A stretch of 64,000 bases of DNA from Polytrichum commune (Eukaryota; Streptophyta; Polytrichopsida; Polytrichales; Polytrichaceae). The stretch covers positions 37,763,081-37,827,080 of the forward strand of contig OX485809.1 of NCBI GenBank assembly GCA_950295325.1, in the 5' to 3' direction. The translations under genes were made by a program, and so were the position numbers. How positions within the stretch are numbered: the first letter of the stretch is position 1; every line of letters starts with the position of its first letter. The notes under the pieces are model-generated. The model ran no database searches. It saw nothing but the letters and a program-made list of their open reading frames with translations, and was not told the DNA's origin. This document shows, piece after piece, positions 1 through 64,000 of the stretch.

Positions 1-230
1 TGTCGGTAAGAAAAGGAGGTAGCGTGTATAAATACCCTACGAACAAGAATTCTCCCACTCACCAAAGGCCAACATTATTTCTGATCGCAAACCAGGATAG
101 AAAACCAAACCAGATCAAACCCCCACCACCTTACCTCAATCAGCTCGATCATTCACTGAGAATGAAAAGCCAACAAGTACCTAGAGCCACCCACGATTGG
201 ATGGGCTTGAAGGAGCCTGCAATTTAACCT

Positions 231-233
<3 letters not shown>

Positions 234-289
<56 letters not shown>
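234..289. repeat. (GA)28 microsatellite
   Basis: An uninterrupted GA dinucleotide run. Confidence 0.97.
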
Positions 290-292
<3 letters not shown>

Positions 293-677
293 AATGACAG
301 CACGTGAACAAAAGACACACAGACGGATCTCTTACTGATTGAGATGCAAAAAGTTCGATGATGGCGGGGTCGGTCGGTCGGTTGGCACCTCGAGGATGCA
401 AAAATCCCCCAGTACAGGCGACACAAAGCACTCACTCTGTGTATGATGTATGTGTGTGTGGATGTGGATGTGATGTTTCTCTTTCTCTTCCTCTTTCCGT
501 CTGTCTCTCTGCAGCCCAACCCAAATAATTATGCAACCATCCTCCTGCTACTGCCCAGCAGCAGCATAATTCACAAGCATTTCACATGCAAATCCATCCG
601 AACTCCACTCCACTCCACTAAATTTCCACACCCCAGCTAAAAGCTTAACCCAAACAGAGCACTCCACTCCTCCTTTT

Positions 678-709
678 TCTCTCTCTCTCTCTCTCTCTCC
701 CTCTCTCCA
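678..709. repeat. CT microsatellite
   Basis: A near-perfect CT run with one CC interruption. Confidence 0.9.
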
Positions 710-1540
710 CAACACACAAAAAGTAGAAGAAGACGAAGACGAAGATGGGGGGAAAGGGCTGACACCACTATGAGACACAATTGCAATGTTATATAGGAGA
801 CGGTGATGCCATCGGTGGCCCCCCACACCAACAGAGGAAGATGAAGAATAATGAGCACTAGTAGTAGTACTTGCGGAGTAGTAGTCGTAGACCTCCTGCA
901 GCAATCATCATCATCATCCCATCGCCTCCCCAAAATTCCTACTACTCTAATCCACTATCCATAAATCCCACCCCCCTGCTGGCACCGAAATGATAAATGC
1001 CTAACCCATCCCCACTCAACTTACCGTGACAATATGGGATGCTACCACCGCCTCTTCTCTCTCTTCTCTTTCTCTTACTCTTTCTCCTTGCCGATTCTGA
1101 GTCCTTCACTACAATCGCTGCATTACTGCCGCTGCTGACTATGCAGCTACATACAAAAAGCCAACAAGCTGCCGCGTATGTATGTAAGTTGTTAGATGTG
1201 GATACACTACAGTTACACGGGATGATTCCCCCTTCCAGTGCCCCATCATTCATTCATCACCCACTCCAAGCTGGAGCAGAAGGAGATGACTGCAAGCAGG
1301 TTGACGAAAGGGAGGTAGACGTAGAGGTAGGGTAGCCAGGAAGGAAGGCAGAAGCAATTTAAAGGGGTGCTGGCCCGGGACCGGGTAGGGGGTTAGCCGG
1401 TCCTTTATGCCGGGGCCATGACGGGGGCCATGACGGAGGCCGCACCGGCTGGGTTTGTGCCGGTGACCCCTAACGTTCATCCATCCAAAAACAATTATCG
1501 TTGGCTCTCCAATGGCTCTCCGCTGCGGCTAACTTATAGG

Positions 1541-1930
1541 GCATCCCCACTAGTGCCGAAACCTTAAGCCCTTAAGTTTGCCATATGGATGATTGAGGGT
1601 TAGGGTAAAGGCGAATGTCGTAGTGGTGGCCGCTCGCAGGGACCTTTAAAGACCTTTAACGACATCGCTCCCTACATCTCGCAACCAAGTTTTTTCTATC
1701 GAGGATACCAACGACGGTGTAGAGGAAGAAGCGGGAGAAGCGGGAGAAGCTAATACTATTTCCGGCACTTACAGCCGACCTGAAACGGGCGGAAGTTTTC
1801 AGGTCGACGGGCCCTCCCTACCCTGAACCTGGATGATAAAGCTACTTAGAGGTCACCACTAGGAGCATTTGGGACCCCTAAGCCTCTAACTTGGATGGAG
1901 GCTTAAGGGGTAAAGGCACTAGTGGGGAGC
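1541..1930. mobile_element. MITE-like TIR element, about 390 bp
   Basis: The left end reads GCATCCCCACTAGTGCC and the right end, reverse-complemented, reads GCTCCCCACTAGTGCC. Similarity continues inward through a CCTTAAGCC block. The sequence between them codes for nothing I recognise. The outermost bases and the target-site duplication are unclear, so the superfamily is not assigned. Confidence 0.6.
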
Positions 1931-2484
1931 TTCATTTCCTCTTTCTCTCCTCCATCCCCTCCCCTCCCCCCCCCCCCCTTTTCAGCACTCTGTGCATCAT
2001 GTCATGCACTCCACCTTCAAACCGAGACACTTCGCTGTTTTTTTAGAGCCCTACGACTCCCATTTTTGCTCAGATCCCATCTTCTTCTTGCCAAGTTACT
2101 TGCTCTCTTGTTTTGGTGGCACTTTGTGGATCAAATTCGCTTTCTCCCCTCCGTATCTCCCTTTCCTCACTAATCTTCACCTCTTTCTTCTCTATGTAAT
2201 TGGAGATTTCCCGTGCCTTTTTTGGACCTCTACAACACCCGGTCTTTCTCGGAATCCATCTTTTGCTTACTATTTTCTTGGTCGGTGCCCTAGCTGTGGA
2301 TTGGATCGGAGGGAGAGGAGTGTGTTTGAAATTGTGTTGGCAGGGGATCTGGTAGAGAGGGCTTGATTTTGGATTTTGAGCAGAGTGCGCAGCTAATCTT
2401 GCACAGTGGAAAGATGACAAGTTGATATGATAATCATCCGTTTGATAAGGATGGATTGAATCCATTCTTTGTAAGTAATGCAAA
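1931..2484. other. Pyrimidine-rich, leader-like stretch, no gene called
   Basis: It begins with a C homopolymer (about 1,965-1,979) and CT-rich sequence resembling a plant 5' leader, then becomes mixed. Two overlapping plus-strand frames of 83 and 124 codons exist but look like low-complexity translations. I find no domain or convincing start. Confidence 0.25.
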
Positions 2485-2492
2485 TGCTATCT

Positions 2493-2906
2493 CTCGGGGA
2501 GTGCACTTAAAGTTAAGATTAGGAATACACGTGAGTGCATTTTAATGGCATACCCCCTACAATACTTGGCCTTAAAATAGTTTTTTAATTAAGACTTTTT
2601 AAGTGCCAAATCATTACGTATATATCTATCACTTGGTATAAATTTCAAGACAATTTTTTTTTTAAAAATATTAAAAAATTGATAGAGGTTTGAACTAAAA
2701 TGTGTTGTTTTTTGCTTCAAAAATCAATTTAAAAATATTTACAATTGATTATTTTTTGAAATTTATACAACAAGAACTTTAGATTGTGTTTAACAACTTC
2801 ATTTTTTTTTTACAATTTTTAGATGATTTTTTAGTACATACATAAGGGGGGTCAAAAGTACGCACTCACGTGATTCCTAGTCTTAACTTTAAGTGCACTC
2901 CCCGAG
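2493..2906. mobile_element. 414-bp non-autonomous TIR element with 8-bp TSD
   Basis: Both ends start CTCGGGGAGTGCACTTAAAG. The inverted repeats run about 44 bp with one substitution and one indel. The 8-bp sequence TGCTATCT flanks both sides (2,485-2,492 and 2,907-2,914). The interior is very AT-rich and non-coding. An 8-bp duplication fits hAT, while long TIRs are more typical of Mutator-like elements (8-10 bp TSD), so the superfamily stays open. Confidence 0.8.
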
Positions 2907-2914
2907 TGCTATCT

Positions 2915-3276
2915 CAGCCATCCGTTCTCATCCAAGCTCACCCATAACGCTGCTTGGGAGCATTAGTTTAAAACCCTCCTCCCGGCAGCTTCTAACACAC
3001 CTACAAGATGTCCGGTATGAACCCACCAGATGCGGGTTCCAGATTTGCCCCAGGCCCGGTTCCGGTTCCAAACTGGCACCCTTAGGTGCGGCCCCGCCCT
3101 TAGGGCAACCATCATTTCGATGACTCTTAAGCCTAGCTCCCTTCCATCCAACCGTGGCAAGCAGTGGCTCTCAATGGAACTCCACATCAGCAACGCAACC
3201 ACAACCACCACCGGGCCTCACTCTTAACCTATTTATTAACCACTCCATGCCCTGCCCTGCCCTGCTATAGCTACAT
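2915..3276. other. Unassigned stretch
   Basis: A moderately GC-rich patch (about 3,020-3,110, CCGGTTCC-type repeats) followed by mixed sequence. No gene or transposon end was recognised. Confidence 0.3.
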
Positions 3277-3466
3277 TGAATGGGTTACCATTTGGAGTTA
3301 CGCATTGCTATAACATTCTACTGAGCAAATGATTTTTTACTCGACCTACGTAAATAGTTAGTATGCACATCAAAGAACATGATACAACTTATTGGATAAA
3401 AAACAATGATGTTGGTAAAAAAACCTATAGCAACACGTAACTCCAAATGATAACCAACACTAACAA
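3277..3466. mobile_element. MITE family A, copy 1
   Basis: The left arm GGGTTACCATTTGGAGTTAC is mirrored by a right arm ending GTAACTCCAAATGATAACC. The shared inner edge is TTGCTATA/TATAGCAA. It belongs to a family of about 190-bp non-coding elements with six copies in this window. This copy and the one at 21,306 use a CCATTTGG variant of the arm. Confidence 0.75.
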
Positions 3467-3983
3467 TTTAGGGTACATGTTCGGCCACTATCTTCAAGTA
3501 GCTTGTTGCCGATTCATCTCAAATGACCATGAGTAACTTATACCCCAATCTACACTTACTACAGTAGTGTGGGTGACCAGCAAACGGTTTCTATTAACAT
3601 TGGTTACATCAAGTAGTCATCACTAGCCAAATTGGAGTTAAAAGTGGCCCTTATTAATAAGAGCCGTTCATTGCTAGCCAACTCGAATAAGTGTGGGCAT
3701 GCTACTAGACCGTGTAATTTAAGAGCTTCGAAGTTGATTCCAGTGTTGAATCGACTACAAAAATTTGATAAATGTAAAAATGGGTGCATACTATTTGAGG
3801 GTTTTATGTTAGATGAATGAGAAGTACGCTCGCATCCGATTGGTCTCTCTCTCCATGCATGGCCTCAACTATTGTAGCTATCTATTTGGCCACTATCTTA
3901 GAGTAGCTTGCCTGCAGGCACTCTTGTAAGCTGAGGTGGTAGAAAGCGGGCCCGATTTGGTACCGGAGGGCGTACCCTTCTCA
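3467..3983. other. Unassigned AT-rich stretch
   Basis: Between MITE A copy 1 and the Pogo-like element. Only short open frames on both strands. Nothing recognised. Confidence 0.3.
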
Positions 3984-3985
3984 TA

Positions 3986-4610
3986 CAGTCTACCCTCTAT
4001 AAATGTTAACCCTCGGGAGTGGATCAAAGTTAACATTTATAGAGGTGTTAACAGTTAACAATTATAAAATTACTTTTTTGAGAAATATATAAATCTTAAC
4101 ATTTATAAACATAAGCAATTGTGAAGAGTCCTTGTGAGAGAATACCATTCATAAAATTGCAAACCCAATCAAAACTTTATTCAATATCAAGTTTACAAAT
4201 CACGGGTGAAGTACGAATCAATGGTTCTTTGGTGAGATTCATCTGCATGCACAACTTGCAAATATTTCTCAATCTGCACCAACAAACCCACATACTTGGA
4301 CACATCACATGAACGTGATTCCATGTACCTTCTAATAGTACCAAAACTAGATTGCAAGTCACTATAAGATGGAATGGGTTTAGGTGAGAGAGAGAGGAAT
4401 GTAACTAGATGTGTAGTTTTTATCATCCATATTATGGTTGTATTTCATTCGTTAACATTTATAGAGTCAAATTTACAAAGAAGGGAGTACCATTTTGTTA
4501 ACAGTTAACACGTTTAACATTTATAGTGTGCAATATGTGGGGAGTAGAAGAAAGTTAACATTTAGAGAGGGTTAACACTTATAAGTGTAACATTTATAGA
4601 GGGTGGACTG
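3986..4610. mobile_element. Pogo-like (Tc1/mariner) deletion derivative, copy 1
   Basis: A 625-bp element flanked by TA on each side (3,984-3,985 and 4,611-4,612). The ends are CAGTCTACCCTCTATAAATG and its mirror (CATTTATAGAGGGTGGACTG, one mismatch). CAGT...CCTCTATAAAT termini with TA duplication are typical of plant Pogo-like (Emigrant/Lemi-type) elements. GTTAACATTTATA and GTTAACAGTTAACA motifs recur near both ends, as subterminal transposase sites would. A second copy of about 99% identity lies at 23,795-24,421. The interior keeps only the C-terminal end of a transposase frame on the minus strand. Confidence 0.85.
4193..4426 (-). pseudogene. C-terminal fragment of Pogo/Tigger-type transposase
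   Basis: A 77-codon open frame inside the Pogo-like element, antisense to the window. Residues about 25-77 contain SFGTIRRYMES, SKYVGLLVQIEKYL and a final TIDSYFTRDL. This layout resembles the C-terminal tail of Pogo/Tigger/jerky transposases, where a helical pairing segment precedes a short S/T-I-T-x-x-F end. The DNA-binding and DDE/D catalytic parts are absent, so the fragment cannot transpose by itself. The start codon is an accident of the internal deletion. The same frame survives in copy 2, so the deletion predates amplification. The homology call rests on pattern recognition only. Confidence 0.5.
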
Positions 4611-4612
4611 TA

Positions 4613-5039
4613 TATTGTTCAATCCAAAGTAGTTGTATTTGGAGGAGGAAGAAAATTGCCACATGTCACATTCACATAGGTCGACACCGTGCTCGCTCCA
4701 GCATGGCAATTAGCTTTCGGCAAGGTAACAACAACACCCCACGTGATTTTATTTGGCAAGAGCAAAAATTTGGACCCAAAGAGTTTACACTAGGGGTTCC
4801 AGTCCAAGGCATGAAAGAATGAAGTGGCAGTAATGTGTCACTATCACCTTCTATTGAGAAACCAATCTTCAAGCTTGGCTCCAATTTCTCGAGTTCAAAA
4901 GGAGGGTCAATTAAGGGGGGGGGGTTGGAACGCAAAGATCCAAACCTTTGATCGCCCTTGATCAAATATCTAAGATAAGGATGCCTAATTTGGCTACTCG
5001 TCTTACAAAGAAAACTATATTTGGGTGGTGCGTGATTAG
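4613..5039. other. Unassigned stretch
   Basis: Mixed sequence with short frames and a G homopolymer near 4,915-4,923. No gene recognised. Confidence 0.3.
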
Positions 5040-5680
5040 GTGTGGATCTAAGAACAACCACTCAAAAGGCAAGTGCGTGGAAAATATTAGTCTATGTTCT
5101 CAATATATGTTAACCATTCTAAGCTCAATTTGTCAACTTAATTTGGGGGGGGGGGGGGGAGGGGGTATATGCTCATTTAATATAAGTTTCTCTTTGATAG
5201 TGAATAAGGTTTTTAAGTGAGCTCTAAAATATATGAGGGAAAATGAGTACACGCACGTTTCTAATTTGTTAGTCACCTCACACTAATTTTATTTGACCTC
5301 CAAGTTAATTACATGCTTCATTGATGGTTTCACTTCCGGAATGATATCCCAATGAATTGTTATTTACTAGTGGGAAGTGCACATATATATTGGATTTTAG
5401 ACCTTGAAGGTGAAGTGCACTCAATATGGGATTTGTAGCCAAGCGGCCTTCAAGAATGCAAGAGCAATATTTTTTTTGAAGTTGGGCGGGGCAGGCAGCA
5501 GTTTTCGGTCGGGTTCAGAAATTTCCGAGGAGGCTGCCCCCGCCCGGATCTGACACCCCCCATAGTTCGTATGGGGGGACTTAATGTCTACCCACACTAA
5601 GTGCATGTCTCATATCCTACAAGAAGTGGGTGTGGTTTAGGGTGGGTCTACATTAGGGTATGGGTCCAAGATACTTGGGA
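5040..5680. repeat. Dispersed repeat D, copy 1
   Basis: Diverged but collinear with 7,600-7,960: both contain GTGGATCTAAGAA, then CCATTCTA.GCTCAAT, then GGGAAAATG/GAGGAAAATAG, then CACTAATT and a CATCCTA..AGAAGTGGG block. This copy carries a G homopolymer (about 5,143-5,165) and a 306-bp insertion (5,287-5,592) missing from copy 2. The nature of the repeat is unknown. Confidence 0.6.
5287..5592. mobile_element. 306-bp insertion with 8-bp direct repeats
   Basis: Compared with the repeat at 7,600-7,960, this copy carries extra DNA bounded by CACACTAA on both sides (5,279-5,286 and 5,593-5,600). The other copy has one CACTAA at the matching point, so it serves as an empty site. The 3' half is strikingly GC-rich and holds two hairpins: GGGCGGGGCAGGCAGC with a GC-rich partner (about 5,485-5,549), and CCCCCCAT/ATGGGGGG (about 5,555-5,579). 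No clear terminal inverted repeats. Confidence 0.55.
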
Positions 5681-6855
5681 TTTAAATGCCATGTAATGGA
5701 CCTATGTTGGGACTCAAAATTGGACCCCCAAGCTTGAAGATTGGTTTCTCAAACTAAAGGTGAATTTACACTAGGGTTCAAGACCAAATATACTTCAAAA
5801 TTGAGCAACCCTATTGGTTGATAGCAACATTTTTTATACAAGATGCATATATTTAAGTAAAATTGGACTATAACATGTTGAATTCTATCAAAGGATCCTA
5901 CGATAAAATTGTGTGGTAAGATCCTCCAATAATTTATCATAATCTATCATAATATTAATTTAACAACATAACATTGAAGTGGTCAATAAGGATTCACACA
6001 ACTTCCATAAAGTTTAGGTATATCAAAAGTGTATCATAGGTTGGGTCCGAAAGTAAGGTCCATTAAGGGGTGTTGTGGACCCCAAGTTTCTTGCACACAA
6101 ATGTAATGCTAACTCAACCCAACATGAGTGTTTCTTGAGTGGGGGCTGCCGAGATTTGGTGAGAAAGAAATGCCACATCATCGCCACTTCATTTTTTCAT
6201 ACATTGGACCTAGACCCTAGTAGAAATCCCTTGGGTACAAACTTTTGCTCTCAACCATTGGACTACTCGAGTTTGACGTTCTTTGGTTCTTGGATCCTAG
6301 CATGAACACACCTATTAGTCCAAGCTTTCCTTGGCTCTCGAGTTCATTTCTATTCGTAGGCTCCCATGATGACCATGATACCATACCAAGCCATAACGAA
6401 ATAGCAAAAAAACAAGTGGTGCCCAAGGCTTGGGACAAATGTAGAATATTCCCATATATTCTATACTAATATGTAAGGTGCATTGTTGTTTCATTATGTA
6501 TCTAGGCCCAAGAGTAGGTCTTCTATTGGGAATGGTAGGGAGCATTTTTTGGGACCTCAAATTTGACATTATCAACATGGCCCAACACCCATGACTCATG
6601 GGTTAGCATGTTGCATGAACCTTAGGACAAATTTCATGTGTTTTGTGGCTATTTTATGACACATACAAAAGTATGTGGAAAAGAGGTTGAATGTGGACCT
6701 TGGCCATGAGTCATGGCCCATGAAGGTTGGGCAAGGATGCTTTGCCATGATGTATGGCCCATGGAAGTTGGCCAAGATTCTTGGACATGGGCCTTGCCCA
6801 TGACGCATTGGGCCATATAGGTTAGGGATGGACCTTGGCATGATGGTCCACGTAT
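5681..6855. other. Anonymous AT-rich region with a diverged inverted pair
   Basis: About 5,765-5,850 (minus) and 6,230-6,315 (plus) translate to similar short peptides (GLLNFEVYLVLNPSVN and GLLEFDVLWFLDPSMN), so they are inverted copies of one repeat. I do not recognise a protein family. From 6,580 to 6,850 a CATGGCCCATGA-like motif recurs. No gene supported. Confidence 0.35.
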
Positions 6856-6858
6856 TAA

Positions 6859-7232
6859 GGGCCGGTTTACACTACGGTGGAGAAGGCCTCCGGTCGGTCA
6901 AGAATGCTTGGCCAAGACATGGTTATATGAGGCAAATGGTGGATGTGCCGGAGAAGAATTAAAGGCAATAAAATATTTTTATTGAGTTGGGCTTCTCCGG
7001 CCTCTTGAGGCCGGACAAGAAACTCCTCCTCCGGAGAAGCCCAACTCCAAAAAGTGCCGCCATGTAGGCGGCCATGTCATTTTATCATCCATGAGAAAAG
7101 TTCACCACCATTGTTTTCTTCACCTAGTGTAAACACCCACCGGTCAAGAGTTGCATTTTCGACCAAGCACAATTGAGAAACGCCCTTCTTTTCATGACCG
7201 GTGGACTTCTCCACCGTAGTGTAAACCGGCCC
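6859..7232. mobile_element. PIF/Harbinger-like MITE, copy 1
   Basis: Both ends read GGGCCGGTTTACACTACGGT and continue GGAGAAG. The element is flanked by TAA on both sides (6,856-6,858 and 7,233-7,235). A 3-bp TWA-type duplication with GGGCC-type termini fits Tourist-like PIF/Harbinger MITEs. The middle contains a strong stem: TTGGGCTTCTCCGG pairs with CCGGAGAAGCCCAA around CCGG...CCGG (about 6,987-7,052). No coding. Confidence 0.85.
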
Positions 7233-7235
7233 TAA

Positions 7236-7599
7236 GTCAGGTAGTTTACTTGTTTGTTTGTTTGTTTGTTAAGTATTATGGACTATCATCATAGTAGCTC
7301 AAAGAGGAGGGGTGCATGGACTCGATTATATTTTGGACTCTCTCATTTATTTCTTTGTAAATAGTTGGAATATAGAATACTTGATGGTTAAATTTTCATC
7401 GACTATGGCATCAAGCCAAATATGTGATCCATGAACTATGGAAATCACGTTGTATCCAAGTGTGCTTGAGGATATCTAGTAAGTCGTTAAGTGTACACAT
7501 CGAACATCGAATATTGAAAATGGCGAATTTGTAAGAGAATTTGGCGGGGCTAAAGTAGACGTGCCTAATTCCAACATAAAAAATATGGACACATATATT
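7236..7599. other. Unassigned; (TTTG)n microsatellite
   Basis: A TGTT/TTTG repeat at about 7,250-7,270, then AT-rich sequence with nothing recognised. Confidence 0.4.
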
Positions 7600-7960
7600 T
7601 GGACACATACATGTGGATCTAAGAATGGACATAAAAAGACAAGTGTCTTAGAGATATGGACTATGCGCTCAACACATGCTACCATTCTAGGCTCAATATT
7701 TAATATGAATTGAAGGAGCTACATGTTCATTTAATGAACACGAGAATATTCATTTTGATAATGAGTAAGATATTCATATGAACTATGAACATTACGAGGA
7801 AAATAGCTATGACCACGATTTGGATTTGCTAATCACTTTGCACTAATTGCATGTTTCACATCCTATGAGAAGTGGGAGTATTGGTAAAGTATCCAAATAA
7901 TGCATGTATAGGGTTTAGGGTTAGGGTTTAGATCCAAGTCTTAACCACATGACTAGAAGT
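7600..7960. repeat. Dispersed repeat D, copy 2, with telomere-like tract
   Basis: Collinear with 5,040-5,680 and lacking its 306-bp insertion. At about 7,911-7,929 it carries GGGTTTAGGGTTAGGG, an interstitial Arabidopsis-type telomere motif, which argues for a plant-lineage genome. Confidence 0.6.
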
Positions 7961-8360
7961 ATTAAGAAAAGAAGGGACACTCGCTGGTTGTTTGGGGGCA
8001 AGTAAGTTATTGTAGCCACTGTACCCGCACATGAGAAGAAGGGCAGTAATGGTCCGAGATGACCTTAAACTACCGGATGATGGTGGAGAGATACCCAAAT
8101 CTCAAGGAAGAGGTTGCCGGTTTGAATCCTGGCTGTGAAATCTCCTCTCTACTTGATGGAAAGCTTGCCAGGTGGTCAACTGCCTCATGTGCTTTGGCGT
8201 TGGCCTGTCGACTTTCTGTCTCAAAAAAAAAAGAAAAAAAAGGGCAGTAATGCACTCTTGCTTATTTGTCAATGTATTTTTGGTGCAATGAAAGTGAGGT
8301 TGGAAAATCTGCTGGGCAAAAAGAGCAACAATATTGTAAAGCAGCAGTATTAAAAAAAAA
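7928..8360. repeat. Tandem host repeat R, copy 1 (split by a SINE)
   Basis: The blocks CCAAGTCTTAACCACATGAC, then GAAGTATTAAGAAAAGAAG, then CACATGAGAAGAAGG before the SINE, and TTGCTTATTTGTCAATG after it, recur in the same order in copy 2 (8,390-9,350). In copy 2 the SINE is absent and a different element sits nearby. Confidence 0.65.
8052..8239 (+). mobile_element. SINE, tRNA-type, copy 1 (full length with TSD)
   Basis: A 188-bp element ending in an A-rich tail (8,222-8,239) and flanked by perfect direct repeats AAGGGCAGTAATG (8,039-8,051 and 8,240-8,252). A box A-like TGGTGGAGAG lies about 30 nt before a box B-like GGTTTGAATCC, the spacing expected of a tRNA-derived pol III promoter. Body sequence GTGAAATCTCCTCTCTACTT is shared with copies at 50,660 and 58,590-58,815. 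Copy 2 of the surrounding repeat R gives an uninserted comparison site. Confidence 0.85.
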
Positions 8361-8389
8361 CTTCTGGGCATTTTAGTTGTTAGCTAGAA

Positions 8390-9350
8390 ATCTAAGTCCA
8401 AGTCCAAGTCTGCCTTACCACGTGACTGGAAGTATTAAAAAGGAAGAAGAGCTCATTAGTTGTTCAGGGGAAGTACTGGAGCTACTGCACCACATGTGAA
8501 GGGGAGGTCACGTTCATTTGAAAACATCGGTTTCACAATGGAGTTTGGTAAGCCAAGCTAAAATAATTGCGGTTTTGACATGTGCTAGTTTCGAAGAATT
8601 TAGTTTTAAAGTTTGTCCTCTTCTTTTGGTTAAAACCGTTCGATTCCAACTCTGATCTGAAACAAAGATTTTACGCCTTGTAAAATCAAAATCTTGAATG
8701 AGAATTTGAAATGGACGTTTATATCAATGTTGGACTAGTATATAGGTGAGTGCATGGTATCAATATTCAACATCAATTATGGTATCAACGAACTACCCAT
8801 GGGTATCAAATTTGTAAAACCAATTGAATATTGATATTTGGTGGGTTTGTCAAGGTGAGAGAATCTTTGTATACCTGAGTTTTTAGTTGGGTCGATACCA
8901 TGCTAAACCATATCCATACTAGGGTATTTTTACCTAGGTATGAAATTTCTTGCATGGTATATAGACCCAAATGGTATCGAAAACAAAAATACCATCAATC
9001 ACCCATACCCATATCCATCAAAAGTAAAAAATTCTCATTATGGATACCCAAATGACATCAAAAAAAGACGATACCAATCCAACACTAGTTTATACCCAAA
9101 AAAAAAGGGACCCTATCATGAAACCAAACTCCTTGAAGTTAGGCACATGCCAAGGTCAAAATTATTTTATCTTGGCTTACCATACTCCATTTCGAACGCA
9201 ATGTTTTCAAACGTGTGTGGCCTTCACATAAGAGGAAGGCCAATAGTGAGGTGTTCGCTTACTTGTCATTTTATATTTTTGGTATGGTCAAGTTAGGTTC
9301 AAAAAACTCATGTGGCAAGACAATAGCCGATATTATGGCAATTGAGCCAT
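8390..9350. repeat. Tandem host repeat R, copy 2 (split by a TIR element)
   Basis: Its left part (8,390-8,506) and right part (about 9,225-9,350) match copy 1 in order and orientation. The 8,507-9,224 block between them is an inserted TIR element. Confidence 0.6.
8507..9224. mobile_element. About 718-bp TIR element inserted in repeat R
   Basis: The ends mirror each other for about 90 bp: TTTGAAAACATCGGTTTCAC on the left against TTTGAAAACATTGCGTTCGA on the right. Both continue ATGGAGT.TGGTAAGCCAAG and TAAAATAATT. The interior repeats GGTATC/CCATACCC motifs on both arms, and no protein is recognised. The host sequence CACATGTGAAGGGGAGG / CACATAAGAGGAAGG appears on both sides, so a diverged long TSD is possible. 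Confidence 0.65.
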
Positions 9351-12300
9351 ACTAGGAAGAAAAAAATTGGACTCTATTTGCCTAGGAATTTCAGAAGTGG
9401 AGAGGAATAGTGAGAACTAGAAGAGGGAGGAGTTTTTTTCCCTTTTGTATTGGACACTTTTACTTTATGATTGCCACTCTAGGAGAAGAACATACTCATT
9501 GTTTGTAGGATGTGGGAAAACACCCTAAGCTAAGTGACTAGTCTGTGGTCACTTCCAACTCTACATGCATTGTTGGCTATGGGATTGAGTTGGGAGTTGA
9601 CCATCAATTGCGAATCATGAAGATACGTACTTAAAGTTTCAAAATGACATTTGAGGTGCAAAACTTATAAGAGGTGAAAGTAAACCCTCTCCCTCTCAAT
9701 ATTGCGATGTCTAGATTATGAGCATATGATCCAATCTTGTTGAAACATTTCTTTTGTTAGAGTTGATTCTTAACTGCAAACTTGTCATAAACCACTTAAA
9801 TATAGGTGTCTCATGAAGGAGAGTGGCCACATTTAGTTCACAAACTTTACACACCATTCCTTGGATACAATATGATCATTTTTTGTTATTTCCCAAGTAT
9901 CAGTATGACATAACAATACTTAGCCTACCCCATATGTAGCCTTCCTAGAAGGGGAGGGGTAGGCAATAGACTTACATCTGTGGCATCGACCATTTATGAA
10001 TTCAAGGGTCGGAATACGGGTGCAAGTACATAGCATCGGTGATCGCCTTTCAAATAAGTCGTTATACCCACATGGGCCCCGGGAAAATAACACAACAATA
10101 ATTGATCAATATTCTAGGCAAGCCTAAGTCCACGAATCCTCACATGTCAATTTAGTGTGTCAAGATGAACACTTCTTAGGCTTAGTACTCTTATTTTGTA
10201 TGGAGGCCCCACCATAAAAAGGGCATCATGCCAAAAAAACACTCATGGTCCAAGACCAAATTGATTGTGAAGTCCACTAAACACTAAACCCATTCAAGCG
10301 ATGTCACGTGAATGATGATATAGCAATTTTTGATTTAACTAAAAGAATTACAAGACCCCAAATTAGTGTAGCAAGACACTTATGGAATGAGTATACCAAA
10401 TATATATCATATGTAGGTTTTTATATGGATGGATGGCAAACATGCTCATAGGTAACAATTCTCTTTCACTATGTTTTCATGCCCATAACACATAAGACCT
10501 TTAGTGAGAACTCTAACTCACAAGGGTGTCTATGTCTACACAACCTTCTATCTAAATATAGTTTGGGACATATTGTGACATGCACTACTCAGGGGAGGTT
10601 TACAAAATTGCCTCATATATAAAAATGCCTTCACTCCCCCATCCCACACATAAAGTTTCCACTAACTTCTTTCCCTACCACTGCATGGCAACTCCTCGTC
10701 GCATCCTCCATTATCACCATCACCATCACCATCACCATCATTACCAACTCTCATTGAAAAATAGCATATTTGGGCAGGCTAATGGGACGGAAGCCTAGCA
10801 ATCGCCGGTTCTTTGAAACCCATCATTGCATTCACATATATTCAACCCCACACATCTATGGCAAGCGTGACAATGCACATGCAATCGTATTATCCATTGG
10901 TTGTCTATTCAAGCAAGTGGTAGATAACGCCCTATGACCATGGCACTATGCATATAATGGCATGCATGAGGATAGGGCCATTTTTCATGGACTACCTTGG
11001 TATGAGGGCATTACCTATTATAAAGACCGGGATCAAAGGCCGACCATTGGATTCACGTCAAGATTTGTGGCTCATATGCCATTATGTTTGAGGTCCCCCA
11101 TGATAATCAGACAAAAAATTTTGGCGTGTAAGGAAAATACGATGAGGGCTTCATGACAAGGTGAGGTAGATAGAAACCTCAAGCCTCCCTCCCCCCCCCC
11201 CCCCTAGGGCAACCACACATGGAAAGTCTCACCACCCAAGGGCTTTTGTCACATGTTAGGTGAGGTGAGGTAAGCGGGTCTTAAATGGACGTTTTTCTCT
11301 TTGCATCCACTTGTACAATATGAAACGCTCAATTAGTGCAAGATTTTTAGCAAATCCAAATCATTCCCATAGTCATGATTTTTACCTTGTAGTTTTTGGA
11401 GCTCTTGTGAATATCATAATCCTTGTCAAAGTGAGGATTCTCTTGGTTGTATAGCCCCCCCCTCCCAAATTAAAATCATGTTGACAATTATGTCTAGAAT
11501 GGTTAACAAATTTTTAACATGTGGTTCACTTTTTCTTTCAATACATGTCATTTTGGTGTTCATTCTTTGATTTATACCCAGCCATGCACCACTCAAGTAT
11601 AGATGTTCGTTTAGGATCAAAATAAAATAAAATAAAGCACATCTACCTTATATGTTTGGCTAATGTGAAACTTGAAGGGAAGTCCACATGTTGTTGTATT
11701 TACTCAACAAATGCTCCCACATCCATTCATTTTTTGTAATTGTGTTGGTGGATATGGTCACTAAACCAATAATTGCCGTATCCATGTTGAATTCAACAAA
11801 AAATTTGTTGATTTCACATTGTCTTGCAAGAGAAAAACAATAAAGCTCATCAATCAAAGCATCGTGGATTAGTTTAGGAAGATGACTTGATTTGAGGTGG
11901 AATGAGTCACCTTCCTTGAATTGATTCACCTTCAAGTGAATTTTGGAGGGAATTAAGAACATTGATCGTTTGTCTCATTATAATTGTGAAGATTTTCTAG
12001 TGGCTTCAAGCCTTGAGAGGTTCATTGGGTGGTAATTAGTGAAAGGTGTGAGTTACAATATAAGATGCAATCTATTCCTTTGAGGTGTTTTGGATTTGAA
12101 GTAACATGGCATAAATTATCATCCTTCTTGAAAATTACATTTTATATAGCATCCTACAAATTCCACAACAATAAGTTTACGATTCTTTGAATATAATGTG
12201 TAAATAAAAAAATAAAAAAAACCTTCTTGTAGTAGGTTCAATGGGGATGGGTGGGAAAATGCACATTTATATGGAAGTATGGATGTACCATGAAAGACTA

Positions 12301-12639
12301 TTGTTTGGGTGGGGCTAGAGATTTAGGACCTTATGAGGTTCAAAGTTTCCAATTGAGGTCTAGCTTGTGGTTGTGTGCATTGTGCTCCTTTTCTTTCTCA
12401 TGAAGAAAAACTTTTCTTCTTGTGTGTTTTTGCTGTTCAGTACAAGATATACTCTGCAACCTTAGGGTGGCCTACTTCATATTTCTAGGCAAGTCTCCAT
12501 GATTCATTTGTGGCTAAAATGTGCACATTTTGAAGTTCTAAAAATGCTTACTACTGGGAAGGGTTTGAGTGTGTAAAAATGGCCTTATTTTTGGATTTAT
12601 GGTTGATTAACTAATTTTTTTCTTGGGTAAAAAAAATTC
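9351..12639. other. Long anonymous AT-rich region
   Basis: No gene or transposon end that I can support. It contains a CACCAT repeat at 10,714-10,740, a C homopolymer (about 11,189-11,204), and an open minus-strand frame of 100 codons at 11,660-11,962 that matches nothing I recognise. Probably old repeat DNA. Confidence 0.4.
10714..10740. repeat. (CACCAT)n microsatellite
   Basis: A short hexanucleotide run that reads as a His tract in one frame; not a gene. Confidence 0.9.
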
Positions 12640-13130
12640 AATTGCAAGAGAAACCAAGAACAAACCACCATAGGTCCCCCAAAAAGGGCGAGTGGGCCAC
12701 GAAGTGATAATACCCATCTTGGGCCTAACCTTCCAAAGAACCACTAAATTGCTCCTAGTGGCAATAAGGCCTTTAACACACCAAGGTTTAGGAAGATTCT
12801 TGTCAAAAAGATATTAGAACATTGAGAAGAAATTATGTGGTCTAATATTAATACATTTAGTATGGAGTTGCCACGAAATGTTAGCCGCATAACACCATAC
12901 TTGTTGCACCAACGAGCAATCAAAAAACCTATGTTCCATAGACACACAATGGCTAACAATGTGGGCAACTTTTATCCACCTCGTCCAAGATTTGGCTTCT
13001 CCATTTGTTAGCCACCACAACTTCAAGAAGAACATAACAAAGAAAGACAAGTTCTTTTTGAGCCCAATATTCTAGCCAAACCACATCCCAATGGGGTCTT
13101 ACCATGCCCGGAGGAAAATGCTTCCACTTC
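12640..13130 (-). pseudogene. LINE 3'-coding remnant (zf-RVT-like region)
   Basis: On the minus strand the frame contains SMEHRFFDCSLVQQVWCYAA, followed after a stop by LFDKNLPKPW. Plant LINE polyproteins carry a reverse-transcriptase zinc-binding (zf-RVT) domain of the form C-x-x-C...E-x-x-x-H-x-F-F-x-C-x-x-x-x-x-x-W just before their C-terminus, and the preserved E, H, FF, C and QQVW positions fit. The upstream C-x-x-C pair is recognisable only in another frame (CPHC), so there is at least one frameshift, plus in-frame stops. The reverse transcriptase itself was not found. This is an old truncated copy, unrelated to the LINE at 36.9-41.1 kb. Confidence 0.6.
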
Positions 13131-14187
13131 TTGGCAACATTTTAATCCCTAACTTCCCAAGCATGTGAAAGGGTTGTTTTGAGTACATTGCACTCAATGT
13201 TAGTTTTGGAATTTCCATGGACAAATTTTGAGGTTAAATTGGGACTTCTTGAAACATGGGAGATGAGCAATTTCGAGGGAAAAAGGGCAAGAAAAAACCT
13301 TTGGGTATTAAGAAGGGATGCACAAGAAATTGTCTCATTTTATCCCCCAAACAAGACCTTTGACCAATCAACTTACATGAAAAGTTGCGCAGTCCTTGTG
13401 TGATCCACTAGATGGAAACAACTCAATAGCTTTACACCTCCACAAATTCTCATGCCAAAATATGCAAACCACAATAGGCTAGCCAACTTGCATTTAGTGT
13501 ATGTAAATTATCCCATATTTCTAAGCACATGTTTGCAAAGAATTCCCCTAAAATTAGAGAGTGTCCAATTGTTAAATTGAATTGTCAATGTGAACAATTT
13601 TTTTGATGTTCATGTCTTTACATGAGCATCAAAAAAAATTCACTTCTACAAAAGTAAACATCATATAAAGTTGGTATTGAAGTGATAACCACTAATGGGA
13701 GTCAACACCCTCACATGAGCTCCCAACACAACAAAAACATGACCACATTCCACTTTGACAAAAAAATTCCCACATTTCAATAATCTCCAAATTGCACAAC
13801 TCAGATGTCTATGGGTAGATATCCATGATGGCTTGATGTTTATAGTTATTTTGATTGTGGATGAATGAGTTGGGTGTGATTAATGTGGGGAAGAAATCAT
13901 CCATCATCCGAAAATGGGTTCCTTGGGAAGTTAGGGGTCAAGAAGATCACTCTACTCAGCGAGCCATTTGCCTTCCAAGTTTAACAAAGAATTTGAGAAA
14001 AGGAGTAGCATGTGGGCACCACCAATGTGCCAACTCAACGTTGAGCTTATCCAACCTCCCAAAAAATAGTTGATTTTGCTTTTGGGTAACTCCCACATGA
14101 GAGATCCACTCTCACTCTAACTAACTGACCTGAAATTCAACCCCAAGAGGTGCTCCAATCATGTTAATTAGATACATTAAATATTGT
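13131..14187. other. Unassigned AT-rich stretch
   Basis: Two plus-strand frames of 72-74 codons (13,179 and 13,855) match nothing I recognise. Possibly further LINE-derived sequence. Confidence 0.3.
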
Positions 14188-14380
14188 ATTTAGTGTCACT
14201 TACTATTTGGAACTATGTAATGCTATAAAATTTTAATGCATACCTTTTTTTCTCAACAAAGGTCAAATCGGATGTTTGCACATTACATAATATTAGCATC
14301 TTTATTTGGTACAAAATTTACATCAATAGGAAAAAGGTATAGCATTGTGTAATTCAAAATAGTAAGTAACCCTAAATATA
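14188..14380. mobile_element. MITE family A, copy 2
   Basis: The left arm TTAGTGTCACTTACTATTTG and the right arm GTAATTCAAAATAGTAAGT are inverted copies, with TGCTATA/TATAGCA at the inner edge. About 193 bp, non-coding. Confidence 0.8.
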
Positions 14381-14597
14381 AACATTTAGTGTAGCCGTGC
14401 TTTCAATGTGCACAATCTGAACCTCTGAAAATGCGTGTGAGACATGTGTTTGTTCTTTATGCAATGAAACCAATAATAAGGGAATAAAGAACTTGATTCG
14501 ATTCAAGTTAACCTCGTGCAAAAAGGATATCCACTACTTTGCATGTTTGCATTGTTTTCTAAAGCTTGCAGTTCAAGCAAATATAAATATGATCTAT

Positions 14598-14780
14598 TCA
14601 ACATTTATAACATTATTAAACAATGTGTGTTCATTCAGTTCATTTGGGTCCTAAGAATATAACCATGGATGCCCCAACTTGAGTCTTACTCTGAGTCTCC
14701 TTGCACTAGGTTGGGGCATCTCATGATTATATTCTTAGGACCCACATGAATGTATGCACACTACATAATAATGTTATGTT
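14598..14780. mobile_element. Foldback element with arms of about 80 bp
   Basis: GGGTCCTAAGAATATAACCA on the left mirrors the right arm around 14,710-14,744, both meeting in GATGCCCCAAC/GTTGGGGCATC. Weaker complementarity extends outward through ACATTATTA. The loop is only about 30 nt, so a single strand would form one long hairpin. No TSD resolved. Confidence 0.65.
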
Positions 14781-14789
14781 GTGTGGGTT

Positions 14790-17439
14790 AATGTTGTTCG
14801 TATCTAAGCTATTGTTGATTTGACTTACAATTATGCTACTAAAGTACATACTCTAGACCTTGAGGATGCTACCTCGTTTAATGAACAAGAAATGATATCT
14901 TCAGCAAGTCATGTAAATTTTATCGGAATGTAATCTCTTATGTGCATAACATTACTCACCTGCATGGTCGTATATCATTCTATATTTAGCACTTGACATG
15001 AGCCTCTACTATCTTATCTTCATGGGAAGAAATTGACGTTGGTACAAATAATGAATAATGTCAATATTTTCAATGATATTGTTTCTATTAATAGTCATCA
15101 CATGGAATAATAATGGGATGACCAATGTTTTCCACGAATACTCTTGTAATGAACAATTTTTCATGCACATAGTGCTAGGAGTATAACTTCACCCAAATCT
15201 CCAAGTTAAGCTTGAATGTATGAATCCAATTGTTCGAGGGGCCCATGGAATATAATTGGCAAGTTCCAAGGTCATGGAACCAACCCACATGATTAAAAAT
15301 TGTGATTATTGCAAATGATCCATGCAAATTGTGTGATGTTCGTTTTGTAGTTCTAGACACAGTAGGAATACAAAGCTATATCATGCATGTTTGGCATTTG
15401 ATTCAATGCATAAGGTATTGCAATGCCATAGTTATATTTGGATATGGTGTCATTCCATACCTTGCTTTACCTTTTCCCTATTTTGTATCATATGTTATTC
15501 TTCAACATTTTTAGATGTATCATTTTTAAGTTACTAGAAATAATATAGGACCTCAAAAGAATCACATGCTAAAATTTTATCCTAGAGGGGGGAGGGTGAC
15601 TTAGGAAAATTTAGTTGGATGGTACAGCCAAAGATATGGTGTAGTTTATTATTTGTACTTAAATTTTTGAAATTTTATAGAGGTAATATATGATGAATAA
15701 AATATGCCACATTGGATTATAACAAGTATAAGGTCCTTTGGTATTTTTAACATGTCCAATATTCTTAAATATAATATATCATGTACGATAAACTATCTTC
15801 ATATTGGTAATGGAGCAATTATGTCATTGAGTGTGTAATGGCAACATTTAAAAAAATAAATTACTAAAAGTTATAATTTTTGGTTGTCAATCCAAAATGT
15901 TGAATTTTTTAAATTTTGAATAAGGACATTGACTTTTATTTGTTGGGGCAACATGTAGGTGAAATGTTGGATAGCACCTAGAGAACAAAACTGTGTTCTT
16001 GAATAAATTTGGATGTCAACCTTGACATGCTTAGGGGTTCCTTTTCATTCCAATGGGTATCATAAGGATAGATTGTTCTTACCATGGTCCTTGAGGACAA
16101 ATTTTGTTTGAAGTTCGAGCATTTGAAAGATGTGACCATGACCAACCTTTAAAGGATAGAACCACAATCTTGTGCCATGGGTGTGATAACAAATATATAT
16201 GCTATGGATGATATGTTGTTGTGATATGCAAACCAAAGATATTGCAACCCAACTATGGTCTAGGAAACCACTTATGAAAAAATGTCGAGAATGGTATTCC
16301 CTACAATTTAGGAATTCATGTCGGACAATGCCCATGTGAAGTAATCATATAATGAAAAAATTACATGTTTAATGTTTACAATGTAGCCATAGAAGATCAT
16401 CAATGTAAGAAAAAAATTCATGTTTATGCCAATGTCAACAAGACCACCCAAAAACACATGCAATTTGTTCCTTCACTTTCACCACAAAAAAACTTTCAAG
16501 GGTTAGATGTACACGATACAATGGAGGATGTGGAAACATAATATCATGTCACTCTATGTTGATGGTTGTATTCTAGTGCGGCCACAAACAAAGGTTTTTA
16601 CATTCTTTCAAAACAATTGAGATTGTGGCCTTTCTATGACAAATAATGAGTTGGTCACGTGCTCTTGGTATGTTCTTAGAAGGACAACTAATATGTATCA
16701 TTATAAACATATGTGTTAAAAGGATATTTATTTGGGGATATTATGTTCATTGAAGGAGGAAGTGTTATAGAAGTGGGCCTCAAGTTTGAGAAATTTTTAT
16801 TGAATGCCCCTCCCCCAAAGAAAAATGTCCGACTATACTTTCTTTCTCATCCTATGTGGCATATAATGTGCCACACATGAAATCAGGTCAAGAAAATCGT
16901 TGTTCAAATATTTTGGCGCCAAAAACATGAGTGCCCCGCCAAACCAATACATGGGGAGATCCGACTCCTACTAATTATCTAAAGAGTCCAGTCTAGAGGT
17001 TCAGTCTTTCAATTTCCCGCTTTAATGACAACTACTCATATGAGATCTACTCATAAGATTCTCAGTTGCCCGACCCCATGAGCGGAAATCAAATTGCGGA
17101 AGCATTCTCATCTTCTTGATTTGTATGCACCCAATTGTTATACAAAACATCAAATTTTGTCAACTTCATTGATCTTATTGTAACTTAGATAGTGTAGGAG
17201 ACATAACTCTATAGCACGCTCTAGTTGTTGCAAAATTTAGTTATTATTAGAAAATTGATGTTGTTCCGGAACATACATGCTTGCAATCAATGGCCCAAAT
17301 AACATACACAAAGTACATACATTACAATCTAGTAGCTAAGGCTCTCATTGAAAATTTGGCTTTGGCTTATAAAGTATAAATTTGGGAGGGGTATTGTTTC
17401 ACCTAGTTTTGTAAAAATCAATAGGGTGATATGATTTTT
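14790..17439. other. Anonymous AT-rich region
   Basis: The longest open frame is 91 codons on the minus strand (16,060-16,335) and has no motif I recognise. No transposon ends identified. Confidence 0.35.
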
Positions 17440-17660
17440 TTTAATATTTTCTTTTTTTTTGGGGGGGGAGGTAAGCAAGCTCTTTGCACACCACAAATTA
17501 ATAGCACGAGTGTATAAAGGGAGATTTGTAGAGGCATTGATGTACATAATATATGTAAGGGGGAGTTATTGTTTACTATAAAATGTTGTTGTCTATAGAT
17601 ACAATGGCTATTGAGAATTTTAAAGCAAAGATAGATGTACAAATCACAATCCTATAGTTT
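17440..17660 (-). repeat. Dispersed repeat F, copy 1 (partial)
   Basis: The minus strand matches repeat F at 20,498-21,195: the ATTGATGTACATAATATATG region, the ACATCTA.CTTTGC block and the G/C-rich boundary are all shared. Truncated. Confidence 0.45.
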
Positions 17661-20497
17661 AGAGAAAATTTTGACAGTATTTGCCCTTACCATACGACCT
17701 ACACAATCGTTTGACTACATGATGACGAACACCTTCATGCATGCGGCCATAACTTCAAACTACAACAAAGGTCAGGTCATGTGCATCACATAGGGTTGCA
17801 ACTATTGTCATGCCCTCTTGCCATTTGGAGCTTAATGTTTCATGGTGCCATTCTTTGATAACTCAATCTTAGTTTTGGCACTCAAATTGCTATAAAAATC
17901 TTTGTCTATGACCTTTGAATTTCACTTTTCTAATCCACTTAAATTTGCTATAGTAAATTTAGAAACTAGGAAAAACCCTTCACAATTTGTAGGTAATTAT
18001 ATAGACCCTTAAAATGCCATAAATCATATAACTGAGTGATTGAATGGTATGAATTCTCCAAGGATTTAACACATCATTTCCTTTAGGGGGCCAAATATCT
18101 CCATTCTCCGTGATAAAAAGAATTCATGGTCATATGTTTCAAGCATCGTAATTTGGGTAATCCTTTTGTAGATCCAACTCCTTTTGATGAATGGAACTAG
18201 TATGGACCATCAAAACAACCTCTGCAATAATGCCCCTTGGTTGCATGTGATATTAAGTCACAACCTCCCTCCTTTGTAAATGTTATAAATTCTAATCAGG
18301 TTCAAATGAATGGTTAAAAGACTAATCAACTTTAGAATTAGGGTTACTTAAATTCCCAAATCTTCACATAATATCCCCAAATAGAATAACACATCCGTGT
18401 ATGCACGTGTAGGCTACTCAACATTAGGCTAAGTGAACCCCGGGCCCCAATCATGTTCATTTTATTGGGAGATGTGGATGCCCGTATCCAACTTTCCGCA
18501 AATAGTTGCCAATATTGCGATCAATGGGAGCCCTTGGTGCAAGTATACCATCATAATATGCACTTCTTGTTCATATATACCTTATCATTGTTTGTTATGT
18601 GGATGTGACAACTACATGTGGGCTTGCCCTTATGTGGTCACATTGCTTAATTTGACGCCTATATTCGAGTGGTACATGGCAAGGGTTCTATTTAAGAACA
18701 CATTTAAACATAATTTCCGGTTCAATAGTGAACACAATTGGGACGGCCTACACGATCGTTAAAAAGCTAAGAGAATCTTACTTTTAACTCCTCTAACTTT
18801 CTCATCTTTGCTTAAAACTTGGAACTTGGTTTGGAATTGCTAGTTCTCGATGACATGATTTTTAGGTTGATCCAATGGTCATAAATGCATGTAGGGTTGG
18901 AAGCGTCCACGATACGACCATTAGATTGCATTGCATTGCATTGGATCAAAGATCTCTTAATTTCTCATCTAGTTATCAATGTTCATGTTCAAAAATTGGA
19001 GGTGAGATGGCAAACTTACAAGGAGGTCCAAATGAATATTATATTCATCTTTGAGTATGTTGCATAGGCCCTCCCAGTTGTGTCAACGACCGAAACTATA
19101 ATGGCTAATACGTTGTAAGTTAATACTTAAAATCACATTGTACCATGTGTCTTTCTTTCATTGTAAAAAAATCATGTGTAACATGTACAAGTTAGTTTAC
19201 AACTGCATATAACCTTATAAATTATGCATATCCAACCATGTATAATTTGTGCATATAATTTGTGGATATTGGAACCCATATGTTACATCTTTGCTTTGTA
19301 GACAATATACAAAATACTCTCTTACATGAAAAATATGAGTTGTGCTTGCATACAAGGCAATTCGACAAACACCTTCATTTTGACCTATTTCCTACAACAT
19401 TATGAATATGACACATGTCCATAAACATTAATTAGATCCATAAATATTCTAGAGAACATTGTTATGGACATTAATTAGTTCCATGGAATATTTCCCATAT
19501 TCAGACTAAATGCGGGAACATGTGAGCATATTTTGTGGATTACTGCTAGTCCCACTGAACATTGTTATGGAGCTTAATAATGTTATGTCATGAGTTTTGG
19601 AGGAGAGTCAAATAAAAAATGTCTATTTGAAGTTGTTGTGATTAGCTTGGGATTGCATGGTTTGATATGGTGATTTTGATGCCTAGTTTGTCCAGATTGA
19701 AGATTCGATACCTTTAAGGTCAAGGCATCTATAGTTGACTAGGTCCAATTTAACCACTCACTAGGGTCATGTAATATTGACATGGATGAGATTTATATAT
19801 TTTAGACAAACGGAATTCAAATTTATGTGCTGGTGGCTTATAATTGATGGCCTTCATAAGAATTTTAACAATTGACAATAACATTTAAATGATCGGTTAT
19901 GGGTTACCCTATGAATCAATTGTGTGTTACCCCTAACTTTAATGCTTCAACATTTATAGCCCATTTTGTCCACAATGGACGAGTTTACGTAAACATCTTT
20001 TAGGTGCCATGTTCTTTGCTCGGGATGCATGGGACCCCTTTACTTGGCCACACAAAATGAGTTTGGCTCTGCAAGAAAGATGTGGAGGGAAGGGGATTAA
20101 AGGATAAATAATATGGACGAAGGCACTAAAGGGGAAAGCATGCCTTCGTTAGGTAGGTAGAAACATGACCACTATTTTATAGTATACAAAAACAATCGAT
20201 TGAACTCCCAAAATGGAATTGTAGACTTTGAATCAATCTAGTGGAATCTACTTGGATGGATTAACCCTTACGCTATAGGGGCCTTGCTTTTACGAGAGCC
20301 CTAATTGGATGATCCACATTGGATGAGGTTACTAATATAAGGTATAGATGTCTTTTTCAAGCACCCCCTTCAGGGTGCAAAATGATTCTTGGGGTAGACT
20401 CTTCGTTGAAAACCTAAATGACGTGCGGATTGTCGTGAAATTAACCTCTTATATGCAAGAAGATTATAGAGAAAAACAAGTGTATATTTACTAACGG
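17661..20497. other. Anonymous AT-rich region
   Basis: Contains a 109-codon plus-strand frame (18,433-18,762) with many Cys/Trp residues but no recognisable domain. At 19,405-19,570 a motif related to CATTGTTATGGA..TTAAT recurs three times. No gene supported. Confidence 0.35.
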
Positions 20498-21195
20498 CGA
20501 GCTGGGAAAAGAGCTCGTGTATTTATACTAAGCTTTTCAGTTTAATGTGATAAATGCTTCCATTCCATATACAAAATATATGCTATGAATTTAATAGCTT
20601 TAATTGCATATGAGATTCCTTATCACTTTCCAATGAAAAAAATCATTTTGATTCATAGCATGTAACGCAACGATCATATCAAATAAACAAAGATGAGAGC
20701 ATAATCACCTAGCCACAAACGAAGTGTTTAACTCAAGAAAGCCTATGAGCACTCCAAGAGCCTGTAATTTGTAAAAACCCATAACCCAAATGTGAACCAT
20801 AACAATAACATACATAGTAGTCATTGGTTGGGGCGAACCAACCCGTACACTAGTTCCTTGGAGGCCAAGGTTTAGGCATCCAACAAGGAACGAGTGTATG
20901 GGTTGATTCACCCAAACCGTAGTCATCAAGGACTACGAGCATATGACAACAATAAATGAAAACATGAATTGGATGAAACTCACACATATGGTGTCAATTT
21001 TCTCTAAATCTTAGGGCTCCCTTTTGTACATCTAGCTTTACTTCAAAATTTAATAGCCTTTTTGAATGCACACACTAGAGAAAAATAATACATCTCCTTT
21101 GTGTATACTAAGTATGTTAATGCCTTAGATAATACCCTTCTTACACTCACATTAGTTCATATGTGGTATGAAGAGTCCCCCCACCTCAAAAATGT
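20498..21195 (+). repeat. Dispersed repeat F, copy 2 (about 700 bp; possible solo LTR)
   Basis: Collinear over about 600 bp with the minus strand of 53,785-54,385 and partly with 58,265-58,550 and 17,440-17,660. Shared landmarks are TTTAATGTGATAAATGCTTC, AAGCC.ATGAGCACTC, CATGAATTGGATG and a final GAGTCC-CCCCC. A TATA-like GTGTATTTATACTAAG sits near its left end, which would suit an LTR promoter, but neither TG..CA ends nor a TSD is proven. It is interrupted by a 94-bp MITE. Confidence 0.55.
20825..20918. mobile_element. 94-bp hAT-like MITE with 8-bp TSD
   Basis: The left arm GGTTGGGGCGAACCAACCCG mirrors the right end (reverse complement GGTTTGGGTGAATCAACCCA); both arms meet in GTTCCTTG/CAAGGAAC. 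Flanked by GTAGTCAT on both sides (20,817-20,824 and 20,919-20,926). The homologous repeat F at 54.06 kb has CAGTCATTAAGG with no insertion, a related empty site. An 8-bp TSD fits hAT. Confidence 0.85.
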
Positions 21196-21305
21196 TATCA
21201 GGAGGACTAATGCGATGGCTCATTCGTTGGGTAGCCAAAAGGCATCAAGTCAATCTTCAACACCTACTCAACACTAACTAAAGAAACTACAGTAAATTGG
21301 CCTAT

Positions 21306-21479
21306 TACTACGGGTTACCATTTGTAGTATGTGTGGTTAAAACTATTTGTTGACACTATCATTTTTACCAACTAAGCTATATCATATTCGTCGGTGTGCA
21401 TACTAACTACGTATGTTATCTGGATAAAAGATGATACCCTAAGTGAAATGTTATACCTCCAAATGGTAATCCACACTAA
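21306..21479. mobile_element. MITE family A, copy 3
   Basis: GGGTTACCATTTGTAGTATG on the left and ATACCTCCAAATGGTAATCC on the right are inverted copies. Same subfamily as the copy at 3,277. Confidence 0.65.
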
Positions 21480-21662
21480 TTAGACAAAGAGGTGTACAAG
21501 CTAGATGGTAGACACACCATCCCACTTGATGTAATGTTAACTAAAGTTTGAAGTTAGTAATTATCTTACCTTGGAAAATATAGGTGCCCCCCCCCCGCCG
21601 CCCTCAACGTGTGTTTTTGGTTTTTAAAAATGAAATTCTTGTTTTTCCCTAGAAAAATCTCA

Positions 21663-22085
21663 GGGCCAATTCAAACTACATTGAGGAAGTACACCGGTCA
21701 ATCAAGAATTTCAGCATAAGGCAAAGTCATTTGAGGCGGCGGTTGGTATGGTGGACAAAGATGAAATAATAATCTTGAAAGGAACATATAAAATAAAAGG
21801 CCTCTAGGTGGAGCTCTCCAACGGCTACGTTTCCTTGTCCGAGGGTTTGAGGTAACCCAAAAAAACGAACCTGCAGAGAACTCACGTAGCAAAATATAAC
21901 GCTGCCATGCCATGCCATGTCATTTTCCCCTCCCGACTTGAAATTCCTCCACCAAATAAGTCTTGGTTGTAGTGCAGACCCCGGCCACTAAAGAATCCGT
22001 TCCGTAGCCAATCATACTACTCCATTCCCCTCAACTCCTTGACCGGCGTGGCTTTTCCCCACCGTAGTCTAACCTAATCCGGCCC
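21663..22085. mobile_element. PIF/Harbinger-like MITE, copy 2
   Basis: The ends GGGCC...GGCCC are flanked by TCA (21,660-21,662 and 22,086-22,088). The arms (ACTACATTGAGGAAG versus ACTACGGTGGGGAAA, then CCGGTCAA) match the element at 6,859-7,232. Diverged, 423 bp, non-coding. Confidence 0.75.
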
Positions 22086-22088
22086 TCA

Positions 22089-22811
22089 AAGCCTGTGAGG
22101 CGGGTAACTTATTAGCTCCAAAATATCAAGGCCGAAGCCCCCCCACCCCCTCGAAAAAGCATTGTGTTTGCAGCCACAAGTTGCGGACTTTTGCCTTGTC
22201 CCCATTGGCTCCTTTGAAGTAGAGGCCCTCGGTTTTCCAATGCCCATATTCCCACGAATTTTAGAGGTCCAAATGCGCCGGCCCCACGCGCTCCTTGGTC
22301 CATAGCCCAAAGATATTATCGGTACTTTTGTGTCATCTCCCTATGTAACTTATTGTTGTTCTCGACCCGGACCGCCATGCCAAATGTCGGTTGAAGCCTC
22401 CATGTCGAGGTGGCTACTACTATTCACATCCGCCCTAGTCGTAAATACTTCATCCATGCACACTACCCCGATATCATGTGCGATTCGGTCGCCCACACTC
22501 ACGCCGAGTTTTTGCTACCATAGTAACAAAACCCACATGAGTTTGTTTTTTTAAGCCCCCCGCCCGCCCGCCCCTTGTGCGGGAAAAAGGTGTGGTAGTT
22601 ATATGGATGAATAAACAAGCTTAAATGTTCTTGTGATTTGATTTTGACCCTACGTAAATTGCATGGGTAAAGAGGCAACTTTCATGTAGGTAGGTGATTG
22701 GGCTTCGTAGAGTCTATGTCCACTTGAAATTCGTCGTGGATGAAGGGTTCATGGTTCACACCTAAAAATACAAGGTTCATGGTCAATTCATTCTCACTAC
22801 ATTAAGTATGA
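22089..22811. other. Moderately GC-rich unassigned stretch
   Basis: Contains CGCCCGCCCGCCC near 22,560-22,574 and short open frames. I recognise no gene. Confidence 0.3.
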
Positions 22812-23003
22812 TGTTAAGTGTGACTTACTATTTGGAACTGCGCAATTCTTTATCTATTTGATGTACATTTCATATTTTACCAACAAATACTACATTGGTA
22901 GTTTGGACATTATAGAACATTGACAACTTTACTTGGTAAAAAATCATTTCAGTAGTAAAAAGATATAGAACCATGTAAATTCAAATAGTAAGTCACACTA
23001 AAT
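22812..23003. mobile_element. MITE family A, copy 4
   Basis: TTAAGTGTGACTTACTATTT on the left and AAATAGTAAGTCACACTAAA on the right mirror each other; about 192 bp. Confidence 0.8.
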
Positions 23004-23028
23004 AGCATATTTGGTGTACATTGTTACG

Positions 23029-23322
23029 GTATTTATTGACCTTTACTATTTAGGATCGTTGTTATGGATTCCAAAAAAACAAAAAACCCAATGTCGGGTA
23101 ATGTGATGTGAATTTGAGCTTGTTGGTCCTACCCTACTCTAGAATCCCCTTGGTGCAGGGTGGAGTTTACTACCTACCTTGCCATTATAGATCTCATTTC
23201 CTAACCACAAAGGTCAAATAAGTTGTTTGGACATTACTGAACGTAGATGGTTTTGTTTTGTAAAAAATTACAAGTAGACGGTCATAGCACAACGTTACTC
23301 CGGATAGTAAGTGACTTTAACA
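23029..23322. mobile_element. MITE family A, copy 5, with nested SINE 3' fragment
   Basis: The left arm (TTTACTATTTAGGATCGTTG) and right arm (CAACGTTACTCCGGATAGTA) are family-A arms, but the spacing is about 100 bp longer than in other copies. The extra DNA (about 23,085-23,195) matches the 3' domain of SINE copy 3. Confidence 0.6.
23085..23195 (-). mobile_element. 5'-truncated SINE 3' domain
   Basis: TGTGAATTTGAGCTTGTTGG and the following CCCTAC..CTC.AGAATCC and GTGCA.GGT blocks match the plus strand of 58,590-58,690. The tRNA-like head is absent, consistent with 5' truncation. Confidence 0.5.
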
Positions 23323-23792
23323 CCAAAAACAAGAAAGACCTTATTACTAGAGATTTCTGTTGTTTACTTAGAGTCATTCCAAGTTGTGAAACATTTTGTT
23401 GCGTTTTGTTACCCTATGATGGATGAGTTGATATAGACACTGCAAATCCTCGGTCCCATTGGGAACCCACTTTAATCATTAAAAGGCGACTTTGAGTTCG
23501 TGGTATTGATGTAACTTGTCCATTGTGGATTGAGGGGCTATACTAAAAAACAAATCCCCTATAAGTCGAGGGTGGAATCATCCCAATCGCACACCACCCA
23601 ACTAATCTACGGTCTCTAACACCACTCCTTGGTGCGAAATCATCATCTTCAAATATTCATTTTGAACCATGTTATTGAACAATCCTTAGCATTCTCACCT
23701 TCCTCGTGCATGAATGTGTGTATGTAGACACTACAATTCTTGGTGCCAATACATCTTCAATGGTTTACTAGATAGGTCGTGTGCCTGCCAAA
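23323..23792. other. Unassigned stretch
   Basis: No gene or repeat end recognised between MITE A copy 5 and the second Pogo-like element. Confidence 0.3.
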
Positions 23793-23794
23793 TA

Positions 23795-24421
23795 CAGTCT
23801 ACCCTCTATAAATGTTAACCCTCAGGAGTGGATCAAAGTTAACATTTATAGAGGTGTTAACAGTTAACAATTATAAAATTACTTTTTTGAGCAATATATA
23901 AATCTTAACATTTATAAATATAAGCAATTGTGAAGAGTCCTTGTGAGAGAATACCATTCATAAAATTGCAAACCCAATCAAAACTTTATTCAATATCAAG
24001 TTTACAAATCACGGGTGAAGTACGAATCAATGGTTCTTTGGTGAGATTCATCTGCATGCACAACTTGCAAATATTTCTCAATCTGCACCAACAAACCCAC
24101 ATACTTGGACACATCACATGAACGTGATTCCATGTACCTTCTAATGGTACCAAAACTAGATTGCAAGTCACTATAAGATGGAATGGGTTTAGGAGAGAGA
24201 GAGAGAGGAATGTAACTGGATGTGTAGTTTTTATCATCCATATTATGGTTGTATTTCATTCGTTAACATTTATAGAGTCAAATTTACAAAGAAGGGAGTA
24301 CCATTTTGTTAACAGTTAACACGTTTAACATTTATAGTGTGCAATATGTGGGGAGTAGAAGAAAGTTAACATTTAGAGAGGGTTAACACTTATAAGTGTA
24401 ACATTTATAGAGGGTGGACTG
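23795..24421. mobile_element. Pogo-like deletion derivative, copy 2
   Basis: A 627-bp near-identical copy of 3,986-4,610, again between TA dinucleotides (23,793-23,794 and 24,422-24,423). I count only a handful of differences, mostly single bases plus one in the GA run, so the two insertions are recent or were gene-converted. Confidence 0.9.
24002..24259 (-). pseudogene. C-terminal Pogo-type transposase fragment, copy 2
   Basis: An 85-codon frame matching the fragment in copy 1 through its last 60 residues, including SFGTIRRYMES and TIDSYFTRDL. The catalytic domain is missing. The N-terminal residues here read into non-transposase sequence, so the start has no meaning. Confidence 0.5.
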
Positions 24422-24423
24422 TA

Positions 24424-27400
24424 ATGATCAAAATGTAGAAAGTGACGTGGTCTATGAGAGTTTAATATGACCTCTTTACGAAGAAAGACTGAAAGCATTG
24501 TTACATATGACAACGATGATATGATATTGATATATGTGCGGTGTTTATTTAGATCTAGGTCATTTATGTAAGCTCAAAGTTCAAAATACTTCCCTTTACA
24601 TATACGTATGATCGGATTGTAGGAATATAACTAATGAATCGGTTCGTAATAAATGGGGGTTGATTTTTGACAATTTAAACTTAAATAAGTGACCTTCAAA
24701 AAGCTACTAACATGTTTTGGAGATCATAACATGTGGAGAACGAGAGAGGGAGAGAGAGGGAGTTATTGCATACGAGCATACCTCTCATCCATCCAAAATA
24801 AAAACGTGACCCCTTACATGTTTGATACCGATTGACCTCAAGTGATTTGGAGTAGACTACGTTGATTATCCTGATTAGTAAGGATGGGCTAATAGTGGGC
24901 GTGGTCTAATAATGAGTGTGGGAAATTAGTACAGGTGATGCTAAATTTCTGTGCCATGAAATTAGTGCATCCAACGATCTAGGAAGCGTTGTTCATCCTT
25001 ACACTATTCACTAAAAATACTAGCCGTAGCAACATTGTCCAGTATTGGCACTTAGCACTAGTCATTAAAAGTACCATCACTTGGCACTATTCACCGAATG
25101 TATCGGCACTTTTCATACAATTTTTTTTAATCACTCTACAAGCATCTTGGAGCAATGCACCAATTTTCTCAAAATGCATGGTAAATGACCATGTATTCAT
25201 GAATTTAGTGTCACTTAATTAAAAATTCAACCCTCAATAACTTTGAGATCGGAGTAAACAGAGCGTGCTTCAAGAATTATTATTGCCCTCACTAAATCGG
25301 GATAATTAGTGTAGTTTCACATCCTTAAAACTAACTACGGTATCAAATAAAAATTTGGAAGCAACTTTGGGTTGCATACGTAAATATCATCTTAGAGCTT
25401 TATGTTGGATGATTCAAAGGTACACTCATATGAGATAGTTCACTCTCTCCATAACATGCCTCTTGGAATTCCAAAGATAAACTATCTTGTAAAGATTGAG
25501 TGGCAAAATTTAGAGTAGGTGGAATGGGGCACTTGGTGCTGAATTGTTATTAAGCCCTACAAATCCAAATGTCCTAAATTAGGACTCTTGTTTTCAAAAT
25601 GTGGATCTTACTTTTAACCAAAAACATCCCACACATAGTGTTTGAAATTCTCTATCACACCTCCAATAGCTCTTGTCACAAATGACTATTTTCTACACCT
25701 TATGATGTTCTCACACCTCCAAACTTATTTCATTGACTCGATTGAACTTACCGATCTCTCCCGTGAGACTTTTCACCAATTATATCAAGCTCCTCCTCAA
25801 AACAATGTGATTGTGATGAAATTACAATCGTTTTGTTTCTACTCATTATGGGGTCGTGGTTCCTTTATGTTGCCTCACAACTCTTGTTTTGTGATAAGCC
25901 TAAAGTAAAATAAAATAATAAATGCTATAGCATAACAAATTTTAGAACCCCTCATGCGTTTAACCTTGAAAGGTCCAAGATGGCCATTAATGGGCCCAAT
26001 GATAAAATCATGTGATATTATTTGAGATATTGTTTGCTATACGTGTCAAAAGCAACCGTGGACAAGATTAGCTTATTTGTCAAATGCAATATTTGGTTGA
26101 AGCATACATATATGTACAATGATTATAAAAATGAGAGTTTGTATAAATAAGTTAATGACTTTTCTATATCATGCGTATCTAATCACTGATGCCACTTTCA
26201 TTTTATTTTTTCTACATTGTCTTGTTATTAGGTTAAGCTATAATTGAATTGAACTATAATTACATGTTGATTTTGAGAATGTACACTACCTTAATATCCT
26301 TCTATTGTGTTATTTTAAGGTCATCTATGAATAAAGCTTTGAACTTTCATAAATTTTGCATATAAAATTAAAATAAGACATATGTAAGTGCGTTGGAATT
26401 CCCTTTTGTGAGTTACCCAAACTGCTCGTAGTCATTCGTAGTTCGAGTTAAGGTTCATTGTCTAGTTAAAAATGAAGTTAGTTGTTAGAAATTACATCAA
26501 TATCAATTAGTTAGTATTGTTAGACAATTAGGCAATATATGAAAATCCAACACAAGGTTGAGTGGATGAAGATGTGTACAAATAAAAGTGCAAGTGGATA
26601 AAGATATGTGCGGATGGAAGTGAAGGCCGTTGGATTAAGATGGTGGCGAATGCAAATCGTTGGATTTAGGGGTTTAAAAGATTGATAGGTAGGGTGGAGT
26701 CGGCCATAGATGCTAACCGTTAGATTCAAGGGTATTTAAAAATCTATGGCCGGCAAGACTTTATGGCTGAAAGAGGGTGTTCCACAAAACTTAGCGCTGG
26801 ATTTTTCTTTAATTTTTGATTTTTGACTCTCTCTCTCTCTCTCTCTCTCTCTATACTATGTTTTTACTTTGCCATACATAAATTACTGAGCTCATTAAAT
26901 ATAATATTTAAAGGGTAAGTACCCTAGGGTTAAAAGAGCTCTACCTAACTACTGTCCACCATAGATTCTGATCACTGCATCTACGGACAAGGTTGAAAAC
27001 CTAATCGTATAATAAGAGCAAGGGCTTGAGAAAATACCCTTTCAACTCAAAGGTTAAACTGCACTAGGCATTTATCTTTGGTAAACTCTGTGATTAGGGT
27101 AGAGGAAGTTAACTAGTGGGTGGTCCAAGCTAAGTGCTTCAAACCGGCCCCACAAGAAACTTCAATGGCAAAGGAACAGGTAAAATACTCTTTTTTGGAG
27201 TATGTGGTAATGCAAAATCAATAGATGTATTGTTGAATGATTGTGTGACATAGATAACAATTGGGTTCTGCTGTTATTCACCTCGTGTACGTGACTAATC
27301 CTCATTGTTTGTTGGTTGGTTGTATGGGCACAGGTGAGGCAGACCCTTCACAATTTTGAACGACATCCCTAGGTTTTGCTTATCTTTTTGGGTTCATACA

Positions 27401-28793
27401 CTTAGTGCTCATATATTGTATGTATTCCATGATGAAGAAAGTGAATACTTACACATATATTGATTATTGGGTTATATTTTGAAGTGCATTTGATGACAAA
27501 GGATCTTTCAAGTTTTTGACTATAACTTGTTTAGTACATACAAGGTTATTTCAAACAATGAAAAGGGTGTAGAGTTAAGTGAGTATGGAATGCATACAAT
27601 AGATGGTGCTAACCCATGGTTACACCATAGGATAGAGTTGCTAAGACATGCATGGTATTGAAATGAGGAGGGATCCCACCCACCCACCCGGGTTTTTTGT
27701 TAAAAGTACAAAGATATGTATATGAATGGTATGGCCTCTGTATGGAGGATGTTTTCTGAATATGACTATGCTTGAATATAAGCTTAGTTCTTACCAAGAA
27801 ATGCCCAACTCTCTCTCTAGTGGTGCAACATTTCTAGAGTGCTAGCAAAATTAATGTTGAATAAAATGGTTTGTAACCATATTAGAGAACTGTTGTATGA
27901 ATATGTGACCACTAGAATGAATTGTTGTTAGATAGGTAGATGTTGGAGTTAACTGTGTAAGGACTTGTGGCTGTTGGAGTAAAGACCGCAATCGGTTGCA
28001 GTTCTAGGTTTTGCATGTTGTATTGATGTTGTTGTATTACTTCTGGTTGTGTTTCTTCTTGTTGTATTTATGATGTTATATTGCTTGTGGTTGTGTTACT
28101 GCTAGTTGAGTTGCTTCTCTGATATTGCTTCTAGTGTAAGGCTTAGGTTGTATTGTTGGTTGTTGAGGGTACTATTCTTTAGAAGGGTGGCTTAATCCTT
28201 AATTCTTCCACTACTCAACCAACACAACCAAGGGTGGCAGGTGTGGAATTTGGTGAAAGTTAGGTACCTTGAGCCAAACCCCTATGCGGTTGCAATTACA
28301 AGGTATGATGAATGAATTTTAGATGAAGTTAGGATGATTAGGTTGGATGAAGAACAATTTTGTGAGGGATGAAATGATGGATTTAAGGTGATACGCATGG
28401 ATGAATGTGATACATTTGAATGATTATAGGAGATAGAAAGTCATTGCTTGGACGCACTAGAGTAATCCATATATATCCGGCCAATCTTGCGGGTTATTAC
28501 TTCAATTGGAGTAGCAATTGTCACCACACCTTCCAATTGCTAACAAAGAACATTTAAAACCTAATATTACGGTCTAATACGGTAGTAGTTACTCAGTGAA
28601 CACTTAAAATGACCATTTTAGCACTATCCATGTTACCTTACAAAGTAATCATCAACTCCTCGATTCTCAAATGCCTCGATTTTAGGTTATATGTCCGAAT
28701 ATGCTAAAATTAATGCGATAAGACAATTTGGGATTAACCTAATCAATCTGGCTACATGTGACGCATCATGTCACACTGCATATGCCCGTTTTA
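24424..28793. other. Long anonymous AT-rich region
   Basis: No gene supported. Holds a CT microsatellite (26,826-26,852), a tandemly echoed motif around AACCGTTAGATTCAAGGG (26,560-26,750), and a TTG-rich, TTGTTGTATT-like repetitive tract (27,980-28,130). Open frames are short. Confidence 0.4.
26826..26852. repeat. CT microsatellite
   Basis: A perfect CT dinucleotide run. Confidence 0.95.
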
Positions 28794-28810
28794 CTTACCT
28801 TACGAATTAA

Positions 28811-29255
28811 GGGCCACCTTACACTAGAGATCAAGAACCTTGGACTCGTGAATACAAATCATGGGATTGGTTGAGGAGTTGGATATGATTCAAGTACACA
28901 TTACAAAGGGGGCCTAGGGACCAATGAATATTGAATGGATGAAAAATAAGCATGACGTCCTACATGGCGCCAAGTGGATAATGAACCATGGTCTAATAGA
29001 TGTTGTGGCAGTCCCATCAAAAAGAGGAGGGTCTCACGCAATAGTAGGGGCATGTACTAAGCAATTAAATTGTCTTTGGTTCCTACAAATATTATATTGC
29101 CATGGTGGGGTTCTAGACTATGGACAACTTTGGATTGTCTATACAATGTGTTGAGGTCCCCCAACATGGTCCCCCCTCACTGTACACCAAGCTTGAGAGC
29201 CCATCAACAACATTTGAATGGTTTTCATGGTCATGGCTCTTGGTCCATGTGGCCC
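28811..29255. mobile_element. GGGCC-ended TIR element with 18-bp flanking direct repeats
   Basis: The element runs GGGCCACCTTACACTAGAGA ... GGCCC. Its right end, reverse-complemented, reads GGGCCACATGGACCAAGAGC, closely resembling the left end of the PIF-like element at 63,271. Both sides carry the same 18 bases CTTACCTTACGAATTAAG (28,794-28,811 and 29,255-29,272), overlapping the terminal base. That is far longer than the usual 3-bp PIF duplication. Confidence 0.65.
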
Positions 29256-29272
29256 TTACCTTACGAATTAAG

Positions 29273-30104
29273 AACGAATCGACCTCTTGACTCTTAAAAC
29301 TCCAACTCCCTTATCAATGAACAAGGTGGACCGACAACTATACCAAACAATCCTACAACTATGGGTAGGAAATTAACGTGAAAATCATTAGCGTGGGCCA
29401 CACTAATTTCTAGTCAAGGTGGAATTAACGTGGGTTCAAGACCCTGGTCTTCCCCTAAGTCTTCATAAAGACTTCCGACCAACACCTTAAATATTAGCTG
29501 AAAGGAAAAAGTAGCATAGATCAAACAATCATCCACCTTAATATTCCAGGAAAACAAATATTGTGGCCCACTCGTTTTCTCCTAGAAATTTAGCATGGTT
29601 TGAAAATTAGTGTGGCCTCTATAAAATTATTGTGACCCACAATAATAAGACTAGTTGGTGTACTTAAAGATGAACCGGATGAGATTGATAAGTAACTGCT
29701 TCAAATTCAAGATTTCAGGAAACTTACTGACCAATTTAGAGGAACTTACAGAATACCCCTAAACTTAATAAACATGAAAACATGTAACGATGTCAACATG
29801 TAACTGTTTGATAGTGGAAAAAATAGGATCTCGACTAATTTATGCCCAAAATCTCCCCGGACACTGTCCCTCATCTGTCCAAATCTGCCAAATTTATTGC
29901 GATGAGACAAGATGAGATTAACCAAATCAAATTTGAGCTGCATGTGATGCAACGTTTCGCACCCCTGAGCCCAATTCACACGATCATTCTCACAGGCGCT
30001 GAATTATTGTAAGCCGCATCAACGTGTCAAATCATACCTCCATCAATTTCGACTCTTAGATATTTTCATTCTCATAAGCCCTGACTCTCACATCCGCCCA
30101 ACTG
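29273..30104. other. Unassigned stretch related to the following tandem repeat
   Basis: Around 29,880-29,960 a segment with GCGATGAGACAAGATGAGAT resembles the 193-bp tandem unit and also 28,700-28,790. No gene. Confidence 0.35.
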
Positions 30105-30703
30105 TATGAGATGGGGACACGACGTGATTATGCGAATCCATCCTGCCGCTGCAACAATTCACACCCGTCGCTTTGTCCCGACGGACTAACCTCTCAAATC
30201 GATCGTCAGGTTTGATTTTCACGACTCGAGTCGAATCCCATCTAAATCTTACAGTATTCATGCGATGAGACAAGTTGGGGTTGAGTTAACGAGACTCGAA
30301 AGAAGTTGTGTGACAAGACAAGATGAGGACGAGATTACGTGAATCCATCCTGCCGCAACAGCTATTCATGCCCATCACTTTACCTCTCAAGTCGATCGTC
30401 AGGTTTGATTTCCACGACCCGCGTCGAATCGCATCTGAATCTCACAAAATTTATGTGACGAGACAAGCTGGGGTTAAGTTAACGAGATTCGAAAGACGTT
30501 GTGTGACATGACAAGATGAGGACGAGATTACACGAATCCATCCTGCTGCAACGGCTATTCATGCCCGTCACTTTACCTCTCAAGTCGATCGTCAGTTTTG
30601 ATTTTCGCGACCCGAGTCGAATCCCATCTGAATCCTGCACTATTTATGTGATGAGACAAGCTGGGGTTAAGTTAAAGAGACTCAAAAGGAGTTATGTGAC
30701 AAG
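30105..30703. repeat. 193-bp tandem repeat, three units
   Basis: Units 30,318-30,510 and 30,511-30,703 are each exactly 193 bp. A longer, more diverged unit precedes them (about 30,105-30,317). Each contains CGAATCCATCCTGC, CTCTCAA.TCGATCGTCAG, CGAGTCGAATC and GAGACAAG.TGGGGTT.AGTTAA. Similar peptides can be translated from units 2 and 3, but the period is not a multiple of three, so I regard it as non-coding. Confidence 0.85.
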
Positions 30704-33700
30704 ACAAGAGGAGATTACACCAGATCACTCCAGGCTGCACTTCGATGCTACATCTCACACCTGGTTGTCCTGATTCGCACGAATGGTTTCACAGGCGCCA
30801 GCTAAAACTGTTTCATCAAAGGCAATGCCTGAATCATCACTCCATCCAATCCGACATTGACATCTCTTCATGGAGGGAGGGAGAGAGGACTCCACTGCTT
30901 ATGGAACATAGAGTGACGTACACTATTTGCGAACGTCCTAACCTAGGTGCCTAGAATGTCTCAACGTCCTAATTGCTCTTATGATTCTATTTGCCAAGTA
31001 ACAAAAGTTACTTGCATCATGACATCTAGCATAGCACATGCTTGTGATGGTATAGTTTTATGTTATAGTATGCATGGGGAGGAGCACATTAATGGCAAGT
31101 ATGTTGTATGACATATTTTCAAAATCTGGACTTTTTGGTTGCTTCCAAAAGGATCGTACAGTATACATGTGTAAACCTAAAGTTCATGGAAGATGTGTGA
31201 ATTCTTATTGATTACTTGGATGTTGAATTCTTTCTTTTGAGCTCCTGGAATGCTTGGATTGTGGCATTAGTGAAGGAAACCAACAGTTTCAAAGCCTCTG
31301 TGGGCCCCTATCACTTGTGTTTTTTTTTTGCAATTCATAGTTTTTTTAAATGTTTATTTTTACATTTTAAATATTAACTTGTAATAGTTTCCTAACACCA
31401 ACGGTTCAAGGATGATAATTGATTAATTGATGTGATTCTAAGTTACCTTATAAAGAGTCAATGCCTTCAATCAACAACTATAGTGTCCCCAACTTGAAGT
31501 CTGAAGACATGAAGGTGGTCAGTAAGTACCATGCAACATCATCTTCTTTTATTTCTATCCGTCACAACGTTTCAAATCTCAAGCCATGGATTAGAATCGA
31601 GATTTGATGGGGTCAGGTGTGTAGGTGTTATTTGGCTAGTTTTTCCCATTTTATTCCAAATCTTTTATGTGTTTGAAATTATGTTGTGTTACATAATGAA
31701 TCTATGATGAAACATCAACATAAATGGTATTGAAAATTGGACCTTCCTTGATTTAGTTATGGTTGTTGGAAGTGCATGTTTGTTGATTCCTCAACAAAAT
31801 ATAAAATTCCCTTTAACTATGTTCACTATAAAGTGCAGAGTAGTTGATAAAATATTCAAACATAGTCAAAAAAAATTTATAGCCATGATGTTTGTTCTTT
31901 GACCAACCATGGAGGACTGTGAAAATGCATAAAACCATAATACAACTTGATGATTCCTATTTGTAGTCATATGAACTAAAAATATGAATAATTTGGTTGT
32001 ACAATGGTCAAGGGGGTTGTTTGTAAATTGAGAAGACTTAAAAATGAAAGATATTTCATTCCTCAATGTTGTTTAAATTAAGAGAGAAGACATTACAATG
32101 CCCTTCAAGATTGCATCCATGCGGTTGATAATCAAATTTAATATATTTTCTTACATGTAAAGAACTGTGGCTGGTTGCAAATGTTCACAAAATTCATGAT
32201 ATTAATAAAATTATGTTGCAAGACTTAGAACTAAGTCATGCTCCGCATAATTTGAAAGTTGCAAAAATCACCATCACATGTAGTAGTGATTGCTCATAAT
32301 GTGTTAGACATTACATAGCATTGCAAGTTTGATTTCCTTCAGCTACTTGACCATAAACTCAATATTAAAAGCTAAATAGAGAGAAACAATAGAACAATAG
32401 AACAATTTGGTTTAGTTTTTACAAATCTTCTTTGAGAGGATTTTCTTTTTTACTTGTATATTAAGAGATATAAGGCCTTATGATAACTCACTAATTTGTG
32501 TTAGGACATGGGAGTTGCACCTGTAATGGTGTTGTTGGGTATATGGGCATAGTTACCGTTATTATTGTATCACCTTATTTTTGGCGATTTTTTTTATAAT
32601 TGAAATAATGATCTTAGCATGTAAATTCTGGACATTGTATGATCAAAGTATCAATGTTGGAATTCTTCTTGTTATATGTGTGTTTAAAACTAATCCATGC
32701 TCTCATGTTCAAATAATGTTCTCTATAGGCAATAATACTATGGGAGGTGCTTTTGGGCAAGGTTCATAAATATGTTGAGTCATCATAAACTGTATTGTAT
32801 ATCAAGGATATCTTCACACCATGACCCATACATGAACATCTCGCTTCTCAATATGCAGTGTTCTAATCTTCAAAATCGATATCAACACCCAATTGGGAGC
32901 TTCACCCAAATTACTATTTATAATTAACCTACATTGAACATGAAAACATAGCATCGGTTTTGGATAATTGTGTATTCAACATTTGAAAAATTCAAAATTT
33001 ATTCATATAATGTCCAAAAACTACAAGTGTTTGAGCTAGTTTTGTGGAACTAAGATTCGTTCATACTGGCACTTATCTAGTTAGGTAAGAGTGTAATCCA
33101 AAATTTTGCCTAGAATAAATAATTTTTGAATTTGGATGCTTTGTTAGCTAAAATATTGTATATGAATGACAATGTAGTGAAGAAACCTTGAACTTAGTAA
33201 AGACTAAGTCAGAGTAGGTTAGTAGCTGCTAAATTAACATTCTGACTATTGGCAAGGGTTAGTGAGGGGGATGTGAGACAAATTTTAGGTCAATTAATTT
33301 CACTATGGGTAGCTAGAAAGTAAGTGGGTGAAGTTAGTGCCTAGGTAGTAGATAACTATAGGCAATGGATAGGTGGTTACAACCATAAGCGCATGCTTAG
33401 GAGTTATTAGTTGGTTACAAAGTAACTATCATCTTCCCCACCAGGCACAAAGAGGCAAGGTAAGTCAAGGAAGGCATGCATTTCTTAGGCAACCCGAGAG
33501 CATTGTTGAACTGAGCAATTTTGTCTCCCTCAGCACCGAGAGTGTGCGAGCTAATAATTAACTATATTATGCAAACCAAGAGTAATCACCGCAGTGAGTA
33601 TGGGAATACCACTTTGTGATAAAGCATGGTGTTCATTTTGAATATAAGTGACACTGAGTGGCCAAAGTTTGATCGAATTATTTTCTTGTCTTGATTGAGT

Positions 33701-34199
33701 GAATGTGAACCTATGAACCATTGTCTTATTATGTGTTTGCATTTGAGTAAGTCCAACGTTGTGAGTGCAATTGAGTAAGTTAGAGTTGTAAAACTAATCA
33801 ATAATTGACCAGTGTATGAGAAAAAGATGATATGATTAAAAAGAAGGAACAAGTGATGAACGAGTGGAAATGTATAAGAAACTATAGAGTGAATCCATAA
33901 GCTAAACATATTGTTGGAAGAGATTGAATATTTTGTTTCGAAGTTCAACATAAGAAAGAGGGTTAACCTAAGTGGAGAAAACAAAATTATTGTCGCATAG
34001 AGTGATGGAATGACTATTTTGCGAGGATGAACAAGGTGAAACTATAGTCTGTTAGTGCCTTGAGAGGAGAAACCCCGACCGGCAAAGAGAGGGAGAGAGA
34101 TCACACCAATATTCACAGAAGGATTTGGCGTGTGAAAAAAAAGGGAACATCTCTAGGACTGAATATAAATTTACATATGAGAAGCCAAATATCAATGAT
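30704..34199. other. Anonymous AT-rich region, possible gypsy 5' LTR near its end
   Basis: No gene recognised up to about 33,180. The 33,180-34,190 part, just 5' of the gag remnant, would be the expected place of a 5' LTR and leader, but I cannot define TG..CA ends. Confidence 0.3.
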
Positions 34200-34281
34200 C
34201 GACCATTGCTACCTAACTTCGTAGATTGAAATCTGTTATATCCACTACGGTAGATTTTAAAATGTTATACATGTAGCAACA

Positions 34282-34650
34282 TTGGATATTGCCTCAGAAT
34301 GGCCTTTACCAAATGACAAAAGAGATTTCCTAACACCAAAGAATTTGTTTGCAACATCTTCTAAAAAGAATTCGCCAACCAATTCTAATTCTAGTGCTAT
34401 CCCATCTCCACGAGTTGTCTTAATAGTTAATATACAAGCCAACCCATTGTTTTCACCAAATACTCTGCTTGTGAATACAAACATAATATCACCTCCTAAA
34501 ATGGTAGCTAATCCACTACCTAAAATAAATGGTGTAGTTAATTTACCCCATTTCTTAGGTAGACCAAAAACATACATTGATGTACACGTGAGAAATTTTG
34601 AGATTGCATGTGTTGCAAATAATGTATGTCGCGACTCTTGCTAGCTCGTC
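34282..34650 (+). pseudogene. Gypsy gag, N-terminal fragment
   Basis: A 120-codon frame whose residues about 84-116 read NLPHFLGRPKTYIDVHVRNF then EIACVANNV. This F-x-G-x-P ... H-x-x-x-F-E-x-A-C-x-A-N-N pattern is that of the start of retrotransposon gag (UBN2/Retrotrans_gag-type) domains. The expected continuation (L-F-P-x-T-L ... W) is missing because the homology breaks at about 34,650. The preceding residues are Asn/Ser/Pro-rich, as gag N-termini often are. Orientation and order fit the later parts downstream. Confidence 0.55.
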
Positions 34651-34659
34651 TTAACTTAT

Positions 34660-36470
34660 TTTCACCATTGTGTAACTCTAGCAAGTGCCATGAGCATTGG
34701 GCCTGCACATCCCATACATGCGTATGATTAGCTCCCCATACCAACCTCCAAGCTCATAGCTTGGTTACCAAACCCTCCTACACATACATTCTCCCCTTTG
34801 CAGGTAGCCAATGGTTAGATGCGGACTTCCATTCATGTGCATCCAATTTTGAGTTGATCATCGTGTTGCCGGAGCAACACTACAACAACCCAAAGCATAC
34901 TTGGCAACTTTGCACTCACGTTGGGCCAATGCCTATGGAGGTTGCGTTGTTTTGTAGCAGGTAAGGTTGGTCGGCAAAACCACCTTCCCATATAAGCCTC
35001 TAGGACTTTGTGCATGGCCCTTGCGCCACTGTCAAGTAACATTTTGTCTCACTTCTAAGAATTGGGGCCATGTAGACGTTCTCCCTTAGCCGCTGGGGCT
35101 GTAGCCCCCCCCCCCCCCCCCCCGTAGCTTCAAACCTCCATAATTTCATTTTTTTTTATCTTGAAGTTTATTAAGCAACTAGTCCATTGACATCCATTCT
35201 TTACGGAGATGCCAATAGACTCTTCACTTGCCCCATTCGGGAAAGCATTGCGTAAGTTTTGGCTATCCCAACCTCGGCAATTTTGAGCGCCACTCCCGGG
35301 TCACTGTTGTCCCACCACAACGCCCTCTTGAGCGTTGGGCGCCATCCCTAGGTTGAACCCCACTCAAATCGTCATATCTACTAGCTCACACCTCTCATTG
35401 GGGAGTTCTTGAGCATTCTAAGCTATAAGCTACCCAATGCTCATGGCCTTACACTTGTGATTCTTAATTTCCGTGGGTGCGAGGCGTTCTCAACGCTTGG
35501 GACCCTCACCCACACTAGGATCACTTGGGCCCCCTCACTAATGACACCACAAGTCATGGCTGTTACTCTCGAATCCCCTTTGTGCCCAGGGTGTTGCGTC
35601 ACTCCTCATGGAGAGGTGTGTGACGATGTCCTTGCTGACATGATGATGGAAATATTTGCAACCACTTTGCAAAAAAACGCATTCTTATGGTTTTTCCATT
35701 AAACACCACTTGTTGACTAGGATGCCCTTAAAATTAGAAACCACGTGAGATAAAAATTAGGATCAATTTAATTTGTTGAGGGAAAAAATATAAATTTATT
35801 AGAATTACCATAGCATTGGAAATATGTCCCCTACATGATTATATGTAAAATAGGGTGGTGACTAATTCCTTCATTTTATTAATTAGTAGAAAAAGAACAG
35901 GGTTATAGATATTGGATCCCCCTAGAAGTGTGTAGTAGGATCAATAGAATAATTATGGTTTTTGAATTTGAATGCAATTCTTTTTTGGAGTAGGTGTTTG
36001 TGCAAAATTCTATGTCTTGTCACAACTGATTGTAATTCTTGTTTTGTTCTATCTGTGTTTATAACTTGTCTATGTTAGCTTGTATATTTTGTTATCTCCA
36101 TGTTTATTGGTAACCCTTTAACTTGTACCCAAATGCTATTGGTTGTGTTTTGAATGGTTCTTTGAATGATTTAGGATTGGTATAATTAATTAAAACCAAT
36201 TAAATGACAAGATGAATGATGTGAAATGTTTGTTGCTCACATACTTGATTTTGCAATACTATAGTATTATGTCCATTATTTGGTACTTGTACAATATATA
36301 AAAACGTATGGTGCCAAAAATTAGCCTCTCTAAATAATTACAAATAAATATAGGTTGTTAAAAAATACATCAAAGTAGCTTTATATTTACAAATAGGGCA
36401 AGAAAAAAATATTGAGAGGTGCATGAATATCACCCCATTGAATACCCCATTATCGCACGTGGTTACAAAA
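34660..36470. other. Unidentified DNA between the two gag parts
   Basis: About 1.8 kb that does not continue gag; probably an insertion. It has a patch of higher GC (34,660-35,700) with a C homopolymer at about 35,106-35,123, then AT-rich DNA. Frames of 97 codons (35,409) or less match nothing recognised. No end repeats found. Confidence 0.4.
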
Positions 36471-36524
36471 CGTAAGGGGGTGTGATCGCCCCGAGTTATT
36501 ATATTTCAAGTCCTCGGGGTTTGA

Positions 36525-36840
36525 ATATAGTTTGATGGAAAGAGTAAGAACCATTCGTATGGGTATAAATGAAATTATTGATAGTTATTTGGGGAGAATG
36601 AGTGATATATTCTTAAGAATGGGCACACACCATATTCCTGATAACATTTTGAGACACATTTTTATAGAAGGATTTGTACACGTTTGAGTTAAAGATTTAT
36701 GTGAGAGACCATACACTAGCCACTAGAGAAGATGCGTTTGCATCAGTATAGGCATGGAAAGAATCTCAAGTGGAGGATTGGTATTTTTTTATAATTATAA
36801 TTACGACCTCTATGACCGACCCAAAATGATCACCAATGTA
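36525..36840 (+). pseudogene. Gypsy gag, C-terminal fragment
   Basis: Reads FEYSLMERVRTIRMGINEII then YLGRMSDIFLRMGTHHIPDN, ILRHIFIEGF, and after a stop KDLCERPYT and, in another frame, REDAFAS..AWKES. This is the usual gag order: M-x-R-M/I-x-x-x-E-x-x-x-Y-x-x-R-M, then IP-x-x-x-L-x-x-x-F-I-x-G, then L-x-x-x-V-x-E-R-x-P. The frame is broken by at least one stop and one frameshift. It follows directly from the type of fragment at 34,282. Confidence 0.55.
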
Positions 36841-36902
36841 ACCTTGTTCTACCTAATAAATCATTGACATATCTAAATGCTAAGCCAATGATTGACGCCA
36901 CA

Positions 36903-37985
36903 TAGTTCAATCATCCTAGTGCATATGTGGTTATTCTAGCAGCCTACACAAATGACGTAGCACTTCTAACCAACAAACTAACATTTCTCCAACTTCAATT
37001 CAACAAACTCGACCAATAATGTGCATGGGTAGGAATGGACCTAGACATACCAAAATGTGCAGTCACTGGTTGCCCCAACAAATCAAAACTAAACCCACGA
37101 ACCTTTAAAACACAACTACGGGACACAAACATTAACTTCAGAAACCAACCAATACTCATACTTAGCCAACACGAATCATATGTCTACCTTGGAATAAGCC
37201 TAGTCCCATCATTACAATGGAAAACACAAACACACATACCAACGACCAAATTAATAAAACAATGTAAATTGTTAATCACATGCCTAGCCACCATAAAACA
37301 AAAAATACATATGGCAGACATAGTAATACGAGCAAGTATTGCATATAGTTTTTACGCCGTCCCATACTCACTCCTAGCCATTAAAAAACTTGATAGGAAA
37401 ATAACCGCTCTACACAAAGCTATTTGCGGCCTACCAAAATGTACTTTGAATGCAGTTACACAATTTTCATACGACATGTTTGGCACAAAGACATTCTCAC
37501 TCAAAAATGCATACATCACATGGATAGGAGAACAACTCATTAACGCCCTCAACAATAATGATAGACTAGGAAGGATATACAACAGATTAGTAAAACACAT
37601 ACTCACCAAACATGGAGGTGCACAAAATCTTACACGCATATCACACCACGGTTGTATAAGATCACCAATCACAAGAACCTTATTCCTACTTAAAACAAGT
37701 TGTGGAGCCCATCTCAAAAGCACAATAGACAAATTTTCCCTCCTCCCCACACCACTGGAAACACAATGGATGCGGCAAGCAAGGAATATACCAACAATAA
37801 CCCCCGCACTATCCTTAAAATATCTACACAAATTAACATTACATAACATAACTGAAATCAAACACATAACACACCCCAACGGTACATACCTAATGACAAA
37901 TGATGAATTTAAACACTACTATAGCTCACCCACTAAAATTATAAAAAGAAACTGCATTAAACCACACCAGAAAACTCTTTTGTGA
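36903..37985 (+). pseudogene. LINE reverse transcriptase, C-terminal part
   Basis: The frame opens with NHPSAYVVILAAYTNDVALL. This is RT motif C, but the usual A/Y-x-D-D catalytic pair is altered to T-N-D, so one catalytic Asp is gone. After an in-frame stop at about 37,018 a 316-codon frame runs from 37,035 with CAWVGMDLDIPKC just around it (motif D region) and YVYLGISLVPSLQWKTQ (motif E and thumb start), typical of non-LTR RTs. The remainder is the helical thumb (AICGLPK etc.). RT motifs A and B are absent because of 5' truncation. The first Met has no special meaning. Confidence 0.7.
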
Positions 37986-38088
37986 AACCTCATGCCACAA
38001 CCAATGCCCAAATATATGCCTAACATACATCACACCAAACACCTTAAAAAACGAATATCACATACAAAACCATAGCATACACACAAGG

Positions 38089-39330
38089 TTGCAAGAACAC
38101 AATACACACCCTCTACCCCCACCATCTCTAGAATACCCAAAACCACCCCTACACATCTTAAAGGACCCCACACATTTCCCAATATACACCATACTTAATG
38201 ATCGCCTGAGTACATACAAAGATAAATACAAAATCACAAAAAAATTCACATCCTACCTATGCCAATGGTCATTCCCAAATGAGGAAACTTACAACAAATG
38301 GGTGTCCCAAAGAGATTTGTTTCCTTGGAACCACCAAAACATCATAAGCCATAATATCCTAATCTTAACACAATACTACACACGGAAACAACACCAACAC
38401 TTCACTACCATACTACAAACAAACTTCAATCAGGAACAAATGAGAGACACCCGATTTATACCCCCACCACGAATCATACCTCTATGCCTTCACACCAATG
38501 AATGCAACCCAGAAAACGATATTGCCTACACACAAAACACTATTCAAACTCAACACAGAGTATCCCACATATACGATAACACTGGCCATCACTTGATCAC
38601 CATTCCCAAACAAAGACTAAAATGACTATGGGAACAATACCAAACAACTTTAAAGAAACCCCAACATCTCGAGCCCCCCCACCCAACCATTTGAAACGGA
38701 AGTTGCATGGTTATATCAACGATATAAATATAGAACTTTCAAAAATGATCCCCTAAAACTTTTACAATACTCGCTTCCAGAGGCCATCCTTGAACACTTC
38801 ATAGACTCCTACCAGATCACACACTCTTACTTTTCATCACCAATAACATGCCCCACCACACTTAAACAATTATACTTTTCATTTCCCCGAGACGGAGTTT
38901 TTGGATCAATAGGCACATTGTTTCAATACAAATGGCAAGGACACCTCAACCTCCACGAAAGACCTTTTCCAGACTCACATGTTATTGCACACTTCAAAGC
39001 TGACACCATCACATACAAAGAACCAACAATTCCACCAAAACTACGAAGTGAACTTAGAACAGAAAGTCGCGCCATACACACTCTATGTGTCCATCACAAA
39101 GGCACACCCACTGGATCAAAAGGATATACCCAACAAATGTACAATATTGCTAACACCCTACAAATATCCGCAATGCTCACTCAACCCGCACCACCTACAC
39201 CGCAAGACACCCCGGTAAATCGTAGTATAAAATGGTCTAAACTCACAAACCCCCCTCATCCACCAACCACCCAAACCCCCAATGTTCCACTAAACACTAA
39301 CACTAATAGATGTCTACCCCTCAAATACAT
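38089..39330 (+). pseudogene. LINE linker region between RT and RNase H
   Basis: Two frames, 38,089-38,625 (178 codons) and 38,918-39,463, separated by a frameshift/stop region around 38,626-38,917, belong to the same polyprotein because the coding bias (A/C-rich, Pro/Thr/His-rich) and the order are continuous. I recognise no domain here. It is longer than the RT-RNase H spacer of most LINE clades. Confidence 0.5.
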
Positions 39331-39340
39331 ACCACAATTC

Positions 39341-39800
39341 TGCTACTACACAGATGGATCATTCAAACCACCTAAAGAAACATCCCAAGGACACTGGAAA
39401 CGCGGAAACACTAGAAACCACTGGACATTGATAGGTATGGTATCTACAATTCTAAAAATCTAAAAATTGCAATAAGACTACCAGGGCTACAAAACATACT
39501 ACGAGCTGAAATGATGGCCATACACCACATTCTCCAACTCCTGACCACCACATATCGTGATGAACCAACACATATCTTCACGGATTGCCTTAATGTCCTA
39601 CATTTACTAAACAATCAAATCAAACACCCCACACTACATAATAGCCACCCAGACAAAAATATTCTTGAATCCATGACCACAATGCTACAATCCCGCACAC
39701 AAACCACCACACTTCATAAAGTCAAAGCCCATGCTAGCATAAATGGCAATGAACAAGCAAACACATTAGCCAAAGTAGGATGCGAACTAGATCATAGAGA
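39341..39800 (+). pseudogene. LINE RNase H domain
   Basis: The first active-site motif is YYTDGSF (about 39,341-39,361). After a frameshift the second is RAEMMAI (39,502-39,522) and the third is FTDCLNVLHLL (from about 39,575). The last is KAHASINGNEQANTLAK (about 39,722-39,772), where the family Asp of the H-x-x-x-x-x-N-x-x-A-D pattern has become Asn. The D-E-D-(D) order is that of type I RNase H, which removes the RNA strand during reverse transcription. Broken by one frameshift and the lost Asp. Confidence 0.75.
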
Positions 39801-40147
39801 CGCCAAATGCCACATGACATGCACACTCTACACCATACTACCTCCAAAAAGATGGGTGGCACTCAATGCAAGAAACACCAGACAAAGGCCCCATACGACA
39901 CCTTGGAAAACACGTCCTCAAATATGACAACAACCATAATTTAGAAGTGATAGCTAACCAAACACACCAACTACACAAGTGGCTCGAAAATAAAGATATT
40001 GACAAGACCTTATCAAACAATTTTTGAAAAAATCCAAGTATTACGAATAAACAAAAAAATATGCCTGATCATATTTCAAACGGGACAATACATGGGCCAC
40101 GCCCGGAAGCAACTCTTCTTTGGTAGAGAAGCTTACCCATAAAAGCG

Positions 40148-40729
40148 TGTCCCATCTGCAACTCATCAGACGCAGATTCATGGTTACATGTACTACTTAA
40201 ATGGAAACAACAACACATTCATGCACTTATAATAAAACAACATAACAAAGTTGTATGGGAAGTACATAGACTAATTATGTCAAATAAAATATCTAGACAC
40301 TATACACTTATGAACGCGGGAACATTCAATGAACGACCCCAAGAAAATACCATGCCAACATGGCTATTGCCATGCACATGTGGTACCCAGAGATGCCATT
40401 GCAATGCGAGGTTTAAACCGGACATATTGTGCATCATAGGACATCCATATAACCACCCCCCACCAGAAGCCCCTACAACAGGAATCACCATACAATTCAT
40501 AGAATTTACATATTGTAATGACATATTTGCTGTAGAAACCCTTGATAGGAAAATCACAAAATACCAACCGCTCATCAATAACATCATAACAAGAGGATGG
40601 AATGTAGCCCCACTCATGGTACTAGTCGCAGGCGCAAGAGCCACTACACACATCCCATCAATGAAAAACCTGGAAACAAAATTCAAACTCCCTCTCATAA
40701 AAATAAAAAAACACATTCCAACAAATTAA
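40148..40729 (+). pseudogene. LINE CCHC motif and restriction-like endonuclease
   Basis: CPICNSSDADSWLHVLLKW (40,148-40,203) matches the C-x-x-C-x(n)-H-x(4)-C motif that precedes the endonuclease in R2-group LINEs, with the final Cys changed to Trp. A 150-codon frame from 40,277 then contains CTCGTQRCHC, FKPDILCI (PD, near 40,412), IEFTYCND (E-x-T, near 40,498) and RKITKYQPLINNI. PD ... (D/E)-x-T ... K-x-x-K-Y-x-x-L is the pattern of the R2/Dualen-type restriction-like (PD-(D/E)xK) endonuclease that nicks the target site. The distance between PD and E-x-T is plausible. This assignment is from motif order, not a search. Confidence 0.6.
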
Positions 40730-41096
40730 CATAATTGCCACACAATATGCACGCTCAATACTAGTTCATAAACGAAGACTAGAGAACCAACAATCTATCA
40801 CAGACCTTCATGACCTAGCATAACTAAATAAACACACTTATAACCCGGTACACTTTACCCTGTAAAACAATGCCACTATACTAGATAAACCCCACTAACA
40901 ACTTTCACATGCTACCAGTTACCGGTTAATCATTTATTAGTTACTAATATAGTGTCTACTCCCTGCAAAGGATGAAGTAGTTTTACATCTAACTCCATTG
41001 GCCTAGGGCGTGGCCAAGGATGTTTTACGAACATACACTCTATTCACTCCGGCTTCCTTTGGAGACCGGAGTTCTGCTTCTTCTTCTTCTTCTTAT
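40730..41096 (+). other. LINE 3' untranslated region
   Basis: Non-coding tail of the LINE after the endonuclease. Just before the end lies an inverted pair CTCCGG/CCGGAG (about 41,046-41,070), followed by a CTT run (41,071-41,095) that is probably the 3'-terminal simple repeat used in priming. Gypsy gag sequence resumes directly afterwards. Confidence 0.5.
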
Positions 41097-41137
41097 GGTT
41101 GTTCCACCAAAAGGTTATATTGAAACTTTCATCGGTT

Positions 41138-42290
41138 GTTTAAACTACTCAGCAAGTGTTAGCCCTTATAGACATTACTAAGAAGTTGACAAATCTAGAA
41201 GTCAAATTTACTAAAGGTACTAACAAACGACCGCAACCAACTACAAAGAAGATTACTATTTGGTGTATTAATTATAAGGGACATGGTCATTTATCTAATG
41301 AATGCCCCACTCCAAAAGATTACGAATCAAATGTACATTTTTTGGAGGGAAACATTCGGTCAATGAGTGTTGGAATGTGACTAGGAGTCGTGCAGTTAAC
41401 CTTATAGCAACCAATCAATTGCAACCTTGGCAACAAGAGTAAATTGATGAGGGCCTAAGGCAAGCTATAACCCCCAAAAGAAATTTTAATCGTAGAGAAG
41501 TACCTCTTAGTTTTGGATTAGACCAAGTTGGGGTGATACTAATCAACCACCAAACTGGAATGGTCCACCACATAACCCTAGAACCCAATATTATAAGGCA
41601 CATATACCAAATCAATTTGTTGTATGTTTTTGTTGTGGACAAGTAGATCATTTTGCTAGAGATTATCCTAATCCCATAAAAGTTTAGTAGTATATTCCAT
41701 TGTGTGGAAATTGTAAAGAAGCAGGGCATCCCACAGTTGAGTATACCCAACCAAGGAAGTAGGGTTCACCATTTAATAGAGATTGAAAAAAAGGGTAAAC
41801 ATATAACTATTTGAGAAGAAGGGAAACAACATACAATGTGCATATAGTACAATATTCCAAATTTGATCCTTTGAGAGAAAATCAAATGGAGGAGAAAGTG
41901 AATGTGGTGACTACTAGATTCCACAAAAAAAACCTTTAATACAACATGAAGGGTCTAGTATTGAGAGGCTTAATGAACAACACAATGATGTAGAGACTGA
42001 TCTCTATGAATATTCCCAAGCACCATTGATTAGAGATCCAATTGATAAACCAATATTGGAATCTACCTTGTTACCTACAAATCCATTACAAATAATGGTC
42101 CCTTGTGACACCGGGATTCCATTGCCCACTTTCGTTGTTGATTCTCTAGTCCACGTCAATTTGCCCATATCACCAACAAATATTTCTTGATCTAACGTTG
42201 TAAGAAATGGTACTCCTATTAAGAATAGACCTCAACCTCATCATACACACCAATGGTGAGAAACCAAAGGCCTTAAACTAAAGCATCACC
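41138..42290 (+). pseudogene. Gypsy gag zinc knuckles and spacer
   Basis: Three CCHC-like motifs follow one another: WCINYKGHGHLSNECP (41,261), VCFCCGQVDHFARDYP (41,622) and LCGNCKEAGHPTVEYTQP (41,698). In each the C-x-x-C/H-x(4)-C spacing is recognisable, but key Cys residues are replaced by Tyr (motif 1: C to Y at the second position; motifs 2 and 3: last C to Y). Multiple knuckles of this form bind RNA in the nucleocapsid part of gypsy gag. Several stops and frameshifts lie between them. Confidence 0.6.
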
Positions 42291-42306
42291 TTCTAGATTA
42301 TCGAGG

Positions 42307-42770
42307 GTGATGGCATTATCCAAAGACCTTAAACCCTACGATATCATGGAAGATTTAGACAAAATACAACCACATATAACCATGAAACAATTTCTGGTTG
42401 TAACACCACAATGTCATAGTTCTTTAAGTATGCGCATGATACGTAGATGGTCTAGATTAGTAGTGATACATGACATAACCTTAAGTCAAGATCCAGGAGC
42501 CCCTACAACTGATGTCATTATAGGAGGTGCTCTTATACTAGGATGCCAAACTGACATGGGATCAAGTGTCAATTTGATGAATGTCAAAACCATGAATGAA
42601 TTAGGAATAACATCAAAATGAACAACTATTATTATTTTGAAGATGGTGGATAGTAGTCAAGTCAAACCATTGGGAGTTTTTGAACAGATCCCAACTCTCA
42701 TAGCAAATATTGAGTATAAAATTAAGTATGTCATTTTTAAACAATAAACGTTACACCATCCTATCCACGT
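42307..42770 (+). pseudogene. Gypsy aspartic protease region
   Basis: A 104-codon frame ends with ILGCQTDMGSSVNLMNVKTM, the retropepsin active-site loop D-T/S-G-S/A in altered form (D-M-G-S-S). It continues after a stop as VKPLGVFEQIPTLIANIEYK, the typical segment after the first protease loop in plant gypsy elements, and a degenerate flap/second hydrophobic segment (VIFK, then IHVFLDARG where L-G-R-P is usual). Not functional. Confidence 0.55.
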
Positions 42771-43344
42771 CTTCTTGGACGCACGTGGTTGCTAGATGCA
42801 CACACCTAAGAAGATTGGAGGAAGGGTACATTTACAATAGGAAAAAGATTGGAAAACATAATTCTACCTTATAACCTACCCAATACCATGGTGAAACCCA
42901 ATTCAATGAGATTGAATTCGCTACTGATGGTGTTTATGAAATAGAAAATGAAACTACTATAAGCGAGTCTATACATTATGTGAATGATGTATCATTTAAG
43001 TATACCACTTGGTGATGGAGATTCGGATGATGTTATTTTGGCATGGCAAAATACCGTACCAATAAACACGATTTCTATCCATCTACCATTGATGTATGAA
43101 CCACAAAATTTGAGAACAATCAATATTGTACAACCATAAGCAAAACCTAAAGCATTAGATGAGGATGAGTTAGCTAAAAAATGAGAGTCTTCCATGTTTG
43201 AGTTTGATTGACCTATTAAGAATTATGTGGTCAAAGACGTGTGTATGCATATGGATTTGGGTGATGATGATACACCTCATATTATCAAGATATATGAGAA
43301 AATATCCAAAGTTGAGTATTGGAGACTATTAATGATGATGATCG

Positions 43345-43893
43345 GTTATGACTAGTAATGGATGGGTTTTCCGGATACAATCAAATTCAATATATTCACC
43401 ACATCGTCTTCTAATATCTTTCATTACATCATGGGGAACATTCACACATGGACGAATGTTATTCGGTCTATGTAATTATTTTGGTATTGCTTCTAGGCTA
43501 GGAACCAACACCTTTTGGAAATACCTTCATCTTACTATAAAGTTATTTTTGGATGATTTTGTAGTATACAGTGCAATGGAGAAACATGCCCAACACTTAC
43601 AAGAGTGTTTTGATGAATGTATGGCGGAATGGATCTCTAGCAACACTACAAAATCTGTGTTTCTAGTTCCATTTGGCAAATTAGTTGGTCATATAGTTTT
43701 TAAGCAAGGAGTTGCTATCAATCATGCTAAGATTGCAACCATTGTGTTTTTACCTATCCCAACTACAGTTACTAAAGTAAAAAGATTTTTGGAACATACT
43801 GGATATTATCAAAGATTTATTTTTAGGTATTTTGTCATTGCCTTACCATTGACAAAATTATCAAAAATCATAGATACCCCACGCATATTTTAA
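43345..43893 (+). pseudogene. Gypsy reverse transcriptase fragment
   Basis: The frame contains SWGTFTHGRMLFGLCN (motif B region), a damaged stretch, then KLFLDDFVVYS (motif C; FLDD in place of the usual Y/F-x-D-D), EKHAQHLQECFDECM, KSVFLVPFGKLVGHIVFKQG (motif D/E) and KIATIVFLPIPTTVTKVKRF then LEHTGYYQRFI (RT-RNase H connection). This is the classic Ty3/gypsy order. The start of the RT is frameshifted (a GFSGYNQIQ-like segment is in another phase), so the frame is a remnant about 180 residues long. Confidence 0.75.
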
Positions 43894-44240
43894 GCCAATA
43901 TTTTGTTTGATCATTCATTTGTTGCAAAGTGAATGGTCTAGATGAATTAATACAAATTGGCATAATTCAAGCAATAGTCTAAATAGAGGGAAAAAACACT
44001 TGGTTGTGAAGCTTTGTGCTATGGTCTAAGTGATAACTCTATTGTCTAGAGTGTGAAACCCTTGACAACATTTGGCTAAATAGGATTTTGTCTTGTGATT
44101 GTGAGTGACCTTCTATTATGAATGAAAGCCAAAGTGGTCTTAGTAAATGGTATGATGGGAAAGAATTAATGAGGTTTGAAATAAATTATGTCATCATTTA
44201 CAAAGTCAAGTTGTGAAATCATGTGTTGTTTAATTGTCAA
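43894..44240 (+). pseudogene. Very degraded gypsy RNase H region
   Basis: Only faint traces remain in several frames, such as KWYDGKELMRFEINYVIIYK, which resembles the end of the gypsy RNase H domain (R-W-x-x-x-L-Q-E-Y-D-F-E-I). Many stops. Integrase is not visible downstream. Confidence 0.35.
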
Positions 44241-47202
44241 ATGAAAATACAATTGTCCAAAATGAAGTTGCTTATGTCAAAGTTGTATTGGATCATTCTA
44301 AAAATAAATAAATAAATAGTTTAAAAAATCATGCCCAATCATCACATAAAAGTGGAGCCTGAGAAGGGCCATCACTAAAGCAAGCATCGCAATTGAAGTG
44401 TGGAACCCCAAAGCTATGATTTGGTTATTATCCTTTGGAATTTGAAGGGTCAAAGCAAGGTGACGGCCATGGTCAGTACATGTCCATCGTCCTTTGGAGA
44501 CCAAGAGGCGAGGACTAGGACTTGTGGCAAGTTCATGAGCAAATGAAAACACAAGATACTTGTTGCTCCAATGAAGAGACTACAAAAGGTGAACAAGAAA
44601 ATTACCTCGGTAACATAAAGTTGTGACTAGCAAATCTCATGTAAAGGTTGAACATAGTCCTTTGCAACCTTTTGATTAATTAAACGAACTGAGAATTAAT
44701 TAATCATTTCATGAATCATTGAGATTAAGAGGAGATAGACTAATTAATGAAAGAAACTATTAAATCATTAAATTTACTTGGATTGAATTGCACAATAAGA
44801 TTAATCCACCAAGGCGTATGTTGCAGACTATGCTCTTGGTTACTATTTAATTCGCTTTGACCCATGGTTTTGGATTACAAGCTAAGGTCCTTCGGTTAGT
44901 CCGGGTGAGGATGATGGTCACATTGCCTCATTAAATTCAAGATAAATTAGTAAACACTGTAACCTACAAGGTTTGCACCACTGTATTTCATGATCCATTA
45001 AATGATCGAGTAATTAAGGAAAATTTAGTATTCATATTGGGTTGCCCTTGGCCTTGGTTACGTGTGGTTACTAGAACTCAAAAAGACTATTGATGAGTTG
45101 TGACTCCTTGCATTGAAATCCATGGTATAGCGAGTCATGACTATTGGCCTATGGTTAATTATAAGGGAGAGACCATGCAATTGCATGTACTGCACTATTT
45201 ATATTCCACTCCTTAATCTCATAATATCCTAAAAGTTACATAAAACAAGGTTTCACCTCGGTTTTGTACTCAAATTGCATTCTTAAATCATTATGACTTA
45301 TCAATTAACCTAATAGTGACACTTAGAACTCAATCTATCACTAATTTAGTCTTCTTTGTGAGGTTTTCCTTAAGTGGGACCCAATCCAAAAGCCTATCTA
45401 CAGAGAGTGTTTTGAAATGTTGTGGGTATGAACAACATTATATAAAGTTTCCACACATAGACTTGGTATTTGTAAATCACAAAGTTGCCCTCGGCCTTTA
45501 CTACTCATAACACAAGCCATTTATTTACAAGCTCACCACTTAGCTGGTAATCTCTAACAAAATGTGGAAGTACCTGTAAAAACTCACACATAGCTACAAG
45601 TTATGCTACCATAAGTACTACTCAAGACATTTATTTTGCAACAATTTTGGGGAGGTTTTCCTTCTAGTGGTTGAGAATGGAGATGACAATGGGAGCTTTG
45701 AAATGTTTTATTGGTCCAATTAGTGTGAGGAATGAAAACATAAGTTATTAACACCATCCATTTTTTAGTTGCTACTATTTGGACTTCTAACAACATGTTA
45801 AGATACATCAAATTTTTGTTTCAGTTACCAACAAAACCCCATCAAAGGTCATATAACAATGGTAAAATACACCAAATCTTGAAAAGGGAAAATATAGGTC
45901 TTGTTACAATACATAGTGTTAATGTGATTCACACCAATTGTGTGGAATATATTTCACATGTGATTACCTATGATGTTGGTTGGAAAGTGGCCTTTAAAGT
46001 AACCATCAAGATACTTGGTGATGAGGACAAATGCTTTGCCACCTAGGAGAAAAGGATGAAGGGTCATTTAAACTAGAGGTCGTTGTAGTAGTGATTTACC
46101 CTCTTTGGTTCTATTCCATGGGAAAGGCACAATACATGTTAACCACAACCACCACAACCACCACTTACTCCATCAACTCGCCAACTCCTCAACCCTTGGT
46201 CAATGATATCAATGATGAGAGAGCTTCCAAGTCAAGATTTAGGAATAAAATTGAGAAGGCAATCACTTCACCACCACAATCCAAAGCCAACAATGGTGTG
46301 TCCACCTTTGACCATACTTTGAATAACTAAAAACTAAATAGGCAAGAAAGTCTCACAAGTCACAAGTCACAAGTCATATGAAATTTGATGATAAAGATGA
46401 AATTTAAAGTGTACGCCCTCAAAGCCTATGGCTAAATTACGCCCATGAATAAAAACATCACACAACAAGGTCAGAATTTGTGCAAGGTGAATAGTAGTGG
46501 TAAGGCATGTGTTACGCAGTAATAAGAGAAAAAGCGTAGAGTAAACATCATACATTATAGTAAGTAGTTTTCTTTCTCATTTGGAAAAACATCCTTATTC
46601 ACTGAGGAGATCCTCCTTGCAACTTGTTGCTCAAGCTTGTCTTAAGCAAGTTTACCTAGAGTAAGACAATTTTGGTAAAGGGTAATTGAATCCTAAAAGA
46701 AGTAAGGTAGGTTGTCCTATTTAAAGAACTACTCCTTGGAGCAATTTTATTCATTTTATTTACATTGGCATTTGGCAATAAATATTTTCATTTAGAGGAA
46801 GTGGAAATCTACTATAATTGTTTTTGAATTTGAATTTATCATTTTTATATAGGTATGAATATTCAAAGTTTTTTTCTAGAGTGTGTCATAATTCAAATTT
46901 TGTAATTTTAGACTTGAAGAACTCGTATTATGGAATCAAGTCTTGTCTACTTATTATCTCTAACGTTTTCTTTACACATTCATGATGTCTCTTGGCACTC
47001 GACACTTAATGAACCAATCACACACTAACTTGGCTTTATACACCCTCACCAAGTGTCCTATATCTAATACCTTATCCAACCGATTATTGCAAAGGCGTAA
47101 GAAGTAATTTTCTTGTCCTTGAAAATCATGCTAACCTTGTCATATTTAAAGAGACATTGCAGAGTTGAGATATTAATGTTCTTGATTTTGGGTACTTGCC
47201 TC

Positions 47203-47239
<37 letters not shown>

Positions 47240-49104
47240 TATTATTATCATCATTATCTTGAGATTGAAGGCCAAAAAACCAACCCCAAATGCATTAAAA
47301 ACGAAGGAAGGTGTAATAGGTGATAGTCATAGCAAACCCAAGTACAATACCTAGATTAGAAAATCCCTCTTGGGAAGAGAGTAGACAATATTTTGGATTT
47401 ATTTGTATAATTTCATTGTTTGATTGAAGTAATCAGGTGTATAGCCCTTGTTGTTTTGTGTGATGTTTGTCAAATTGCCTCACCTGGTTGATCAATCAAT
47501 TGCCAAATCCTCCAAGATAGAGTGGGAAATTCAAGTTAAAAAAGTGATCAACGCCGTTATTGATTCATGTTCCAACTGAGAGAAATTGAATTAATTTAAA
47601 GTTGATTTGCTTGAGGCTAGCCTAAGCAGAGTGAAGCCATAATAAGATATTTTGTATTGTGTGTATTATGGAGCAAAAGACTATTGTTTAGAGTGTAGTT
47701 GTTCATTCATGACTCATTAAAGTCATAGGCTAGAGTGTGAAGCTTCATTTTATAAGGTCAAGAAATAGACAAGGGTCAATCAACCATATGATCTCATTAA
47801 ATCTAAATCATGGTCTTGAGATGGCAAAAGCATGTCAATCAAATCTTCAATTCATAGTCTAAGGATAGTGGAATTAGCTTCAGAAAAGGGGAATGGAAAT
47901 TACTACCATGTGAGGTTGACATATAGAACTTAGTGGCCATCAATCCATGCTTAATCACAATGAGATTCATAGTATAGTTTAATTCCACAAGCATGGGATT
48001 CCACTCAAAAATTTAGAGTTGAACTATAAATTGTCATCTAAATTAACCAAGGCTCAAGTGAGTACAAAAACTCTAGCATGTTATGACTGGAATTATGGTC
48101 GAGAGTTGTACCAAAAAAAATTTGAATATGGGAAGGATCATAGTCTAGAGCTGAAGGATGCTAAGTAAGACAATTACCCTTTGCAACCATGGAAGTAACT
48201 TTCCTGAAAGTCTCCCAAATGCACTTCCATCCAATAGAAACATTGTAACCTACATTGTAAACCTCCGATATTTTAAACTGCAAGCCATAATGCAGTGTGC
48301 ATCCACAATAATACCTCCAATTTTCATGTATTAGTTTCCTTGTTTACAATTTTCCCCATTTAATATACACATTTATTTACTATGTTTACTATGAACATTG
48401 TAGCTTCGTGATGAAGCAACACTGTAATTAACGTCCATGGCAACATCAAAATCATCTCTTCTAAAGGGCCCTCATAAGGTGAAAGTGCCTTAAAAAAAAA
48501 ACTGAGCACTTCAATAAAGTAGCAATAAATCCATAACAAGGCTATTGCATTTTGGCTGTAGAATAGTACCATTTGTACCTAATCACTTGAGGCACATAGT
48601 TGCTCACTTTGACAAAAGAAAAAGATGTTAGCTTGGGACACTGATTGTACAAGTCCATATTACCACAACACCTTACCAATGGGCCCCAAACCAATGAAAT
48701 ATCAAGCAGGTTGTTGATTGATCATGAAATCTCCTTTCTTTTAAGATTATTATCCACTTGATATCACACTTCTGAGCGCAGCCACTTTCCACTTTTTATT
48801 GGAAGCTTCAAGATTGGTCAAAAAGTGTGCAAGCCTCTCAAGAGTTTGAGCCTTGGATGAAAGCTTGTCCAATCCAAGAAACGAACTCCTCAAAATGGCA
48901 ACTTGAGCACTCAATTGAACTTGTCAACCCTTCTAGTGTAGACAATGCCCTAGAGCAAGCCCAGTCATTTCTGGATTTGCATCTAAATGAAAAGTGGCCT
49001 CCGTCTAGGATGCAGATGCAGACACAGGAAAATCTGCCACTCAGCATCATGCATAACTTTTGAAATTCTTCTAAAATGATCAATAATTTTTTTGAAGCCT
49101 CAAA
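44241..49104. other. Long anonymous AT-rich region
   Basis: No gene supported. Contains an ATC/CAT microsatellite (47,203-47,239 with imperfect extension), a CAAGTCA triple repeat near 46,353-46,376, and open frames of up to 99 codons without recognisable domains. Earlier parts may be remnants of the gypsy 3' end, but I cannot show it. Confidence 0.4.
47203..47257. repeat. (ATC)n microsatellite
   Basis: A perfect ATC run to 47,239 followed by an imperfect ATT/ATC extension. Confidence 0.9.
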
Positions 49105-49355
49105 CCTCGACCGCTTATCTCTCAGTCACGTCTGGTCCATCTATAACTAGTATTTTTCCTAAAGACCCTAAACCTCAACCGGTTATTTCTCAAGCACATC
49201 CGGTTCATCTATAACTAGTAATTTTCCTGAAGTCCCAAACCTCAACCAATTATTTCTCAAGCACAAACGGTTCATCTGTGACAAGGAATTCTCCTGAGGT
49301 CCCATGCCTCAACCGGTTATTTCTCAAACACATCCGGTTCATACATATTCGCCTA
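49105..49355. repeat. 67-bp tandem repeat, four units
   Basis: Units begin at 49,105, 49,173, 49,240 and 49,307 (spacing 68, 67, 67). Each carries CCTCAACCGGTTATTTCTCA, a second CCGGTTCATC block and a TTTTCCTGAAG-like join. A single related unit (TTTAACTGGTCATTTCTCAA) occurs at 63,187-63,238. Confidence 0.9.
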
Positions 49356-50659
49356 TCATTCACTAGGAAGGTAAACTATCAACTCGTCTCTTTTGAAAAG
49401 TTGCACTAATGTTACTTGTCCTTAATGATAGAAGGCTCCTTGCATATCTCGACATTATGCAGGAAGTTCAACAATTCCTATAGTAGAGTTCATCCAATTT
49501 GAAACTATATGGCTTTGAGTGGGCCACTTCCATGTATCTGAATTTGCATTGCGGATGTAAAAGTGCATCTGCAAATGTAGATGCAGGATGAGTGGCCTTG
49601 CCCTTATGATTTTTAACCAAGAGATTCTAAAGGTAAAACAAGAGCTTGTCATAGACATGCCACATGAAACCCATCAAGGTGTCACTCAAACATCGTAAAT
49701 CAAGTAACTCTCATCTTGAAAGTCCTATGGTGTCACAAGCTTGTTGGGAGGTTTCAACTTGTAAACAACGAACTTGAGACCACATGTGTTGACAATAAAA
49801 TTGGATTTTTTTATTTATTTTTAAATTTTTTGGTAAGGGATGGTATAAGAACCGTGATAGTGTCGGATGCATTTTCAAATGTGTGGTTAGTGCAATAGAT
49901 GGGGCGTCTATCATCACCTACCAACTAACCGAACCTTTTCCTATATTCCTTGACTAGTTTATGTCCACAATCATTGGTGTATGAGGTCAATTCCCCTCTT
50001 GAACAAAACCGTTTACGGTATTTGTGTCACATGCGTAATAGTGCCACTTAGCCTATTTTGAGACGTATGCTAGGTAACAACTTCATCATTGGTGTACACC
50101 TCATGACACTTAGCATTATTTCAGTGCAACACATTGGGATATCTTGGCATGAGTATGAGTGTAGGGTTACGCAATGGTTTATAAACCTTGATTGAAAGTG
50201 TACACAAATGGCACTTGCCATTAGTATGTTCAAGAAGGTATCCCCCTTGCATACTAAAATGTAAAACCATCATCTCAAACATCTCAATGTGCTACAGTAA
50301 AATACCATAATGTCAATGAATTTTCAATTTTAAAAAGTTACTTATGTTGATGCACAATATCATAATGACAATTAGCGGATGTGACACTTGAAGACCTCTA
50401 AGCATCTAGTTTAAACCTTTCATAAATAATGTATGTGCCACTAAAGACCAAAACATGGTTTACAACTACACCTGCATAAATGAAAGTAGAAAAAAAGTTG
50501 AAGCCATGGGTCGAATGTGGGGTTGAACCACACCCACAACCACTCCAAGAGTTGTGTTTAAACTCCTTTTGAAGCGTGACTGTACACAGGAAAAGTTGAA
50601 AGGCTCGTGGTGTTGGCAGTCGAACTCGAAAGTTAGGTCTTGAAAAGTGCCTTGCTTTG
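49356..50659. other. Unassigned AT-rich stretch
   Basis: Short frames only; nothing recognised. Confidence 0.3.
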
Positions 50660-50839
50660 GTCAAAGATGACCCTAACCTACCGAATGAGAGTGGAGAGGT
50701 AACTAAGTGAAGTAGTTGGCCATTCGTTTCCGGTCGTGAAATCTTCTCTATACTTGATGGAAAACTAGGCAGGTAGCCATGTGCCTCTTGTGTTCTAAAA
50801 GGACAAAAACAAAAAAAAAAAAAACAAACAAAAAAAAAT
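50660..50839 (+). mobile_element. SINE, tRNA-type, copy 2
   Basis: Starts GTCAAAGATGACCCTAACCT as in copy 1, has a damaged box B region (CCATTCGTTTCCGG), the shared GTGAAATCTTCTCTATACTT core and an A-rich tail (50,804-50,838). It is more diverged than copy 1 and I see no clear TSD. Confidence 0.75.
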
Positions 50840-50948
50840 TGTCTTCGTTTTTAACATTTGTGAATCATGGAGGGTGAAAATTCCCAAGCCCATGGACTCC
50901 CTAATACCCTTGGGTTATAATCAAATGCAAATAAGTACACTAAATTAT

Positions 50949-51709
50949 GTATCTATTATCACTTACTATTTGGAATCATGCAATGCTATATCTATTTACT
51001 ACATATCTCATTTTTTGTTAACAAAGCCCGAACTGGCTATTGGATATTATAGAACATTAACATCTTTACTTGGTAAAAAATTACATTATAGTAAAAATAA
51101 TTAGAATATCCATTGCAGGGATGTGCAAATGGATGTGATGTCGTCCATGGTCATCACATCATGTCACAAATGATGTGATGCATGTTGACGTGGTACTTTT
51201 TTTTATCGGAGCAATGTTTTGTAAAAAAATACTTTCTTGGTTGATTGCTCTAGTTGACATCTAGTAGTCGACTAGCAGTTGATTTCTTTTTAAATATTTT
51301 ACAAATTCAAAAAATATTATGGAACATGAAATCTTATTGGGATGCAAGATCTAAAAATTCTTTTTTTGGATTTCTAAAAAGGCAATCCTAGAATTTGACT
51401 ACTAGTATGAGTCGACTAGCCAACCGACTACTTTTGGTCAACTGCAATAGTCAGTTTGGACCGTTAGATCTTGTATTTAATAAGACCTCACGGTCTAAAT
51501 AATATTTTTTCTTTCTTTTGTACTTTACTAGACCATTGACCCAATGGTTGATTGTGCCAAGGATAAACTGTCGGACTTACTCCTCCCCCTGCCAACGTGA
51601 TGTTTTTGGGTTTGATGTCACGTCTCTATCACATGATGTGACATAACGAACACTGACTTGAAATCCATATAGCATTGTCTAACACCAAATAGTAAACGAC
51701 ACTAAATAC
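50949..51709. mobile_element. MITE family A, copy 6, with nested insertion
   Basis: The left arm ATCACTTACTATTTGGAATC and right arm ACACCAAATAGTAAACGACA are family-A arms, but they are about 760 bp apart instead of 190. The interior from about 51,116 is foreign. Confidence 0.6.
51116..51660. mobile_element. Probable hAT-like insertion inside MITE A copy 6
   Basis: Begins CAGGGATGTGCAAATGGATG, a hAT-type terminus, and ends near CGAACACTG. Both ends are rich in ATGTGATG/CACATGATGTGAC motifs in opposite orientation. The middle holds an inverted pair around AGTCGACTAG (51,267 and 51,411). Exact ends and TSD are not resolved. Confidence 0.4.
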
Positions 51710-52680
51710 ACTATTTAGAATATTGAGTTGCGACACTAAATAGTTGAGAATGCCACCGTAATATTGATTGGGTGAAGAATAATGTATTGGCTAGGAGGAA
51801 GGCGGGGGGAGTTTTCCTATCACTCTTGTGTGAGGGGTACAAATGGCAAGTCTTCAGTAAGGTAAAAAGGGAATGTAGCACATGTGGTGAGTTGTGGGTT
51901 ACCACTTATTTGGGAAGGCGGCGCGACAAAAGGTTGGGTGGCTTTAAGTAATTCATTGAGGGTGTGTGCGTGGAGGGCAACTAAAACATGAGCAATGAGT
52001 AGTGAGCAATGAGCGGTGAACAATAACATATGAGTGGAGACTGGTATCTCGTGAGCAATGAGTGCCAACATGTGAGCGGTGAGCTCAAAATGTTGAAATC
52101 ATAGGGTTTATAATGTAAATTGTACACTTGGTTTGATAATTGTATGAAAAGATGTGGATATTAAGTTTCCAATTTACACATAAAATAGTGCCTATGACCA
52201 TGCACTATAGTAAATGTCATGAAATCATAAGCATTTTATACAATTTCCAAATTGATTATTGGTTGTAATCACCATTGAATACAAACATTTAATGTCATTT
52301 ACTATAAATAAAAAACCTTGGGTGATTATTGAACACAAACCATGTGATTTAGAATATAAAGTGCAATTCACTCCTTCAAAAAAAAATTTGAAAAACAGAG
52401 TAGAAGTACTATAATCACGTCAAAACTCCAAGCAATAGACATTTCCTAGTGCATATAAAACTAACAACATGCTACCAGTTAAGAGAACAAAATATTGAAC
52501 CAAAAAGGGACTCACTAGATATTAGAACCAAACCATAAAATCACTCACAATTAACCATAAAAGTGGCTAACATTACATTGGAAACTTCATATCACAAAAC
52601 AAAAACCTTTCATGGCACAACGTTTTGGTAGGCTTAAGCACAATGACAATCAAACTTTTCTGACAATAAATTGAGCAACA
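51710..52680. other. Unassigned; GTGAGCAATGAG-type short repeats
   Basis: At 51,988-52,086 a short motif (GTGAGCAATGAG, GAGCGGTGA) recurs about seven times imperfectly. Similar GTGAG motifs resume at 53,220-53,250, after the tandem repeat block. Otherwise AT-rich and empty. Confidence 0.4.
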
Positions 52681-53215
52681 CAAACTCCATCCTGAATCAA
52701 GCTCCAATTTTTTGGATACACAAGAGTTAGTTCCACATTTATTTCTTTATGAAATTCTTCAAAAATGACTTTCACAATGTTTCTTGAGGTTTTCCCAGGG
52801 CTCTAGAAAGTTCCCAAAAATTTGATTTTGTTGTTTTGGATCTGCAACTATAATGATGGCACACAAGGATCGGCTGCAAATTTTTATATTGAATTTTTGA
52901 ATTTTTCAGAAAGGAATCACATAATACTTCCCAAGGTCTTTCTAGGGCTTTCAAAGAGTGCCCAAAACATTGAAAAGTGTCATCTTGGATCCTAATTTTT
53001 TTAATATTTTGGACGCATAAGAGTTGGTTCCAAATTTTATGTATTTATTTGAATTCTTCAAAGACGATTTTTGCAACGCTTCCTAGAATTTTCCTAGGGC
53101 TATTGAAAAGTGCCCAAAATTTTGGAAATTGTTGTGTCGGAGTCCAAATTTTGGATGCATTTTTTAGTTCTTTAAAAAATGGCTCTCACAATGTTTCCCA
53201 AGGTTTTCTTAGAAT
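52681..53215. repeat. Degenerate tandem repeat, period about 115-160 bp
   Basis: Four diverged units share ATTCTTCAAA...GA.TTT..CAA.G.TTCC, then TTTTCC.AGGGCT, then AA.GTGCCCAAAA.TTT and a GTTGT..TGGATCC join. The period varies between units. Non-coding. Confidence 0.6.
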
Positions 53216-53220
53216 CTAGC

Positions 53221-53784
53221 ATATGAGTGGTGACATGTGAGTAGTGAGGGACAAAATTATTGGAAGTCAATAGGACTAGAGATGAGATTGTATAAGCATA
53301 TACACATTCACCAAGGCATATGGACAATGCTTGTAGTGAGATAGTCTCCTTGCTTTGCCTTTTATTGCTTTTCTTCTTATCCTTAGTTCATACAAACAAT
53401 ATGGGATAACTCTTATCCCTCTCAGACCATCATTGTGGCCTTATTCTAACCTTATCATTTCTCATGCCTCTTCCATTACATTCTTATTAACTACAAGTAA
53501 TCTAATGCTCTACCTTCTACACCTTCTAGTATAACATTATTATAACTACGAGCAATCTAATGCTCCACCTTCAACAAACCCTTGTGTCAGCATCGTGATT
53601 ATCAATTTTCAAAGTAGAGTAAGGTATTTCATTAGGCCAAACGTTTTTTGCTTGCATATTATTATGACCAAAGTTGGCATTCCCTTTGCCAAATTATCAT
53701 GAGTATAGGATACTAGTAAGTGTATTTCCATACATTTCTTACTCCCTCTCTGCTCATTTGTTACCACTCAATGCTTCTTGTTCA
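53221..53784. other. Unassigned stretch
   Basis: Contains two related lines around TCTAATGCTC..CCTTC (53,500-53,575). No gene. Confidence 0.3.
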
Positions 53785-54385
53785 CTATTCACATGATCGC
53801 CCAGGGGGGGTGGACTCTTCATACCACATACAAACTAGGATACGCGTAAGCAAGGGGATTATTTAAGGCACTAATGTACATAATATATATAAGGGAGAGG
53901 TATTAATTTTCTTTAGTGCATACATTTGGAAAGGTTATTTATTTATCTGAAGTAGAGGTAGATGCACAAAAGGGGGCTCTAAGATTTAGGATTTTTTTTT
54001 GACAATAGATGCATTAGTTTCATCCAATTCATGTTGTCATTCATTGTTATCATGTGGTCATAATCCTTAATGACTGTCATGTATGTTCTAATTAGGGTTT
54101 GCATTTGGGTTCTAGGTTCTACAAACTAAAGGTTCTCAGAGTGCTCATGGCTTCCTTGAGTTTTGCTCTTCAGCTTGAAGTTAAGTTATTATGCTCTTGT
54201 CTTTGTTTAATTGATACAATCATTGAGTTACATGCTAATAGATCAATAGACCTTTCCACTAACATGTGAAAAAGGATTCCATGAGCAATAAAGGCTATAT
54301 AATTCATTATATAGCTTTTGTATATGTAGTGGAAGCATTTATCACATTAAATTGAAAATCTTAACATAAATACATGAGCCCATTT
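53785..54385 (-). repeat. Dispersed repeat F, copy 3 (about 600 bp)
   Basis: The minus strand is collinear with 20,498-21,195 and lacks its 94-bp MITE. Ends at GAGTCCACCCCCC (plus strand GGGGGGGTGGACTC at about 53,803-53,816). Confidence 0.6.
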
Positions 54386-55328
54386 CCTAGCATGTTGTTA
54401 ATATGTATACACTTGTTTTTGTCTATATACTTCTTGTATATAGGAGTTAAATTTCATAGTGTCCCATGCACATCATTTAGATTTCCAATGAAGAGTCCGC
54501 CCCTAGACATGATAGCAATCCGTTGTGTGTGCGCAAGAGTGATGTTTGTGTGTGTCAGAGTCTCCGAAGATGATGGCCATGCAGGCCCAGGGTTTGACAC
54601 AAGTGCCAGGTCCTCAGCTATTTAGGCCTCCCATGTATTTTTATTTTGCATGAAGTAAAGTTTATGCTTTTGGAAGTATGTGTGTGTGTGTGAGTTGTTT
54701 TTTTCAATTTTTTTTCGGTAATCACTATATTCGTTAATTGGAGACTTTTTCATGATTTGGAAATTATTTAAGAACGTGGTTTTCAAATAAAGAACAAGAA
54801 AAACACAAAAAAATACTCAATGTGACTTAACAAAGTGATTTGCATGGGCGGCACTAACCAACTTGGCACAAATACATGTCATCACAATAAGAAATTACAT
54901 TAGATATTAAACCATTTGCATTTCTTTTGAGACTTTCCAAAGTCTCTAATTAACTTGTAAAGATAATGATGGTATTGTTTGTGTGGGGCTTGTTGTAAAT
55001 TACTTGATAGTCCAATAAGAGGATCCAACTAACAAATTAATGTGACCATATGAGGGTTTGGTAAACTACAAGAATATGCATCCTAGGCAATTGACTAGAG
55101 AGATGTTCCACGTCGTCGGAAACTACTCAAATCTGCCACAGTGATGGATTTGCATTATTCTTTCACCGATGTAGGAAAAATGTCTACGGCACATATGGTA
55201 GTATTGTTAGTTGTGTGGAAGTGGGAAAGTTGTGAAAACTTTTCACTAAGGTAGAAGCCATTCATAGTCACTTTGAGCACTACGATCTCTTACCTAATGC
55301 ATACAAATTACCTAATATTTGATTTGGA
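54386..55328. other. Unassigned AT-rich stretch
   Basis: GT microsatellite at 54,677-54,692. An 83-codon frame (54,374) is without recognisable motifs. Probably includes the broken continuation of the LTR element that follows. Confidence 0.3.
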
Positions 55329-55847
55329 TTAGCAATTTACATTAAGAAGCACAATGTCATTAAGATAACATGAATAAGAGCATACACGAGTTTTACACAA
55401 ACGTTCATTTGTTCTCGGTCTAACCAATGGATCAATGGGGTCTTCCTCCGGTATGGGACCATTGTCATCCCCTCGCCGTGCCATGTCGACCGATGGATCT
55501 TCTCTTATGTCCCTATCAATGTGTATCGGAATCTCTTCCCTAGATGTATAAGTATCCGATGATATCTCACCACTCAACTTAGAGGGAGTTGCCTTCTTCT
55601 CAACTCTATGCTCCACTTCTAATGTCTCTAGCAATGGACTAAAACTAGGCTCAACATTTAAAAAACTTTCTAATCTAACATCAACTTGTTCTACAACATC
55701 ACTAATCCTAGATGATCTCCTCTTACGTATAGATCTTTCTAATCCTAATGTCAAGCTTGGTTTTTTTAATCGAATCTTACCTTGCATTCCCCAAATAATC
55801 GATCAATCATCACTTGACCAATTATGTTCTTCACTACCTTCACTCAT
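55329..55847 (-). pseudogene. Putative gag-like frame of the LTR element
   Basis: From ATG at 55,847 the frame reads MSEGSEEHNWSSDD, meets one in-frame TGA, then continues open for 152 codons (from 55,787) with IRLKKPSLTLGLERSIRKRR at its start. The body is charged (basic start, acidic EEDPIDP end) with no domain, membrane segment or signal peptide that I recognise. Its position after a primer-binding-like site and leader suggests the N-terminal part of gag. The last 20 residues change composition, so homology may end near 55,390. An unrelated host exon is a less likely alternative. Confidence 0.35.
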
Positions 55848-56669
55848 TAATATTATCACTTCTCTTGGTGTGAATTAAAAATTGAGGAGGTGAAGAAAAG
55901 AACCTACAAGCCCACTTAAATGAACAATCCCAAACATGGGATATGCATGTTCATGTTAATTTTTGGTCAGGCTAGAGCATCACCTCTAAAACCTTCTCTC
56001 CAACTGACACTCACCACAATACCGAGAGTGACGGGCTGACCTTCGTCATCCACCGCATCAAAGACTGAGGCATCACCCTCTTATCTCCAATACAATGCTA
56101 TGACTAGGGAATTACCCTCTACAACGGATAACAACAACAACAAGTACTAAAATCATTCCTTAATTAATTAACAATTCACTTTGAAAAAGTCGTCGTACCT
56201 TAAGCATTCGCATCCCACTACAAGTTAGCACTCCCCTCGACCGTGACTCAATGTGATAATAAGAAAAAAAATTCTAAACTAACAATCTAATCTAAAACAT
56301 CAAATGTCAAATCCCCAAGACTTGGAGACTTACCCCGAGGTGAGTGTCAAAATCTAATCTTCCTAAGATTAATTACTCCTCTAATGTCTTAGTGAACTAA
56401 TGATCATAGATTATTTTTATGTTTTTAGCAAATCTCCAAAAATGTTAAGGACATACCTTAGCTGCGCTCCCTCCTCAAAACAAAATACATAAATGAAATA
56501 TGCAATCCATTCCAAGGAAACAAAGAAAATGAAATAAACTAGTAAATAACAAAAATCAACAAGTCTAAGTAAGACACTTACCATGAGCTACGCGCTCATT
56601 CCCTTCCCCTACGATGTCGCCTCCAAGTCTTCCCTAATCGCCTCCAAATCTTCTTTAATCCCGCTTCAC

Positions 56670-56686
56670 TCCCAGCAGACGCACCA
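56670..56686 (-). promoter_or_regulatory. Putative primer-binding site
   Basis: TGGTGCGTCTGCTGGGA on the minus strand, 4 bases after a putative LTR end. It begins TGG as required to pair with a tRNA CCA end. Confidence 0.4.
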
Positions 56687-57048
56687 TTTATGTGAGGCCA
56701 AACCGCCCACCCTTAAGCGTCCTAGTCCGGGTGAGGGCATGGATATCACATTCATGTTCACATAACTCCCTCTTACCAACTTCGTAAAAATCCACTTCTT
56801 TTCCCATCAACTCTTGCACACCAATTTATTCCATAATAAGAGTACAAGCATTGAAAAATGCTCTTCTTTATTTATCCCCTCCTCCCTACACTAATTCACA
56901 CTCCAACCCTCAACTCATTACCAAAATCTCATCCCCCTAGTCCATCCTCTAATTCATGTGAAACTAAATCCCCTAATACCCTTAGCCATTACCCGGCTTA
57001 TACCCGGTCTTCTAGCTATTCCGATAACCGTGTCTTCGACCAAGCTTC

Positions 57049-57441
57049 GGCCACAGCCAGTAGCCCTTCAAATTCTGTAGCAGTTCGGCCAAGCTCGGCC
57101 ACACCAGTAACCCCTCAAATTCTGTAGCAGTTCGGCCAGCTTCGGCCACACTAGTAGCTCTTCAAATTCTGTAGTAGTTCGGCCAAACTCGGCCACAACC
57201 AGCAACTCTTCAAATTATGTAGCAGTTGGCCAGCTTCGGCCACACCATTAGCTCTTCAAATTTTGTAGTAGTTCGGCCAGCTTCGGCCACACCAATAGCT
57301 CTTCAAATTCTATAGCAGTTCGGCCAAGCTCGGCCACAGCCAACAGCTCTTCAAATTCTGTAGCAGTTGGCCAGCTTCGGCCACACCAGTAGCCCTTCAA
57401 ATTCTGTAGCAGTTCGGCCAAGCTCGGCCACAACTAGCAGC
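57049..57441. repeat. 47-bp minisatellite, eight units
   Basis: GGCCACA starts recur at 57,049, 57,097, 57,144, 57,191, 57,238, 57,285, 57,332, 57,379 and 57,426 (spacing 48 once, then 47). Units contain TTCAAATTCTGTAGCAGTTC. Two unit types, AAGCTCGG and CAGCTTCGG, occur mixed. The period is not a multiple of three, so the peptide frame through it is not coding. It lies inside the putative LTR. Confidence 0.95.
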
Positions 57442-57894
57442 TAATTAAGCCCCGGCCTTAAAACTAAGTCCCCTAACTAATTCCCTACCTAATCCCACTA
57501 ATTTCATTAAGTTCCCTAACTAATTTCCCTACCTAATTCCACTAATTCCCCTAAGTCCCCTCCTAAGTCCCACATTCTTCCAAGCTCTAAAAGCTCAAAA
57601 TCCTAGAGAGAGAGAGAGAGAAGGAAGAGAGGAAGGAAGAAGAGGAGAGGGCACCCAAGACCACAAACCCCTTAACCTTCTCCTACTTAGTAGGACCTTA
57701 TCCTATCCACTAAACCCTCACCCCCTAAACCAACAAGAACATGTTCTAAATCAACCATTTAAATCCAAGGCCCTTCCCCTTGCTTCATCAAACACTACTC
57801 ACTTAACCAAAACACTCCCTAATGCCACTAAGCTTCTAATTAACCACACGAAATAGGCTTAAGGCCTAAAACAATAAATCCACACCAAGCCTCA

Positions 57895-57908
57895 CTCTTT
57901 TTATACTT
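57895..57908 (-). promoter_or_regulatory. TATA-like box of the putative LTR
   Basis: Minus strand AGTATAAAAAGAGTG, about 1.2 kb before the putative LTR end; a plausible retrotransposon promoter. Confidence 0.35.
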
Positions 57909-57990
57909 TTGATTGTTTCAATAACAACTTCAAATGCAATTTTAAGTAAATTCTAAGCATAAAACAAATATGAGCAACCATTTTGGGCTC

Positions 57991-58264
57991 ATACGAGGTG
58001 AGGAAGATGATAATTCTAATCGACAAGGAGCTCCTAAGCCCATGATTATAGTTCTTATTGCCTGACTTCGTTCATAGTTCACTACTTTCATCCATTGAAG
58101 TACAATTTCTATCTGCATATCTCTAAAATGTTCACAGTGAAAATATTAACCTAAAATTTTGGCTCACAATAGCATTACTCTTTGTTTTTAAAACAAAATC
58201 CTAGAAGAGGCATATCATTTAAGAACAAAAATACTATTTCTCTAGGTTCTAAGAAGAATCCCCA
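57991..58264. other. Unassigned stretch
   Basis: AT-rich, no gene; the outer boundary of the LTR element could lie here. Confidence 0.25.
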
Positions 58265-58550
58265 TGGTCGTCATTGAGCATTGTTATCATATCACAACAA
58301 TTGATGACATGTGAATTGGATGGAACTAACACATTTGTTGTCAAGTTTTATCTCTAAACCTGAGGTCCCCCCTTTTTGCTACATCTACCTTTACTTTAGA
58401 TTTCTCAATAGCCTTTTTGCATGTACACACTAGAGGAAAACAATTCCTCTCCCATGAATGCTAATGCCTCAAATAATTCTCCTTGCTTATATGCTCACGT
58501 TGGTTCATATGTGGCATGAAAGTCCACCCCCCAAACATGGAACCAAGGTG
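58265..58550 (+). repeat. Dispersed repeat F, copy 4 (partial)
   Basis: Shares ATGTGAATTGGATG, the CAATAGCCTTTTTGCATG block and the final CATGAAAGTCCACCCCCC with copy 2. Confidence 0.5.
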
Positions 58551-58589
58551 GCAACATGCCATGAGCATATTTATATTTGTATTAACCAA

Positions 58590-58815
58590 CGTCGGGCACT
58601 CTAATGTGAATTTGAGCCCGTCGGCCCTACCCTGCTCAAGAATCCACTTGGGTGCAAGGTAGGCTCTTGCCTTGCTACCTATGTACCTACCTAGTTTTTT
58701 CCTCTGTCAAGTACAAAGAAGATTTCACAGCAGGAATCGAACGGCCAACCACTCCGTTCGAAGATGGGTACCTCTGCACTATCACCCAATGGTTCAGCGT
58801 CAGTTTGGACCATAG
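58590..58815 (-). mobile_element. SINE, tRNA-type, copy 3 (best-preserved promoter boxes)
   Basis: The minus strand has TAGTGCAGAGG (a perfect box A consensus TRGYNNANNNG), then GTTCGATTCC (perfect box B) about 32 nt later, then TGTGAAATCTTCTTTGTACT as in the other copies. It continues into a longer GC-rich 3' domain (AAGGCAAGAGCCTACC ... GGGCCGACGGGCTCAAATTC) instead of an A-tail. Fragments of this 3' domain occur at 23,085-23,195 and perhaps near 63,826. A CATGAGCA direct repeat at each side is a possible TSD. Confidence 0.75.
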
Positions 58816-59431
58816 CATGAGCAATAGGATAAAGTAGGACAATTTAATATTATATAAAAACACCAATCCCTTTTTATTCTTCTTCTTCTTCTCCTCCTCC
58901 TCCTCCTCAATGCGCTCCATAAATGCATTGTCACAAAGGCACTGTCACAGGTCATGAAGTGCTCACGAACAAGGACATGTGCATACACGCATACGTCATG
59001 TACACGTGGACATTGGAAGCATATGGACATGTGTAATTCATATGGATGGGTGCAACAACATGGGGTCCAAGCTAGTGCGAGACACCATTATTAGAAGAGA
59101 GTGCAAGCCAATATGGAAGGGAAAGGGAAGGGTGGGGTAAGCCAGTAACAACAACAAGTCACAGAGCGGCAACCTCCCAAAGCGTGGTCTATTACTGGTA
59201 GCCAGGTGAGCCACATCAGCAGGCAGGCCCATTAGTCCCTTTTAAGGGGGCTCTCCTTTGGCTCGCTTTTTGGCTGCGGCCCACGCAGGGCTCACCTGGC
59301 AGCTTGCTGCTGAACTCCCATATCCATCCTAGAGGCTGAGGACTGACGAGAGAACTCGTGGCTCACATTGCCCCGCCACACGCGTGCGTCTGTACCTCAC
59401 CTTCCCCCCCCCGGCCCCCCCCCCCCCTCCT
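58816..59431. other. GC-rich flank of the recombinase element
   Basis: Contains a CTT/CTC microsatellite (58,877-58,908), ACATG/GCATACAC-rich sequence, then a rise in GC with C homopolymers (59,405-59,427) immediately before the left inverted repeat. No gene recognised. Confidence 0.4.
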
Positions 59432-59458
59432 CGTTAAAGGACCGTATGTCCAATTCGG
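59432..59458 (+). repeat. Left terminal inverted repeat
   Basis: Begins CGTTAAAGGACCGTATGTC and ends AATTCGG. 26 of 27 bases match the reverse complement of 62,467-62,493. Confidence 0.9.
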
Positions 59459-60045
59459 CCAATTTTTGAGCCCTTTTTTTGGGTAGAATCGGCAGCTGAG
59501 GTGGACTGCCGATTCTGCCAGTCATAATCGGCCAGGCCTGCCGATTCGGTGATCGTATTTTGTAAACCGTATTCCGTATATCGTATATAAATGCCATTTG
59601 AATTTGACGAGCTTCCCGCGCATGAGACAGTACTACGTACCCGATGGAAATGTACTGACTGTAGGCTTTTCCTTTGATTGTTGATATTAATTGTGGTTTC
59701 CTTATGACTAGTGTTCACTCAATTCTTGTTGTGTGTTACACTGATGGTGAAGAAATGTCCAGTATACTCAGAACTCACGTTTACACAACATCAAATATAA
59801 GTGAGTGATTAATAAACAGAGTGTACCGTCTTGCAAATCGGTTCTTGGCAGCAAAATTGGTTCATTCAACGTTCACTTAGTATCCATCTCGTGTCATCAA
59901 TCATCAATCAAAACCAAAACCTCTAACAATGAAAGCATCCACCATCCAATCATGCGATCACAATTACTGAACTCAAAGAGGCTTCTCAATCCACAATTAC
60001 TGAACTCAAGGCTGCATGTAAAAACCTCGGCTGCTTCGAATCATT

Positions 60046-60205
60046 CACAGTTTGGAATCGTTCTTACTAAATCTATCACAGTTTTGAATCGTTCTCACTA
60101 AATCTATCAATGTTTTTTCACACAATCGATCTCACTTAGTTAATCACTGCTTCGAATCGATCTCACTAAATCTATCGATCACTGCTTCGAATCGTTATTA
60201 CTGGT
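60046..60205. repeat. Iterated ~32-bp motif 3' of the recombinase gene
   Basis: Four to five imperfect tandem units of the form TCACAGTTTTGAATCG.TCTCACTAAATCTA run up to and slightly into the 3' end of the coding frame. A direct repeat CACAATTACTGAACTCAA (near 59,959 and 59,992) precedes them. They could be protein-binding sites or simply tandem drift in a 3' untranslated region. Confidence 0.7.
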
Positions 60206-62340
60206 TCTTCAAAGAGTTAAAAAACGCTGATGCTGACGCTGCATCTGGAATACTCAGCTGAATGGTACAATTACTGATATTCCCATGGAATACGTTGCTA
60301 ACATTACCGATGTTGTTAACACGGGAAATTTCAACTGCCTGCTTCTTGGAAGTAATCAGAGCTTCAATCTCTTGCTGAACATCGGAATTAGACCACCAAT
60401 CGTCCTCCTCAATCATCCGCTTGCAGTTCACATCAGGTGCAGGAACAAGTTGAGCAATCATTGCACGATCCTGGGCGTTAACAATTTCGGATCCATCTCT
60501 AACATCACAGATCGAAGAAGAAACCGATGGTGAAGGCATAATCGACTGGGGTTGCTTATTCTGAGATTCGTAAAATCTTCGCCGCTCATAATTGAGAGCT
60601 TGATGCCAAAAGATATCACCACCGGTGCCAGACACCGCACTGGCTATATTCTGGAGAGCACGCATTTCTATTCCATCTTCGTCTGTATTGTAACGCATAT
60701 AACCTTCTCGAGAATTGTGACCAGTAAGCTTCATTCCTATTTCGGCTGGCACTCCCATAGCATTCAAGCGGCTAACAGTGGTAACTCGAGCAGTCTTATT
60801 GGAGAAGCATCCAACATCACAACCCGGAATGTCTTGCACCATCTGCTTGAGCCACTTTGAAATGCTTTTTATTCCAACTCGAGATTTGGAGTACCACTTC
60901 AAACACAGCCAAGGAGTAAAATCAGCGCATGAAGGAAAACGACCGATTCATATACCAAATCACCTACCGGTTAGGAAGAGAAAAAATCCTAGCGAACTGG
61001 ATCTACCAAACCACCGAACTGGATCTTAAAACAAAAAGCCAGAAACATGGAATTGAACTACTTACAACCCCAGGATCACGTAGGATGCCATCTATTGGTC
61101 GCAGGAACAACGGATGAGGCCCTGGTTCATTAGGAAGCCACTTAGGGAGGTGCGCAAAGTACGTATCAAAAGTAAGAACCACATCTGGCAGGTAGCACGT
61201 AACTGGACGCCGAAGTTTCTCAGGCTGACAATGCTTTAGATCAATCTTATGGTTCTTAGATGATCTCTCGTCAAACCGAACGAATATGCCAAAGCGATCT
61301 TCAGAAAACTCAAAGTCGATATCACACAGATTATACAATTTTTGTTGAGCTCTCACACAAAAATTCACACTAACATAGAAGGCTAGTCGGAGTTGACAAC
61401 CACGCCTGTCCGATTTGGACATAAAAGCCTGGGCCAAGATCGCAACATCTTGCTCAGGAGTGAGCGCTGCAGTAACCCTCCGCTTACGTCCTACACCGGC
61501 CATTCCAGAATGTCGTGCTGATGTAGTGCATGCAACACATGCTTTCATGAACCGAGGATCCTCCAAAATGTAAAACTCCTCCTCAGGTTTGGAAGTCTCC
61601 ACACTTCTCTGGCAACATCTGGCTCGGATGATTCGGCCAATCGCCCGCAGTAGTCCGACAAGCGTTTCACCAGGGTAGAGCTTCCCATCTCTACGTTGGA
61701 CTTGAAGAAAAAATGTTGACAATTGTTCGTTCAGTAAGGCGCATGAATTCTCGAACATGTCTTCAATAGTATCTTGGCTGGTAATGCCAGAAATGATCCG
61801 CCAGTCATTGAATCGATTACGAGCCCAATTGTCGAGATACGCAGACTTCCTGTGACCGCCCTTGGCAACTATATTAACCTCCTCCTTTTCAAGCTGCCTA
61901 AAACCTTTTCGAAGATACTCCAAAGCGGCATCAGAAGTTGGCTCAGGAACATCGACCAGATTCGCATCAGCTGCAGGCTCAGAAATCTCAAAAACGTCTG
62001 CCTCGCCTCCTAAGATATCAGCGACTTCAAGATAATCTTCCCCGTCAATGAGCCAAGCAGGATCCTCGCCAGGATCAATCTCTCTAACACCGTCAAGATC
62101 ACCAGAAATGCGCCAGAAACCACACGGATCATGTGAAACAGGCTTAGAAACAATAGTTTCTGTTGTTGGAAGCTCCTCCGTTGGTTTGCGAAGTAAACCG
62201 TTGTTCACACTCTCTGACTCCAAAATTAGAGATGTACTTGGCGATGCACCGCTGTCCCCCGCATCCAACGCCGAAATCACAGGTGTAATTGCCAAGGAAT
62301 TGGACACATCCTTCAACGGAACACGATCAATTGACGTCAT
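60198..62340 (-). CDS. Tyrosine recombinase of the Crypton/DUF3504 type (two exons)
   Basis: Exon 1 is 62,340-61,066 and exon 2 is 60,896-60,198. The intron (61,065-60,897, 169 bp) starts GTAAGT and ends AG, phase 0, joining DPGV to WYSKSRVG as in the family. Product about 657 residues (677 if the upstream ATG at 62,400 is used; I prefer MTSIDRV because the upstream residues look like leader). Residues 1-140 are acidic and unstructured. About 165-270 is a core-binding domain (YLDNWARNRFNDW, VQRRDGKLYPGETL). From 280 on is the catalytic domain: FCVRAQQ (Arg330), SSKNHK (Lys near 362), RRPV...LFLRPIDG, NKTAR (Lys459/Arg462, Lys at the usual His), LTGHNS (His485) and MRY (Tyr494, 9 residues after His). 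The C-terminal tail ends in ISNCTIQLSIP. All catalytic positions are filled and no stop interrupts either exon. Confidence 0.8.
60897..61065 (-). other. Intron of the tyrosine recombinase gene
   Basis: GTAAGT donor directly after codon 425 and TTTGAAG acceptor, 169 bp, phase 0. It contains in-frame stops in the continuing exon-1 frame. Removing it restores the collinear family order between LRPIDG and the K-x-x-R box. Confidence 0.75.
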
Positions 62341-62466
62341 TGCTGTCAATCGGCACAAAACAAGCAAAAAGAAATTGAAATGGACGTAAAACTGCTTCAC
62401 GGTGACGTCGATGAAAGTTCGGAGGAGGTATATGGTTTCCGTAGAGATACGGTCTCGACCGTATGT

Positions 62467-62493
62467 CCGAATTTGACATACGGTCCTTTAACG
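62467..62493 (-). repeat. Right terminal inverted repeat
   Basis: Reverse complement begins CGTTAAAGGACCGTATGTC. It overlaps a smaller hairpin, CCGTATGTC...GACATACGG (62,459-62,483). Confidence 0.9.
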
Positions 62494-62495
62494 CC

Positions 62496-62611
62496 AGAGA
62501 AGCTGCAGGGTAGTGCCGATTCGGCAGTATGGTTCGGCCAGCTGGCTCGCCCTACGGGCTCGCCAGTGACCTCACCATACTGCCGAATCGGCACTACCCT
62601 GCAGCTTCTCT
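62496..62611. repeat. Perfect 38-bp inverted repeat beside the element end
   Basis: The left arm 62,496-62,533 (starts AGAGAAGCTGCAGGGTAGTG) is exactly complementary to 62,574-62,611, with a 40-nt loop. Each arm contains TGCCGATTCGGCA, itself near-palindromic. The related motif CTGCCGATTC occurs inside the left end of the recombinase element (about 59,508 and 59,539). Confidence 0.95.
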
Positions 62612-63186
62612 AGTACGTTATGAGCTAGCCTCGCTCCCTCCCTCGCTCGCTGGCAGGCTCGCTGGCAGGCTCGCTGGCAGGCTCGCTCGCGCGCGGGCGG
62701 GCGGACGGGCGGAGGCGGCTGGCTGCTACCGCTCCTGCGGCGTATGTGCGTAGGAAGGTAGGTAGGAAGGAAGGTAGGTATATCGCCACCACGGCCACTA
62801 CGCCGGCTGCCGCTGCCAAGTGGCGGTTCCTGGTCTTCGTCAGACTTGCCAATCCCGGGGCTTCAAAAGGACAAGGCGACCAGCCCCAGCTCCACAGAAT
62901 CGCCCCCCTTCTGCGCAGACAGGACTCTGCCACGTGGCACCTTCTGTCAGGGGGCCATTTCCCCAAAACGCCACAAAGAGTCCCCATCCCCTCCCCCTTC
63001 CCCTCCTCCAACATTGTCAAGATAGATCAGTGATCGGGGAGATTTTTGGGCATAAGTTAATCGGTTGAGATCCTAGTGTTTGCATGTCCAACTGGTTACA
63101 TGTTGACATCTTTCGGTTTTCCTGTATTGATTTGGGGTATATTTCATATATTCCTCTAAAGTGATCGGTAATTCTCTTGAAGTCTT
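62612..63186. other. GC-rich stretch with CTCGCTGGCAGG triplication
   Basis: The 12-bp unit CTCGCTGGCAGG repeats three times (about 62,645-62,680), followed by CG-rich sequence and then a pyrimidine-rich block near 62,990. It looks like a GC-rich promoter or gene flank. Open frames on both strands are low complexity. No gene called. Confidence 0.35.
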
Positions 63187-63238
63187 GAGCTTTAACTGGT
63201 CATTTCTCAAACTCAACCGGTTCATTTGCAACTAATTG
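63187..63238. repeat. Single unit related to the 67-bp tandem repeat
   Basis: TTTAACTGGTCATTTCTCAA followed by ACTCAACCGGTTCATTTG matches the units at 49,105-49,355. Confidence 0.6.
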
Positions 63239-63270
63239 TTGGTTCTTCCCAATCATAGGTCAGATAGTTA

Positions 63271-63691
63271 GGGCCACTTCACACACGAGCCAAGAGCCAT
63301 GACCATGGAAATTGTGAGCCCCCGAAAGGGAAGTGTCCACATGCGGTCCCACGACACCCTCCAAAATTGTGTAGTGTGGTCACGGGCTCTTGAGTGTAGT
63401 GTGAAGTCATATGTGACCGGGTCCTCAACCAAATGCTATTTTGATGAATTTCTATTCGTGCGGGTCCTCGCACATGATCAAAATAGAATAAATCAATGGT
63501 TGTGAGCGTTCAAAGTGCCATGGTCTCCGGATGGTTTTGTGTTAGAGTTTACATCCGTCTTGCATTCACATGCCCTGTTGGTCCCTCAGGCGTAGTCTGA
63601 AGCAAACTTGGACTGGCTCTGCCTTTCCCACCAATGAGAGTGCTTGAACTGTAAGGGTCATGGGCTCTCAGTCTCATGTGTGAAGTGGCCC
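63271..63691. mobile_element. PIF/Harbinger-like MITE, copy 3
   Basis: The ends GGGCCACTTCACACACGAGC and (reverse complement) GGGCCACTTCACACATGAGA are flanked by TTA on each side (63,268-63,270 and 63,692-63,694). 421 bp, non-coding. The left end also resembles one end of the 28,811 element. Confidence 0.85.
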
Positions 63692-64000
63692 TTAGTGACC
63701 ACACTGGCACTAACGATTGAAATGATGAAGCCACAAATGGATGACAATACATATGTTCATCCAAAGTGAGCATAAGCATCCAAGAAGAAAAGAAAAGAAA
63801 AATTACGCCCGTAACTAAATATCGGCGTGAATATGAGCCCGTTGGTCTTATGTTGATCATGGTCTCCTGTGATGCGACAAGAGATTTATGCCTCCGTTAG
63901 GAGGTGGGCTCTTGGTAGGTGTAATATTTAATCCAATTTCATTGTGGTGGGGGGACCGGTGTTTGTTTGTTATCTAGTTTTCCTTTGTTTAGGATTAGGT
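63692..64000. other. Unassigned end of window
   Basis: Around 63,826-63,850 GTGAATATGAGCCCGTTGGTC resembles the 3' domain of SINE copy 3, a possible fragment. Otherwise nothing recognised. Confidence 0.3.

Follow-up and report, generated by a model that had tools for sequence, protein, structure and literature searches.

Among the described systems closest to the element presented here are the Cryptons, which according to PMC3212892 have no terminal inverted repeats and are associated with 4- or 6-bp direct repeats, and whose hosts in Table 1 of that paper are fungi, animals, oomycetes and one diatom, with no land plant in the table. The same source describes the Tec elements of Euplotes as carrying a tyrosine recombinase, to which Tec1 and Tec2 add a DDE transposase. 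The Helitron2 elements, as set out in PMC3627910, have asymmetric repeats of 8-15 bp, one of them terminal and the other just inside a terminal hairpin, together with a 5' hairpin involving the repeat, distances of 20-30 bp and insertion after TTTT. For land plants, PMC3537659 concerns a family of genes that descends from DIRS-type recombinase retroposons; in searches of an open-access library, including parts of PMC11630846, no description of a Crypton or of any recombinase-only transposon from a land plant was found.

The element described here lies in Polytrichum commune, whose genome assembly comprises 407.8 Mb in 64 contigs, with contigs C1 to C7 together making up about 406 Mb. The window, by which we mean the whole stretch of 64,000 nucleotides that was analysed, corresponds to C7:37763081-37827080. 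An earlier note on this DNA had proposed a mobile element carrying a tyrosine recombinase of the Crypton/DUF3504 type, a view that the present analysis supports, and had called for a genome search for further copies. With the left 769 bp as query, this search found nine places, the window included: four are long copies and five match over the first 115-119 bp alone. An exact 15-base end pattern gave 11 matches, all within these nine copies, and its reversed control gave none. When a 250-bp short copy was used as query, 22 stretches were returned, all inside the same nine copies, in a search that scored the best candidates (13 of 13 here) and skipped very common words. Viral contigs contained no match to the exact 17-base end, and a protein scan there yielded six pattern stretches, none of which was a relative.

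The nine insertions have differing flanks and so define the ends of the element, the features of which are given below (positions in the window, with the strand where the feature has one).

59432 to 62616, minus strand: whole element; the flanks of all nine genomic copies diverge here.
62610 to 62616, minus strand: gene-5' terminus GTACTAG, identical in the related family S and replaced by GTATTAG in family C.
62496 to 62611: terminal foldback of 116 bp with 45-nt arms that are 93% complementary, from the fold and the copies.
62482 to 62493: inverted copy in subterminal position, GGTCCTTTAACG, on the inner side of the foldback, present in the five short copies and lost in long copy L010.
62464 to 62493: right arm of a 30-nt inverted repeat, internal and no terminus.
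62457 to 62485: lox/FRT-like palindrome, GACCGTATGTC, 7 nt, GACATACGGTC, from the sequence.
61066 to 62340, minus strand: exon 1 of a tyrosine recombinase gene, ATG at 62340, from the open frame, a GTAAGT donor and aligned homologues.
60897 to 61065, minus strand: single intron of 169 nt, GTAAGT...AG, with the same ends and length in all four long copies.
60198 to 60896, minus strand: exon 2 with K459xxR462, H485, Y494 and the stop (coding 60896-60201, TAA 60200-60198).
59482 to 59546: a pair of small hairpins, arms AATCGGC...GCCGATT, within the gene-3' end, from the fold.
59432 to 59461: left arm of the 30-nt inverted repeat, a real terminus.
59432 to 59443: gene-3' terminus CGTTAAAGGACC, the inverse of the subterminal copy, with GTTAAAGG in nine of nine copies and the C in eight.

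The inverted repeats noticed earlier are real, with 59432-59458 and 62467-62493 matching over 27 bp with a single mismatch; the same repeat extends to 30 nt at 93%, with arms at 59432..59461 and 62464..62493, and the chance expectation for such pairs is about 6e-8 (5 kb, uniform base frequencies). The arm at 62464-62493 is nevertheless internal, because the copies match the window through to 62616 and only then diverge. The right end, ...CTTCTCTAGTAC with the final bases ...CTAGTAC, reaches 62616 in all nine copies, and on the left GTTAAAGG, starting at 59433, forms the end in all nine. The base preceding it is C in eight copies and A in L015; this C at 59432 may belong to the target side. Read in gene direction, the order is thus GTACTAG, the 116-bp foldback, CGTTAAAGGACC, which repeats the far end in inverse orientation, the gene, and GGTCCTTTAAC(G). 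The inverted repeat is asymmetric, being terminal on one side and lying just inward of the terminal hairpin on the other, an arrangement shown for this family only, the related families S and C having been read at their gene-5' ends.

Folded as DNA, positions 62470-62617 (148 nt) reach -61.8 kcal/mol (z -17), and none of 200 shuffles was as good. The foldback region is retained in eight of the nine copies and is some bases shorter in L009, and in L010, which is without 62236-62559, the outer arm is all that is left of the foldback and the subterminal repeat is gone. The loss of the inner arm in L010 may postdate its insertion. The subterminal copy carries one substitution in L012. At the opposite end, the fold of 59432-59560 is less extreme (z -4.5), and the AATCGGC hairpins fall within the first 115-120 bp that the short copies retain.

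The four long copies show 17 to 50 substitutions between them across 2.9-3.2 kb, and the reading frame is intact in two of them, the window and L011; that of L009 has a stop and a frameshift, and L010 has lost its start. The five short copies are 255-265 bp long. Their matches to the right side of the window begin at 62472 in L013 and at 62482 in the other four (L012, L014, L015 and L016), which share an identical internal junction at four sites, the junction of L013 being different. Since one deleted derivative has reached four sites, the ends alone suffice in cis: with about 118 bp of one and about 135 bp of the other a derivative can spread. All five short copies contain only part of the lox-like palindrome (62457-62485), which is thus not needed in cis. 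The idea that this palindrome was a target split by a Crypton was also considered, and was dropped when the copies gave the real end.

The recombinase gene is intact and has one intron, as the earlier note had claimed, and it encodes 657 aa; its splice junction is colinear with two proteins of the liverwort Riccia sorocarpa, P0002 and P0003 (window ...DPGV/WYSKSRVG..., P0002 ...AVWFCKSPVG..., P0003 ...LVWYLKSPVG...). Three more homologues of named origin, P0006, P0007 and P0009, are proteins of the clubmoss Diphasiastrum complanatum, and the best reading of these relatives in Riccia and Diphasiastrum is that the sequences would represent a lineage of land plants. The putative catalytic residues are R330, K362, K365, K459-x-x-R462, H485 and Y494, with K459 standing where H is usual in the HxxR motif, and these residues are among those invariant in the five rows of a profile termed A5 (the window, families S, B and C, and Riccia, the B and C rows being composite). 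This profile matches the PDB integrase 3nkh (E 1.3e-4); the window protein alone found nothing relevant in the PDB. PF00589 (Phage_integrase) matches three of the five A5 members (best 3.1e-5), the window protein not among them, and DUF3504 matches two of the five. The match of the window protein itself to Pfam DUF3504 is weak, with E 0.022, or 0.0093 for the core, and a score below the cut-off (16.5 vs 29.7 bits), and the protein searches returned no match annotated as Crypton.

A structural model of the homologue P0003, and thus not of the window protein, was built from a 15-row alignment and is of low confidence (mean pLDDT 59, pTM 0.37); all 25 of its structure matches with E<=0.001 are to Cre, including the variant Tre, or to the Tn1549 integrase. 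The match at rank 27 is a chain from an entry containing QRICH1, given in PMC3212892 as a DUF3504 protein. Judged by its sequence and by this predicted fold, the family encodes a tyrosine recombinase. Values of pN/pS were 0.24-0.37 for the S1/S2 sister pair and 0.40-1.18 for the remaining tested pairs, the latter also being the range inside the element's own family, with few changes in each case. Between 59432 and 62616 no frame >117 aa occurs other than the two recombinase exons.

At the protein level the genome yielded 52 matching stretches, including divergent families, and two of these, S and C, whose proteins are divergent recombinases with about 30-36% aa identity, begin with the same kind of end. 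Family S has four loci (C7:38.12 Mb, C7:30.50, C7:30.53 and C6:44.09) with three different flanks, because C7:30.50 and C7:30.53 are a 99.98% duplicate pair, flanks included. Its flanks diverge within four bases of GTACTAG, with T preceding it in all three, and after GTACTAG comes a long hairpin, which lies upstream of the gene. Family C has two copies with two flanks (C3:58.7 and C4:47.8) that diverge exactly at GTATTAG, again with a hairpin upstream of the gene, uninterrupted in the C4 copy and less perfect in the C3 one. Just inside the hairpins of families S and C stand ACGTAGCC... and ACGTAACCGG..., respectively. Across the three families the first seven bases (with one C/T difference) and the structure recur, and the hairpin sequences are, by eye, visibly different. 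A scan of ten more recombinase loci, among them the two of family C, showed GTACTAG with a strong hairpin at none; the other eight were scanned for GTACTAG alone, and several of them are fragments or have little upstream sequence. That two further recombinase families start with GTACTAG or GTATTAG and a hairpin speaks strongly for the hairpin terminus being part of the recombinase system, and for this reason mobilisation of the element in trans, which the earlier note had entertained, is now less likely.

We consider the element to be, probably, a Crypton-like DNA transposon of land plants that is moved by its own tyrosine recombinase and has an unusual hairpin terminus, outwardly similar to Helitron2 ends. 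The recombinase would bind both ends and join them to form a circle with the junction TTTAAC.GTACTAG, and this junction would recombine with chromosomal sites that loosely resemble it, an integration that would duplicate at most 1-2 bp of the target. At one end the recombinase may recognise the hairpin, which could act in double-stranded form, as inverted sites, or as a folded strand. Integron attC sites act as folded single strands, and a sub-case of this Crypton-like reading, which shares in its likelihood, is that the hairpin does likewise, with one strand recombined and replication completing the insertion. This would suit a nearly perfect long hairpin (z -17 in the element itself) that stands at one end only and recurs in three families despite their visibly different sequences; however, long hairpins could also be dimer binding sites in double-stranded DNA, and L010 persists with the outer arm only. 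The folded strand appears rather unlikely.

Written in gene direction, the insertion sites have the form 5' flank/GTACTAG ... CCTTTAAC/3' flank. The 3' flanks begin with G in eight of nine copies and with GT in five, repeating the first bases of the element. There is no consistent target duplication at the true ends of the nine copies, in line with the earlier claim that such a duplication is absent; in L010 alone, a 6-bp GTTGAT stands to either side. When the sites are joined, 46 of their 108 positions agree with TTTAAC.GTACTA, whereas positions drawn at random from the flanks gave a mean of 29.3 (sd 4.4; P 2.5e-4). This test was devised after the sites had been inspected, and it rests largely on the +1 G (8/9), which may belong to the element. 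For the 5' flank by itself P is 0.004, yet TTTAAC ranks 6th among its 60 permutations, and enrichment is seen there for the control GTTAAA too (P 0.014); the 3' flank beyond the G carries no signal (14/45, P 0.35). The sites may therefore be said to resemble the predicted circle junction only weakly.

The most serious alternative is a non-autonomous Helitron2, a group for which the name Helentron is also used and whose target lies between T and T, that has captured a recombinase gene and whose repeats and 5' and 3' hairpins are recognised in trans by a RepHel protein. The layout does fit the asymmetric repeats and terminal hairpin published in PMC3627910, and a small GGAC-CGTAT-GTCC hairpin (59439-59451) overlaps the gene-3' repeat. 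Against this, a GTAYTAG hairpin stands upstream of the gene in three divergent recombinase families, the recombinase is the only frame >117 aa in the element, and the short-copy search, within its best candidates (13/13) and with common words skipped, found no further locus with these ends. Neither T|T nor A|T is consistent across the flank pairs, and TTTT ends no left flank among the nine copies; moreover, the foldback measures 116 bp and the distance from the terminus to the end of the inner repeat is 123 bp, vs about 20-30 bp in the published elements. Taken together, these observations make a captured gene in a Helitron2 improbable.

Two further readings take the inverted repeat as their starting point. 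The earlier note had proposed a recombinase transposon bounded symmetrically, at 59432 and 62493, by 27-bp terminal inverted repeats, and had named copies ending elsewhere as the observation that would speak against it; the repeats are real and chance would hardly produce them, but all nine copies extend to 62616 and do not end at 62493, so this reading is refuted and keeps next to no probability. The presence of TTAA near both arms of the repeat suggested instead a TTAA-type DDE transposon (piggyBac or Kolobok) with the recombinase gene as cargo. TTAA was tried as a hidden target duplication and rejected: it is internal to the repeat, since G (9/9) and C (8/9) lie further out and GTAC forms the true far end, and the TTAA duplication directly at both ends that marks piggyBac and Kolobok is absent in the nine copies. 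A fixed duplication is likewise absent, including one of the 8-10 bp that would have pointed to a trans-acting DDE transposase, and besides the recombinase there is no frame >117 aa, which leaves the DDE reading very improbable. The same lack of a further frame >117 aa in 59432-62616 applies to the reverse transcriptase and RNase H that mark DIRS, Ngaro and VIPER elements.

The Crypton-like reading places the element beside several known systems without identifying it with any of them. With Cryptons it shares a tyrosine recombinase as the sole protein of transposition (judged by frames >117 aa), a size of a few kb, a low copy number, a weak similarity to DUF3504 and a presumed circle route; it differs from them in the long hairpin at one end and the 12-bp asymmetric inverted repeat, with the terminal foldback in eight of nine copies, and in having no fixed 4-6 bp direct repeat. 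We have therefore filed it as a new Crypton-like variant and not as a Crypton proper. It resembles Helitron2/Helentron elements, in the accounts of PMC3627910 and PMC4344730, in its asymmetric inverted repeats, its terminal hairpin and, mostly, the absence of a target duplication, but has a recombinase and no RepHel among its frames >117 aa, a much longer hairpin and other flanks. As in Tec elements, a tyrosine recombinase is found in a eukaryotic transposon, here with no DDE transposase among the frames >117 aa. The predicted fold of the Riccia homologue P0003 is like that of Cre/loxP and Tn1549 integrases, and the circle and core-site logic would be shared with them; the identity in the structure-match alignments is 12-15%, however, and the eukaryotic host and the hairpin end are further differences. 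Starship captains likewise belong to eukaryotic tyrosine recombinase transposons, which PMC12506042 takes to use site-directed recombination, but Starships as described there are large fungal cargo elements with direct repeats, whereas the present element measures 3.2 kb and has a hairpin end.

A bolder possibility, which we put forward tentatively, is that these families represent an undescribed tyrosine-recombinase transposon lineage of land plants that recombines, at one end, through a long folded strand made up of GTAYTAG and a hairpin of which the structure is kept as the sequence changes; this would be a eukaryotic parallel to integron attC recombination, with the Helitron2-like ends having arisen by convergence. 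Asymmetric repeats together with a hairpin are, in any case, no proof of a Helitron. Recombinase-only transposons are hard to delimit, and here exact ends, intact genes and minimal derivatives that spread with their ends only are found together, with three families in a single genome that have the same kind of end, which allows direct tests of where and how a eukaryotic Cre-like transposase acts.

The long copies of the Crypton-like tyrosine-recombinase element contain a palindrome resembling lox and FRT sites, and the window also holds a tandem array:

Window 57035-57432: tandem array, 47-bp unit in 8.4 copies, the unit being rich in TTCGGCCA
Window 62457-62485: lox/FRT-like palindrome, two 11-bp arms around a 7-bp spacer

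The window has 11 occurrences of the motif CCGTAT, against 13 expected, but six of them fall within the end regions of the element.

Elsewhere in the window, nearly identical direct repeats were observed at 3983-4612 and 23792-24423, spaced 19.8 kb apart (99% identity over 300 nt and 100% over 227 nt), which are perhaps the two LTRs of one large and recently inserted retrotransposon. A series of long frames runs along the plus strand from 37020 to 40729, within which 38654-39463 matches PCIF1_WW (E 5.1e-8, over its cut-off), and the adjoining frames give the impression of being retroelement-like. A weak reverse transcriptase match at 43342-43893 (E 0.004, under its cut-off) may mark a degraded retrotransposon fragment.

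In the divergent sister recombinase family of the source genome (G000), the elements on contig C7 at 30.50 Mb (loci L061/L062) and 30.53 Mb (L060/L063) lie 32 kb apart and share 99.98% identity over 4.28 kb, flanks included; the pair is a recent segmental duplication. The family has two 3' types that part at a single point, position 4167 of copy S1 (L065, L059 and L080 versus L067 and L064), beyond which the S1 and S2 copies differ in sequence from those of S4 and C6:38.456 Mb.
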